From: Apostichopus japonicus
Taxonomy: Eukaryota; Echinodermata; Holothuroidea; Aspidochirotida; Stichopodidae
Assembly (NCBI RefSeq): GCF_037975245.1
Contig: NC_092579.1
Coordinates: 17,915,678 to 17,979,677 of the forward strand
Direction: 5' to 3'
Length of the DNA stretch: 64,000 bases
Both the position numbers and the translations under genes were made by a program. Positions 1 to 64,000 of the stretch are shown in pieces; position 1 is the stretch's first letter; every line of letters starts with the position of its first letter. The notes under the pieces were generated by a model. That model was not told the origin of the DNA and did no database searches. It worked only from the letters and a program-made list of their open reading frames with translations.

Positions 1-20
1 TCCTATTATTATTATTGCAG

Positions 21-149
21 TTCCGATTTGCTTGTCAAAGAGAGGATGTATCGTTATGCATCCGACGGAAGAAGGTTTCTTGCAACCTCAAGTCTCTGAA
101 CATGGGTTTCCCGTAACCCAACCAACTGACGCAGACTTGTTGAGAAGAG
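21..149 (+). CDS. Exon-like segment, copy 1 of a duplicated pair (gene unknown)
   Basis: A pyrimidine-rich tract ending in TTGCAG precedes this stretch and AGAG|GTATGT follows it, so it looks like an internal exon. In the frame beginning two bases in, it is open throughout, reading PICLSKRGC... to ...TDADLLRR. A near copy lies at 420-538, and the copied block includes the intron end before each exon. Entry needs one base from a preceding exon; it leaves one base over, which fits the two-base entry of copy 2. I do not recognise the protein, and any upstream exons lie left of the window. It could be a decayed repeat that keeps a frame by chance. Confidence 0.3.
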
Positions 150-191
150 GTATGTTAGTGTGTATGTTTGTGTGTGTTCATGTATGAATGT

Positions 192-270
<79 letters not shown>
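192..270. repeat. (TA)n microsatellite
   Basis: An uninterrupted alternating TA run of about 79 bases lies in the spacer between the two exon-like copies. It creates spurious open frames of alternating Y and I on both strands. Confidence 0.95.
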
Positions 271-276
<6 letters not shown>

Positions 277-419
277 ATCTTAGAAATAACTGTTTGGACT
301 TTCACAAAATGTGGTATACTGCAAATTGGAACCGTCATTAAAATCATTCCACATCATTCCATTATGAGAGAAACCTATCATACACCTCGACGTTTTTTAT
401 TTTCCTATTATTTTTGCAG

Positions 420-538
420 TTCCGATTTGCTTGTCAACAAGAGGATGTTCAGTTATGCATCCGACGGAAGGAGGTTTATTGCAAACTCAAGTCTCGGAAA
501 AGGGGTTTCCCTTAAGCCAACCAACTGACGCAGACTAG
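420..538 (+). CDS. Exon-like segment, copy 2, ending in a stop (possible alternative last exon)
   Basis: This is about 85% identical to 21-149 and has the same acceptor (TTTTTGCAG). The frame matching copy 1 runs PICLSTRGC... to ...QPTDAD and stops at TAG 536-538, exactly where copy 1 reads TTG and continues. Most differences from copy 1 change the residue (K/T, I/S, E/G, F/L, P/T, H/K, V/L, T/S) and only one I saw is silent, so purifying selection is not evident. Tandem alternative last exons or a duplicated pseudo-exon are both possible. Confidence 0.28.
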
Positions 539-1038
539 TAAAGAGGTTCTCCAGTCTTGCACCCTCAACAAATAGTTTTAAATCAAGTAAAAAATTGATA
601 GCTATAGGCTATAGTATATATGTCGATAGCTCACACACCATACAATACAAGTAATTGCACAATTTTAATCCAGCTGAGAACATCAGCAAAACAATCGTTT
701 GTACAGAATTACCACATTTTGATCTCTAATGATTTCAAAGCAACATATGCACCAAGAAACATACTTCGTGTGCGCCACCTATTTTGTATTTGTATCATGA
801 TCCTACTTGTTGTAGAGTTCCTTTATTGAGAATTGAAATAGCGCCGTCAGCTTGCTGCATTAAACGTCATTCCCGTTTTCATGAACCTTAAAGTATAGTG
901 TTTGTTCCTCTACCGTTCGTTTTTGAAGCATTGGAATGGGTGAACCCTTGCATTTGTTGCAATGCCTTGAATCCTTTTCAGGTAACGCCCTGTTTGTTTG
1001 TTTTAGGAGCTGATGAGAGTAATGTGAAATATACATAC

Positions 1039-1040
<2 letters not shown>

Positions 1041-1109
<69 letters not shown>

Positions 1110-1190
1110 CGGTATATATATATAATATATATAATATATATTTGTTTGTTTATATATATTTATATATATATTTATATATTATATGTGTAA
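1041..1190. repeat. (TA)n microsatellite with an impure tail
   Basis: A pure TA run to about 1102 is followed by interrupted TATATA and TTTATATA segments to about 1190. No gene was seen from 539 to 2260 around it. Confidence 0.9.
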
Positions 1191-2260
1191 TTGAAATTGT
1201 AGTGAGTTGGAAAATCCAGAACAGTGAAAAAAAAACCGATATACGATACAAGTTTTACCAACCTTTTGCGATGAACCCAAACAAAACCAGACGATAGCAC
1301 TTTTTGGCTGAAGTATTAAGTTCACTTTTTAAAAGAGTTGTAATGATCGCCGATTGATCCATGTTATTGGTAATATCCAAATTAAAAAATAAAACATAAA
1401 GAAGATGTTCAATTGTCCGAGAGTCTTTAAGTTCTTTGCGAAAGCTGAAACATGGTCTTGGTTTGAGTATACTAAAATCCAGAAACAACAGGAAGATATA
1501 GGTTGCACACTGTCATTGAAAGAACACTGGTTACAAAATAAGTAGAATATCGTTGTCGAGAGCCAACGTGGAAATGTTAATGCATGGAAATATGTCATGT
1601 ATTTCAATGCATAGTATATCAGAGGGCGCAACAGCTCGTGCACAACTCTAAAAAATACGAGAAAACTTTACACCAATGATTCCTCAGGCAGTGGAAGTTC
1701 GTTAAGCGTCACCGTGACGTAAACCAATGAGGAGCGTTTAATTGTCACGTCACATGCAAAACCACGCAAATCGTCGCCACGCCAAGACACTGTCAGCTTG
1801 ATCAAAACTTATCAAAAGGTTTGGTAAAGTAAGTTAACCATTTCACATAGTTCATTAGAATGGAATAACGGACAGGCTTTGTAAGTTAGACAACCGATAT
1901 GTTATACAAAATATACCACAATGATGATTGTGTTGGAACACAAAAGAGCCCGCACGGTCTACCCTCGTAGTCGTGCCTATTCTTAGTAGCCTAGGCATAT
2001 GTTTCTAACTGTACGAATTAACGGTAAATAGTGTTACATGGGTTTGATTATAATATTTCATTAAATGAAATGTAACACCCATAGTAACTCACAATTCCCC
2101 ATTTATAAGCCTAGGTTATTTCCACTGCATAACATTTGCAGTGTTATGAAGAATCAGTTGATTGTGTTCTGATTGTTGGGTTTTTATGGCAGCAATTAGT
2201 TCATTAGTTGCGATATTCGCGGCTACGTATACGATGTTGTGTGACGATAGTACATGTAAG

Positions 2261-2733
2261 CAGGGTTACCAGCGACATTTGACCAAAAAACGCTAGATTT
2301 GCCAAAATAAAACCCAGAAAACGCTAGAAATCAGTTTTCACTCACTTATTTATTTATTGTTTTCAATCATTCGTGGCACTGATTTATATGATAGGCAGCT
2401 ACCTTTTTGAAAACAAGTTATAACGGTGTATCATAATCAGGAAATGATACAAGAAACTTGACTGTGGATTTAACAAACGGACTGATTCAGGCCTAATAAA
2501 AACCCCAAGTATGAAAAGTTACACATGAATACAGTTTACGCAGTATACCTATGAAACCTATTAATAGATTTTATTGGGTTGCCAAATGGTAAAGTAATTA
2601 CTTTGTGAATTACAAAGTTTGGGCAAAAACCCAAGATTCCGCCCAATTTGAAGAAAAAAAAACGTACGCTAAAACCATAGAAAAGTGAAAAATTGCTAAA
2701 TCAAGTGTAAAAACGCTAACGCTGGTAACATTG
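2261..2733. mobile_element. Old hAT-like MITE (473 bp)
   Basis: The left end CAGGGTTACCAGCG and the inverse complement of the right end, CAATGTTACCAGCG, form 14-bp terminal inverted repeats with two mismatches. The flanking 8-mers CATGTAAG and CACGTACG match at 6 of 8 positions, which fits a decayed 8-bp hAT target duplication. The interior is AT-rich and repeats 'aacgcta', and no transposase frame is visible. The hAT assignment rests on the CAG ends and the 8-bp duplication. Confidence 0.55.
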
Positions 2734-4204
2734 CACGTACGTATGCACATAGGCCTCGGCTATAGTATTAACATGGTACAGAGAACCATGAGAACGGACT
2801 GGCTGTGTTACACTGTCGCGCACATGTACATGCGTAAGGTAAGATTTGCACGTCATTGTTTAGTTTGGCAAAGTACCAGCAAGATGGTGCAACCATACAA
2901 AACAACTTAAGAAGTAATTTAATATTCTATCAATTTTGTAGGTAAGAATCAAGTAAGGATAACAATTTTTCGTGTGGGCTTTTGAAAAGGTAGGATCAGT
3001 CGCATTTTTCTAGTAAAATGAAATAACCTACGAGTTAGCACAAGAATATTTTTGTTTAAACTACCACAAAAGAATGCTAAAAATGCTTATTGCAGACATT
3101 GGTAACATCGTTACATAAGAATTTAAGCTCCATGAAACATATTTGCTTTAAATAAACTTGAAATGATACTACTGAACATACAGTCCTACAAGTTTCTTAC
3201 CATGGGCAGGTTATAATTGTTAGTTGATCAGAAGCCTAGTCTAGGTTATACATTTTGTAACAAGGTATGACACTTTTTTATTAAAACTTTACATGTAACT
3301 GTTCTTCCTGTTTGGTTCCATTGCCACAGGCAGCTGGATCCTATGTAGCCGATTTGCGTGTAAGTGTGTGTGTGTGTGACCATGAGCCTCATGAACATTT
3401 CCGGGAGGCAGACCATTTTTAAATATTGCTTACTCACGTGCCATACTTGCATGACTTTCTGTTTTTTTTTACATATTGACTGACAAAGAGAGGAGAAATT
3501 AACTGGAACCCTGTGAAAAGCAATTCCTGAAGCATCTGGTTGGGTTTATAAATATGTCTCTCTGGCTCAAATAGATGTGTACACATGTGTAATTTTAATA
3601 ACATCAAGTTAGAAATGGTGCTCTTTCAAATGCAGTTGTGTTAATATTATGTAAGTGAGCAATGTTTGAAATTATCATGTAGTTATTTCATACGGACAGG
3701 AATCAAAGCAATGTAGTGTTTGTGTGAAGCAGTGCGCCAGATTGGGTTAATTTTGTTGAGAAGCAGTGTAACTATACTTAAAGAACAAGTCAAATGAAGG
3801 TAACGACTCTATAAGTAAAGTCTGTTACTTCATTCGCTTAAAATTTGAGCTTTCGTTGTCAGGCATCGTCTAAATATTGTTTGATGTATGTTTTTACCTT
3901 TCATTGCTTTTGTAAAAGCTTGCGTCTTTCAAGATAAAAATGTTTAAAAAAATTACCTGGCATCATTATTTTCTTTATGTGCTTTTGAAAGTGTTAGCGA
4001 TATCACCATTCACTGAACTCATCAAATTGTTTCCACAGGTTAAGTAAAATTTTACACATGTTTAGGTTAATTATTAAAAGCAGCTTGATGCATCTTTTTT
4101 ATTAAATCGATCACAACAGTAAGGCACATTTAAGAGACAACAAGAAGGAATGACAATACAAATAATTCAGAATATTTGATGAATTCAACCTTTTATTTCA
4201 ACAC
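2734..4204. other. Non-coding stretch, no feature seen
   Basis: AT-rich DNA without a supported exon, tRNA or transposon end. A short GT run near 3364-3378 is the only simple repeat. Confidence 0.5.
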
Positions 4205-4779
4205 TTCAAGTGGCCATGACACGAAAATTTCAAAGTCCTATATTTTTGGGATCCATCAAAGAATGTTCTCGAGAACATGTATCAACCATTCTGCCAATTA
4301 AAAACTTGATTTTTCACCTCTTCGGCGTTTGAAACTTTGTTTGCTCGAAAATTTTCCGATTCGCATGACGTCATGTGACGTCATGTTAGGAACACGATTT
4401 GTTGTCGCTGTTTCCGATCCTCCGAACATACCATACACGTACACATTAGACAAGTACACATACCACTAGTAGTTACTTAACAAAACACCGATCACAAGTG
4501 CGATATCAAATCAAAATTTCCTGTGAAATGGCGGATTCAGAACCAATTGCGGCAACCGAAGTTCAAGTTTTCTAAGAATATCACGAATGATTTGAATTAT
4601 TGTTTGAAAACAAAGTTTAGTGAGTTGAAAAAAAAATTGTAAATTTTGTGGGAAGCTGATACTGAAAAGGATTTTTTATCGCACAGTATGTTTCTCTCTG
4701 CATTGAGGGTTGCCAAATAACATGTGCGTTCAATAGCACAGTGATTTCTTCGTTGCAAAGTTTTTCGCGGTCCCTTTAA
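4205..4779. mobile_element. Possible TTAA-type MITE
   Basis: The left end TTCAAGTGGCCATGACACG and the inverse complement of the right end, TTAAAGGGACCGCGAAAAAC, are loosely alike. The right end abuts TTAA at 4776-4779, and the left could be a decayed TTAA. The terminal match is weak, so this is tentative. Inside lie two perfect CRE sites and a 15-codon frame, ATG 4528 to TAA 4575 (MADSEPIAATEVQVF). Confidence 0.3.
4366..4383. promoter_or_regulatory. Two perfect CRE (TGACGTCA) sites, 10 bp apart
   Basis: TGACGTCA occurs at 4366-4373 and again at 4376-4383, one helical turn apart. TGACGTCA is the full CREB/ATF palindrome. No gene start is identified downstream except the 15-codon frame at 4528, so a regulatory role is only a possibility. 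Confidence 0.3.
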
Positions 4780-5299
4780 CCACGGACTTCAGTTACTTTT
4801 CCTTTTTTTGTGCCAAGTTTTACATCGTCAAATGGAGCCATTCAAACTTGAGTTTCTTTATCGACATTGTGTAGAAAAGTTATGTACATACTGTAATGGA
4901 AAGGGATCGGATCTGACCGGGGTTGGGCAGACTTGCCTATAGTGGTAGGGGAAAGGAAACTTCGGTTAGCTTTAATACATTTCTATTGGGTAACTATTCA
5001 TAATAACTTACGATTCAGCTTCATGAAAAAGCAAGTACTAGGCCTTTGAAGGACGTTCTTGTATTCTAATATAAGTAACATTTCTACACAATTTAAGGGG
5101 CTCAATAAGTCAAATAATGAGTCTTATATTATAGGCTGAGCATGAAATACTGATACAGTATATAGCCTACCAACAATACAAAAAACACACTGCGTATACA
5201 CAAAGAATTTATCATAAAGTACAACTAGATCAAGCCCTCTTCATTTCTTAATTGAATAATGCTATATGTTCAATCACTGCTTCCAAAGTGTTAGCCAAA

Positions 5300-6130
5300 C
5301 ATGATTGCACTTGTGAACTTCATAAAACTGTACCAGTTCAGTAACTTAGGCATATGCTAGCTTATGAACACAAGGTCTATTTCTTAAAAAGTTCCCAAAA
5401 ATCCAATTTGTCAAAGATACAACTCTACCAGCATTAGTTTCTATAGGTAATATGATCTGTTCATAGTTACTTTAGTTTCAATAACAAATCATTAACTCTT
5501 GAACGTTCCAAGAACGTCATGTGTACTTTGCAACTTAAACATGCTGGTATTAGACCTTTGACATTTCATGATTGTAATGAAATATTCTAGACTAAAGCAT
5601 TCATTCAAACAATGCAGTCACTACTACCTTATGCGCGCAACACCAGCAATTTTGACATTTTCATATATTAACCAAAAGAGCAGTTTGCTTTTACAAAAAT
5701 TAAATTGCACTTTACGAAACTGTACCAGTTCAGTAGCTTAGGCATATAGCCCTTGCCTATTGCTGTTGTCGTAGTGGTAGGAACTGTATAGCTAGCCTTG
5801 GCTACCTTTATATACAAAAGAACATTTGCAATAAGAATTAAGAACCAGGGCCTGCACAATTATAAAAACAACATAGCAGGTAAAAAATTACTTTGTTTGT
5901 TTCTGAGATGCATGTACAAAAAGCATTTGGTCGGCTTAGGAATTTTCACCCAACATGTAAAGATATTTAAAATGACTCAAAGATTAACATAATCAACTGT
6001 CTGATTGCAAAATCTGTAAAAGATACAACTCTACCCGCAGCATTAGATAAAATTTCTTGTATAGACATACGTAAAATGATCTGTTCAATTGTTATAAACC
6101 CATGAACGTTCCAAGAAACATAATCTTCTT
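5300..6130. repeat. Diverged duplicated block, left part of copy A
   Basis: The segment from about 5905 to 6120 matches 17960-18210 with many substitutions. Shared phrases include 'cataatcaactgtctgatt' and 'aaaatgatctgttca'. Parts of 5340-5540 are a third, weaker match ('gatacaactctacc', 'gatctgttcatagtta'). No coding frame is conserved between the copies. Confidence 0.6.
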
Positions 6131-6148
6131 AGAGCTCTTAGAGTCTCT

Positions 6149-6915
6149 TGTATCTCCACATGTCAATCATCACCGAAATCGGGATTTGGAATATGTTAAT
6201 GAGCTAAATCGATGATATGTCGATTTAAATAGGTATATGTCAATTTGAGACGCTAGAAACGGGTATAAGTCCACGGAAATTGACTTCTACCGATTTAATT
6301 CGACATATCATCGATTTAAACTGGTAGATGTCGATTTAAATGGACATATCATCGATTTATTTTACATATCATCGATTTAAATCGATGATAAGTAAAATAA
6401 ATCGATGATATGTAGAATTAATCGATGATATGTCGATTTAAATCGACATATACCAGTTTCATTCTACATATCATCGATTTAAATCGACATATACCAGTTT
6501 CCTTCGACATATCATCGATTTATTTTACATATCATCGATTTAAATCGATGATAAGTAAAATAAATCGATGATATGTAGAATGAAACTGGTATATGTCGAT
6601 TTAAATTGACATATACCAGTTTCATTCTACATATCATCGATTTAAATCGACATATACCAGTTTCCTTCGACATATCATCGATTTATTTTACATATCATCG
6701 ATTTAAATCGATGATAAGTAAAATAAATCGATGATATGTAGAATGAAACTGGTATATGTCGATTTAAATCGATGATATGTCGAAGTAAACTGGTATATGT
6801 CGATTTAAATCGATGATATGTAGAATGAAACTGGTATAAGTCGAGGGAAACTGGTATATGTCGAAGGAAACTGGTATATGTCGATTTAAATCGGTATAAG
6901 TCGATCTCCCATGAT
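6149..6915. repeat. Palindromic module array, copy 1 (ATCGAT / TTTAAA family)
   Basis: After a unique lead of about 80 bases beginning TGTATCTCCACATG, the sequence is built almost entirely from a few short words. These are ATCGATGATATGT, CGATTTAAATCG, ACATATACCAGTTT and their inverse complements, in varying order and orientation. Many junctions are perfect palindromes centred on TTTAAA or ATCGAT. The same lead and modules recur at 16980-17417, so this is a dispersed element, not a local slippage product. The frames it contains are by-products. The left end ...TGTA|TCTCC would suit a Helitron-type 5' end, but I could not find the matching 3' end. Confidence 0.8.
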
Positions 6916-6949
6916 TTGAGACTGATGGCCCGCCATAAGCTTCAGCCAC

Positions 6950-7670
6950 CGTAATATATCCTTAAAACTTGACCTTCTATCTCAAGTATTCTGCACTGGT
7001 ATTGACAGTATAAACAGTTCCTAACCTTGATCTGATAGAAACATGATATTCATACTGCTAGTACTGACAATACGAGTGCTCTGAAGCGGGACATAACACT
7101 ACAGTATAGAAATAGTTGTCCCAACTGGGTGACAACAGCGTAAGCCGAAAGAATCGAACTATTTTGCTGTGAAAAAGTAAACTATTATGCACGTTATTTA
7201 CAATGTTTCAAACGTGACTTGGTATGATAATTGAATAAATAAATATACCAACGATATCTGTCAAGTGTCATCCGATGTGACGGGTCTGAAATTGTAATGA
7301 CAAAAAAACAACTCTTCCTGAAGTCAATTTAAAACAAGCAACAACTTTAGATACGCAGTGAATTGTTCAATATTAGTTTAATTTGAATTAGCATACAAAC
7401 CAATCAAAACAAGTAGTGGCGAAATGAAAGGATATAATCTTTTTAACAGAAACTTGAAGATACACACCAAAGTGAACTTTGAGATGTGAAAACATGTGGA
7501 ATGCTGACTATGACGACTGCCACACTGCAGTTAGATTGTCTTTGTTGGTGGAAGGGTAAGCACGAAAATATCGAATCTGGTGGCACTTCACACTACCCAG
7601 TTCATGCAGATCAAATACAACTTTTTGGAAAATTTGAAAAAAAAATCAGGACAGTCTGTGTCATTGTGAA
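6950..7670. repeat. Diverged duplicated block, right part of copy A
   Basis: Bases 7470-7650 match 18930-19105 at roughly 85% ('tggaatgctgactatgacga', 'ctttgttggtggaa', 'caactttttggaaaatt'). The order of matching blocks is the same as at 17.9-19.1 kb, but here the palindromic array sits between them. A shared short frame (MLTMTTATLQL...) carries several residue changes and is not convincing as a gene. Confidence 0.6.
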
Positions 7671-7697
7671 TTGATTTGAATTGATTTGATGATGGTG

Positions 7698-7743
7698 AGG
7701 AGGAGGAGGAGGAGGAGGAGGAGGAGGAGGAGGAGGAGGAGGA
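7698..7743. repeat. (GGA)n microsatellite
   Basis: About fifteen tandem GGA triplets, purine-only on the plus strand. Confidence 0.95.
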
Positions 7744-8166
7744 CTATGTCAACATAGTCTTTGGGGAGTAAAATGTGTTTGATAGAACCTGTCGAGGAGA
7801 AGGACGTATGAGGGACTTGAGTTGACCCGAAGGTTACAGATACCTGCTATACAAAATAATTTTTTCTTTGCCTAATTCTGAAAGGAGAAAAAAACTAAAG
7901 TCTTAGTTTACACAATTTAAATTTTCATGGAGATGATCCTTGCACACATACTATAGCTGCTGTACCTATATGCGTACTGAATTGTACTAAGTACAACTAA
8001 GTACTCCTTAGTTGGAGGAAAATAAAAATGAATACAAATTTATTTTTGTTATAATTTATTGAATAAACATGAATACAAAATGTATGAAAATGAATACAAT
8101 CAATAGTATACAAAATGAATACAATCAATACAAAATGAAAATAAAAATAAATACAAATTTATTTTT

Positions 8167-8731
8167 GTATATTCATTTATTGATGATTTACAGATATCTC
8201 GAATTCAATTACAGATATCTGGAAATTCCAGATTAAATGTTAAAATGGCTTTCCATACGTGCCATTTTAACATTTAATCGGGAATTTCTGCATATGCATT
8301 TCAGATATCTGGAATTCAATTTCAGATATTTCGAATTCAATTTCAGATATCTCGAATTAGAATTACAGACAACTTGAATTCAATTTCAGATATCTCGAAT
8401 TCAATTTTAGATATCTCGAATTCAATTTAAGATATCTGAAATAGAATTTCAGATATCCCGAATTCAATTTCGGATATCTCAAATTCAATTTCAGATATCT
8501 CGAATTCAATTTCAGATATCTGAAATAAAATTTCAGATATCTCGAATCTATTTTAGATATCTCGAATTCAATTTCAGCTTTCTGAAATGAAATTTCAGAT
8601 GTCTCGAATTCAATTTAAGATATCTCGAATTTAATTTTAGATATCTGAAATAGAATTTTAGATATCTAAAATAAGCAAAAATTTAAGATATCTCAAATTC
8701 CCGATTAAATGTTAAAATGGCTTTCCATACG
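8167..8731. repeat. Palindromic module array (GATATC / GAATTC family) with a 19-bp hairpin
   Basis: From 8190 to 8700 the sequence is an array of roughly 21-bp units made from CAGATATCT and CGAATTCAATTT, so two 6-bp palindromes, GATATC and GAATTC, alternate. A perfect hairpin (arms GATTAAATGTTAAAATGGC at 8231-8249 and its inverse complement at 8261-8279, 11-base loop) lies near the left end. The same 29 bases as 8231-8259 recur in direct orientation at 8703-8731, so the array is bracketed by copies. No protein is encoded. Confidence 0.75.
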
Positions 8732-11700
8732 GGAGTGTCTGCAAGTGAAAAAAAGATATATGGGCCAAAGCCAAAACCTCCGTAAGTGTGAGGGACGGAA
8801 TTTGATATACGTTTCCATATGTTCCAACTCAAAGGTAGTGAAATAGGAAAAATCCAGTAGTAGGTTAAATAGAGAGAGTAACATACAGCATAATAAAACA
8901 ATTGAAACATGTTCAAAATTAACATGTTGCCATAGCAACGAACATTAATTGGCACGAGGGACGGAATGATAAAAACTGGTTGTGCATGCACTCCAAACAT
9001 TTGACGTATTATTATCAAATTTAGGAGGAATCTATATCCAATCATACCATATATGACAAGATCAATTACTCTTCTGCAGTCTCCAGGTTGCTACGCAATT
9101 AACTCCGACGCTTTCTGTGATTCATTTTGAACGATACACATCCCCGATTTCCGTTACTCAAAATTTTACGATTTGACTGAAACTTTCGGTGCTATCTTAA
9201 AACATAATCATAATGCAGATTCCGAAAGATTTTTATAATCGGTTCAGTAGTTTTTGAGATATTAAGAGACTAAAAATCGTTACCCCAAAAAACCTTGCTT
9301 AAAAAAAGCTGTATCCCGATATGTTGGGTACTTCTGTCAATCATTTTTCTGGCTTGTATATGTAAATGAAGGTCTATTCAATCTACTTGAGAAAGTTCAG
9401 CCCCTTTCCCTATTTAGTTTGAATGTTATTCATATTTGAAATCTTGCTCCGTTTCGGATTGGTGCTGGCATCTGGAACTAGAAAAACGACATGACGTCAT
9501 ATGTAAATTTTGACCCCATATGTAAATATGTGACACAGCCTCATTTGCGAACCTGGGACAACAAATAAACTTTCCACCGCAAGTCTGTTCATGGACCGAA
9601 AATGTTGAAAATGAAGCGTTTACTTCGCAATATCTTCGCTTAATTGAAGGTAAGTGACCTCTAAATACATTAACTACAATGTCGGAGGTAATTTTGACGT
9701 ACAATGTTATGATTTTGTTGCCGAATTCAGCAACAAAAGACTCGGAAACTGAGCTGGCAGTTGCGCGAAAATTATGTGTTGCACTGCAGTATAGGCTACG
9801 CAATGATAATGTCAGTGAAAGTAGCGTTACCCTAGTCCGTAGTACGCCTACACCATTGAACTTTACGAAGTCTACTGAGTGATAAAAATTGAACATTTAT
9901 CGTATTGTTTATTGAAGGGAAACATATTCAGTCTTATTTTTGGTAGGGTTTGCTTGGATTCGCTAGGGTGTGATTGAATTTGGGTCAGGTGTGGTTTAAC
10001 TTTCTCTTCAGCCTGGGCGTCTTCGGAGAAACATATCTCAATATATTTCAGTAGGAACTTAAAACTGTTTACTGTTCAATCTTCATGAATATTATAGACC
10101 TAAGGCCCATTAGGCATTTACTTATGAGATGGGACTAAGTTATAACTGGTTAAACCCAATCAATGCCTAATTCAGATTTTCTGAAAGCCCCATTACTTTT
10201 TCTCTGTTACACTATAAATATCAGTCATTCAGCATCCATATTCTTCCTACTAAAATACAAAATACAAACGATGACAAATAGTTTTAAAGCTTTATTATGA
10301 ACTTTAATGAATAAATTCGAACCTAGACCTAGTATAGGCTATGGAAGTTTATGTTGTTGACTGGGAAGCTCATTCCAGGGAAATAATCTTCCTATTCCGA
10401 CACACACCTTATGATATTTACACCAACATGCTAATATTTAGGCCAGATTTAGTGAAAATTATGTTACCTTTTGAAAGTTTCAGCGGGCACTTTACTTTAA
10501 AGTCCTGCATACGGCGAAGCCCTGTTCAATTGTTTTTTTAAATGAAGTTTTTTAAGTATCCTCACTGTTTCAATGTGTTGCAACTCTCGTGATGGTCAGA
10601 TGTATGGAAACAGAGTCACCGTAAATCAAAGAACTGATTACATTAATTTTTTTTTTCTTTTTGACAAAAAAGTGGCCCCATATCTAAAAATGCAGTTTTT
10701 AGCTAAACAAGCCGGTTACAGCGATGTTTAAAAATTCACTGTTCCTGCACAAATCAAGCATTAATTCCCTAAAAAAGAGGGTGAGTGCTGCTTCGATCGA
10801 TTGTATTATAATCCTGTAACAAAAGAAATTTAAGAATTACAATTTTTCCACTAAAGATGTAATTTTAAGGTATAGGATAGAAGTTTTTTTCCTGTTTAGA
10901 GTTTTCTTAGTTTTTTATATTAACAAATTATTCTTAATTCATGTAATTATTATTCAAGTTTCAATTTAGCTCTGGAAGTATGTGTCAAACACTCAAAATT
11001 TCATGGCATGCATGTTATGCGTACATATCAATATGCTGATTTTTGTTTTTTTGTGAATTTGGTTAATTATTAGTGATAAACCTTTGTTAATTCTTAATCT
11101 TCTTCAGGCTATCTTTTGAAATTTTTTTCAAATGCTGTAGCAAAAATTCCCCCTGCTAAAATCATTACTTCTAACTCAAAAAAGTGAAATACTGTATAAT
11201 TTTGTGTAAATGGCATACCAAAATTATATAAATTGGCCAGGAATAAAAAATCACTATTTGAGTACTGTATTTTGTGGAATAGCAGGAATCACGGATAGCT
11301 GTATTTGTGTCATGTGTTGAATTGTGTTCGCTTTCCAGTTATTAGAAAAAGACAATTGTTATAGAAGAATTTCTTTTCTCCCCACAGCAAACTGTATCAT
11401 GCAGCATTCCAGACAGAATTACAAAGGAGCAAAAAAACCTTGAACAAATATGACTTTCACAAGAATGTAAAAGTGCAAGTTTGTATGTAGCATGTATTGG
11501 GTAAGCGAGACACCACATTTCTGATTGCTCCAGATGACTTTGCTGCAAATTAATATTAGCGTGCCGTGTTGTTAGTCTGTGGTGGACTTGCATCCCATCC
11601 TGTATTCTGATCTGCTTTCTTCAAGGAAACTGCGAGTCGTGAGGATAAGCACTGGACTCTTCAAACTTTATGGAAATTCAGCAGGATTGAATCTACAAGA

Positions 11701-13056
11701 ACATTATTTCTAGTTGCAAGTTGCTCAACACCTAAACGGAGACTGGATGTTGTAATATTCGTCACGAAATACAATTAAGAATAAAAGTGATTTATTTTCC
11801 CTAAAATGCAGTGCAGAATCAAATATTAAGATGTTTCAGGGTTTTTAACTAGGCTGTAGTCTCTTATCTTCACACAAACATTTTGATGACCATTTTTGAT
11901 TGAACTGCTTTGTTGTCTGTTATTTCATTAATATTTTGTGAATTTTGGGGAGGGCCCAGGAAACTTGATGGATAGGTCGTTTTGAGTACAGTAACTTGCA
12001 ACTAGCGTTTTCCTTTGTTTTGACAATGCATGTGTATACAACTTTATGGGTTTTATTACGTGCAAGTATTTTTATTCATAAAAGAAATATTTATCTTTGT
12101 TGTTAATTGTTAAGTATACAGCACAGGTACAAAGAAAGAGCACAACAGTTGAAAGGAAAGATTTATGAAAGAAGCAGACAATATATGAAAGAAAAGAGGT
12201 TATTTTACATTTTAGTCTTATCTCTTTTTATGTTAAATCTATTTATATTAGGATAAAAAATCAATGGTGGATCCAGAAGGGGGTGGAGGGGCGACCACCC
12301 CCTTGCAGCTTGTGAATTTGTTTTATTTTAAGCCAAATTTTGTGAAATCATCATGTGGCATGCACCCTGGGCCGTCGTCGATAAGGAGGTGGACTGGCCC
12401 CTTGTTAACCATTTTAATGTAGTGACCTTTCTTCCCCTTTAGAATATTGGTTTCCAAAAATTGGGATTTTTTTTGAAAATCTGGTGGGGGGGGGTGCGTC
12501 AATGAAATAGTTTATAGAATTGTGTCGTCTATGGTGAAACTGCAGACAAAGTTTTTCCCTGGTAAGCATTTTGGAATTGTTAGGATTTGGATGGCATGTT
12601 GCCCCCCCCCCCCAATGTGGCACTGGTCACCATGTGCACAAATATCCATCTATAAGACTAGAAGTTATTAACAAATGCCTCTCTACACCAGGGCTGTTAT
12701 CCTCTTCACAAAGTGGGCAGCCTTAATGAAGTGGAGAGGGGGTTGGGGATCATAAATTTTCTCCACAAATAAGGGGAACAGTATTTTTCCGAACATGCCA
12801 GCTGGAAAGTGAATGGAATTGGTCCCACCCTATCACAAGAATTTTTACCGTGCTGTACAACCACCCTGCTACCCCCGAAAAAGTTTGTGTTTCCGTTTAT
12901 TATGATATTATCCCCCCCCCCCCCCATGAGACAAGCCTGCTTCATGATCCCCTATCAACAAAATCCAAGCTCTGCCATAAAAACCACCCAATTATGAATA
13001 AGATGCGACATGGACCAGTATCACCAACTGCGGCCCACAACAACCTTATTTTAAAG
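8732..13056. other. Non-coding stretch, no supported gene
   Basis: No exon chain or domain was recognised. The minus-strand frame 9426-9896 (156 codons) matches no family I know. A 24-base segment at 8752-8775 is the inverse complement of 15458-15481. A CRE-like ATGACGTCAT lies near 9491. The phrase GAGGGACGGAAT occurs at about 8785 and 8953 and again near 14318. Poly-C or poly-G runs occur near 12484, 12602 and 12902. Confidence 0.45.
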
Positions 13057-13252
13057 CAGGGGTGGTGCCATGATTTCCCCATGGGGGTATGACTCTCAGA
13101 CAGGGGGCTAAATTGCACAAAATTTGTATTAGTATTAACATTTTTTTATACCTTCCCCCTTAAATATTTCAAAAAATATCTCCAACGGGGGCTAGAACTC
13201 TCCAACGGAGCAGGGGGTGAGGGCCTAACCCCATATGCTGGCACCACCCTTG
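13057..13252. mobile_element. Possible small hAT-like MITE (196 bp)
   Basis: The left end CAGGGGTGGTGCCA and the inverse complement of the right end, CAAGGGTGGTGCCA, are 14-bp terminal inverted repeats with one mismatch. I see no target-site duplication: the flanks are TTTTAAAG and TCTCCGAG. The insertion is therefore unproven. It could be a fold-back remnant. Confidence 0.4.
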
Positions 13253-16200
13253 TCTCCGAGTTCTTGTATCAGCGTAGGATGATGATTGGGAGTGGGCCGA
13301 GATCGATTTTCCCAAAAAGTTCCATATATGTAAAGATAAAAATCCAAATTATTGGGGCTACACCTTCCTGAGTACTTGGCACCACCCAGACAGAATGGGT
13401 AAATATTTCGCTAGAATGTTACAATAATCATGTATTCACTTCAACTGTGTCAGTGTTGTTTACTTGTTTAGGGACCACTTTAGTACAAAATGTCAAAGTC
13501 CGGTAGTCATTTATACGTTGCAGATTTTATTCAGTCAGCATTTGTGCTAAGAAAAATGTAAACGTGTAAAAACGAACCATAAATCTTCCCAAACAATATT
13601 TTTAATAATTAAATTTAATCACAATCGTTACACAAATTCCATTTTGGTAGGTTTTGATTCCCATGATTAGTATAATATATCAACCCCGTACGAGATTACG
13701 TCATTTCGCGGAACCGATATAGCCTGGTGCATTTTTTCACAGTTCATTTACCCTTAGTGATAGAAGAAACTGTATCGTGTTCGTTTGCGTTATACTTTCT
13801 TTCCGAGACTTACGTATATTGTAGTTGATACATATGTTCAACTTGTGCAGAATGGAAAATTTTTAGAAAGGTTGGAAAAGATACTTTTGGGAACGATTTT
13901 AAGTACCGTTTTGTTAAGTTTGTGTCGATTTTCATTTGGACATCACACGTGAGTTTCTTACAGAGATTTCACCTACTACGAGTTGCCAATTCTCGTGATA
14001 TTTACGTGAGTGAAAGTTGAATGTGTTCTTAAGTCGTCTGTATCGTAACTTGCAATATTATTAATTAATTAATCCACAATCCACAAAACAAAATGGGTTG
14101 TAATTCGTATCAAATTTCACTGGGGCTATGCAAGCCTACGTTGCCGTTGCGCACTATTACATAACCCAATTAACTCACGGTTAGTAACGGCCGTATAATG
14201 ACCTAGCAACCTGGAGACTGTCTGATATTAACTGAAATGTGTTTTAAAAATCTCATAGCTAAATTAGGTTACTCTTTAATTTCACAAAATAAGTCAGCGT
14301 AAGGGACGGAACGAGAGGGACGGAATTGCCCTGTCTATGTTGATCAATAAGAGAAAAAGCTGTTGTAAATTCTGTTTGTCATTGCCAAGCTCCCACAAGC
14401 AGTTGGAATATTATCACAAATTACACAATCCAATTAATGAACTCACATTCAAGGAACAGATGGGGGTGGGGTGGTGATTGGGGTGTGATGATGGGTGAAA
14501 TGTAGGTAAATTGGAATCAAAATTGAAATTCATTCCATCACTCACCACTCACCACTCAAATGCCTTGGTGAATAATAATTAAGTCACCTCCATCCACCAC
14601 TTCCCCCAAAATGAAGAATCTTAAACCCAACACAAATACTAAATCTATATTTTCCACCTTTATATTGTAGGTGAATACAACAATGTGGGACAATATATAA
14701 TTTTTAAATTTGGAATACTAATTTAGTGTACAAATTCAACAAATATACTTCATACAAAGTCACCTTTTTAATTGAAATTGTCAATTCACATATTCATTAA
14801 CAAAACTCTGCTTAGATTCGGATCCAAACAGCATATGAACGACTTAAAAACCTCTTCCCCCATCATGACGTTAACTCATTAAGTTGTCATTAACAAGAAA
14901 AATGAACTACTGCACAAAACATACATCAATGCAATTCAATATAAATTAGAACATTAACATGTAGAACTCTTGGATATGATGTAGATTTGGAAATCAACAA
15001 ACAGCTCACCAGTGTGCAAGGAGTTGATATGAATGCTTACAATTCATTACACAAATAATGGTCTCTGGTTCAGCATACAGGGAGAACAGGGGCTATCTTT
15101 CCTTTCACCATATCCCTTGAATACCACAGTAGGTCTTTTGCCTCTGGCCACTTCCAATACTGTACTTCCCTGTTTTTGCCATGGCATTAACCTGTGAATT
15201 ACTGACAATTATGTTTCCACCTCGCCTGGATACAACTGACCATCATATTCAACTATCACCCACTCCCCCACTTTCCATGGTAACTGATCATTGTTAACCA
15301 GCTGACTACCAATTTGATCTTGATCCCCATGATAACGAAATTTTTTGGATTTTTTTTTTTTTTAATTCTTAAGTGTCAATTAGTACTGCCATGAGCCCAA
15401 AATAAATTTCTCCCAGAGAAGTAACTTAACTTTTGGGATTTGAGGATGACCAATTTTGGCTTTGGCCCATATATCTTAGCCGTGTGATATGCAGCGCTGC
15501 TGTTAATGTATACTACTATTGCGTCAAATTACAAAGGAAACTTACAAATTAAAGTTACAAATTACCAAGGAAAATTACAAACTTTAATAGAAAACATATA
15601 TGCTGGCTTAAGACAAGTGTTTGATCTTTACTTACAAAGACTGATGAAAACTGTGTTTTTTGATATTTCAGGGTCTTTATTGAGGCCAGTATTACATGAG
15701 TTTTCAGGCGGAAAATCCATCGGATTTCCTTACTCTCGCGTTAATTTGGGAATGCAAAATTGGTAGCAATAATAAAAACCCTAAGATCTGCAATTGAATG
15801 TTCGAGAGATTATTAAATGGCGACCTACGCTTAGGTTAATAGGTTTCTTAAAATGTAATGTGAACAATTCTGGAAAAAAAGGTTATTTAAAGTAAATTCT
15901 GAATGAGAAACAAAAAACAAGATCCCATTATAGCAGTTATTACAGACTATAATACATCATATTTATTCAAAGTAAACGCATGGGCCTTATTAAGTCTAAT
16001 TTTCCTGTGGTCGGATCATTCATTAGTATTATTATTATCAATAGAACATTTCCCAAATTATTTTTAGCTCAGCTGAATGCTATCAGCTGAGCTACAGTGA
16101 TCGTTGCTATTCTACCAAAATTCTGTCACTTTTGACACCGTGTGTGAATGACTGCCAGTGGTTTTCATGTGTGCGAAGAAGTAGTAACGTGCGTAATTAA

Positions 16201-16979
16201 TATGAATAAGGATAGAAATCGTTATAGAATTGTTGATGTTGTGCTATAACCAGTTTACTGACTTTTTCCGGTTTTAGAAACAATTGCATAGAAGTAACAA
16301 GAAATATACGAAACAATGGAAAGTGGTATCAACAAATTCGATTCATGTATACAGACACACCAAAGGCATCAATGAAAACTTTATTAACAATGGAAATTGG
16401 GAGGCGGAATCGTGACGTGTCACACTATAATATCGATCCTATTCATTTCCCAGATAAATCATGAAACAATATGGCAACGTAATGAATTCAATAGGATATT
16501 ACATCTATTAAAGCAAAGTACGAAGTAAAGTCACCTGACAAGGCGGGCGAGTAATTTAATAGTTCCAAACTTACGAAGTGTTCATCATGGTTATATGTCA
16601 ATGGTAATTATGAACAATTACTTGCAAAAAGATTTCGGTGTAACAATAAGGCTGAAATAACTGATATGTCAATGACGTGCAATTATCTCAATACAAACTG
16701 GGCTTGTCTACTCGAACACGTGGCGCTATAGTATAGGAATACACATGCAACTGAATAGGCCCACAGTACGTACACAGATGCAATTACCTACTCCAGTTAC
16801 ACCATAAACAAAGATGATATTGTTCTGCAGTGAGGCCTACTGTAAGGTTACGTTTTAATGTAGCTAAGTATATACCCATGGGGTTTAACAGTTACAGTAT
16901 TCAAGCTCAAATCATGCATTCCACTGTGCTTGTGTTTATTTTCAATTATTCGCCCGCCCTGTCAGGTGACTACACGTGA
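13253..16979. other. Non-coding stretch, no supported gene
   Basis: No exon, RNA gene or clear transposon end was found. Open frames are short (the longest noted, 86 codons at 15506-15766, resembles nothing I know). The region carries the inverted partner of 8752-8775 at 15458-15481. Confidence 0.45.
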
Positions 16980-17417
16980 TGTATCTCCACATGTCAATCA
17001 TCACCGAAATCGGGATTTGGAATATGTTAATGAGCTAAATCGATGATATGTCGATTTAAATAGGTATATGTCAATTTGAGTCGCTAGAAACTGGTATAAG
17101 TCCACGGAAATTGACTTCTACCGATTTATTTCGACATATCATCGATTTAAACTGGTAGATGTCGATTTAAATGGACATATCATCGATTTATTTTACATAT
17201 CATCGATTTAAATCGATGATAAGTAAAATAAATCGATGATATGTAGAATAAATCGATGATATGTCGATTTAAATCGACATATACCAGTTTCATTCTACAA
17301 ATCATCGATTTAAATCGACATATACCAGTTTCATTCTACATATCATCGATTTAAATCGACATATACCAGTTTACTTCGACATATCATCGATTTATTTTAC
17401 TTATCATCGATTTAAAT
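16980..17417. repeat. Palindromic module array, copy 2 (ATCGAT / TTTAAA family)
   Basis: The first ~250 bases repeat the lead and early modules of 6149-6915 almost base for base, beginning TGTATCTCCACATG. The copy then stops after about 438 bases, inside a module (...CGATTTAAATC|AAGTC). The upstream flank differs from that of copy 1, which marks TGTATCTCC as the left boundary of the mobile unit. Confidence 0.8.
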
Positions 17418-17939
17418 CAAGTCAAATCTGTGTATTCAACTCTATTCATGCTTTTTATTTTCATACTCATCTATATTGTATTTTATTGTACAGTTTTACT
17501 ACATATTATGTGTTATATATTTTGTACTGTTGCATATAGCGTTTTAGAGCACTTTTGTGGGTTGCTTTATAAAATCAATTACGAAAATCAATTACTAAAA
17601 TCAATTATTAAATATTAAATATTATTATTATTATTAAATATTAAATTATTTCAACACTTAAGAGGGTATCCCGTAAATCTACAATCATGCATGAATAGTG
17701 AACTACAGCCATGATATTTTAACTTTTGTTTCCAGTTATAGGTGACAGTTTGCATTAGATACATTAGGCAATTGATAGCATACTTTCAAGTGATTGAAAT
17801 CTTTCAGCAATGTAAATCCCACTTTTATCTACAATAGAAAAAAAACTAAAATAACAAAAACATAAACAAAAGGTAATAACAAAAACATGAACAAGAGGTA
17901 CTATCTCTTAAAGGTGTATGCTTACGAAAGTTTAAATGA

Positions 17940-19110
17940 TTATTTTTTTTTTAGATTCTCAGATGCATGTACAAGAAACATTTGGTCGACTTAGGAATTT
18001 TCGACCAACTCCCTCGACGTGTAGTAAGATATTTGAAAGCTCACCAAAATTAACATAATCAACTGTCTGATTTTTACTAATTTTACAAAAGTATAACTGC
18101 ACCTGCAGCATTAGCTAAAATTCCTGGCAAAGATACATAAAATGATCTGTTCATAGTTATACTTTAGGTTCAACTACAAAACGTCAACCATGAACATTCC
18201 CAAAAAAAGATAATCTTACATAATGCTATATCATATGAGCTTTGCAACTCTAATCATGCTGGTATATAAATTGAGCATGCTGTTGTACTGTTCCAACAAG
18301 CTAAAATTCAGCTCTTTGACAGTATTATGATGTAATACTATTAAGCACAATAGATCAATACTTATACATCCTCAAGTAAGAGGAAGGATCTTAAATATTT
18401 GGTGGTAGCCAGTTAACACTGAAATTATTTTGCTTTCACTTTTCACATAAATACCCCACCTCATCAACGTTTATAGTAAATATCATTTTAAAGCTTAAAT
18501 TAAATCATAATCAACTGTCGGCCATGAAGACAATGACAAAGATAAAACTTTTCCTGTAGTCACCCATATCTAAGCAGTATTATCATAATCTGCTGCAGAT
18601 AATAGGCTAGTATAATTTCAATTAAGAGTCAACAATCAACCAGTACTAAATAACAAATGAAGAATGAATTGAACCGATATAATCTTCTTGAAAGAAAATG
18701 GAACAATAGTGAACAATTTGTGACATGAAACATATTTGTATTAAACTGACCATTTGCATTCTTGGGACATTGAATGCTACGACAGTATATCAATTTCATG
18801 TTACTGTTTGTGTAATAAATTTTACATTCACAATGTTAAACACACAATCATTACATTGATTGGATGTATTATTGTATTAAGCACAATGAATCTAAACACT
18901 CTTACAATAACAACAATCCCTCAAGTCTTCCGATGTGAACTTTGAGATGTGAAATAATGTGGAATGCTGACTATGACGACTGCTACACTGCAGTTACATT
19001 GTCTTTGTTGGTGGAACGGTAAGCACGAAAATCTCGAATCTGGTTGCACTTCACTCTACCAGCCCAGGCAACTCATAAACAACTTTTTGGAAAATTCCCA
19101 TGCACCAAGA
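17940..19110. repeat. Diverged duplicated block, copy B
   Basis: Two parts align to copy A: 17960-18210 to 5905-6120, and 18930-19105 to 7470-7650, with weaker similarity in 18480-18700 against 7270-7440. The palindromic array interrupts copy A but lies just upstream of this copy. That points to separate insertions, or to rearrangement after duplication. Confidence 0.55.
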
Positions 19111-22100
19111 CATGCCTTTTGGTATTCCAGATTAAAAATATATAATGATTTGAAGTACACATCAATGGCCTTCATAAATGTGCTCTGAGGTAGTCTGAGG
19201 ATGTCTCTCGATGATCAAAAATAACTGCTGAGGATGTATTTTGCTTTCTCCAAGAAGTGACACATAGGGCTGAGGCTTTTCTGAAATATTTTGCAAATAG
19301 AACTGCAAGTTGGTGCTTTCCTAAGTAACAAAAAAAAAAGATAAATACATTCCAATCATTATAAGGCTGTGTAAAAACCTAACTGGTTCCTATGCATTTA
19401 TTGGCATGTCTCACTCACAAAAACGTGACATCTGCATCCGAAAATAATAAACGTTTAGTGATTCAAGTGGTAAGAAAAAATTAATTATCAAGCAAGGACC
19501 TTCAACAGAGATACTCTCAAGCTGTTCTATTTTGTAATGTCTGTCATAATAACAAAAAGACCTGTGGTACATTAAACCCTGTCCACTGATTACTATGTAT
19601 GATATCTGCAACAAAACTAACAGGGACCATCCTTGGGTTTATGGTTATAATTATACCTACTATCAACTCAAACATAAATAGATTTTTTGTTTATATGATA
19701 ATTTCAGAAAAACTCTCATTTGGCCCCGCCAATCATCAATATTTAATTAGCAAGCCCAAAATGGCAGTGAAAACATAGTGATGATAGACTAACGCTCCAC
19801 ACCAAATATTAAGTAAATGTCATGTTTAGTTACTTGAAATGCCTTTTCAAGTTTTTACATTAAGGCCCCCCCCCTCCCCACAATTCCTATACAAGATATC
19901 TTCACTGAAAACAACATGGAACACCATGCTGCCATGTATCAACTCAAATTAATTTAGGATGCTTGAGATACCATGTATACAAGCAGACATCTCATGCACA
20001 GGACATCACCATTGCATAGATTATCTGAGCCTTTGGCAATAAAAACAAAGAAAGCCGAAGTGTTGGAAGGATGGAAAACAATGTTCCTCAACCATATCAT
20101 TTCTCCTGAGGTTTAAAAATTAGTAACTTTGAGAAATTAACTCTCTACCAGGAATTGAGTAGTTGATAAGTATTCTTCATTCATTAAGAGAAAATATCTG
20201 CATCCAATTTTTGCATTGTACTCCAAACACAAACTGGCATAATAACAAGTGGTGGGCCCAAGGACATGCAAACTTACACAATGGAAGTCTACGAAAGCTG
20301 GACATGATTTTTTTACAGATAGTTTACCCCTTTGCGTCTCTCAGAAAACAAATGTGGTAATAAATGGATTGCAGCATTGTTTTTCCCATCTGAAAAAAAC
20401 AATTTAAAATAAAGCATCACCCTGTTTTTAGATATGGTTATTGTTGAATTTATTAAAGGTACATACTGGTTTCCTTGATATCCACAGACAGTAGTGTTAT
20501 ACCAACTAAACGAACTATTTAAGCAATCAAAGAAAAAAGGGAGACATCTAGTGTGCCAACTGCATACAGCTACAGCTTAAGTTAAAGTTAGCCCGAAAGT
20601 ACAGGTAGGCATGGTGGCACTCACAAAAATATGGTGGCGGAAGAATCATTCCGCCCCCCCCCCCCCCCGATTCGCAAGTCAGAAAACCCCTTTTTTCATT
20701 TCCAATTCCCTTTGGGAGCACCAAATTGCATCTAAGGCCAAGTGAAAATGCAAAATTATTTACAAAATGGAGTGGGTGTTGAAGTGTGCTGTATTGCACC
20801 AAATTGCATCTGAGGCCACCTGGAAATGCAAAAAAATAATCCCCCTCCCCCAGGCCGGCCACTCAAAAGTACCTTCTCCCCCACTCAAAAGTACCTTCCT
20901 ACGCCATTGACTTTCATAATTATAGTGACAGTAGGGACTGTATCCGTATCAATTGGTTGGAACGATTTCCTCATTTGGCGGGTGCGAATAGGAGCAACCA
21001 TTTTGGGCTATTTAAAAAAAAATAATAATAGCTATTGCATTTTAAAAATGCACAATGCCCGGTATTTCTTGTAGTACCTTTCATCCACGGGGTTCAAACG
21101 ACACTAGAAATAAGGAAAGTCTTTCCTTGATGGTTACACAGCCAAAATATTTCAATATAACTTTTACAACAAACTCATTGTATTATTACCTCCATAAAAT
21201 TCTGGTCTAATGAGTGGGGCGCAGTCACTTTTTGCTTGTGGCTCATCTAGAAGTGTTGGGTGCGATACTTTGTTTAAGCCACCTTTAGCCTTTATTATCA
21301 AAACAACAATTGCTCGACGGTGGGATTGTTTGATTATTGTCGATATAGATTGAAATTCCAATGGACTATGAGAGTAACCATGGATGACTAAATTACTCAT
21401 ATCTAAGGCGCAGATCCACGGGTGTGAGGGTGGTGTACACCTCCCCCACCCATATTAACCACACTTACAATTTAGAAGTGGTGTCAGTGTAAATTAAATT
21501 ATCATATTACAAAATTTAACCTAATTTATAACCAAAAATACTTCAGAATGCACCATTTCATTTCTGTAAGTCCACAACACCTCGAGCCTGTGTGCGTAAC
21601 AGAAAACTGAAACCCTGCAGTATATTTCTGCATTTCGTCATTGCTTACACTTTTGAAACTTGGTCGGTTGACAAAAAGAACAAAACTTTCCAAAAAGAAT
21701 ATTTAGCAACGTTTTTTTTATTTCATTTGTGTGTCATTTATTAAACTGTAACAGAAGATTAAATACTAGGCAAAGATACAAGCCAATCAGTTTTTATTTC
21801 AATTTAACATCACAGCAAAAAGTATCAATATTGAGTGAAATCTTCCATTGATTCTTAAAATTGTTTACAATATTTACTGAGAATAAAAAAAAAACATCTT
21901 TTTAGTTAACCAGAGCAATAACTCCATAACCCACCACTTTGGATTAATTTGTCCTCTAACACACAACATGCAGAAGTTTGGTAGAAAAAGTCAACACAAC
22001 GAAAATTTGTAAAATACCAGAGAGAAAAGGAAACACAACGAAAATTTGTAAAATACCAGAGAGAACAGGAAACTTTCAAAATTAATATCACACGAGATGT

Positions 22101-22972
22101 ATTTATCTGATAATCTGAAAGATTTCAACCACTTACATTATGATGATTTCTAAAGTTTACATATGCCATGAATATTTGAGCAACACATCGGGAAAAAAAT
22201 GGAAAAGAAACCTTGCAAATTAACTAGTAAAACGAGAGAGTTAAGAGTTTTATATTTTACTTTATAGGCAGATGATGGGTTCTTTCTTTGATAGACCTGG
22301 AATTTGTGTGATACATGATACAAAAGCACCAACTCTGAATGAACCATCATCCATGTCTCTAGATAGTAAGAAATTGAACACTAATCAAATACCAACATTA
22401 GGAGTCTGCTTTAAGACCAAGACATTTTGAACTTTGACACATAGCAGCTTTGATTTAACTCAAATTTGTCAGTACAAGAAAATGTTGGACAAGAACATGC
22501 TGGATAAGAAAATACTGCCAAAGAAAAGGTAAAGAGCACCATCCTATTATTTATAGGATAGAGGTAACTTCACCCCCCCCCCCATCACCTTTTCATCCTC
22601 CCTCAAATATGAAGAACCAGTCATTTTACCCATGCTCACATACCATTTTTCAAGTTTCTAACAAAATATTGGGTTTCACCATTACGAATGATTTTAATAG
22701 TCATCAACAAAATTGAAGCCGAGAACAAACCAAGATAATTATTCCCTTACCTAGATGAAAACATTGCAACGATCACATCTATACTACCGCAGAGCCCATG
22801 ATACAGCTAAATGGTAAATAGTAATAAGCAGTGTCACAATGTCCAATGTAGGCAACAGCTACATCAAAGTAACTCAACAAGAAAGAATGGATTATCATCT
22901 CAAGATGAAACAGTGGCTTGAGTTGATGACTCGACTCCAGCTGGAGATGACCCCACCGAACACGTGGCTGGC
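19111..22972. other. Non-coding stretch with minor tandem duplications
   Basis: No supported gene. A unit of about 39-40 bases is repeated twice at 21994-22072 ('acacaacgaaaatttgtaaa'). The phrase 'caccaaattgcatct' occurs twice about 80 bases apart near 20720 and 20799. There are poly-C tracts near 19867, 20645 and 22574. Confidence 0.45.
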
Positions 22973-22978
22973 TTTATT
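22973..22978 (-). terminator. Candidate SHMT polyadenylation signal
   Basis: AATAAA on the minus strand, about 107 bases downstream of the SHMT stop codon at 23087-23085. The distance suits a short 3' UTR. No transcript evidence is available. Confidence 0.35.
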
Positions 22979-23084
22979 GCTGCGGAACTTGGTAAGGTCC
23001 ACTCTGATTTTTTCAATTCTTAGCCTCATTCAATTGTTTCCAAGACTTCTGTAATCATGTTTGGCCTGAATCCATTATTATTAT

Positions 23085-26000
23085 TTACATAGTATCCAAA
23101 CCAGGAAGAGGAAACTGCTTGGCAAAGTTTTCAACTTCTTCTCGGAGAGCTGTAATCTTTGGTTGTACCTCTGCGTTGGTTTTCAGGGCAGCCTTAAACT
23201 CCTTCAGAGTTGGCCCTGACAACGCTTTCAGCTCTTTCGTGATTTCTAGGGCTATCGGGAAGAAAGGGAAACAGAGGAAATAAAGGGAATGAACCCAGTG
23301 TGACAAGGTACTTAACTTGAGGGGTATGAGAGGGACGGGGGGGGGGGGTATATTCACGGAAAATATATTACATGTGAGGGGGGTTAACTTTGGTGGAACT
23401 CCCCAAACCCAACACAACAGCGTAGGTTCCAATCTAGTAGTGATTACCTCAATTACATAACAGAGCTGCATTCTGTTTAAATGTACCACCAGAAAACTTG
23501 CAAAATCATAATTTGGAATGTAAGAAAAAAGTCAAGTAACTTATAGAGCCTAAGGCCTAGCTATCACATTGTGAGTGTTCACTCGGTGGTCGAAACTTAT
23601 AAGCAGCTATTCTTTTAACTGCGGCTGAGGATTTGACAAATCTTATCGGTTTCTTTCTAAAAATTAACGATGGTTAGGTTTACCATGTGATATACAGGCA
23701 ACGTTCATAGAGATGACTGATGTACATTGTAGACAGGAACTGACAAAACTTCACTAAACCTACAACATACAAACACAGATAACTAACCTCTATGAATAAA
23801 TTCAACAACCTTCACAAAGTCACTCTCTGTCAAGTTTCTAGAAGTGAGTGCTGGTGTCCCAAACCTAAGGCCGCCTGGTTTAAAAGCGCTCTTGTCTCCC
23901 GGGCAAGTGTTCTTATTACAAACAATGGACGCAGCTTCCAAAACCTTCTCCCCCCTGGCACCGTCCAAGCCGAGAGGTCGAAGGTCAAGTAGAAGTAAAT
24001 GAGTGTCAGTGCCACCTGTGTTAAAAGAACCAAAACAGCAAAAACTGAAGAAAGTTTTTTATGGCAGATCATCGAACAAGCTGAGCAAGAATCTACTTCT
24101 GTCAGTGGCGTCAACTTTTTGAATGCTGATTCATCACTTTTTAAGCAAAGGACATGATGTGTTGTAGCCATGACTGACTGAATCTATCCAACAAACTTTG
24201 GTCAAATTTACTTCAAAATCACTGTTATTGAGCTTATCAAACTTATAGCTCAACTCAAATTTACCTTGTTGCAGAGGTACGAAGGAAATAGATCATAGGG
24301 GTCGATGAGGAGAGTAACTTGGTACCATGATCCTCACTGTCTTGGAATCATGGGTTTGCTTTATGCAGACTCAATTATTTTACCAACTGACATGGTCTTT
24401 CAAATGTATTGAGTGAAAATAAGTTTAAAGTAGATTATCGTTCCATTGCAATTTTAGTGACATTCCATTTTCTAAAAGTGTACAGCATTGTAAGCGGATT
24501 GTCCTTTTTGTCCAACATAATGTTACAGGTGAACGCTTGTGTCATTTTTCTTATCAAACTGACCTGTGGCAATGGAATAACCTTTTTCTACGAAAGCTTT
24601 GGACATGGCACGAGCATTGGCGATAACTTTATTACCATAGTCTTTGAATTCTGGTTGCAGGGCCTGCTTCAGAGCTACTGCCAGACCTGAAGGAGAGAAA
24701 ATAGGAGAACCATGATGGGTGACCATCCACTGAATCTGTCACAAGCTAAAGTATGCACTGAAAAATGCCATATCCATATCCAACGATGCAACAAAGCCCA
24801 ATAAAGTTTACTAGCAAATTAAAAGCTCTGTTTCAGCACTTTCAATTGAACCAACTTCTGGCTAGTGAAACAGAGGAGGTAACAACATCCCCAACTAACG
24901 AGGGTATCTCACAGACGAAATATGAAAGTACGCAAATTATACCAGGTTCAATATTATGTAAAACCCTGGGTCTGATGTGCAACGGTTTAAGCAGTCTCTG
25001 GACCCTACGTGTGTTGACTTATAGGGGGCTTGGCAGAGCCTTGGACCTCACACCTGAGCAGTCATCCACAGCTGTTAAACAGGATACGGAAGTTCTTTTC
25101 CAATTGTTGAGTGGGTGGGAGAAGTGGAATAGGTTAAGAAACACTGTTGTATGTGTATGGCTGAATTTCATTACATCTTAACATCCATGAGAACTGGCTT
25201 ACAACTTCTAATATACTCTGCCACTCTTTCAAAAATCTTAAGCATGTTTGGTTAACTGGAAAAAAATTTCAATATCATATTAAAAAATAAAAAATAATCG
25301 ACAATTCTGAAGTCGTACCTGCAACAGCATGCATATGAGGACCTCCTTGGAGACCGGGGAATACTGCATCGTTGATGGCACGCTCCAGTTCATACATCTC
25401 TTCCTTCCCATTCTTTAGTACTTTCCTCACACCTGAGAATCAAAGTTAGAAGGACAGCATTTATTAAGGATACTTGGAAACTAGAAGGAAACCAACCAAC
25501 ATTATTATTAACACCCTTTGCAAGCCACCAAACGAGAATCTTGCAAGAATCGATTCTAGTCCTCAAATCTGACATCCATTCAGCCCAGTCCAATCAAAAC
25601 AGTTCTGCCCATCATCAATCTTGTGCCGTATTTGGCAGATTTGTGCTACAACTGAAGTAACTTAGGGTCAAATAGGTCGCCAAGAAAGCAGTACCTACAT
25701 CGATGTTCATAAGTTGCATAATCGTATAAGTCAAAATACAAATAAGTCGCTGGTGGTTTTGTTGCTTGATTAAGCTTTAACCTTTTCCGTCAATTCTGCG
25801 ATAGTCTGTGAATACCATTTTCTTTTGAAACCCAATTAGCCTATCCTGTAACATTACAGTACAGTAAGTCACCAGTATTGTACAACAAATAGTCTACATA
25901 GCAAACTGGATCTTACTTTTTGGTGCAATAAGATTAGCCATCCCATCTCCTGTTATTACATCTTGCAAATCCAGGATTTCATTTAATTTGTCATACTCTT

Positions 26001-29000
26001 GGATAAAGAATGTTACGTCAGGAGCAGCAAATAAAACTTGTGGGAAGTTTCCATCCTCTCTAACCTTACCTTTCCTATAAAATATCATGCCGGCTCTGGG
26101 TCCCCTGAGTGACTTGTGAGTCGTACTGGTAACAATGTCACAGACTTCAAAGGGGTTGGCTACAACATCAGCTGCCACCAAGCCACTGACGTGGGCCATG
26201 TCAGCCATCAGGAATGCATCGTGTTCGTCGCAGATTTCTCTGAAACGCTTGTAGTCTAAATTTCTGGAGTAACAGCTGATACCTGGTGAAGTAAGAATAA
26301 ATTTGTAGTAGCTGGTTGCATACCACTGATACTCATATTTAAAATAGCTGGATTGTCACACTCCAGGGTGCATCAAGTATGACAGAGGCAGCGTTCTAAA
26401 ACGAGGGCTACCAGAGCTACTCTTCTCTCCAGGTAACGAAGGCTACGTAGATTTCCATTAAATTCTTGCAGGCCGACAGTAGGCTACAGCCCCTACGAAA
26501 CCCAAGTGGTGTAAAACAGGACTTGGTGTGTCCCGACTTTCTCGACAAATCTTCAATCTTCAAAATTTGCTTTATTATTTTCCAGTCTGATTTTTCTGTG
26601 CATTTTTTTTTTTAAATCTTCCTTCAAAACATCTGTAATTCCTTAAATTAAGAAAGGTTTATAGACATGTTTTTTTAACTTCCACCCTATAAATCCAGAT
26701 GACTTCCACTATTTTGATTGGAAATGAAACCCCTCCCCCACCCCCACCCCCACTGCCCTCCAAGAAAAACAAACACACAGTTGGAAAGAAGCTTGACATG
26801 TGTAAGTTGCCATGAATTGATGAAAATATAAATCTATTTTCTAACCTGCTATGACCAACTTGGGATGAAACAGTCTTGCCGTCTCTGCTAATTTATCGTA
26901 ATCTATCAGTCCAGACACTGGATCTACTTTGTAAGGCATTGATTCAAAGAATATCGACGTTGCTGAGATCTTTTTCTTGCTGGTCATGAAACCGTGGGTG
27001 AGATGACCGCCGTCCGGTAAGTCCAGACCCATTATCCTGCCGTGTGGTCCGACCACTCCTGTGTAGACTGCGAAATTCGCCGGGGAACCGGAGTAGGGTT
27101 GGACGTTGACGCCCCATTTCTCTGGATCGAGTCTGTAAACCTCTAGCGCCCTCTGTTGGCAGATGATTTCCAGTTCGTCATAGTACTCGGTACCACCATA
27201 GTATCTGCAGGATACAACATGTCAGGTAATTAATAATCTGGCACGATTGCATGACATTCAACGCCATTTTTTGTCCATAAAAAAAAATTGCAATGCATTG
27301 TTAACGTGAACATAATTTCAGGTTGTACAGTCAAGCCATTTTGGTTTCCTATTGAGTTTTGTGTTGCATCTGAGGAACTGAACCAATGGCCCTGTGTGTT
27401 AGGCTACAAAGTCCAGCTACTATACTTTAATTCATAAACTTGAGATGTTTAAAGGCTCACTTTACCTAAAATTAGAAGAAAAAAAAATACAACCTAAAGG
27501 GCAGTTTTCTTTTTTTTCTTAATGGTTTCCAACATGACAAATTAATTTCACACCTGATGTAATCCTTTAAGTACTGTGTGTTTAATACTAAATATGTATT
27601 GTATTGTATGCATCTAAGCATGAACCAAGCCTACATTCCTGCTTAAAGCTTAACAAGTATTATAACAAAATGTACATAGATTAGGATAACAGCAATGGAC
27701 ACTGCCACAATTTCAACAGACCCCCACTCTTAGGACTTGTTGGCCAGAATGAAAACAATGCATGTTTCCTTAAGCTTTGATAATGGACGTCAACCCTTTT
27801 CAATCTGTGCATGTATTAAGTTTACAAACATGGTAATGTTTCCTTTATATATCTTTGCCTACAAAGTATACAATAAAAAAAACGTACAGTACTGATCGTG
27901 GGCACCAGCACTTATAGTCATACACAGAATAGCTGAGGTCAAGGAGGTACATTTGCAGTCTAAAATGTGACCATGAAAGGTCACAGTCACAAGATATTGA
28001 CTCTTGGGGATGGCCACGACAGATATCAAAAGTGATAGTGCATATGTAAGCAGGGAACATGTTATTGCATAGCAAAATAGTGCATAATATGGGCAATAGC
28101 TGTACAGATGCCAAAATTTATAGTGGATTTTGTTCACAGGAACCATATTATTTTGAAAAAGAGATAATAAAGCCTTCAATACTGCTACAGTACACAAAAT
28201 TTGGACATTAAATTTAATATCACCTTAATTCCTAATTTCCTGTACACTCCTTCGACATGCATTACAGGATACTATACACATAAAGAACTATGTACTGATT
28301 CTCATATTCAATTTAAAATACATACTGCTACCGTGCTAAACAAGTGACAATGATGTACCCCTTTACTTTTGACTGATCGATCTATAACTTTGCTATATAT
28401 TGCATTTCTCTGAACTAGACCCGATCTGCTTTTATGAGTTTTAAGTCACTAAACATTTTCCGTACAGTGTTCATTAATTACTGTATTAATGTCACTGGTA
28501 GGAACACACAGACAGTAAGAGAAGGATCTATTCTACTGTACCAATCAGACAAAATTCACTTTTTCCACTTTGAAAGCAAAAGGCAAAGCAATCTTAATAA
28601 GTTAATAGTACTGAACATGCTGGTATCCAATAAGCCTATATACGGTAACGAAACACAGTGACAGAATGTAGCAGTACTGTACACTACAGTGTGGTAGAGA
28701 ATATCAGGTATTGATGCCATCTCTCTTGTAGAGTACATCACTGGTAGGCTTTGTTTAACTAGAGGAATGGCAGAACATTGGATCATGATCAAAATCCTAC
28801 ACTCATGACTACCTCCCTGATGAAACATTTCTGCCCTCTGGTTATATCTCTACATTTTGATCCTGTGTCATGGGGAAGGGGAGGTTGTGGGGTGAAGGGG
28901 ATGGCATCAAAGGCATAAGATCACAATTTAAGTCAGGCTATGAGCTTGGAGGATAAAGATACCCCTTGGAGGATCAAGATACCTCAAGATCTATGCAGGG

Positions 29001-32000
29001 GAGCAATGCAAAACATCCTGCTTGGTTTTCTCTAAAAATTTGTAAGACAGTGCTAGCTTATGACAGTCTTTGTAAAAAAACACAATAAAGTCAACGAACT
29101 AAGAAATGGATCTCTGGTCATTTTTATTTATGACGTCTTCAATACTGCCAACAACATCCACTGCTACTGATGAAGTGATAAAGGTGAGTTTAATTGCCCC
29201 GATTTTTGTTACAAAAACCCCCACTGTTTACCTGTTTCCGGGGTATCCCTCGCAGTATTTATTCTGCATGCATGAACCAAGAGCCTCCAGTACAGCTCGG
29301 CTGGTGAAGTTCTCTGAAGCGATGAGTTCTAAACCGTTAATCTGTCTTTGTTTTTCTTTACGGATCAAGTCATATATCACCGGATCATTTTGCTCCAAAG
29401 GTTGGTCTCCGAACCAAACATCCTTCTCTCCATTTGACTTGCCATTGGACGACATCTTGGCCTGATGAAGAAGAAAGAGACGTATGTGAACAGTACAAGA
29501 TGTAAGAAGGTAGACTGTGTCATGGACAACACTGTTCTGTTTAAATTTAACACAGTCAAATTTCCAGACCAGCATTAATTGTTTATTCTTTAAGTAGTCG
29601 GTATGGAAGTGGCTGCTATGGCTGTGTGACATACAGTTATTGTAAGTCACATCTAGGTCTGTTGATGCCAAAGAACAGCCAATGAGCAGGTAATTTAGTT
29701 TAGTTCACAGTTTGTTTATTGTATTTCTACCATTTCACAACATACACAAAATTGATATTTTATAACAATTTTACATGTGTTCATATATAAGACAGGGTTT
29801 GGATCGTTTGGTCAGACTGACGCTGATGTAAGATTTATAACAAAATAGTTAATGTGTTTGTAGAGGAACCAGGATAAGCATTTGGCTTTGCTAGTCTGGT
29901 CGCTCCCCCCCCCCCTTCCCCAGAAATAGAAAAAAAGATTTTGGAACAAGTTAAACCTAACTGTATGCCAATTCTGTCTTCCTTGACATACAGAAATTTA
30001 CATTGATATGGTTATCACCACTAATGCACATTTATACATTAACACTTGTAAACATTTGTATACTGTACACATGATATACTGTATGTATTAAACATACAAA
30101 CACAATTACACACATGTACTAATACATGTACTAATATGTGTAGTACTATTTATTTATTTTATTTTTAAGAATAAAGATGTGGAGGCAGGAATAGCTACAT
30201 AAGGACAATTACAAGACGTTGACGGGTGAAGTTTGAATGTGGCGTTTCAGTGACATTTTAAACTGACGCAAGGATTTTGTATCACGCTTGGAAGTGAATT
30301 CCAGAGTATGACACACCACGATTACCAATAAGCAATTGGTTTTGGTTTTGTAACTTAAAATTTTTTCCTGCTATGGTTCACAAAGTGGCAGAACAAATAA
30401 ACACTCCTGACACACAAATGTAACTTGAAGCAGTCCTACTGTACACTCTACCAATAGTTTCTTTTTTCAAACTAACACCTCTCAGCATTTTTTTCTATTT
30501 TGTACGGTTTGCTTGCAGCGAGAACCGAAACTTTCCAACGAACCTAGTTTGAGTGGATCGTGAGGTTTTCCAACCCACAGTTGATGGAAACATATCAGGT
30601 ACAATGTACTGTACATGCTGTGTACCTACTGTACCTCTGCAATGATGTTAATAATGGGCAGAGAATAATTATTCATCAAATTTTAATAGCAAATGCTATA
30701 AAAAAATAAAATTAACTATCGATAAAAATGCTATATATATAAGTGCTAAAATGAACATGTTATATAATTTTCTTACATACAGTACATGTAGAGCAGAGCT
30801 GGAAGTTGCAGAATTTCCCGTATATATGCATCATTGCACATGATTTGCAATGTTAACCAGTGCTATACTATTTCTTGAAAAATACTGTATGTACAGTGTA
30901 TCTTAAAGCAACATCAAATGTGATGATTGGTAGTCTCTTATTAAAGAGAGAGAAAAGGATTCACTTAAATGTTGAAATGGCCTACCAGACTACCACCTGA
31001 AAACAGTCCAGAAAGACCTTTATATCTCTGCAAGTCCAGTAACAGTCTTTTACAGTATGTTATGGAAGCTTAAAAGTGTCATCAACATAAGAAAAACTTT
31101 GCCTCATAAGTTGACATTTTTCAGTAAATTGTTTAGATAACAAGATAATATCTTATAAAAATCAGAAAAATGTTGGATTCCTCAGTTGCTTTAACTGAGC
31201 AATTGAACAATTTTCTGCAAAATGTTTAATTGACAACCTATCGTATCTTGTCAATTCAACATATTTCTGCAAAAAGGTCAATTGTTCACTTCATTCCAAC
31301 TGAGCAAGTGAAAAATTTTCTGCAAAATGTTCAATTGACAACATAAATTGACTTGTCAATTCAACATTTTTCTGCAAAATGTTTAATTGTTCACTTCATT
31401 CCAACTGAGCAATTGAACAATTTTCTGCTTAATGTTTAATTGACCACTTATCATATGTCATTATTTCAACAATTTTTGCACTCCTATCACTCCAATTTGT
31501 AAATCATTTGTAAGTTGGACTTACTTGGGGAACTAGTGATCTACATATTTTGTACAATGTAGTGATCTTAAGCCTTTTTCATCACGATCCTAGGACCATA
31601 AAAGACTGGAATACATTATCCTTGGCTGTTAAAGAGAGCCCTAGTCTTGGGTGTTACTAAAACGAATGACAATTGCGTTACACATAACAAATGACAATAT
31701 GTTGTACACACTAAAAAATTGTGTTGACTAAAACGAATAACAGGAATGAGAGCACAGACATTTGCTTCAACCGGATATCACAGTTCAGACTTCGTGGGTA
31801 TCTAGATCTAGTAAAGTACGGACAAGATAAAAACGCACCTTACAGTAAGCGAAATTGTAAGTTTGATTTTAAAAAGTAAATTTAATGTCATTTTTCCGAT
31901 AATAATTGTTATAAACTAACAATACTATAATCTTGAAACGGCTTCAGTTATCTTTCTACATAAATCTACAGAGGTAAAAAGCACAACATTCAAGAGCATT

Positions 32001-33154
32001 CTCACACAAAAACTTTCCCTGTTGTTTCTATCCGTGAATTACACCAAAACCATGCAACCACGTAACATGCGATTTTCCTCAAATCATTTTTTGCGCAGAA
32101 AACCAATAACCGCATTTACTCCACTCCGTTAATCATTCTATCTCTTCTCACCACTGTCCTTCTTTGTCATTCGTTGTCATTCGCTGTCATTTGCAAATGA
32201 TAATTCACCCTGTACAAAGTCAATTGTCATTCGGTCATTCGCTGTCATTCGTTTTAGTTTGTCCCCTAGTCTTGAGGTGTTTAAGACAAGATTGCCCACA
32301 CATTATTTTTACAGTAGCTCTGCTGCGCTACACGCCAACATCCTCGTTGTGATACCCGAGAGAGGTTTTTAACGAGTATCCTACAGAAACAGAAACTTCA
32401 CCTCAGAAACACTTCCTCAGCAATTGGCCCATGACATGTAACCAAGAATAAGATACTAAGACAATTATATGCTAAACAAACAAAGTGTCAAGAAGGAGTC
32501 TAAATACACTCTGTAGGCCTAGGTCTACTCTTACAGTAAGGCCTTGACTTGACCTAATTTGTTTGAGAAAAATTTCAAAAATATTTGATAAAAGGGACAC
32601 TTTTGAGTTCTTCATTCACTACAGAACTTGAAAAACATAGTAAGGTGACCAGACATCCCTGATTTCCAGGGACAGTCCTCTAAATCTGACATTATGCCAG
32701 ACTACTTACTGTCCCTGGACTAAAAGTGTCACTGTAAATGTCCACAGTCGTTACATAATGTCAAAGGAATATCAAATGTATTTGATAAATGTCCCTGAAT
32801 GATATACATTTGAACGACAACTAGTCAAGTTCTAACAAGTAACATTGTAACAAGTACTAGTCTAGGCTAGTACTGGTACTGTAGTACTAGTAGTCTATTA
32901 CTACTGCTACTAGCCTAAGCCTGGGCATAAGTTACATCACTTGCCTAGGCATTTTTAATAACAATCAATGGCGGGAAAGTGTTTTGTTGCACAATGACTG
33001 TACACGAAAATTTGAAGTAGGGCCTACGATCGGTTCGTCTTCTTTTTCACACCTGACAGGTGCTGAAAATACCTCAAAACGTAAATATGATTAGCCTTAC
33101 CTCGTGAACATGTGCCAGTTTAAGTTTCTTCTCCGGGACTGCTGTATGGCTCAT
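23085..33154 (-). CDS. SHMT1: Serine hydroxymethyltransferase, cytosolic-type, 8 coding exons, complete
   Basis: PLP enzyme that interconverts serine plus tetrahydrofolate with glycine plus 5,10-methylene-tetrahydrofolate. Coding exons in transcript order: 33154-33101, 29461-29232, 27204-26846, 26282-26070, 25432-25319, 24686-24564, 24015-23788, 23251-23085. All junctions are GT-AG, phases agree, and the 1488 coding bases give 495 residues, close to the family's usual ~480-500. Visible signatures: [11 protein letters not shown] and [13 protein letters not shown] near the N-terminus, PLP-contacting DMAHVSG (D242, H245), and the PLP-lysine motif STTHKSLRG (Lys271). The C-terminus has [13 protein letters not shown] and [12 protein letters not shown]. 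Exon 1 supplies only [18 protein letters not shown]. It is not clearly a mitochondrial presequence, so I call the enzyme cytosolic by inference. An in-frame Met early in exon 2 (MSSNGKS) could start a shorter form. Exons 4-7 are all multiples of three with phase 1 at both ends. SHMT2 is the alternative name. Confidence 0.96.
31193..31475. repeat. ~105-bp tandem repeat, 2.7 copies, in SHMT intron 1
   Basis: The phrase ACTGAGCAA[TG]TGAA recurs at 31193, 31299 and 31403, spaced 106 and 104 bases. Each copy carries TTTTCTGCAAAATGTT and TGTCAATTCAAC segments. Copies differ by scattered substitutions, so the array is not very recent. Confidence 0.8.
31580..32385 (+). mobile_element. LINE 3'-end remnant, split by a later insertion
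   Basis: Bases 31593-31649 and 32275-32375 together match the end of the LINE remnant at 39140-39290 ('ataaaagactggaatacа'-type segment, then 'aggtgtttaagacaagattg' and 'tgctgcgct'). The two halves are parted by the 615-bp element at 31650-32264. Only the last part of the reverse-transcriptase reading frame and the 3' tail remain, so it is dead. Confidence 0.75.
31650..32264. mobile_element. MULE-like MITE with 10-bp target duplication (615 bp)
   Basis: The ends GGTGTTACTAAAACGAATGA and (inverse complement of the right end) GGACAAACTAAAACGAATGA are terminal inverted repeats differing only in the four bases after GG. The target duplication CCTAGTCTTG is present at 31640-31649 and 32265-32274. 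The unbroken host sequence is seen in the related LINE tail near 39188-39197. A 9-10-bp duplication is typical of Mutator-like elements. The inner ends repeat 'gtcattcg'. No transposase is encoded. Confidence 0.8.
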
Positions 33155-33886
33155 GACATACAGTGTTAGTGGACTAGACTATGGACTGTTTATCAACGTA
33201 CCCTTATAAAATTTGGTGACACGACAATATTTGTTGAGCGGAGTAGCTAGCTGTTCTGTTGCATGCATGCGAATTATTTTCGCGTGTGTTACAAAACCGT
33301 GGTAAGGCTTCCATTATGGGTGACATTGTAATCATGAAAAGAGGTCATATAGATATTGTTTTTATATTATCTGACGTGGTGTTGTGCTTCAAATCTGTAA
33401 TTCTAGATATTACATCCAAACATTAAAGATGAGTTTGTGGTGTCATTTTAAGGTCAGATATTACTCGCAGTATCCATTCTTTACTACTTAATAGCTCATG
33501 TAAAGTGGAAAATTACCCACAGGCCATCAGGCAGATATTGCGAAATGTCTCCTCATGAATATTAATAACATGGAAAAGTTTCCACTTTAGGGACGACAAA
33601 TGGAATAATGCTTTTTGGTTTCCCAATTCCCCGAAAACTAAAGAGTCACTCTTGCTGACCTTGCAAATAGTGTGGGAGGACCTCGGATTGAAAAGTTGGC
33701 AATGAAAAATAACGTGGATCGTTAAGTCGGTAATTCTTATTAATGTTAGATTCGTCCGATATGGGAGCATGCAGAACCTTTGTATTCAAAGCCGAAGGCA
33801 AAGTGGAAAACCCAGGTCACAAATCGGGTAGTCTATACATGGTTAAGTTCTTCATTAAATTAACGCCCTCGTTTTCGGCCTTTGGT

Positions 33887-33975
33887 CTAATATCATGTGT
33901 AGCATTATGTTCCCCTTCTAGAGGAATCGTGATATAAACCTGACGATGATCACACAATCAGTCACGATACAATGG
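33887..33975. repeat. Repeat copy carrying the empty MITE target site
   Basis: 'tgtagcattatgttcccctt ... cctgacgat gatcacaca' closely matches 34413-34466 plus 34849-34870. This copy lacks the CAGTGGCGG element, so CTGACGAT at 33940-33947 is the undisturbed target. Confidence 0.75.
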
Positions 33976-34466
33976 CATAGCCGTAGTAGCCCAATTTGAT
34001 TGAGGGAGGGAGCGGGTGGGGGATGTATAACGACTTGTCAGAAAAATATAACGAAATTGGTTCGCAAGGCTACTTTAATATGCATAATGTATAGGCATTA
34101 CATCAGTTATTACATTGCGTTCCAATTACATTCAATCTTTGCCGTATTATTACCCTTCCACATTAGTGATAATAATATAAGTTTAACCATTGACAAACAC
34201 ATTGCAATTTATTTTTCTTTCAGTAAATGTACGAAAAATTCTCAGAATATTGCCTGATTCTTCCCAAAAAATATTTGGTTGGGCTGCAGCACTCCCCCCC
34301 CCCCCCTCCTAGGCCTATGTGTAAGAGGACTGGGCTTGCGCGCGTATCAGTCGGTTATTTGTTTAGATTTACATGTCCAGGTATTTTCCTGGGTAACTTT
34401 TCTTAAACAGTATATGTAGCATTACGTTCCCCTTATATAGGAGAATCGTGATACCCACCTGACGAT

Positions 34467-34845
34467 CAGTGGCGGAGCTAGGAGTATTGGTCAGGAGGGG
34501 CGAGAATGGTGTGCAGGGGCGCTTTCGACACTATCTAAGCGGAGCGCCACCACTGGTTGGCGCGTAGCGTACAGACATTTTTTGAGTAAAGATACTCCAT
34601 AGATCGCCGAAAATGACCCTTTGCGGGCCTGGCTAATTTGCAGTAAACGAAGAATAAATAGGTGTCATCGCCAAATTACACCAACAAAATGTGACAAATG
34701 TCAATAAGTAGATGAGAGCGCAATAAAAAAGTCAATAATCGCGAATAAGTAAAAAGTGGTAAAGAGCTGAAAAGGGCGCCAGCATTCCATTTGAGCCCGT
34801 CAGGGGGGCATCCGCCCCCTGACTGTATATGACGCTCCGCCACTG
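34467..34845. mobile_element. hAT-like MITE, CAGTGGCGGAGC family, copy 1 (379 bp)
   Basis: It begins CAGTGGCGGAGC and ends GCTCCGCCACTG, perfect 12-bp terminal inverted repeats. The flanking 8-mers are CTGACGAT (34459-34466) and CTAACGAT (34846-34853), one mismatch apart. An 8-bp duplication and CAG ends indicate hAT. A second copy is at 43309-43683, and the empty target is preserved at 33940-33947. It has no coding capacity. Confidence 0.88.
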
Positions 34846-35310
34846 CTAACGATGATCACACAGTCACAGCCTTGATGCAAGGGGACTGGGGTTGAGAGGG
34901 ACCGGTTCTACCACTACCTAATTAAACTTCCCAGTATCCCCTTTTCTTACCGCCCAACAGTTCCCCAAACAACAAAGTAATATAGGTCTATCTTGATAAT
35001 CAACTCTCACGCCGAAAAAAAAAGAATTAGCGCATGAGTAATCAACCTTAAATCCGAACTATTAATTATCAAACTATGAAATATGTAATTACCAAGATGA
35101 GTTCAATCGTATCCACTACTGTAATGAGAAATAGGAAAGGATGATTTGGCCAAGTTAGCTCCTCTAACTAATTTTATTTTCACACGATCCATAATGCAAA
35201 TGGTGCAATTAGGTTTCCAGAAAAGTGACTCGGTATTATAAGGCACAGATGAACATTTAACTTTGCCTATTATGGAGACTGCCGGATATTGACTGTGTTC
35301 AAAATATGTC

Positions 35311-35914
35311 ACCATTTTAAAGGATTGGTTCAGTTGGTTGACATGTCTATTTTGTGTGATAGAGCACAAAAAGAACAGTGAAGAAACTACCATGATAGCA
35401 TGCTCTGTTAAAGAGATATGACACTTTGAAGATATCAAAATTTCTTTGAAAACGACTAGTGTAGAAAGACTTACTGTGAGGGTGTGACGTCACATCTTCA
35501 CTTCCTTAACATTTGTGAATATATTTCTTTAAAAATTATTTACATATTTTAACACATTTCAAAATAATAGGCCTATAGCCTAATGAAAAATTCGTCAGAT
35601 GTTTAATCTCAAATACTTCCTTTGACAAATGTGAGATCACCTGACATATCTAAGCTTTTGGTTGAAAGTCATGAAATCTCACAAAATATTGAGAGAAAAA
35701 AAAACAAAGACTTTTCAGGAATGTGAGGATGTGACATCACAGCTAGTCAGATTTCAGCAGTTTCGACACAATCTGATAAAACTTTATACTTGAATATCTC
35801 TTTAACCGAAAAAAAAAGATATTTGAACAGTTTTTTCACCATTGTGTGTCTTTGAGAGTCCTCTTTCATATAACATAAACATGTATGACAACTGAACCAA
35901 TCCTTTAAAATCCC
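35311..35914. mobile_element. TTAA-type MITE with long inverted repeats (~590 bp)
   Basis: Perfect 22-bp inverted ends lie at 35315-35336 and 35889-35910 (core AGGATTGGTTCAGTTG and its inverse complement). Just outside the AGGATTGG ends both flanks read TTAA, so the true target duplication is TTAA, as in piggyBac and Kolobok elements. Weaker complementarity continues inward, including GTGTGACGTCACATC at left against GGATGTGACATCACA at right. The interior is non-coding. Confidence 0.8.
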
Positions 35915-35937
35915 TCTAACATGCTGGCAAGGGAACC

Positions 35938-35991
35938 CAGAGCCGTATATACGGCTCTGAGGGAACCCAGAGCTCTATATATACGGCTCTG
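35938..35991. repeat. Duplicated perfect palindrome, AGAGCCGTATATACGGCTCT
   Basis: Bases 35938-35959 are a perfect 22-bp palindrome (the 20-base core is given in the call), followed after GAGGGAACC by a second, imperfect copy at 35968-35991. 'GGGAACC' brackets each copy. Confidence 0.85.
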
Positions 35992-36343
35992 AGGGAACCG
36001 AATATCTGCTGCCACCTACATCGAAAATTTCAAATCGGATGAATTTGGATCATTATTACCCTGTATGACTGACATAACTTCCTGAAAATTTTTCAACACC
36101 CCCTCCCCCCCAAAAAAAAAACGACGTCACTAAGGGGCAAGTCAACACGGATACCTCCATCATGTAATTACTGGGCTTCGATGACTTACATGCAAGTTTA
36201 ATTGAAGTAGTTAATCTAGGTGGAAGTGCTCCGTCTAGACTGGCTCTCGCTGCTAGCTTGCGACGTTACAAAGAACGACTGGTCTGCAACGGCTCAGCAG
36301 CTTCACCTTTGACCGAACTTTACGAAAACAGATTCATGTCAAC

Positions 36344-39300
36344 ATGGCATCCACCACTGAGCAGAATGATACTCTTGAAACTCTTCTAAGTTCGTATTAT
36401 TTGATTTCTTTAATAAGTTTTTGTTATTGCATGTGACGGATTTCGCCATGTGTTTTATAAGCTGCTTGTCTTTTTGCTTAGTCTTTCGACTATTTGTAAC
36501 AAGCAAAGTGTAAAGGAGCCGTCTCATGACCTAACTCAGTCAGTGTTAATGTTAATTGTTATTGCAAGGGAGGAGGTTCCGCCTGTTGTGTGCAGATGTG
36601 ATATCACTGCATCACTCTCGATTGCACTAAGCTAAATTTACATAAGGCCTATCAATAGGTACTCTCCGCCAGACCGAAATAATATTCAGAAATTATGCTG
36701 AAGCAATTTTATTAGGACGTAATCGTTTCATCCTATTTTGTTTGGTGGCCAATATCTCTGTCTGGGGACATAGGCCTAGGCTTACACAGTAACAATACAG
36801 TACACACACATTTCACTAAGTTGCAGTACAGTATTGTCGAATATAACCTAACAGTTACACTGTACGTTAGGTACTGAGGGCATAAACTTTTATCTAAGCT
36901 ATGTTACAAACATCCTGACTTTGGTTACACCATACTGGAGTTTCAATTTCTCTCATGTTATGGCCCACTGTAGTTAATACTTAGCTTTGAGGCCTTATAT
37001 AATATTTGACCTACTGTAGGCCTATACTTCAGTCTATACTTCAGCCTCAGGGCCAAGAGCACATCTCTTGAGATCATCAGGTTACGTTAGAATAGCGAGT
37101 TACCATCAGTGTACTGAGTTAGGCTATACAGTCCTTGCATCAGTTGATGAGGCTATTCTCGAAAGTGGCTTACACCATTCATAATGATTTGACTAGCAAA
37201 ATTAGTCTTCCTGTAGAGATAGCGATATAAATATTTTGGGATTGTTTGACAGAGTTCTATTAATTTTAAAATTAAATGCCACTAAGGCAACCTGAAGGAT
37301 AACTTTGGTCCTGTGAACGGAACTCAACCAGCTCTGAGCAACTATTAAAAACCAGGCCTCTATTGACACAACATAGAATGGCCTAATCAGTTTTTAAGAT
37401 GATATCTGGTAATGTCAATACTATAAAGTATAGTTAAGCTGCTAAATTTCATTCATGGTTTTCCATATTTTTAAAGAAAATAATTAAATCAGGTTTGAAA
37501 TATTTCTATTAGAATACTCAGACTTTTGGCAGGAAAAACCAGCATTTTGGTAACCTTTGCTTGTAGGGTGAACAGAAATTATCTTGTTTTTACAGTACAT
37601 TATCGTAAAAATGAATGGTTTTAATAATTTTCATGGAAATTTTGTACTCTTGACAAATTGATAGAAATTGAAATTATAAAAGCAGCTTTGATGTTGTGTT
37701 ATACATATTTAATAGCTTTATAAATGAGAAAAAGATATGAGCAATTTGTTTTCTTGATTTGACAGAGCTTGTTCACTACCTAACCTAGCTAGTCAAATTT
37801 GACATCTTTATCTTTCAGATAAAGCAACAAACCCTCTAAATAGAGAAGAAGATTGGGAATTTATTTTGACTTTTTGTGACAGAGTGAACTTTGAACTCGA
37901 AGGGTAGGTTATGAAGACATATTTTTCTTTTTAAGAAAAAATATATTAAGTATCAAGTTTAAATGAAGCAGAACATAGACACTTTGTAATAGAAACTGGA
38001 GCCTAGCAGGCTTTTGTAATGGGGCCAGATGATTTATGTACTCTCTCCTTTGCCAAGTAAATTAACAGAAACAAATTATATATGCCATATTTTATATGCA
38101 ATGTGAGGTAAAATTGTGCTTTGTGTTCAATGCTGTTCTTGTTTCATGTATGGCAAGTAACCCCTGCGAGAGAAGTCACTCTTGTCTGGAAACTTGTGAA
38201 TTGAAATTTGTCATTTATGTCCATTTTTCCAGACCTCAAATAGCATGTCGGCTAATAGGTCACAAGATCCAGTCCCCCCAAGAGCGAGAGGCCTTACAGG
38301 CTTTAATCGTGGCAGAAGCATGCGTCAAGAATTGTGGCGAGGCATTCCACAGGGAAGTTGGAAAGTTTCGATTTCTTAACGAGTTGATAAAATTAATTTC
38401 TCCAAAGGTAAGAAGAGAGGAAGGCATTTGAAATTCTGTACAAATTCTATGTATTTCTTTAGTTATCTTCAACCAAACATTTCGCCTTTGGTGGACAACA
38501 AATTTCTAGAACACAGGGTTTAGTGCTCATCGGGAAATTGTAGACAAATGAAATGACAATCGTACATAAGGAAGTTAAAGTTGGAATTATGTTAAGCCTG
38601 CATGATCTATAGATATTTATAATTTCTGATGTCATGAAGTTTTATAGGATATAGTTTAAAAAGAATTGGTCTGGGTATTTTCATTCTCGTCTTCCGTAAA
38701 TAATGAGTCTAGGACCAGCAGAACCCTTGGCTTCCTTAATAGGAATTTGCACTCTTGCCCACCAGAATTACGTGAATTGGCCTCTATGTCTATGTGTCGT
38801 TCTACTCTTGAATATGCAGCTCAGATTTGGGACCCTTATAAGGTCTCAGACCAAGATATTTTTAGAAAAAATTCAAAGGAAGGCATCACGTTTTGTAACT
38901 CGTGATTGCCGTAGGCAATTCAGCGTCACTCTGATTTTGAAGACTTTAAAGTGGGAACCCCTCACAGAAAGAAGGAAAAGGGCCAGACTTACAGTATGCT
39001 CTTTTACCAAATTATTAATGACCTAATTGCAGTCCCAAACGAGACTAATCCCTTCTTGAAACCAGGGAGGCGTGACCGCTATACACAAATTCCACATAAT
39101 CATCACGCTTTTCAGTATAGTTTCTATCCTACTGTAGGACTATAAAAGACTGGAATACACAATCCTTGGCCGTTAAAGAGAGCCCTAGTCTTGAGGTGTT
39201 TAAGACAAGATTGCCTACGCATTATTTTTAGCTCTGCTGCGCTGCACACCAACATCCTTGTTGTGATACCCGAGAGGAGTTTTTAACAAGTACCTAACAA

Positions 39301-42300
39301 AAACAGAAACAGAAATAATCCACAGAAATGTAGCACACTGTAATGTTGGCAGATTCTGACTTACAGGTGGGAGAAAATAGCTTTTGAATAAAACCTCCAG
39401 AAACCAGATAGCTCTAGAAACATCAAACATGAGTGAGAGATGAGTCTGACATTCCTGATGATTCATTTTGTCTCTGGTAAAGAATTGATCACTGCAAATT
39501 GTTCAATTGTTCTGCTAGTCTGAAAAAAAAACTTCATGTTGTGTTCTGAAGAATAATTTCATTTCCATTCCGTCCGTCAGTATTTGGGTGCAAGAACAAC
39601 AGAAAAAGTGAAGAAGAAAACCATTGAAGTTATGTACAGCTGGCAAATAGGCCTACCACATGAACCGAAGGTGAAGGAGGCTTATGAAATGCTGAAAAAA
39701 CAAGGTGAGTCTACTCTTTCATTGACCTATAGTATAGATCTGCATAAAAGATTAATCTTGGTGTTTCTGTAAGAAACAAACGTGAAGATAATCAGCATCA
39801 TTTTGGCCAGATTTGTACACTCCGATTTTTTTTTCCAGAGAGGGTGAAGAAGGGGTAAACCTTGGTTTGTGTGTTGTCTCCAAGTCCTCCACAATCTCTG
39901 CAATAAGAATCTTTAACATATTTGAAAGTTTTCCATGAATTTTGACCTTAGTAGTCATCACAGTATTAAGTTTTGTGTCTTGTATTCAGACATTACTTGA
40001 ACTATGAGAGAAAAAGACAAAAGATCGTCCTCAGGGGTGTTAAAAATTTGTTAACGATAATTTCATTTCATTTCATTTATTTGTTTGTTTTATGACAACA
40101 TTCAGGTGATAATTAATAAGCACACATCAAGTAACAAACATACAAAGAGTTGTGAAAGGAAGTGCTCTAAAAAAAACCTTTACGGCTTAACGAGTAGAGC
40201 ACTCCCTACTTAACTTTGAAAATACACATACATATATGTCTCTACACAAGAAACAATCAAAAAAGAAGAGAAAGAAGAAAGAGCAACCCTGTCCCTGACC
40301 CCACTCATAACCTCCTGACCCCTGCTTGACCTCCCACCTTCCCCTACCCATAACTCCCAGCTATAACCCACCCACCCACTCAAAACCTGCTATCCCTACC
40401 CCTAACCAACACCTAATGACAGGTTATTACCGAGCTGTCTGTGATTTCACTTCAATCTTCTCTCTCTCTCGCTCTCTCTCGCTGTTAGGGTTGGTCAAGG
40501 AAGATCCAGAGTATGTGAACGAGACCTTTACATTGGAACCTTCATCTCCACGGATGGCAGATTTCGAAGATGACGATAAAGCAAAGGTCAGTTTATACAC
40601 GAGCAGGTTATGAAACCTTCATTTACGATACCTTCTTATACAGTACTTAATCGAGTCGTGACGAGTAAATTGGAATCATCGCCTAACATTTCCTTTTTTT
40701 CTTGGCTCTTTCGGTAGTTATTATCGAGGCTCTTAAAGAGCAAACATGCGGAGGATCTCCAGGCCGCCAACCGCCTCATCAAGAACATGGTAAAGGAAGA
40801 CGAGAAGAAGACGGAGAAGAAGACGAAGAGAATGAACGATTTGGAGAGCTGTAACAACAGCGTGAAATTACTCAACGACATGCTGGTGCACTTCGATCCA
40901 GCCGTCACCAGCGAGGGAGAAAGAGACCTCATGAGGGTATGCTACTGTGGGTTGAGGAGGGGAGGCTGGCCTGGGTCAGGGATCGAATCCTTGGAAGCAA
41001 TTGTGGGCTAAAAAATATTGAGTTATTAGATTTAAGACTTCCATTTGGCAAATTATACCTAAAAAGTTTGAAGTCTGTTTTATGGAAAAAATGGTGTCTA
41101 ATGGTGTAAATGATGCCTGATCATTATTATTACTTTTTTTTTTTAAATGACACTAGATTACAGACTTTTAATTCTGGCCATCAGTAAGATTATACTTTAA
41201 GTATGTTCTTCCAATGAAATATATGACGCCCACTCTCAGTTGCTACAAGTCATAATGGTATTGCATTTATTGTAACCTGCAGGAGTTGTACCAAACTTGT
41301 GAGAGATTGCGACCGAATCTCTTCAGATTAGCAAGCGATGCAGATGAAAAGGACGATGGCATTGGTAAGTCACAAAGAAGACGTCAGGGATTTACACCAG
41401 ACTTTGGAATTAATCTGATGAAAGTTTGATAAAAGGTCGTCTGGACTGCCCACAAGGGAAAAAATTGCTTTAAGTACCAGATCTTGTAACATTAAAAGAT
41501 ACTCTTAAATTCTAATCTAAAAACTCTCAGACTGCAGTTACTGACAATGCTCGTTAATTTAAACTTTTCCGAAAGCAAGAAACGAATATAATCTCGGGGA
41601 CTTTGTGTTTGGACCCACCCCCACCCCCCCCAAGATTAGGATAGGCAAAAATAATAGAAAGGATAAAACTTTCCCTATCACTTGTTTGCAGCTGATATTC
41701 TCAAGACAAATGATGCTTTAGTGAAAGTGATGGAAGACTACAAGGCTAAATTTGGAGAGCCTGGTAAGGACGAAGTTGAGGCTGTAGCTACCGCAGAGGA
41801 AGCCACACCGACATCAACTGGTAAGTTGAATGGTGTCAGCGGTGGGAATGTATTGTTCCGGAACATTGTTACCATATGAAGACCGACTTCAATGAAAAGC
41901 CTTCGAAAGGAGTGAAACAATGATTCCAAATGGTCAAAGTCGAGCAAAAGATGCTAATATATTATTCCTTCGTGAAGCTAACTTTGTTTTGTCAAAGGTT
42001 TTTCAAAGTTTTGTTAATGCATCTAGCAACAGTAAAGTGGCATCATCATAGCAAATGAGTTAAACCTAACTTGGTTGTTTTCTTAAATGGTGTGCAAGTA
42101 TTCTACAAACTCTATCTACAGAGGAAAGAATTTATTTCTCGAAATAGATGATATTTTAAGGAAGCCTTGAATTCAGAATGTTTTGGCAGTCACACAATCA
42201 TTATAATTGTATCACAAGTCCTTTCACAGTTTTGAAAGCTGCAAGATTTTTTGGGCCCCTTCCTTCCCCCACTATATCCCTACCGTCAATCTTAATTCTC

Positions 42301-45300
42301 AGACAAAATGTCCACGTTGAAATACATGCTTCCATAGTAGGTATAATGCCATTGAACCTGCATGGAAAATGTACAGTTTGTTCTGTTGGTTGAATTTCTA
42401 GTGTATATTGATAATTGAACAGTGGATTAGAAACAAAAATTGTAGTTTTCATATTCAGAAATTTAAGCTTTGAAGTTTGCTAAGTATGATATGTTTCTAT
42501 CCGTTAAAACAGCACCTCAGAAGTCGACCCTCATAGATTTTGGTGGTTCGTCACCAGTGAAGTCGAGACCCACTGCTGCCACCAATGGTACAGATCAGCC
42601 AATGTTGGCATCTGCTCAGGCTTCTCAAGAAGAAGCAACTGCATCTGCTACAAGTGACTTATCCCTCCTTGGTAAGTAATTAAATAATTTGTATTCTTAT
42701 CTATTTATTACCATTGTCTTAATTGACTTATGCAAATACTAAGTGTTGGTGGTTTATTGACTCACTGGAAAAATTTGTACAGGCTGCTATAAATTCATTG
42801 TCCAAAAGATATATCATTGCTCATCAAAAAAAAAGGGTACCTTTGAAAATAGGAGAGATTATGATATATTGTCTGAGAAAGCTTCATAAAAATGATAAAA
42901 AGTCTTGAAAAATGTATCAGTATCAGTTGGCTTTCATCAACCTCTAAATGATATCATGGTCTGGAGAATAAGAAAAAGTAGGCAAAAGGTAAACCATCTT
43001 TTCTAGGTCTTCAAAGTCCTTGAATTTTCAACTTTAGTCTGAAAAAGTGAGATAAAATCCTTTAATAAGGCAAGCAAGATTTTTAAGTAGCATGAGATGA
43101 AGTTATCGGCACAAATCAAGCTGTGATGAACAGAGATGGCTAGGAGCATGTCATGTTGTTGGCTGCATGGCTCTTTATGAATGTCCTCTTCACCACAAAT
43201 TAACAAAATGGGTCTGCATAGATTTTGCAAGAATTACTGTTGTTGGGCTACTTTAAGTAGTATGACATTGGGTCATGTTTAGTGTTTGTGCTTCATAGTG
43301 ACCCTGGACAGTGGCGGAGCTAGGGGTTTTGGTCCTGGGGGGGGGGTGAGAATGGTCTGTAGGGGCGCTTTCGACACTATCTAAGCGGAGCGTCACCACA
43401 GGTGGCGCGGAGCGTACAGACATTTTTTAAGTAAAGATACTCCCTAGCTCGCCGGAAATAACCCTTTCCGGGCCTTGCTAATTTGCAGATAAACAAAGAA
43501 TAAATAGATGTCATTGCCATTTTGTCATAAAATTACACCAACAAAATGTGACAAATGTCAATAGGTATTTGAGAGCGCAATAAAAAAGTCAATAATCGCG
43601 AATAAGTAAAAAGTGGTAAAAAGCTGAAAAGGGCACCAGCAGTCCATTTGAGTCCGTCAGACTGTATGGACGCTCCGCCACTGACCCTGGAATTCATGTG
43701 TTTAACAGCCTGGGCATAGAATAATATAGTTTTCACATTTTGTGTAGCAGTTTCAATGGCTCTGATTTTTTTCTCTCTCATCGAAGACTATAGTTCCTGT
43801 TTATGAAACTGCTATGCTTTCACTTGTATAGCAACTTGGCCATTTTGTAAAGCATCTTGCTGTTAAACTTGATTTTGTTTAATATTTTACATATTCATTG
43901 ACTACTCAAAAATATTAAATATATATGGTAAAGCAATGTATTTGTCTCCAATATTTCCTATAAGTTTATACATATTCATTTATATTTAAATTTTTAATGT
44001 ATCAAGATAACATAAGTTCGAAATCACCATTCAGCCAAATCATTATTTTTATGCCTTCTGCTAAACAACTAATTACAGTACAAGTAATTATGTCCAATAT
44101 TTATATCAGCATCAGCATTTGAAAAGGACTGACATCTTAACTTTCACACCAAATCTCTCACTTCATGAATATTCACAGATTTGAATTCGTCAACCTCTTC
44201 TGCTGCTGGAAACAGCTCTGTCCTACAAAGGACCAACCCTTCAGACCTTGATAACCTTCTGGGCCCATCTCCAACAGCAACCTCTGTGGCAAATGTCCAA
44301 GCCATCAACGCAGCCCAATCTAACATTCCATTTACGCAGGCTGCCCAGCCCGTAGGGACGGCATATGCCGGATTCACACAAGCCCCTGGAATGGTGAGTG
44401 ACTTGCCATGGAATCTTACAATGATGACATGTCGTGTCTAGCTGTTTCAACATTTAAAATGCTTCTCTGTTTACAGAGAAGCTTTTTCAATGTTGAAACA
44501 GCTCTGTTTACAGAAACTGCTAAATTTGCCCAACTGAGGAGTATTTTGTCATGCAATATCACTTATATGTCACCCTTTGTGTGGTTTTAACCTAAACCTT
44601 TGACTTTTAGGTTCACATTGTCATGTCATTCGATTGTAATATATCTCTCCCCTCCCCCTTCCCTCCCCTACCCCTTCCCATCCACCTTCATGTATCAATG
44701 CAATAATTACCCATCTTGAACAGTTGTAGTAAGGTGTGTTTTTCATCCAAGAGCAATCTACGGTTTTCGCATCTGAAATGACTTTCTAAATTGAAAAGAT
44801 TCCAAATTTGAGTTACAAATGTTGACTTGGAAACCACCAGACGTGTAGGTTATATTAACTCATAAACCCCTGCGGGCTTCTTCCAAATCTGTGGTCGCTT
44901 AAGTGTCGTAAAAAATAACTGCCCGATTATTATGATTGTTAAATATTACTTCCGTTGTGACAGAGAGGGTACCCATACCAAGCCAATCAGCCCCACCCCA
45001 GTCAGCCCCACCCCAATCAGCCCCACCCCAGTCAGCAAGTTATGCAGACGGGAGGGGTTATGTACAGCATGCCGCCACCACAACAACAGCAGCAGCAGCA
45101 GCCTGGTATGCCGATGGGTCAACAGAGGCCACCTATGCAAGTGACCATGGGTCAACCGATCAACAGCTACACTTTGGCAGGAGTCAATAGTGTGCCCAGG
45201 TAAACATTACCATCCGGCATTATTACAACAGGGAATCCTTTTTGTTTTGAGATTTTTGCACTGCAGTGCTTAGTTTTAAATTTTGTTACCAATTAGATAC

Positions 45301-48300
45301 TAAAATTTCTAAGGCTATGTGTCCAAATAGTGCTATATGGCTATGCATTATTGATGTGTTTTCAATACCAGAGGAATTGTTCCATTTACCAGGGACTGTA
45401 TTTTAGACATCAATTGGTGAAGCTATAATTACACACAAGGCGCTGTAATGAGAAATTGTTGATATTGATATGAGGTTTTGTTTTAACTATGAAATGTTTG
45501 TCCTGGAAGGATCTTCCTTAGAGACAGACTAACATGAGAAGGGAGGATACAGCTTATTGTCGGAATAAATGGGACAGACAGGTTATATTTGGAACATTAA
45601 ACATTGAGGGCAGGGCTGCTGGAGATTTAAAAAATAGGGCTGCAGCTGTTTCACCTCTAGCGACCTGTTTCCTTCGAAGAAGATTTGCGCTAGGATGCAA
45701 ATGTCAGGACTTCTTACTTTAGCTGTATTTGCTGTAACTACATTAAATACCTAGACAGGCTATTTGTAGTAGATACGTAAGTAGTTGAGTAACCCTTTTT
45801 TTGTGCTAAAACAAATTTGAAAGGTGTTCATTTTCATTTTGTTGCTCAGGATGTCATCACATCAACCACCAACCCCACAACCAGCCAAACAGGAAGCAAC
45901 AAAACCAGTGGACACATTTGCTGACCTGGCTAATTTAGGAAAGAGTCTGGTGACTAAGACACCAGCTGAAATACCCCCCAAAGCAACAGTCAATGCAGTC
46001 GGGGGTCAGAACCCCCCGGCAGGACCAGAGTTGCAGCAGGGTACCCCCTCCCCTGTGACGACTGTCAAACCAACCAGCCCCACTGTTCTACCTTTGAAAG
46101 ATATATTTGTCGCTTTAGACTCCATCAAACCTGGTGAGTTGTCAACCACTTGTGAAAATATTTACATTTGAGCCTAGAGTGGGGAAGGAGTGGGTGGGGG
46201 GGTGTTGGGTGGGTCAGGGGTGGGATTGTGGTTGATTTAACTATCAACTTTAGTTAGTGCTTTTGTAGAGCAGTTAACATGTTTTCATGTTAAACTATTG
46301 TTAGCAATCAGAATGGACTGTAATGTTGGCTTGTGACATTATTGTCACAACACAACTATGTCGACACCTTTGAGCATGTCTGTCACACGGGCATCGGTCA
46401 AACCTAATCCTACCATAATTTTAGAGCAGAGGAGGTCCATGTCCCTGTCCTACTTCACTTTAATGAATGAAGTAATTAATTTGTTTTCATGAACCTTAAA
46501 GGCTAATCTCCAGCTAATTGCGCCTCATTTCCACTGAATGAAAATTACTTCTCGGACGTGTTAAGAGAGCGATGTCCGTCAAGTTGCATGATTATATCCA
46601 GTAAGAACTGGAATATGATCAACAGGAAACCAGTTACTCTTAGGGAAGTACTATTACATTTGTTAGTTCTGGCAGAGGTCTCAACCATCCTTTGGAGCCG
46701 TATAGTCTGATAACTTGCAGTTTATCAGAGTTGAAATGCAGCCAAAAATATCAGCCAAAAGTATCAACGCTTAAAAGTATCACTCGGTCTGGTCGTGCGT
46801 TTCGACAGATGTGTAAACCTACCTCTGTAACATTAGCACCTTGATTGCTCTTGTGTATATTGAAAGGTGTAACATAACCTATAACAGCCAACAAAAGAAC
46901 AGTGCTGTAAACATCACTGACTATTTTGGTTATAACACTCCACAGATGTTTAAACCTTTCCCGTGCGACATTTTGACTTGATTGCTTTCATGTTTATTCG
47001 CTCAGGTGAAACACAGCCTATAACAGCCTACGAAAAGAACAGTGTGAAAACAGTGGTCCACTTTGGAAAAGACTCGCCGAGACCGGACATTAAGGTCATG
47101 GTGGTCTCCACCATGAGTACAAACACTTTACCAGTCAAGAATCTAACTTTCCAAGCAGCTGTACCAAAAGTAAGTTCATCACCTAGCAACCACTGTACCT
47201 TTTTTTGTTTTTTGTTTAAAATAATCATGAAGAAGACTATAACTTTCAACAGTTGAAGCAATTCCTCATCTTTACATCTGCATTATTCCTCAAAACATTG
47301 GCAGAATGCAAACTTTGCTGAACTCATTTATGAAAACATATGAACTTTTTTGTCTGTTTTTTGTTGTCTCCTTTTTTGACAGACAATGAGGGTAAAGTTG
47401 CAGCCTGCATCAGCAGAAAACCTACCTGCTTTCAATCCAATCCTTCCTGCTGCTGCAATAACCCAAGTCATGCTCTTAGCCAATCCACAAAAGGTTTGTA
47501 CCACATTGTCATGAAAGATGGGTCTAGCAGAAAGGCATTTTTTATCTTTTACACTTATTATTAACTTTTACACTTACTCATTAAAAGGATATGTATGACA
47601 TTGACGTGATTTGCTGGATTTTTAAGAGATACTAAAACGTTGAAGGGATACAAACTCCAATCAATAAAAAGAAACTTTAAGTCTTTAAAGGCATTGAAGA
47701 CTCGCGCACAAAGAAACATCTCATGCCGGTAATCTGACCTAGTTTCGAATGAGGTGTAACAGAAGTGTTAGACACCACCATCGATCCCAGAAAATACACA
47801 CACAGCTTGCTACCGTCGGTAATTAGACACTAGTGTATAGTCAATACATGCAGCTACGGTCAATACCTACAGCACAGTGTACATAGCAGCGATGGACATC
47901 TCAGGTCGAGATTGCCATGAAGTCATGGAAGGGATAAAACCTTCCCTTGACACGGGAAATGGGTGGTGAGGTGGTGGGTACGTGGAGTTTATCTTTTGGA
48001 GACATTTTTCACGGAGCCATTTTCTGTCTATTTTCAGCATTGCCTTTGTAGTAGGTGCTTCATTGTTTTATGCCAGTATTTGTATAAACAATCAGAACTG
48101 GCTACCATCAAATGGGCCGATTGGATTGGATTGACAAGTATAGATTGTACCGCAATTAATAAGACATTGGTTTAGTCCTAATGCACATAGGATCGTCGCT
48201 ACTGAATCATTGGGAAAGTAAATCTTTCGCACAGGGTTCTGCCGCTGCCGGTCGGGCCCGACCAGCACGCTGAATTACCGACCGCCACAATCTGCCTGAG

Positions 48301-50963
48301 TGACTTTTCCGACCGGCACTTATTTTCGATAGGAACTCCCAAAAACAGCTCCATAGCCGGAGGGTCGAACGTACAGAAACAATCTGTTTGAGACTAGGGG
48401 AAATCCAGTTCATAACTGTTCAAAATATCCAACACATCACAGTGTCATACTTAGTAAAAATTACCAGAGTTCCGCATTCCAGACCAATGACTGTTTTCCG
48501 TTTCCAACTCCTGATCGTACTTTTGATAGTTTCATTTATATCTATTTTTATCGCGCGAGACACAGGCACTATCCAGCTAGCTAGTACACGTATGGCCGTT
48601 AACCTTCGTAGCGGGTGAATTAACATCATATTGCATTAGGCACGAGTGACAAGGGCTGGAAAACCTTGCGAACCGTCCGAACCAGGTTCGCGGGAAATCC
48701 GCGATGCTCGCGGGAAATCCAGCCCGGCTGGCGAAAAAAAAAATCGGACAAAAAAAATAGAAAAAAAAAAACGGGACGAAAAACTGAAAAAAAAACACAA
48801 AGGACAAATAAGTACATCTATAAAAATAAAAAAGAGTAAAATTTCACAAGAAAAGTTTCAGAAACAAAAGGAAAATGTTCAGAGAGCGTGCTCGCAATTT
48901 TAGTCACAATACCAACGAGTAATGATGTGTCCCCAACCCACTTACAATGGCTATTTTGCAAGCTTCAGGGTATACGTGTCACACGGACACCCACGGCCCA
49001 GCGCTGGAAGGTTGCTGGAAATCGCGGGAAATGTTTTGAACAACATTGCCATTCCACATTCTTTTATATTTGTTTTGTATGTTGGATAGTAAACGTTTTC
49101 TTTCGTATGAATTTGACTTCAGTTCAGTGTTCCCACTAAGGTGCGGGATTCCCTTCAACTGACTCAGTAATCCCTCAAAGAAAACATTTGTCTGCTGGAT
49201 ATCCCCGCATCGTTTTTTGCATTCGCTATGAGTTTATACTCAATGTACAATTTATTCACTTGACCGTATAGAGAAGAAAAAAAAATGAAAATCAATTTTG
49301 TACCAATTGTGTACGGAAGGTGGTAGGCTACACCTTTCAAATTTTACGAAAGATCGAGCAAAGCACTTTCGAAAAATTCACGCCAAACTTGCATATCGTA
49401 CTAAATGCAACTAATGTCATGTAAACAAGGCTCTAGTGCATCCATTTATGAATATACCATAAGACCACATCTGGTGTTAAGCGGGGGGGGGGGGAAGAAA
49501 GTATTTTCTAGCAAAAATACCGAAAAAAATAATATCCTACCATTTAGTGTGTAGCAAATAGCCTAACCACCTCGGCGGTTATAACGGATCTCACGTAACT
49601 ACAAAATCACAACTAATTTTATTTTGCGGAGTTTACATTTTCTACAAGAACATGGAAACAATATTTAGCATTGAGTTAATCATGCCAAGTGGCCTAAAAC
49701 ATGTGATTACAAGGGTAACTTTCATAAAGATGGCCATAGCAAGGGGCCTTGATATCGTGCTATGCGTGTATGGTATGGACTGTGCCTCGTGTTTCTTGGG
49801 GTGTGCATGCGGAGGAGTCAGTTGGCTTGAGGTGTGTTTTACTTACCTAAATGTAACAGGGATATTTTACCTACTTTTCTTGAACGTCTAAGATATCATT
49901 TCGCATAACTTTACCGATCCTTTACTGACTGACCTAGTTAATTCTAGAGTGGAACAAAAAAAATTTACTCCATGAAAAGTTCCCTGGCAACATGCCAAAA
50001 AATGTTAACAAACAGGTGTTAGACAGGGGATGAGCTCACAGTTGTTTGGCAAGGTACCTGGGAAAATTCGCAGCACATGTACCGTGGTAGTTGGGTAGGG
50101 TTAAACACTGCAGTAATAAACGCTGTTCGAAGGTTCACTGCATGATATCGCGCAGTTGATCGGAGTTATTCACTAGTTTACTGTTTATTTGTACATGAAA
50201 TTACACTCAGATTTTGTATTCAATACTCGATACATGAGAAGCAGCGTTAGTCGCTCAGTGTGTATATCATAACTGTCGTAAATTAAGTCAGTTCCGGCGA
50301 GAAGAGATAGAAAGAAGACAACCATTTTTCTGAGTTCCTCTACTCAGCAGTCACTGCTGTAATTATGTGATATCCTTTCAATGGACCGATTTCATAGGCC
50401 CGATGTTGAATAAATGAGAGAGAATACATAATTCACTATGATTCGTCTTTATTTGGGAGTGGACTCTCACTCACTGTCCATCTAAAATTATCATCTCAGC
50501 CTGAATGATTTATTTAATAGGCACCACCGGCTGGTCTGTACTCTGGTGCTCCAGATATTTGTCCTAACTTTTTTCATTAATTATGAAAAATTCCGGACAT
50601 GAGATCTCATTTCAAAGCTGTCTACATGTGGCTCAGAATACTCGGGAAGGGCCGTTTCCGGCCATCTGGGAGGTTTCCAAAACCCAAAGTTTTCTTGTAC
50701 GCTCCGCACCAACTGATGGTGGCGCTCCGCTAAGATAGTCCTGCCGGCACTCAATCCACCCTGGGCAGAACCCTGTTCGCATCAGTGACGTTTTCACAGA
50801 GTAAACCAATGTACTTCAGGTTTGCTTTATTATTTCAGACACTCGTACCTGCGTTCTCTCTCTCTTTTTACAGGAAAAGGTCCGCTTAAAATTCAAACTG
50901 CAATACAAACTAGGAGAGCAGAACGTGGTCGATATAGGAGAAATCTCTGCAATCCCTTCGTGA
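36344..50963 (+). CDS. GGA1: GGA-type ARF-binding clathrin adaptor, 15 coding exons, complete
   Basis: Monomeric adaptor at the trans-Golgi network that links acidic-dileucine cargo tails, GTP-bound ARF and clathrin. Exons: 36344-36389, 37819-37903, 38233-38407, 39581-39704, 40489-40586, 40718-40936, 41283-41364, 41692-41820, 42513-42671, 44179-44393, 44964-45199, 45850-46133, 47006-47169, 47383-47493, 50874-50963. All are GT-AG with matching phase, and 2217 bases give 738 residues. VHS is residues ~10-145 (NKATNPLN, GHKIQSPQE, REVGKFRFLNELIK). GAT is ~170-300 (LLSRLLKSKHAEDLQAANRL, ELYQTCERLRPNLFRLASD). The hinge is ~300-600, with LIDF and LLDL segments resembling clathrin boxes, a QPHPS repeat and Q7. 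The GAE ear is ~605-738 (LDSIKPG, VHFGKDSPRPDIKVMV, VRLKFKLQYKLGE). The start gives MASTTEQND; an ATG eight bases upstream is out of frame. GGA1, 2 and 3 cannot be told apart here, since invertebrates usually have one GGA. AATAAA at 52119-52124 may end the message. Confidence 0.95.
38690..39300 (+). mobile_element. LINE (CR1/Rex-like) 3' remnant in GGA intron 3
   Basis: Three overlapping frames, connected by frameshifts, spell the conserved end of a non-LTR reverse transcriptase: TLGFLNRNLHSCPPELREL and STLEYAAQIWDPY, then RFVTRDCRRQFSVT and WEPLTERRKRARL, then INDLIAVPNET. The tail ends in an 'acagaaacagaaa' repeat. The frameshifts and missing upstream domains show it is inactive. Confidence 0.85.
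43309..43683. mobile_element. hAT-like MITE, CAGTGGCGGAGC family, copy 2 (375 bp), in GGA intron 9
   Basis: The same terminal inverted repeats as at 34467 are present, bracketed by a perfect 8-bp target duplication ACCCTGGA (43301-43308 and 43684-43691). The interior is about 90% like copy 1, with a short deletion near the right end where copy 1 has a GC-rich insert. The intact duplication suggests a relatively recent insertion. Confidence 0.92.
44988..45101 (+). repeat. Coding minisatellite (QPHPS)3 and Gln7 run in GGA exon 11
   Basis: Three 15-bp units CAGCCCCACCCC[AG][AG]T lie at 44988-45002, 45003-45017 and 45018-45032 and encode QPHPS, QPHPN, QPHPS. Seven glutamine codons (CAA CAA then five CAG) follow at 45081-45101. 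Both sit in the unstructured hinge, where length changes would be tolerated. Confidence 0.85.
48232..50775. mobile_element. Candidate 2.5-kb hAT-like element filling most of GGA intron 14
   Basis: CAGGGTTCTGCC at 48232 and its inverse complement ending at 50775 form 12-bp perfect terminal inverted repeats. They are bracketed by TTCGCA on both sides (48226-48231 and 50776-50781). A 6-base duplication is shorter than the hAT norm of 8. Near the right end, 50697-50745 matches, in inverse orientation, the CAGTGGCGG family segment near 34538-34590. No transposase domain was recognised. It may be non-autonomous, or two elements sharing a terminus. Confidence 0.5.
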
Positions 50964-52508
50964 AAAAGCAGTCTCGGGAGATGCTCGTACAACTCAGCCC
51001 AGTACTAGGTACGGCCCGGCAGTGCTTTTAAGATATCGCTACTCTCGTATTACTTTCATTTGAAAGGTGGAGGTGAGTCGGTGACTGCAGAAATGTTTGA
51101 AGTTTTGAAGAGGATTTTGAGACAAAAGAAACTCTATGAGGCCGTTTTTTTTTTTTTTTGGCCTTCCTTGTTTTTGGTTTACCTTTATGTGGACATAAGA
51201 GTAGGCTTCATTTTTTTTCCATTTTTGTTTCTTTTTTCTTCTCTTTTTTAACACAAAGTTGCTAAGCAATATTTAATGTGTGCTTAAAGCATCTTGTCCT
51301 GCATTGATGTATAGGTAGAAAATATCTTGGTTAAGTTGATGCTTCCAGGTTACAACTTTTGTGTTAAAAAGTAAAAAAAAGCCTGTTCTATATCAAAACG
51401 CACTTTTAGAAACAAATCAGTGTAGTCTCAACCAGTCTCAAGATGTGAACTTCATATCTCATAATAGACGTAACATTCACACAGACTTTCATTCACAAAT
51501 AACAAATTAATGGCTCTAATAGAAAGTAAGTAATGAGAGCGCTCTAGCTACAGGCTCAGTGCAGGCACTGTGATTATGGAGGGAAGGATGAATGTAAGAG
51601 ATGAGGGTGAGTTTTAGGGTGGGGTGGGAAGTGGAGGGGAGGTGCAATTTTTGGTGTTCCAGTAGCTGTTGGTTCAGGTAATAGGAACAATATACATATC
51701 GGAGGGGGGGGGGGAGGAGATCTTGAAAATGCCTGTTAACTTCTGAAATGAGATGCAACTTGGTGGCCTTAAAGTAGAAATATTGATTGGCAATATTTGT
51801 CATACCCTAACAAATTTCAAAAATATTGAAAATGTTAACACTTTTGGTTTTTAAAGTGGTGTGTGTGTTCTGATCAGCACCCATCTCAAATTTGGCTGAA
51901 CCAAATGTAGTTATGAATTGCTTGCTAACAATATGAAATCTGGAGCTTAATTTTCTGTGATTTTTCAAACAGGGTATTAAAGAAAGGGTGAATAAATGGA
52001 AGAACTTGTAAGCCAAAACCTCCCTTAATTTTGCTTTTAATTGAGAACATATTAACACAAATACCTGCAGAAGTAACAGTGCTTTAGTACCAATATGTGG
52101 AAATTGTGAAGCCCTATAAATAAAGTATTCTACTTTTGATTACATGTTGTGTGTAGTTGTATCTTAGTAAAACAATCTCACCTATTAGTGTAACTCTTCT
52201 TCTGAAGGTGTATTGACGAGTAATATGGCTTACAATCTTAAAATAAGAAGTTGGAAGAATAAGAAATAGGATATAAAGAAGAAGAAAAAAAAAAGTAACA
52301 CAAGTTATTGGTTTAGAAGGTTATTGAACCACTCACCTATAAGTTCTTTGCTCTGCTATTGAAACTTAACTATCGAAATTTGCATGTCTGATTATTATGT
52401 CCTATGCCCCACTCCCTTAAAACGAAAATGGGGGAAGCAGGGAAACCAAAACGTAAATGATAACTCAGAGATGATTCATATCCTGGCAAGAATACAAAGA
52501 TAGAAAAT

Positions 52509-53259
52509 GATACATATATTACATTGATACATATATTACATTGATACATGTCTTACATTGATACATATATTAATACATTGATACATATATTACATTGACA
52601 CATATATTACATTGATACATATATTACATTGATACATATATTAATACATTGATACATATATTAATACATTGATACATATATTAATATATTGATACATATA
52701 TTAATACATTGATACATATATTAATATATTGATACATATATTAATACATTGATACATATATTAATATATTGATACATATATTAATACATTGATACATATA
52801 TTAATATATTGATACATATATTAATATATTGATACATATATTAATATATTGATACATATATTACATTGATACATGTCTTACATTGATACATGTATTACAT
52901 TGATACATTCATATTAATACATATTTTACATTGATTCAGATATTAATACATTGATACATATATTACATTGATACATATATTACATTGATACATGTATTAC
53001 AATAATACATATATTACATTGATACATATATTAATATATTGATACATATATTACATTGATACATATATTAATACATTGATACATATATTAATACATTGAT
53101 ACATGTCTTACATTGATACATGTATTACATTGATACATTCATATTAATACATATTTTACATTGATTCAGATATTAATACATTGATACATATATTACATTG
53201 ACACATATATTACATTGATACATGTATTACAATAATACATGTATTACATTGATACATAC
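52509..53259. repeat. AT-rich tandem repeat, units of 17-21 bp
   Basis: Units of ATTGATACATATATT, with or without AATACA/AATATA, are repeated about 40 times. A segment of about 145 bases starting at 52871 recurs from 53101 nearly unchanged (230 bp apart), including rare variants such as 'gattcagatatt' and 'cattcatatt'. Part of the array therefore grew by block duplication. Confidence 0.9.
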
Positions 53260-54924
53260 TGAATGCAGTTTTAAAGAGGTTCTGATTCTTTTATAAGTAA
53301 TATGCAATTCTTCTTTCACTCTGTTCAATATAACGCTTAGATTTCACTAAAAGCAACCAAAATAGCAACTTCGTAATTCCCTCGAGGAGGATTTGGAAAA
53401 TGGAGAGAAAAGAAATTGTCAAAGTTGTGAATTTGTGTTTGGGGATTTGGTAATTCTGACTCATCATTCAGCTTCTTAATATCAGTCTGGTTGTAAGAGG
53501 TAAACTGTGTGATAGATTTTCCATTTCTCTTTTTTTTGGGGGGGGGAGTTGGTGTGGGGAAAGGGAGAGAGGATAATTTGGTAGTTATTTTCATATTTAA
53601 GGGCAAAAGTTTGTAGATTAAACTGTTGGTTAGGGAGAGTAACTTCATCAAGAGCCATTCTTTGTTATGCCCGATTTTGTTGCTGTTAGCATTTGATTTT
53701 TTTTTTTCATTTAATTCAAATGACATCTGTTTTACATAGTAAAATTGGATGTTGAGATGCTTGAGTGTTGACAACCACATGTAAACTAGAAAATCATAAT
53801 ATTTTAAGAATCACTTACACCTTTTGAATCCATTCAGTATATATTTATTTTTTAGTTTATTTATTTATTTCACATGGGGGTGGGTTAATAACCTGAAGCT
53901 ACTAAAACTGAGGTTAAAGGAGACTAGAAAAGATAAATTAAATATGATTTACATATAATATTCTTCAAACTGAATTTTTAAAAATCAAAACCCTTTTTTT
54001 TCTTGCAAAACAAAATTGGATCTCATGTGAATAGCTATGAGGATTTTATAGAGAGGTCCACTCTTATTATCCATTGACTAGCTTTACTCATGTTTTCTTT
54101 CATTGATAACACAATGGGTACATTTGGGGGTAAAGTACTGAAATGCTTCCTAATTTGGGAATTTTTTTTTTTCATGTCATTTAGACATCCTTTACAGGGA
54201 AAATATCTTTCTTGTTTTTTTCTTTTTTTTTGGGACAGATTTGTTTTTAGCACTATATGTAGCATTTAACCCACATATAATGGTAATCCAGTCAAATTTA
54301 GAACAATCTTTGACAAGGTTGTTGTCTTGTCAGGTAAAATGGTCAGTTCTGGGCTGAGCTGTATGTTAGACTATTGTAGGAACACAAATAGGTGTGGAAA
54401 AAGGCCCTATCGTGTTCTTTAGGCTATTCTAGGAAAAACAATAGGTTTTGATAAAGACCTATTGTTATATTCAGAGGATCTTTGTTGCAATGTTAATTGA
54501 GGAATTGGTGTATATAATATTAGAACTGTTAAAAATAAAAACAGACATTAATACTTGCTGACTTATATTGTGATGTAAAATAAAGCTTAATATACCAGTA
54601 TTATTAGCTAAAAAAAGAAGGTAACATTCATCTAACGTTAACAAAATAATAACAGGACTTTGTTTTGTGTGAAATTATAAGATAGAAGACTAAAAAGGGG
54701 TTTTCTTTTATAAACATAAGTCCAACACCTGTTGAGCTGTGGTAAAATCAATATCACTTCTTTCCACTGTTTTGGCCTGCACAACACAATGCAAAATGGT
54801 CACTTTCATGTTTAGAATAATGATCGTAGACTGAAAACAACCTTGTTTGAATAGTATGCACCAGTTAAAATACAGAAAAGTTGGTTTTATAAATGTTTAA
54901 GAGGTCTGGGGAGAGTAAGGATAT

Positions 54925-55163
54925 ATATACATGTATGTACATGAAATACTCATGTTTGTACATGAAATATAGATGTATATTACTTGATGTATGCATGTAT
55001 GTACATGGAATATTGATGTATGTACATGAGGTAAACACGTGTGTACATGGAATATTGATGTATGTATGGGAAATATTCATATATGTACATGAAATATACA
55101 TGTATGTACGTGAAATACACATGTATGTACGTGAAATATACATGTACTTATGTGAAATATACT
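54925..55163. repeat. ~21-bp tandem repeat, GTACATGAAATAT type
   Basis: About eleven imperfect units of GTACATGAAATATACATGTAT. The unit length is a multiple of three, so both strands stay open for 92 codons without coding meaning. Confidence 0.85.
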
Positions 55164-56228
55164 GGACATGAAATGTACAGACACTGTTAATGAAATTAAC
55201 TAAATGTAAGTAGGAATCTCGTATAGAGTAATTTGCATAGTTTTGTGCAATTGATATGTTAGTCTATGGTGATCCATTCAGCTTGCAAAGAGAAAGTTGT
55301 CTTTGGATGTTAGGTATAAGATGACTCACACATAGGAGAAGAGAGTCTCAGTGAGTTGGCCTTCTTAGAGCTAACTCACTCTAACAACAGACAAGATAAG
55401 GGAAAAGTGCATGTTGAGAACTCTGTCATACAAGTAGAGTGAAAAAAAAGAGAAAAAAGGGAGGGGGGCAGGGAGGGGAGAATGAGGTGTCTTGCTGAAT
55501 TGTTGTTGCTTCCTCTCAGAGCAATCTTATTAAATTTATGGAGACCAGGCGTTCATGTTAGGGCCAATGTATCTGGTGGGGATTATTCTGTTTTTGATTA
55601 TTCTGTTTTTTCCTTACAATTGTGAAAGGGAAATGTGCCTCTTTCAGATACTTCTTCTGTTCAGAGCAGTTTAGAATTATAGGCCTTCTGGAGCATACAA
55701 AAGTCTGTGATGTTTATATTGCTTGCGAATCTTACTATACATGAAATATGTTTATTTGTAATTTAAGACATGGAATACAACATTTGATGTTCTTTTATGA
55801 ATTTATCTGGCAAATGGAAGGGAAGTATGTATAAAACATGAAATATGCTCTTTTAAGTTTGTTAGAATTTTGTGTGGTATTAATGCCCTTGTCTTCTATC
55901 TGGAGTAGAGAGGGGGGGGTGGGGAGGGATCTGTTCGGGAGGGACAAATGCGTGCAGTTATAAGTCGTTTCACTCACAGGAGTATGCCATTTTTTCCTGT
56001 TTTTTTTTTTCGGTAGTAAAATCTTGCTGACATGAATTAACCTATCAAATGATTCAAAATATTGAAAGAAAAATATGTCTAAATTTAAAGTATTATGTCG
56101 CTCATATCAATATATTACTGACTTGTACAGCAGTCATCGTACATTAAATAGTTGTTTTCATGTATGGTTCCTTATTTGGTGTTCCTATTTATTTTCCATG
56201 TTTGGTTACCTGCGGAAGGCATGGCAAG

Positions 56229-56889
56229 TATAACCTATGCAGTCAAGTTAGCGTGTGTGTTTGTGATGGCTCTAGCTTGTAAACACGATATCTCAAGATA
56301 TAGGTAACCTATGTAATTCTCAGGGATGTAGCTGTCCCATAATTAGCTTCAGGGTTAGCTTGCAAACTCTCTTCTGCTGCATATGTAATGCATTTAAAGG
56401 CAAATAACGCTGGGAGTGGTTTTCCCGCTGGGTTTTTCAGTGCATTAGAATATTCAATAATTCACACCTTAGAAGCACCCCTTGTTGGTAATAACTGACC
56501 CTTTTCCTATTTTTTGTAATTCAAACTTGGCCTTTTGAAAAGTTAAGGATGGAGAAAATTTAAAAAAAAACAGAATGCAAAAATGCATTGTGGTTTCGAT
56601 GTTGTAACCTAAGCAGTTTTCTTCATGAATCTGACGTCATGTATAGTGAGGGTGTACATGTTTACAAGGGTTCAACAATTTGACCCCTGGTGACCACAAA
56701 TGACATTTGACCTCCACCAAAAACGATAGGCTTCTTGCACCCAATGTGGTACTTCTACACACTGGATATGAAATTGGTCTGACCGTGCCTTCTGAAGATA
56801 TCGTGTTTACAAGCTGGGCGTCACAAACGCACTCACACACACTCACATACACACCCACATACGCCATCAAGAATGCATAGGTTACGGTT
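56229..56889. repeat. Inverted repeat arms of a dispersed module
   Basis: The left arm 56229-56293 and right arm 56796-56889 are inverse complements over most of their length. They include an identical 20-base core AGCTTGTAAACACGATATCT at 56274-56293 and its complement at 56796-56815. The right arm also carries a (CA)n-like tract. The intervening ~500 bp is non-coding. Confidence 0.7.
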
Positions 56890-57612
56890 ATCATCGAAAC
56901 CAAAAAGATTAAAAAAGTTAAAATAATGTCGGTAAAAAGTATCGTTTTGTTGAAAATCGTACAAATGCTGAATTGGTGGATGGAAAGTTTTAAGATAACT
57001 GGTTTTCCCGCCTATCCTCCACAAATCAAAGACACATGTCCAGCTGCCCTTTGAAATTTGCGCACCTGACCCCGACCCCGACCCCACACCAACTTTCGGC
57101 AGTACATGCTCGCAGAATCATGCCATTGGCTGCATATGCTATCGAACACTATTAATATTAGGCAGAGGGAAGGATAGAGTAGAGGTATCTTTAGTTTCGA
57201 GCAAAATATTTATTTTTCAACTTGCGAAGAAAGAACACAAAACTAAAGTTTCAAATACATTAGTTGTTAGTGATACATAGAAAACAATTAATTGAAAGCT
57301 GCGGTAATATAAACATTAAGTGAAAACGAAGTCATATTCCGTTAAAATATCTACGTGAAAATACATGAAAATGACTAATTTGAATTAAAACAAAAATAAC
57401 ACCAGACATTTTTTTTGAAAGGGATGCTTTGGTTTCGAACTGTACTGACTTCCGTTGAAGTGTACTATTGACGTATATAAATTTATTTAAACAAAATCTT
57501 GACATCTTCCTGGAAAATCTAGAAGAAATTTTCAACAAAAATGATTAACTGTTCAGATAACAGGTAAAGCGAGTTGTATTCTCGTTATTTCTACTATTAG
57601 TTAGATTCTCAG

Positions 57613-60600
57613 TTATATTCTATCCTCGGATGTTTCTCCAAGAGTTTCTTTTTCTTCCCCCTCGTTATCCATACTTGTATTCGCCTTCCAGGAAGGATTT
57701 TCTATTCCAAACAGTAATGGTGGCTCTCTTAATTTTTCTAGTTTCCTACAAAACAGAACAAAACAAAAATATAATAACATCAAGAATATATAATAAATTC
57801 AAGACATATTTTTTATTTTTTTCATTTATAAAAAAATTCATTTTACAAATTTCTATTAATGACCTTATACAATATAGGCTAAATATTGATATAATATATG
57901 TCGATATATGTCGTTAACCTCATCAATACCATTACTACAAAGCTCACATTTCATTTCCACTCACCTGGCAAGTTGTTCAGTATCTTGGATAGTGGTAGGG
58001 AGGGGTTTCCCCTTTGTCTCCGGGAGAAGTAGGCAAAGTAAACCAGCTAAAGTAGCCGCACCTCCAAAAATAAAATACGGCAGACCTATCCAAACGTCCT
58101 CCAGAAGTAATATGAGAGGAGCAATAACGCTGCCTATGCGAGAAGTTAACGAAAACACACCAAGCCCGATGCTCCTGCAGGCAAAGTATTGGGAAAAAAC
58201 AGGTGACCAGTTTACTATTCAGGAGGGTGTGGGGGTAGGGGGTGGAAGGAGTAGGGGAGGTGTGGAATGAGGAGAACGAGAGGAAGGGGAGATACCGATT
58301 CGTCCAACACGGCAGGATACAGAAATGTTGTACTCAAAGCCAAAGTGAATTAATCAGGTCACACATCAGGACTCTACGCATGCTACGTTCTACACTACCG
58401 CCCTCACTCATTTTCGGGGAAACATTTCATACTATAGTTTTAATGTAAGATATTGACCATTGATTTGAAACTTGGCTCGTTCAATGATCGGGGTGTTTGC
58501 GGAAATGTTGGAGGGCAGAGCAACGTGTCAGCAGTTTATCAAAATCTATCTTTTATTTCCTACGGTGACATTTACTCCCTCAGTATATGCTCTTATAAAC
58601 TAAAAAATGTTCCTCTCACCTCTATAACATTGCTAGTGTACTCGTATGCAAATATGTAGAAACACATGTAGAGTGTAATGGTAACATTCAGTTAACTATA
58701 GGAGCTCAGTGACATTAAAATGTGAACTTGATTGTACTCCATTTTCTTCTTGTTTTATTGTTCGAGACTGCCAACATACCTTAAAGACGTTGGTACTAAT
58801 TCCACAGCCCACGTGTAAACTAAAGAGAATGACATGGTTATTCCGAATTTTCCCGCCATAACTACTATCAGACGCCAAACACCAGCATCTGTGAACATAA
58901 AGTTAGCAGCATTATAAATATCATTATGTAACCATTTTTGTTGAGGTTGTGTAAGTAGTTTTTTTTTTTTTACAAGTTGACAATGAAACATAGTAACGAC
59001 AGTGTTTAATGCCCTGTGCAAATACAATTATCTATAACACATACGCCAAATTGGGAAACACGTGAATTGCTTTATAATACTATAAAATACAAAACGTTAG
59101 ATTCAACCATGAGTACTTTCGGTCCAGTGGAGAGTCTTGAAAAATAAAACACGACGATATCAAGAATGTCAAAAAGAAAGATAAACGCACCTATTAAAGG
59201 CGCAACGGAGCAGGATACACCAGCTAAGAGCATCGTGGCAAAGGTGGCGCGCTTTCTACCAAGCACATCCGCCACAAACATACAACAGAGGTAAGCTGGA
59301 ATCTCGACCACCCCGGATATCATGAACGACAAGAAAGGATCCACACCTAATTCTGATGTACTTAAAGAGAGTCCATAATATACTAAACTTTGGACACACC
59401 TGGGGTATTAAGAAGATTTGAGAAAGGAAAATGACTTTAGCTGTTGAAATAAAACAAGATGTGACATATATATATAAACCGTTAACGAAAGCAAAGAAGT
59501 CTTTGGCCTAGAACGGGATTCGAACCAGTGACGTCAGGATTACAAGTTCTGTTCTCTACTAACTACGTCATCACATTAGTTAGAGATGATCTTTATCATA
59601 GCCATGCTTTTGCTGCCTGGGTGCATAAGGGATCACATTCCACTGTAGTTGTAGCAGCTAACAAGCTGTATAGGTTACCGCTTTCTTAGCGTTCACCCCG
59701 ATGGTGACCTTTGACACGGTCACCATAGTAACGTGTCTTTGTCTGGTGCAAGTTTGTTGGTATTTAGACTTTGAGGTTGGTTACATGTTCATTACATTGG
59801 GTATTCGGGTTGTTCTTGTTGTTTTACCTGTGTTTGTATATGTGTTGGAAGGTTCTTGGACAAGATGTGGCACATTAAACAAGTTATTCATATTTCATTG
59901 TTTTATGGTATGTTTTCAGCTTGAGACAAAGAGGATCATGTCGAGATGGTGGTGGTTATTTAACAATATCCACCATTCAACTCTCAATTGGTTAGCTTGT
60001 ATTACTGTGATAACAACGTAAACACAAAACTGAATGTGTTTACAACCATGCAAGTATACTTCTAAATAGTGATAAATGTGCTTTGACGATAACGGACAAT
60101 GGGATTATGGGTATATAATACAATCTATATACAGATTATGAATACATACCAGTTAAAACACATATTTACAAAAATCAGTAAAACAACAGGACTGCGTATA
60201 AGATCACGAAATGTTCCCTTAACCTTGTCAGACGATTGGCACTGCAAGATAAAACATAGGAAGGTAAGACAGAGGAAGGTAAAACATAGGAAGGTAAAAC
60301 AGAGGAAGGTAAAACAGAGATAGATAAAACATAGGAAGGTTAAACAGAGGAAGGGTAAAACATAGGAAGGTAACGCAGAGGAAGGTAAAACAGAGGTAGG
60401 TAAGACAGAGGAAGGTAGAACAGAGATAGATAAAACATAGGAAGGTTAAACAGATGAAGGTAAAACATAGGAAGGTAAAACAGAGGAAGATAAAACATAG
60501 GAAGGTAAAACAGAGGAAGGTAAAACATAGGAAGGTAAAACAGAGGAAGGTAAAACAGAGGAAGGTAAAACAGAGGAAGGTAAAACAGAGGAAGGTAAAA

Positions 60601-63244
60601 CAGAGGAAGATAAAACATAGGAAGGTTAAACAGAGGAAGGTAAAACATAGGAAGGTAAAACAGAGGAAGGTAAAACATAGGAAGGTAAAACATAGGAAGG
60701 TAAAACAGAGGAAGGTAAAACAGAGGAAGATAAAACATAGGAAGGTTAAACAGAGGAAGGTAAAACAGAGGAAGATAAAACATAGGAAGGTAAAGCAGAG
60801 GAAGGTAAAACATAGGAAGGTAAAACAGAGGAAGGTAAAACAGAGGAAGGTTAAACAGAGGAAGATAAAACATAGGAAGGTAAAACAGAGGAAGGTAAAA
60901 CAGAGATAGATAAAACATAGGAAGGTAACACAGAGGAAGATAAAACATAGGAAGGTAACACAGAGGAAGGTAAAACATAGGAAGGTAAAACAGAGGAAGG
61001 TTAAACAGAGGAAGGTAACACAGAGGAAGGTAAAACAGAGGAAGGTAAGACAGAGGAAGGTAAAACAGAGGAAGGTAAAACATAGGAAGGTAAAACATAG
61101 GAAGGTAAAACAGAGGAAGGTAAAACAGAGGAAGATAAAACATAGGAAGGTAAAACAGAGGAAGGTAAAACAGAGGAAGGTTAAACAGAGGAAGATAAAA
61201 CATAGGAAGGTTAAACAGAGGAAGGTAAAACAGAGGAAGGTAAAACATAGGAAGGTAAAACATAGGAAGGTAAAACAGAGGAAGGTAAAACATAGGAAGG
61301 TAAAACAGAGGAAGGTTAAACAGAGGAAGGTAAAACAGAGGAAGGTAAAACATAGGAAGGTAAAACATAGGAAGGTAAAACAGAGGAAGGTAAAACAGAG
61401 GAAGATAAAACATACGAAGGTAAAACAGAGGAAGGTAAAACAGAGATAGATAAAACATAGGAAGGTTAAACAGAGGAAGGTAACACAGAGGAAGGTAAAA
61501 CAGAGGAAGGTAAGACAGAGGAAGGTAAAACATAGGAAGGTAAAACATAGGAAGGTAACACAGAGGAAGGTAAAACAGAGGAAGGTAAGACAGAGGAAGG
61601 TAAAACAGAGGAAGGTAAAACAGAGGAAGGTAAAACATAGGAAGGTAAGACAGAGGAAGGTAAAACATAGGAAGGTAAAACATAGGAAGGTAACACAGAG
61701 GAAGGTAAAACAGAGGAAGGTAAGACAGAGGAAGATAAAACATAGGAAGGTAAAACAGAGGAAGATAAAACAGAGGAAGGTAAAACATAGGAAGGTAAAA
61801 CAGAGGAAGGTAAAACATAGGAAGGTAAGACAGAGGAAGGTAAAACATAGGAAGGTAAGACAGAGGAAGGTAAAACAGAGGTAGGTAAGACAGAGGAAGG
61901 TAGAACAGAGATAGATAAAACATAGGAAGGTTAAACATAGGAAGGTAACACAGAGGAAGGTAAAACAGAGGAAGGTAATACAGAGGAAGGTAACACGTAC
62001 AGAGGAAGGTAGAACAGATTAAGGTAGAACAGATTAAGGTTTAAAACAGAGGAAGGTAAAACAGAGGAAGGTAACACAGAGGAAGATAATACAGAGGAAG
62101 GTAAAACAGAGGAAGGTAAAACAGACTGAGAAAGGTTTAAGATAAATGACCCGGATATGAATATTAAAATCAGCTATCTAATAACGCTGAACTCTACTTA
62201 TACAAGGTACATGAAAGATAAAAGTTAAAACTAACGCGACAAACATAATTTGATTCTTCAAGAGAAATGGAAATAACTATAATTAGCACATATAGCTTAC
62301 CTCGTCCACATGACATACGCCATCAATGTACTCATCAGAAACAATCTTGCCATTCACTTTCGCTATTTTCTTAAGTATTTTTGCTGCTTTTTCAGGCTTT
62401 CTTTTCGTTATTAACCAACGAGGTGACTCGGGCACAAAAATACTTCGAAAGATAAAAACAAGAATTATCAATGAATATCAAAACATTTTCATATACAGAA
62501 CGGTATATCAGTGGCTACCTAATATTGAATAGTAGCTAGTTTATTTATATATTTCTTGTTCACTGTCAGTTCTCGTTGTGTTGTTTGGTTATTGATTTGA
62601 TGTGAGTTTTCCTTGTGTCTGTGGGTGGTCCTTTGACAAAACCCCTTTTCTGTTTTTCTCCTTTCGTATCTCGTCCATTTCCCTTGTATTTCTTATCCAG
62701 GGAATGTAAAACCCACGATTGATTTATTTTTTAAATTCCTTTGAAGTTTCCAAATCTTGTTCGTTCCTTTTTCTTTCTTTTGTTTTTGTCATCCATGCTT
62801 TACTCTCTTTTTATTTTATATAATATTTAATATTTATCTTTGGCGTATTACCAAAAAAAAAATTGCAATGGATCAAACTAAATCACTCTTACGTTATAAT
62901 TAAATTTTTCGGTATCTGTGAGTAATGAGATGACTCCACGAAAATTGGTCAAGAAATATCTAGTAATCATTAGCAAATCCAGGGCTAAATAAGTTATTAA
63001 CAATTTCTTTGAATAGCGCCCTCTACTAAGTAACATTCTGTTTCTTTAATACATTCGGTGTTCTTTGGTACTTACTACGTTACGATAAGTGCCAGCATCA
63101 TAGGTAGCGATATCGTTATCTCTAGTATCCTCCAGTTAGTGAGAAACTTCGCAATCGCAGCAAAAATCATGTAACCGAAAGCCCAAAACACCCACAGTAA
63201 GTTACCAACCAACACCCTCTTAGAGGGCGCTACTAGCTCGTTGA
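57613..63244 (-). CDS. SLC22-family organic cation/carnitine-type transporter, 3' seven exons (5' end outside window)
   Basis: Twelve-helix major facilitator of the plasma membrane that carries organic ions. Exons in transcript order: 63244-63079, 62442-62301, 60241-60150, 59399-59191, 58888-58780, 58174-57965, 57745-57613. Each junction is GT-AG and in phase, and the visible part is 352 residues plus stop. Family marks in order: RVLVGNLLWVFWAFGYM; NWRILEITISLP; FVPESPRWL; SLVYYGLSLSTSELGVDPFL; GVVEIPAYLC and ADVLGRKRA; MAGKFGITMSFSLVYTWAVEL with VPTSLRSIGLG; and PETKGKPLPTTIQDTEQL. The last exon adds an acidic hydrophilic tail (GEEKETLGETSEDRI). The 92-base exon at 60241 completes the helix-6/7 loop and a Trp codon across its donor (TG|G). 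The first half, with the large extracellular loop, lies beyond 64000. SLC22A4/5/15-like and Orct-like members cannot be separated. Confidence 0.93.
59513..59577 (-). pseudogene. tRNA-Thr(UGU)-like sequence, probable tRNA-derived SINE head
   Basis: On the minus strand there is a perfect box B (GGTTCGAATCC, from 59526-59516), a box-A-like TAGTTAGTAGAG, and an anticodon loop CTTGTAA with U33 and anticodon TGT. The anticodon and T stems each keep 4 of 5 pairs. The acceptor stem does not pair, so it is not a working tRNA. It lies in an SLC22 intron (59400-60149). Confidence 0.6.
60244..62125. repeat. 15-bp minisatellite, ~125 units, in an SLC22 intron
   Basis: The plus-strand unit is GAAGGTAAAACAGAG. 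Common variants are CATAG for CAGAG, and TAACAC, TAAGAC or GATAAAAC for GTAAAAC. There are higher-order blocks: a TAACAC...TAAGAC pattern recurs at 61481, 61556 and 61691, offsets of 5 and 9 units. The intron is 60242-62300, so the array is about 91% of it. The array reaches the acceptor of exon 60241-60150, and its last unit forms the polypyrimidine tract on the transcribed strand. The long frames on both strands (532 codons minus, 151 plus) arise because 15 is a multiple of three and the unit has no stop. Confidence 0.97.
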
Positions 63245-63510
63245 CTGTGGAAAGATTAGAGATTATTTACATCATCAAATATCGAAATTGAAAGATGGGC
63301 AATGTGATGTTTCTATGCTTGTAACTCTTTAAGAATGATAACTTGGTGTACTTTTTATTCAGCCTTTGGCTTTGAGAGAAACGTGACGTTCTATTTGAGA
63401 GGAGAAATACACCCCCAATGGAATGAAAATGGTCTTTGGGGACGCTACGCAAGAATATTTCCCAGTTGTGTGTACCAGTATAGGCTAGGTATATGGGAGT
63501 ATATCTAGGT

Positions 63511-63838
63511 CAGGGTTTCCCTAACTTTATCCCCCCACGAACCCCCTGTGGATGTCAGTGTCGTCCACGAACCCCCAACTTTTCGAAACACGATCTAAGT
63601 CATTATTATACTATAATACGTATAACAGTGCTTCATAAAAGATCAAGTTCATAGTGTAATATTGTAGAAGTTGTCGATGGGTACGACTTTTGTACATTAC
63701 AAAATTATATGATATATCAGATTTTAGTTCAACAAAAAGTACTCTAGTTTTGACTTTCAGAAACGTCTCACGAATTCCCTGGGCTGGACTCACGCACCGT
63801 CCCCTGGAGGTTCATGCACCCCAGTTAGCGAACCCCTG
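63511..63838. mobile_element. hAT-like MITE (328 bp)
   Basis: The left end CAGGGTTTCCCTAACT and the inverse complement of the right end, CAGGGGTTCGCTAACT, are 16-bp terminal inverted repeats with few mismatches. A perfect 8-bp target duplication ATCTAGGT flanks them (63503-63510 and 63839-63846). It lies upstream of the last visible 5' exon of SLC22, presumably in an intron. A short minus-strand frame inside it has no recognisable domain. Confidence 0.88.
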
Positions 63839-64000
63839 ATCTAGGTATATTAGGTATACTAGGTTACTCAGTAACTTGTGCAACACGATGTATTATCAAT
63901 TAGTCCAGAGCAATGAAGCTTAAATGTAATTCAATGTAGTCCCTGCTTGTTATAAATTTAAAAGAACATGTTTAATTGTGTTACTTAATTTTATGAACAA

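Follow-up and report, generated by a model that had tools for sequence, protein, structure and literature searches.

The window analysed here is a stretch of 64,000 nt from Apostichopus japonicus, and the repeat array that concerns us lies in a gene on its minus strand that spans 57965–63244 in the part read here. Six exons (63244–63076, 62442–62301, 60241–60150, 59399–59191, 58888–58780 and 58174–57965), each with AG before it and GT after it, can be spliced to give a single open frame, and in a protein search the spliced product matched SLC22A3 with E = 1.2e-60 over query residues 2–308 of 309. When an approximate version of this protein was used as the query, SLC22A3 was found at E = 7.7e-61 together with the Pfam family MFS_1. 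All 25 of the sequences listed at E <= 1e-20 are named SLC22, OCT, organic cation/carnitine transporter or URAT1 and, by sequence relationship, the host is an SLC22 transporter gene, the family to which an earlier note on this DNA had assigned it. Elsewhere in the window, parts of a serine hydroxymethyltransferase gene are present on the minus strand at 25897–29704, with Pfam SHMT in both open frames scanned. The open frames 38700–39023 and 45821–46168 had no Pfam match, and searches of the whole window with Rfam (gathering thresholds) and ARAGORN (bacterial code) returned no matches.

The intron of interest (60242–62300, minus strand) is 2059 nt long and in phase 0. The exon upstream (62301–62442) reads (Y) plus 47 residues and the exon downstream (60150–60241) reads CQSSDKVKGTFRDLIRSPVVLLIFVNMCFN(W); both match SLC22A3 and they join in frame. 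The donor is GAG/GTAAGC at 62301/62300 and the acceptor is TTTATCTTGCAG/ at 60242. Donor, acceptor and in-frame join agree, and on these sequence grounds we infer that the intron, which the earlier note had placed between the same two exons, is sound.

Minisatellites are made up of head-to-tail units of roughly 10–60 bp in many copies, and most of the intron is one such array. TRF placed it at 60246–62125 with a period of 15, 124.9 copies, 88 % matches and the plus-strand consensus AAGGTAAAACAGAGG; unit size and copy number both fall within the definition. It occupies 1880 of the 2059 nt, the intron being 179 nt long when the array is removed, and a single base separates its last unit from the acceptor CAG. 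Decomposition into 125 units gave 121 of exactly 15 nt without an indel and four that are irregular. Read on the sense (minus) strand, the consensus is CCTCTGTTTTACCTT, a rotation of the unit named in the earlier note, and the array is 82.4 % pyrimidine (T 978 + C 571 of 1880), as its description there as pyrimidine-rich had implied. When the unit was searched for with up to two mismatches, 115 of the 116 matches started in 60246–62113 and the remaining one lay at 46080, compared with a mean of 0.23 matches in whole-window shuffles. No clear sign of block duplication within the array was seen, the longest repeated run being 6 units against a mean of 4.5 and a maximum of 8 when the order of the units was shuffled. 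An exact 30-base pattern of two units had no matches in viral contigs or in bacterial/archaeal genome contigs, the latter being expected because those contigs hold bacteria and archaea only.

Two minus-strand open frames, of 596 and 566 aa, cover most of the array, raising the question of whether it is coding rather than intronic, which we regard as exceedingly unlikely. Where the 596-aa frame runs into the next exon it is out of register with the SLC22 frame, and it ends VPIV followed by a stop. The SLC22 frame, traced back from exon 60150–60241, is closed at 60448–60446, about 200 nt into the array, and read-through from exon 62442–62301 stops at 62285–62283, before the array is reached. Splicing to the CAG at 62126, at the far edge of the array, would put the frame into a stop at 61933–61931, inside the array, whereas the direct splice joins in frame.

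The plus strand has a CT (AG in the sense of the gene) at 60242 and no further one until 62126. The sense strand is therefore free of AG for 1882 nt, from 60244 to 62125, up to the acceptor CAG (60244–60242), and this is exactly the interval given in the earlier note. It belongs with the large AG exclusion zones (AGEZ), defined as at least 100 nt, and compares with zones of 66, 70, 33, 123 and 38 nt at five other acceptors examined in the gene. The second-longest CT-free run in the window, at 323 nt (52554–52876), lies inside another tandem array (52508–53258). This array has a unit of approximately 17 bp (TGATACATATATTACAT), contains AG only 2 and 3 times on its two strands over 751 nt, and is without CC, CG, GC and GG, making it a second array missing dinucleotides that its unit lacks. 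Other arrays in the window include one of 21-bp units (ATATACATGTATGTACATGAA) at 54925–55162, which is crossed by open frames in both orientations (the longest on the minus strand being 132 aa), and two about 10 kb apart (6291–6904 and 17122–17418) that have a common TRF consensus, CGATTTAAATCGACATATAT, which by eye is palindromic in part, suggestive of local spread of a single satellite family.

The likely working 3' splice region (60242–60300) was delimited by a motif scan. It includes a CTTAC branch-like site, with its A 23 nt before the acceptor G, a TTTAC at 38 nt, a pyrimidine tract supplied by the last array units, and the acceptor CAG. In the last 120 nt, yUnAy motifs are found 8, 23, 38, 53, 68, 83, 98 and 114 nt before the acceptor G, and the array holds 111 matches to yUnAy, 11 of them of the yUAAC kind. 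The TTTAAC-like branch sites of the earlier note are borne out as a motif count, and its view that the array provides the pyrimidines of the acceptor is consistent with the last unit doubling as the polypyrimidine tract. At the far edge of the array, the distal flank (62126–62165) ends in TTTATCTTAAACCTTTCTCAG and carries a candidate acceptor-like site: the CAG at 62126 is preceded by a pyrimidine tract, and yUnAy motifs stand 17, 32, 38 and 44 nt ahead of its G, the farthest of these falling just outside the flank as delimited here. By eye, TTTATCTTAAACCTTTCTCAG (62126–62147) is like the true acceptor, TTTTATCTTGCAG, and may be a relic or a decoy 3' splice site.

Exons with a distant branch point have a very long AG exclusion zone as their hallmark (PMC1431707), and here the yUnAy motifs are distributed throughout the array. 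The branch point might hence lie at the far end and the spliceosome scan for approximately 1.9 kb before it reaches an AG, an arrangement known from the tropomyosin or PTB exons, though over a much greater length here. This appears very unlikely. Branch-like sites with pyrimidine tracts are present at 23 and 38 nt and, at the level of motifs, good candidates close to the acceptor are thus available, whereas exons of this type have none. If the branch point lay upstream of the array, the first AG encountered would be the 62126 CAG, which should catch it: AGs nearer than about 12–15 nt to the branch point can be bypassed (PMC1431707), and the nearest yUnAy is 17 nt away. PMC1431707 itself discounts a 369-nt zone that was put down to an AG-lacking repetitive element and has its only good branch site at −17. 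The branch point is, from these motifs, most likely to be in the array near its acceptor end, in which case the rest of the array would need no AG exclusion. Of the earlier argument, that an array without AG could grow to any length without creating a competing acceptor, the absence of AG and the branch-like motifs stand, and the idea that a long AG-free array is needed is weakened by the near sites and by the CAG at 62126, which would stop a scan from upstream.

It had also been suggested that variants containing AG were purged, that is, that selection removed AG units and so allowed the array to grow long. Besides the complete absence of AG over 1882 nt, this reading can draw on the CAG standing right at the far edge (62126) and on the finding that both of the AG-making changes of the consensus give TAG or CAG. 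Any new AG would then be a strong cryptic acceptor, because most units carry a branch-like site and a pyrimidine tract. The minigene tests described in PMC1431707 show harm from AGs placed inside a long exclusion zone, which can be used or can wreck expression and, in Drosophila, the motifs most depleted from polypyrimidine tracts are those that contain AG (PMC10946897). Because of these results, selection on AG is credible in principle.

Null models give a different picture. The consensus unit is without AG, unit joins included, and only two of its 45 single substitutions create one. Among the 121 clean units, substitutions of 13 different types were counted and none of these types produces AG (hypergeometric P = 0.50; the four indel-bearing units, also without AG, were left out of this count), and the class-weighted chance of no AG is likewise 0.50, the relevant sense changes being T>A at 3 of the 8 T positions and C>G at 1 of the 5 C positions. 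Neutral simulations of the array under two mutation biases, kept when both the divergence and the number of types matched, ended AG-free in 55 % and 68 % of the kept runs, though these were few (67 of 116,017 and 127 of 97,360 tries) and the model of array growth was devised for this analysis. If 40 independent mutation events are assumed, the chance of no AG drops to 0.16.

Nor is AG singled out. GA and GG do not occur either, and the stretches that lack them are longer (60230–62169, 1940 nt, and 60225–62149, 1925 nt, respectively); CA, CG and GC are nearly empty. Among the 5646 possible substitutions of the real array, 332 create AG, 332 GA and 266 GG, and all three dinucleotides stand at zero, where 14.1, 14.1 and 10.0 are expected from base composition; the counts for CA, CG and GC are 1, 3 and 2 against 58.9, 41.6 and 41.6 expected. 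In a distant-branch-point exon, AG would be excluded more than comparable dinucleotides; here GA and GG are excluded to the same degree. The unit has 6 invariant positions where 5.2 would be expected (P = 0.40), which is also unremarkable. That AG, GA and GG should all be missing at once sits less easily with the null, under which it has a somewhat low probability (P = 0.11; 0.07 and 0.25 in the simulations), though this pattern is not specific to AG. When minus-strand 15-mers outside the array with at least 12 pyrimidines were circularised, 2433 of 2613 were AG-free, 2438 GA-free and 2493 GG-free, and a pyrimidine-rich founder would therefore usually be without AG.

The array itself is beyond chance; the absence of AG, given the CCTCTGTTTTACCTT unit, is within it. 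These comparisons do not support the claim of purging, as an array free of selection would be expected to lack AG in about half of cases (0.50; 0.55 and 0.68 in the simulations) and the controls GA and GG, which are not acceptor signals, are missing to the same extent. Since the repeat unit was without AG to begin with, the absence is no evidence of selection. Most of the array, moreover, would lie upstream of a branch point placed in the final units, and we therefore consider an array purged of AG to be unlikely. Weak selection, with a new AG acting as a cryptic acceptor, is possible and would have left no detectable mark here. The more demanding proposal, that selection holds the whole 1.88 kb free of AG because any unit in the series could stand in for another as branch point and pyrimidine tract, seems distinctly improbable.

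The explanation that we favour, and that is quite probably correct, is that an ordinary minisatellite occupies the 3' end of this intron and is AG-free through its founder unit and the small number of mutations that make AG, with no purging needed. A 15-bp minisatellite would have grown at the extreme 3' end of an otherwise short (179 nt) SLC22-family intron, its unit having arisen from, or taken over, the polypyrimidine tract, so that it would have been rich in pyrimidines and without AG from the start. The array would then be AG-free because the founder was and because few mutations make AG, an account that is sufficient, not proven. The branch point used by the spliceosome probably falls within the final two or three units, at the CTTAC or TTTAC noted above, with the last unit serving as the pyrimidine tract of the acceptor; the remaining 1.8 kb would therefore be passive intron length.

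Birth from the intron's own polypyrimidine tract, the other origin put forward earlier, is plausible, and is the simplest reading because the array adjoins the acceptor and the unit would itself make a plausible polypyrimidine tract. Similarity to the unit left no clear trace in the distal flank, where 31 of 200 (40 nt) and 20 of 200 (175 nt) mononucleotide shuffles reached the observed score, in the downstream exon (110 of 200 mononucleotide shuffles) or at the five other acceptors (106, 47, 161, 148 and 116 of 200 shuffles). No direct repeat families were found in the flank 62126–64000, and the four two-copy families of 14–17 nt in 57900–60245 were taken as chance.

The array may alternatively be a regulatory element, with a repressor such as PTB binding its units and modulating the inclusion of exon 60150–60241. 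PTB has a preference for pyrimidine-rich sequence, and approximately 125 copies of a C/U-rich unit stand beside the acceptor. There is also a precedent in the 25-bp VNTR of ABCA7 intron 18, which begins at the exon 18 donor, has alleles of up to 10,678 bp, the longest enlarging the intron eightfold, and shows a correlation between its length and skipping of exon 19, while use of the donor in the next unit retains one unit (PMC5954066). Even so, we judge a regulatory role to be quite unlikely.

The locus offers a tidy case of an intron whose 3' end has been taken over by a minisatellite while the adjoining acceptor is apparently intact. It also calls for caution, in that the founder unit largely determines which dinucleotides a tandem array lacks. 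Should selection on AG prove true in other alleles or species, the array would be a natural experiment on acceptor scanning and, were selection to act on the whole array, the exclusion zone would exceed the 1126 nt reported in PMC1431707 and would test the reach of 3' splice-site scanning.

The tract in PKD1 intron 21 has its pyrimidines on the sense strand. Like that tract, which was studied for non-B DNA and replication-linked instability and for which a length of 2.5 kb appears in the reference list of PMC11696556, the array described here is a kilobase-scale polypurine–polypyrimidine tract in an intron; its pyrimidine content is 82 %. It resembles the ABCA7 VNTR in starting at a splice site, though that VNTR adjoins a donor (GT) whereas this array adjoins an acceptor. 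The AG-specific signal of Drosophila polypyrimidine tracts seen in PMC10946897 is missing from it. Among the papers listed by literature searches, none described an AG-free minisatellite at an acceptor apart from the repeat case in PMC1431707, where an AG exclusion zone arising from an AG-lacking repeat is already published. That survey of 67,334 human exons includes 838 zones of at least 100 nt, among them one of 1126 nt in a 1132-nt intron of tyrosine phosphatase sigma. As in the human exons with large zones, a long AG-free stretch here reaches the 3' splice site, while the length (1882 nt), the 15-bp minisatellite and the gene are different. The array is a new and long case of the known AG exclusion zones.
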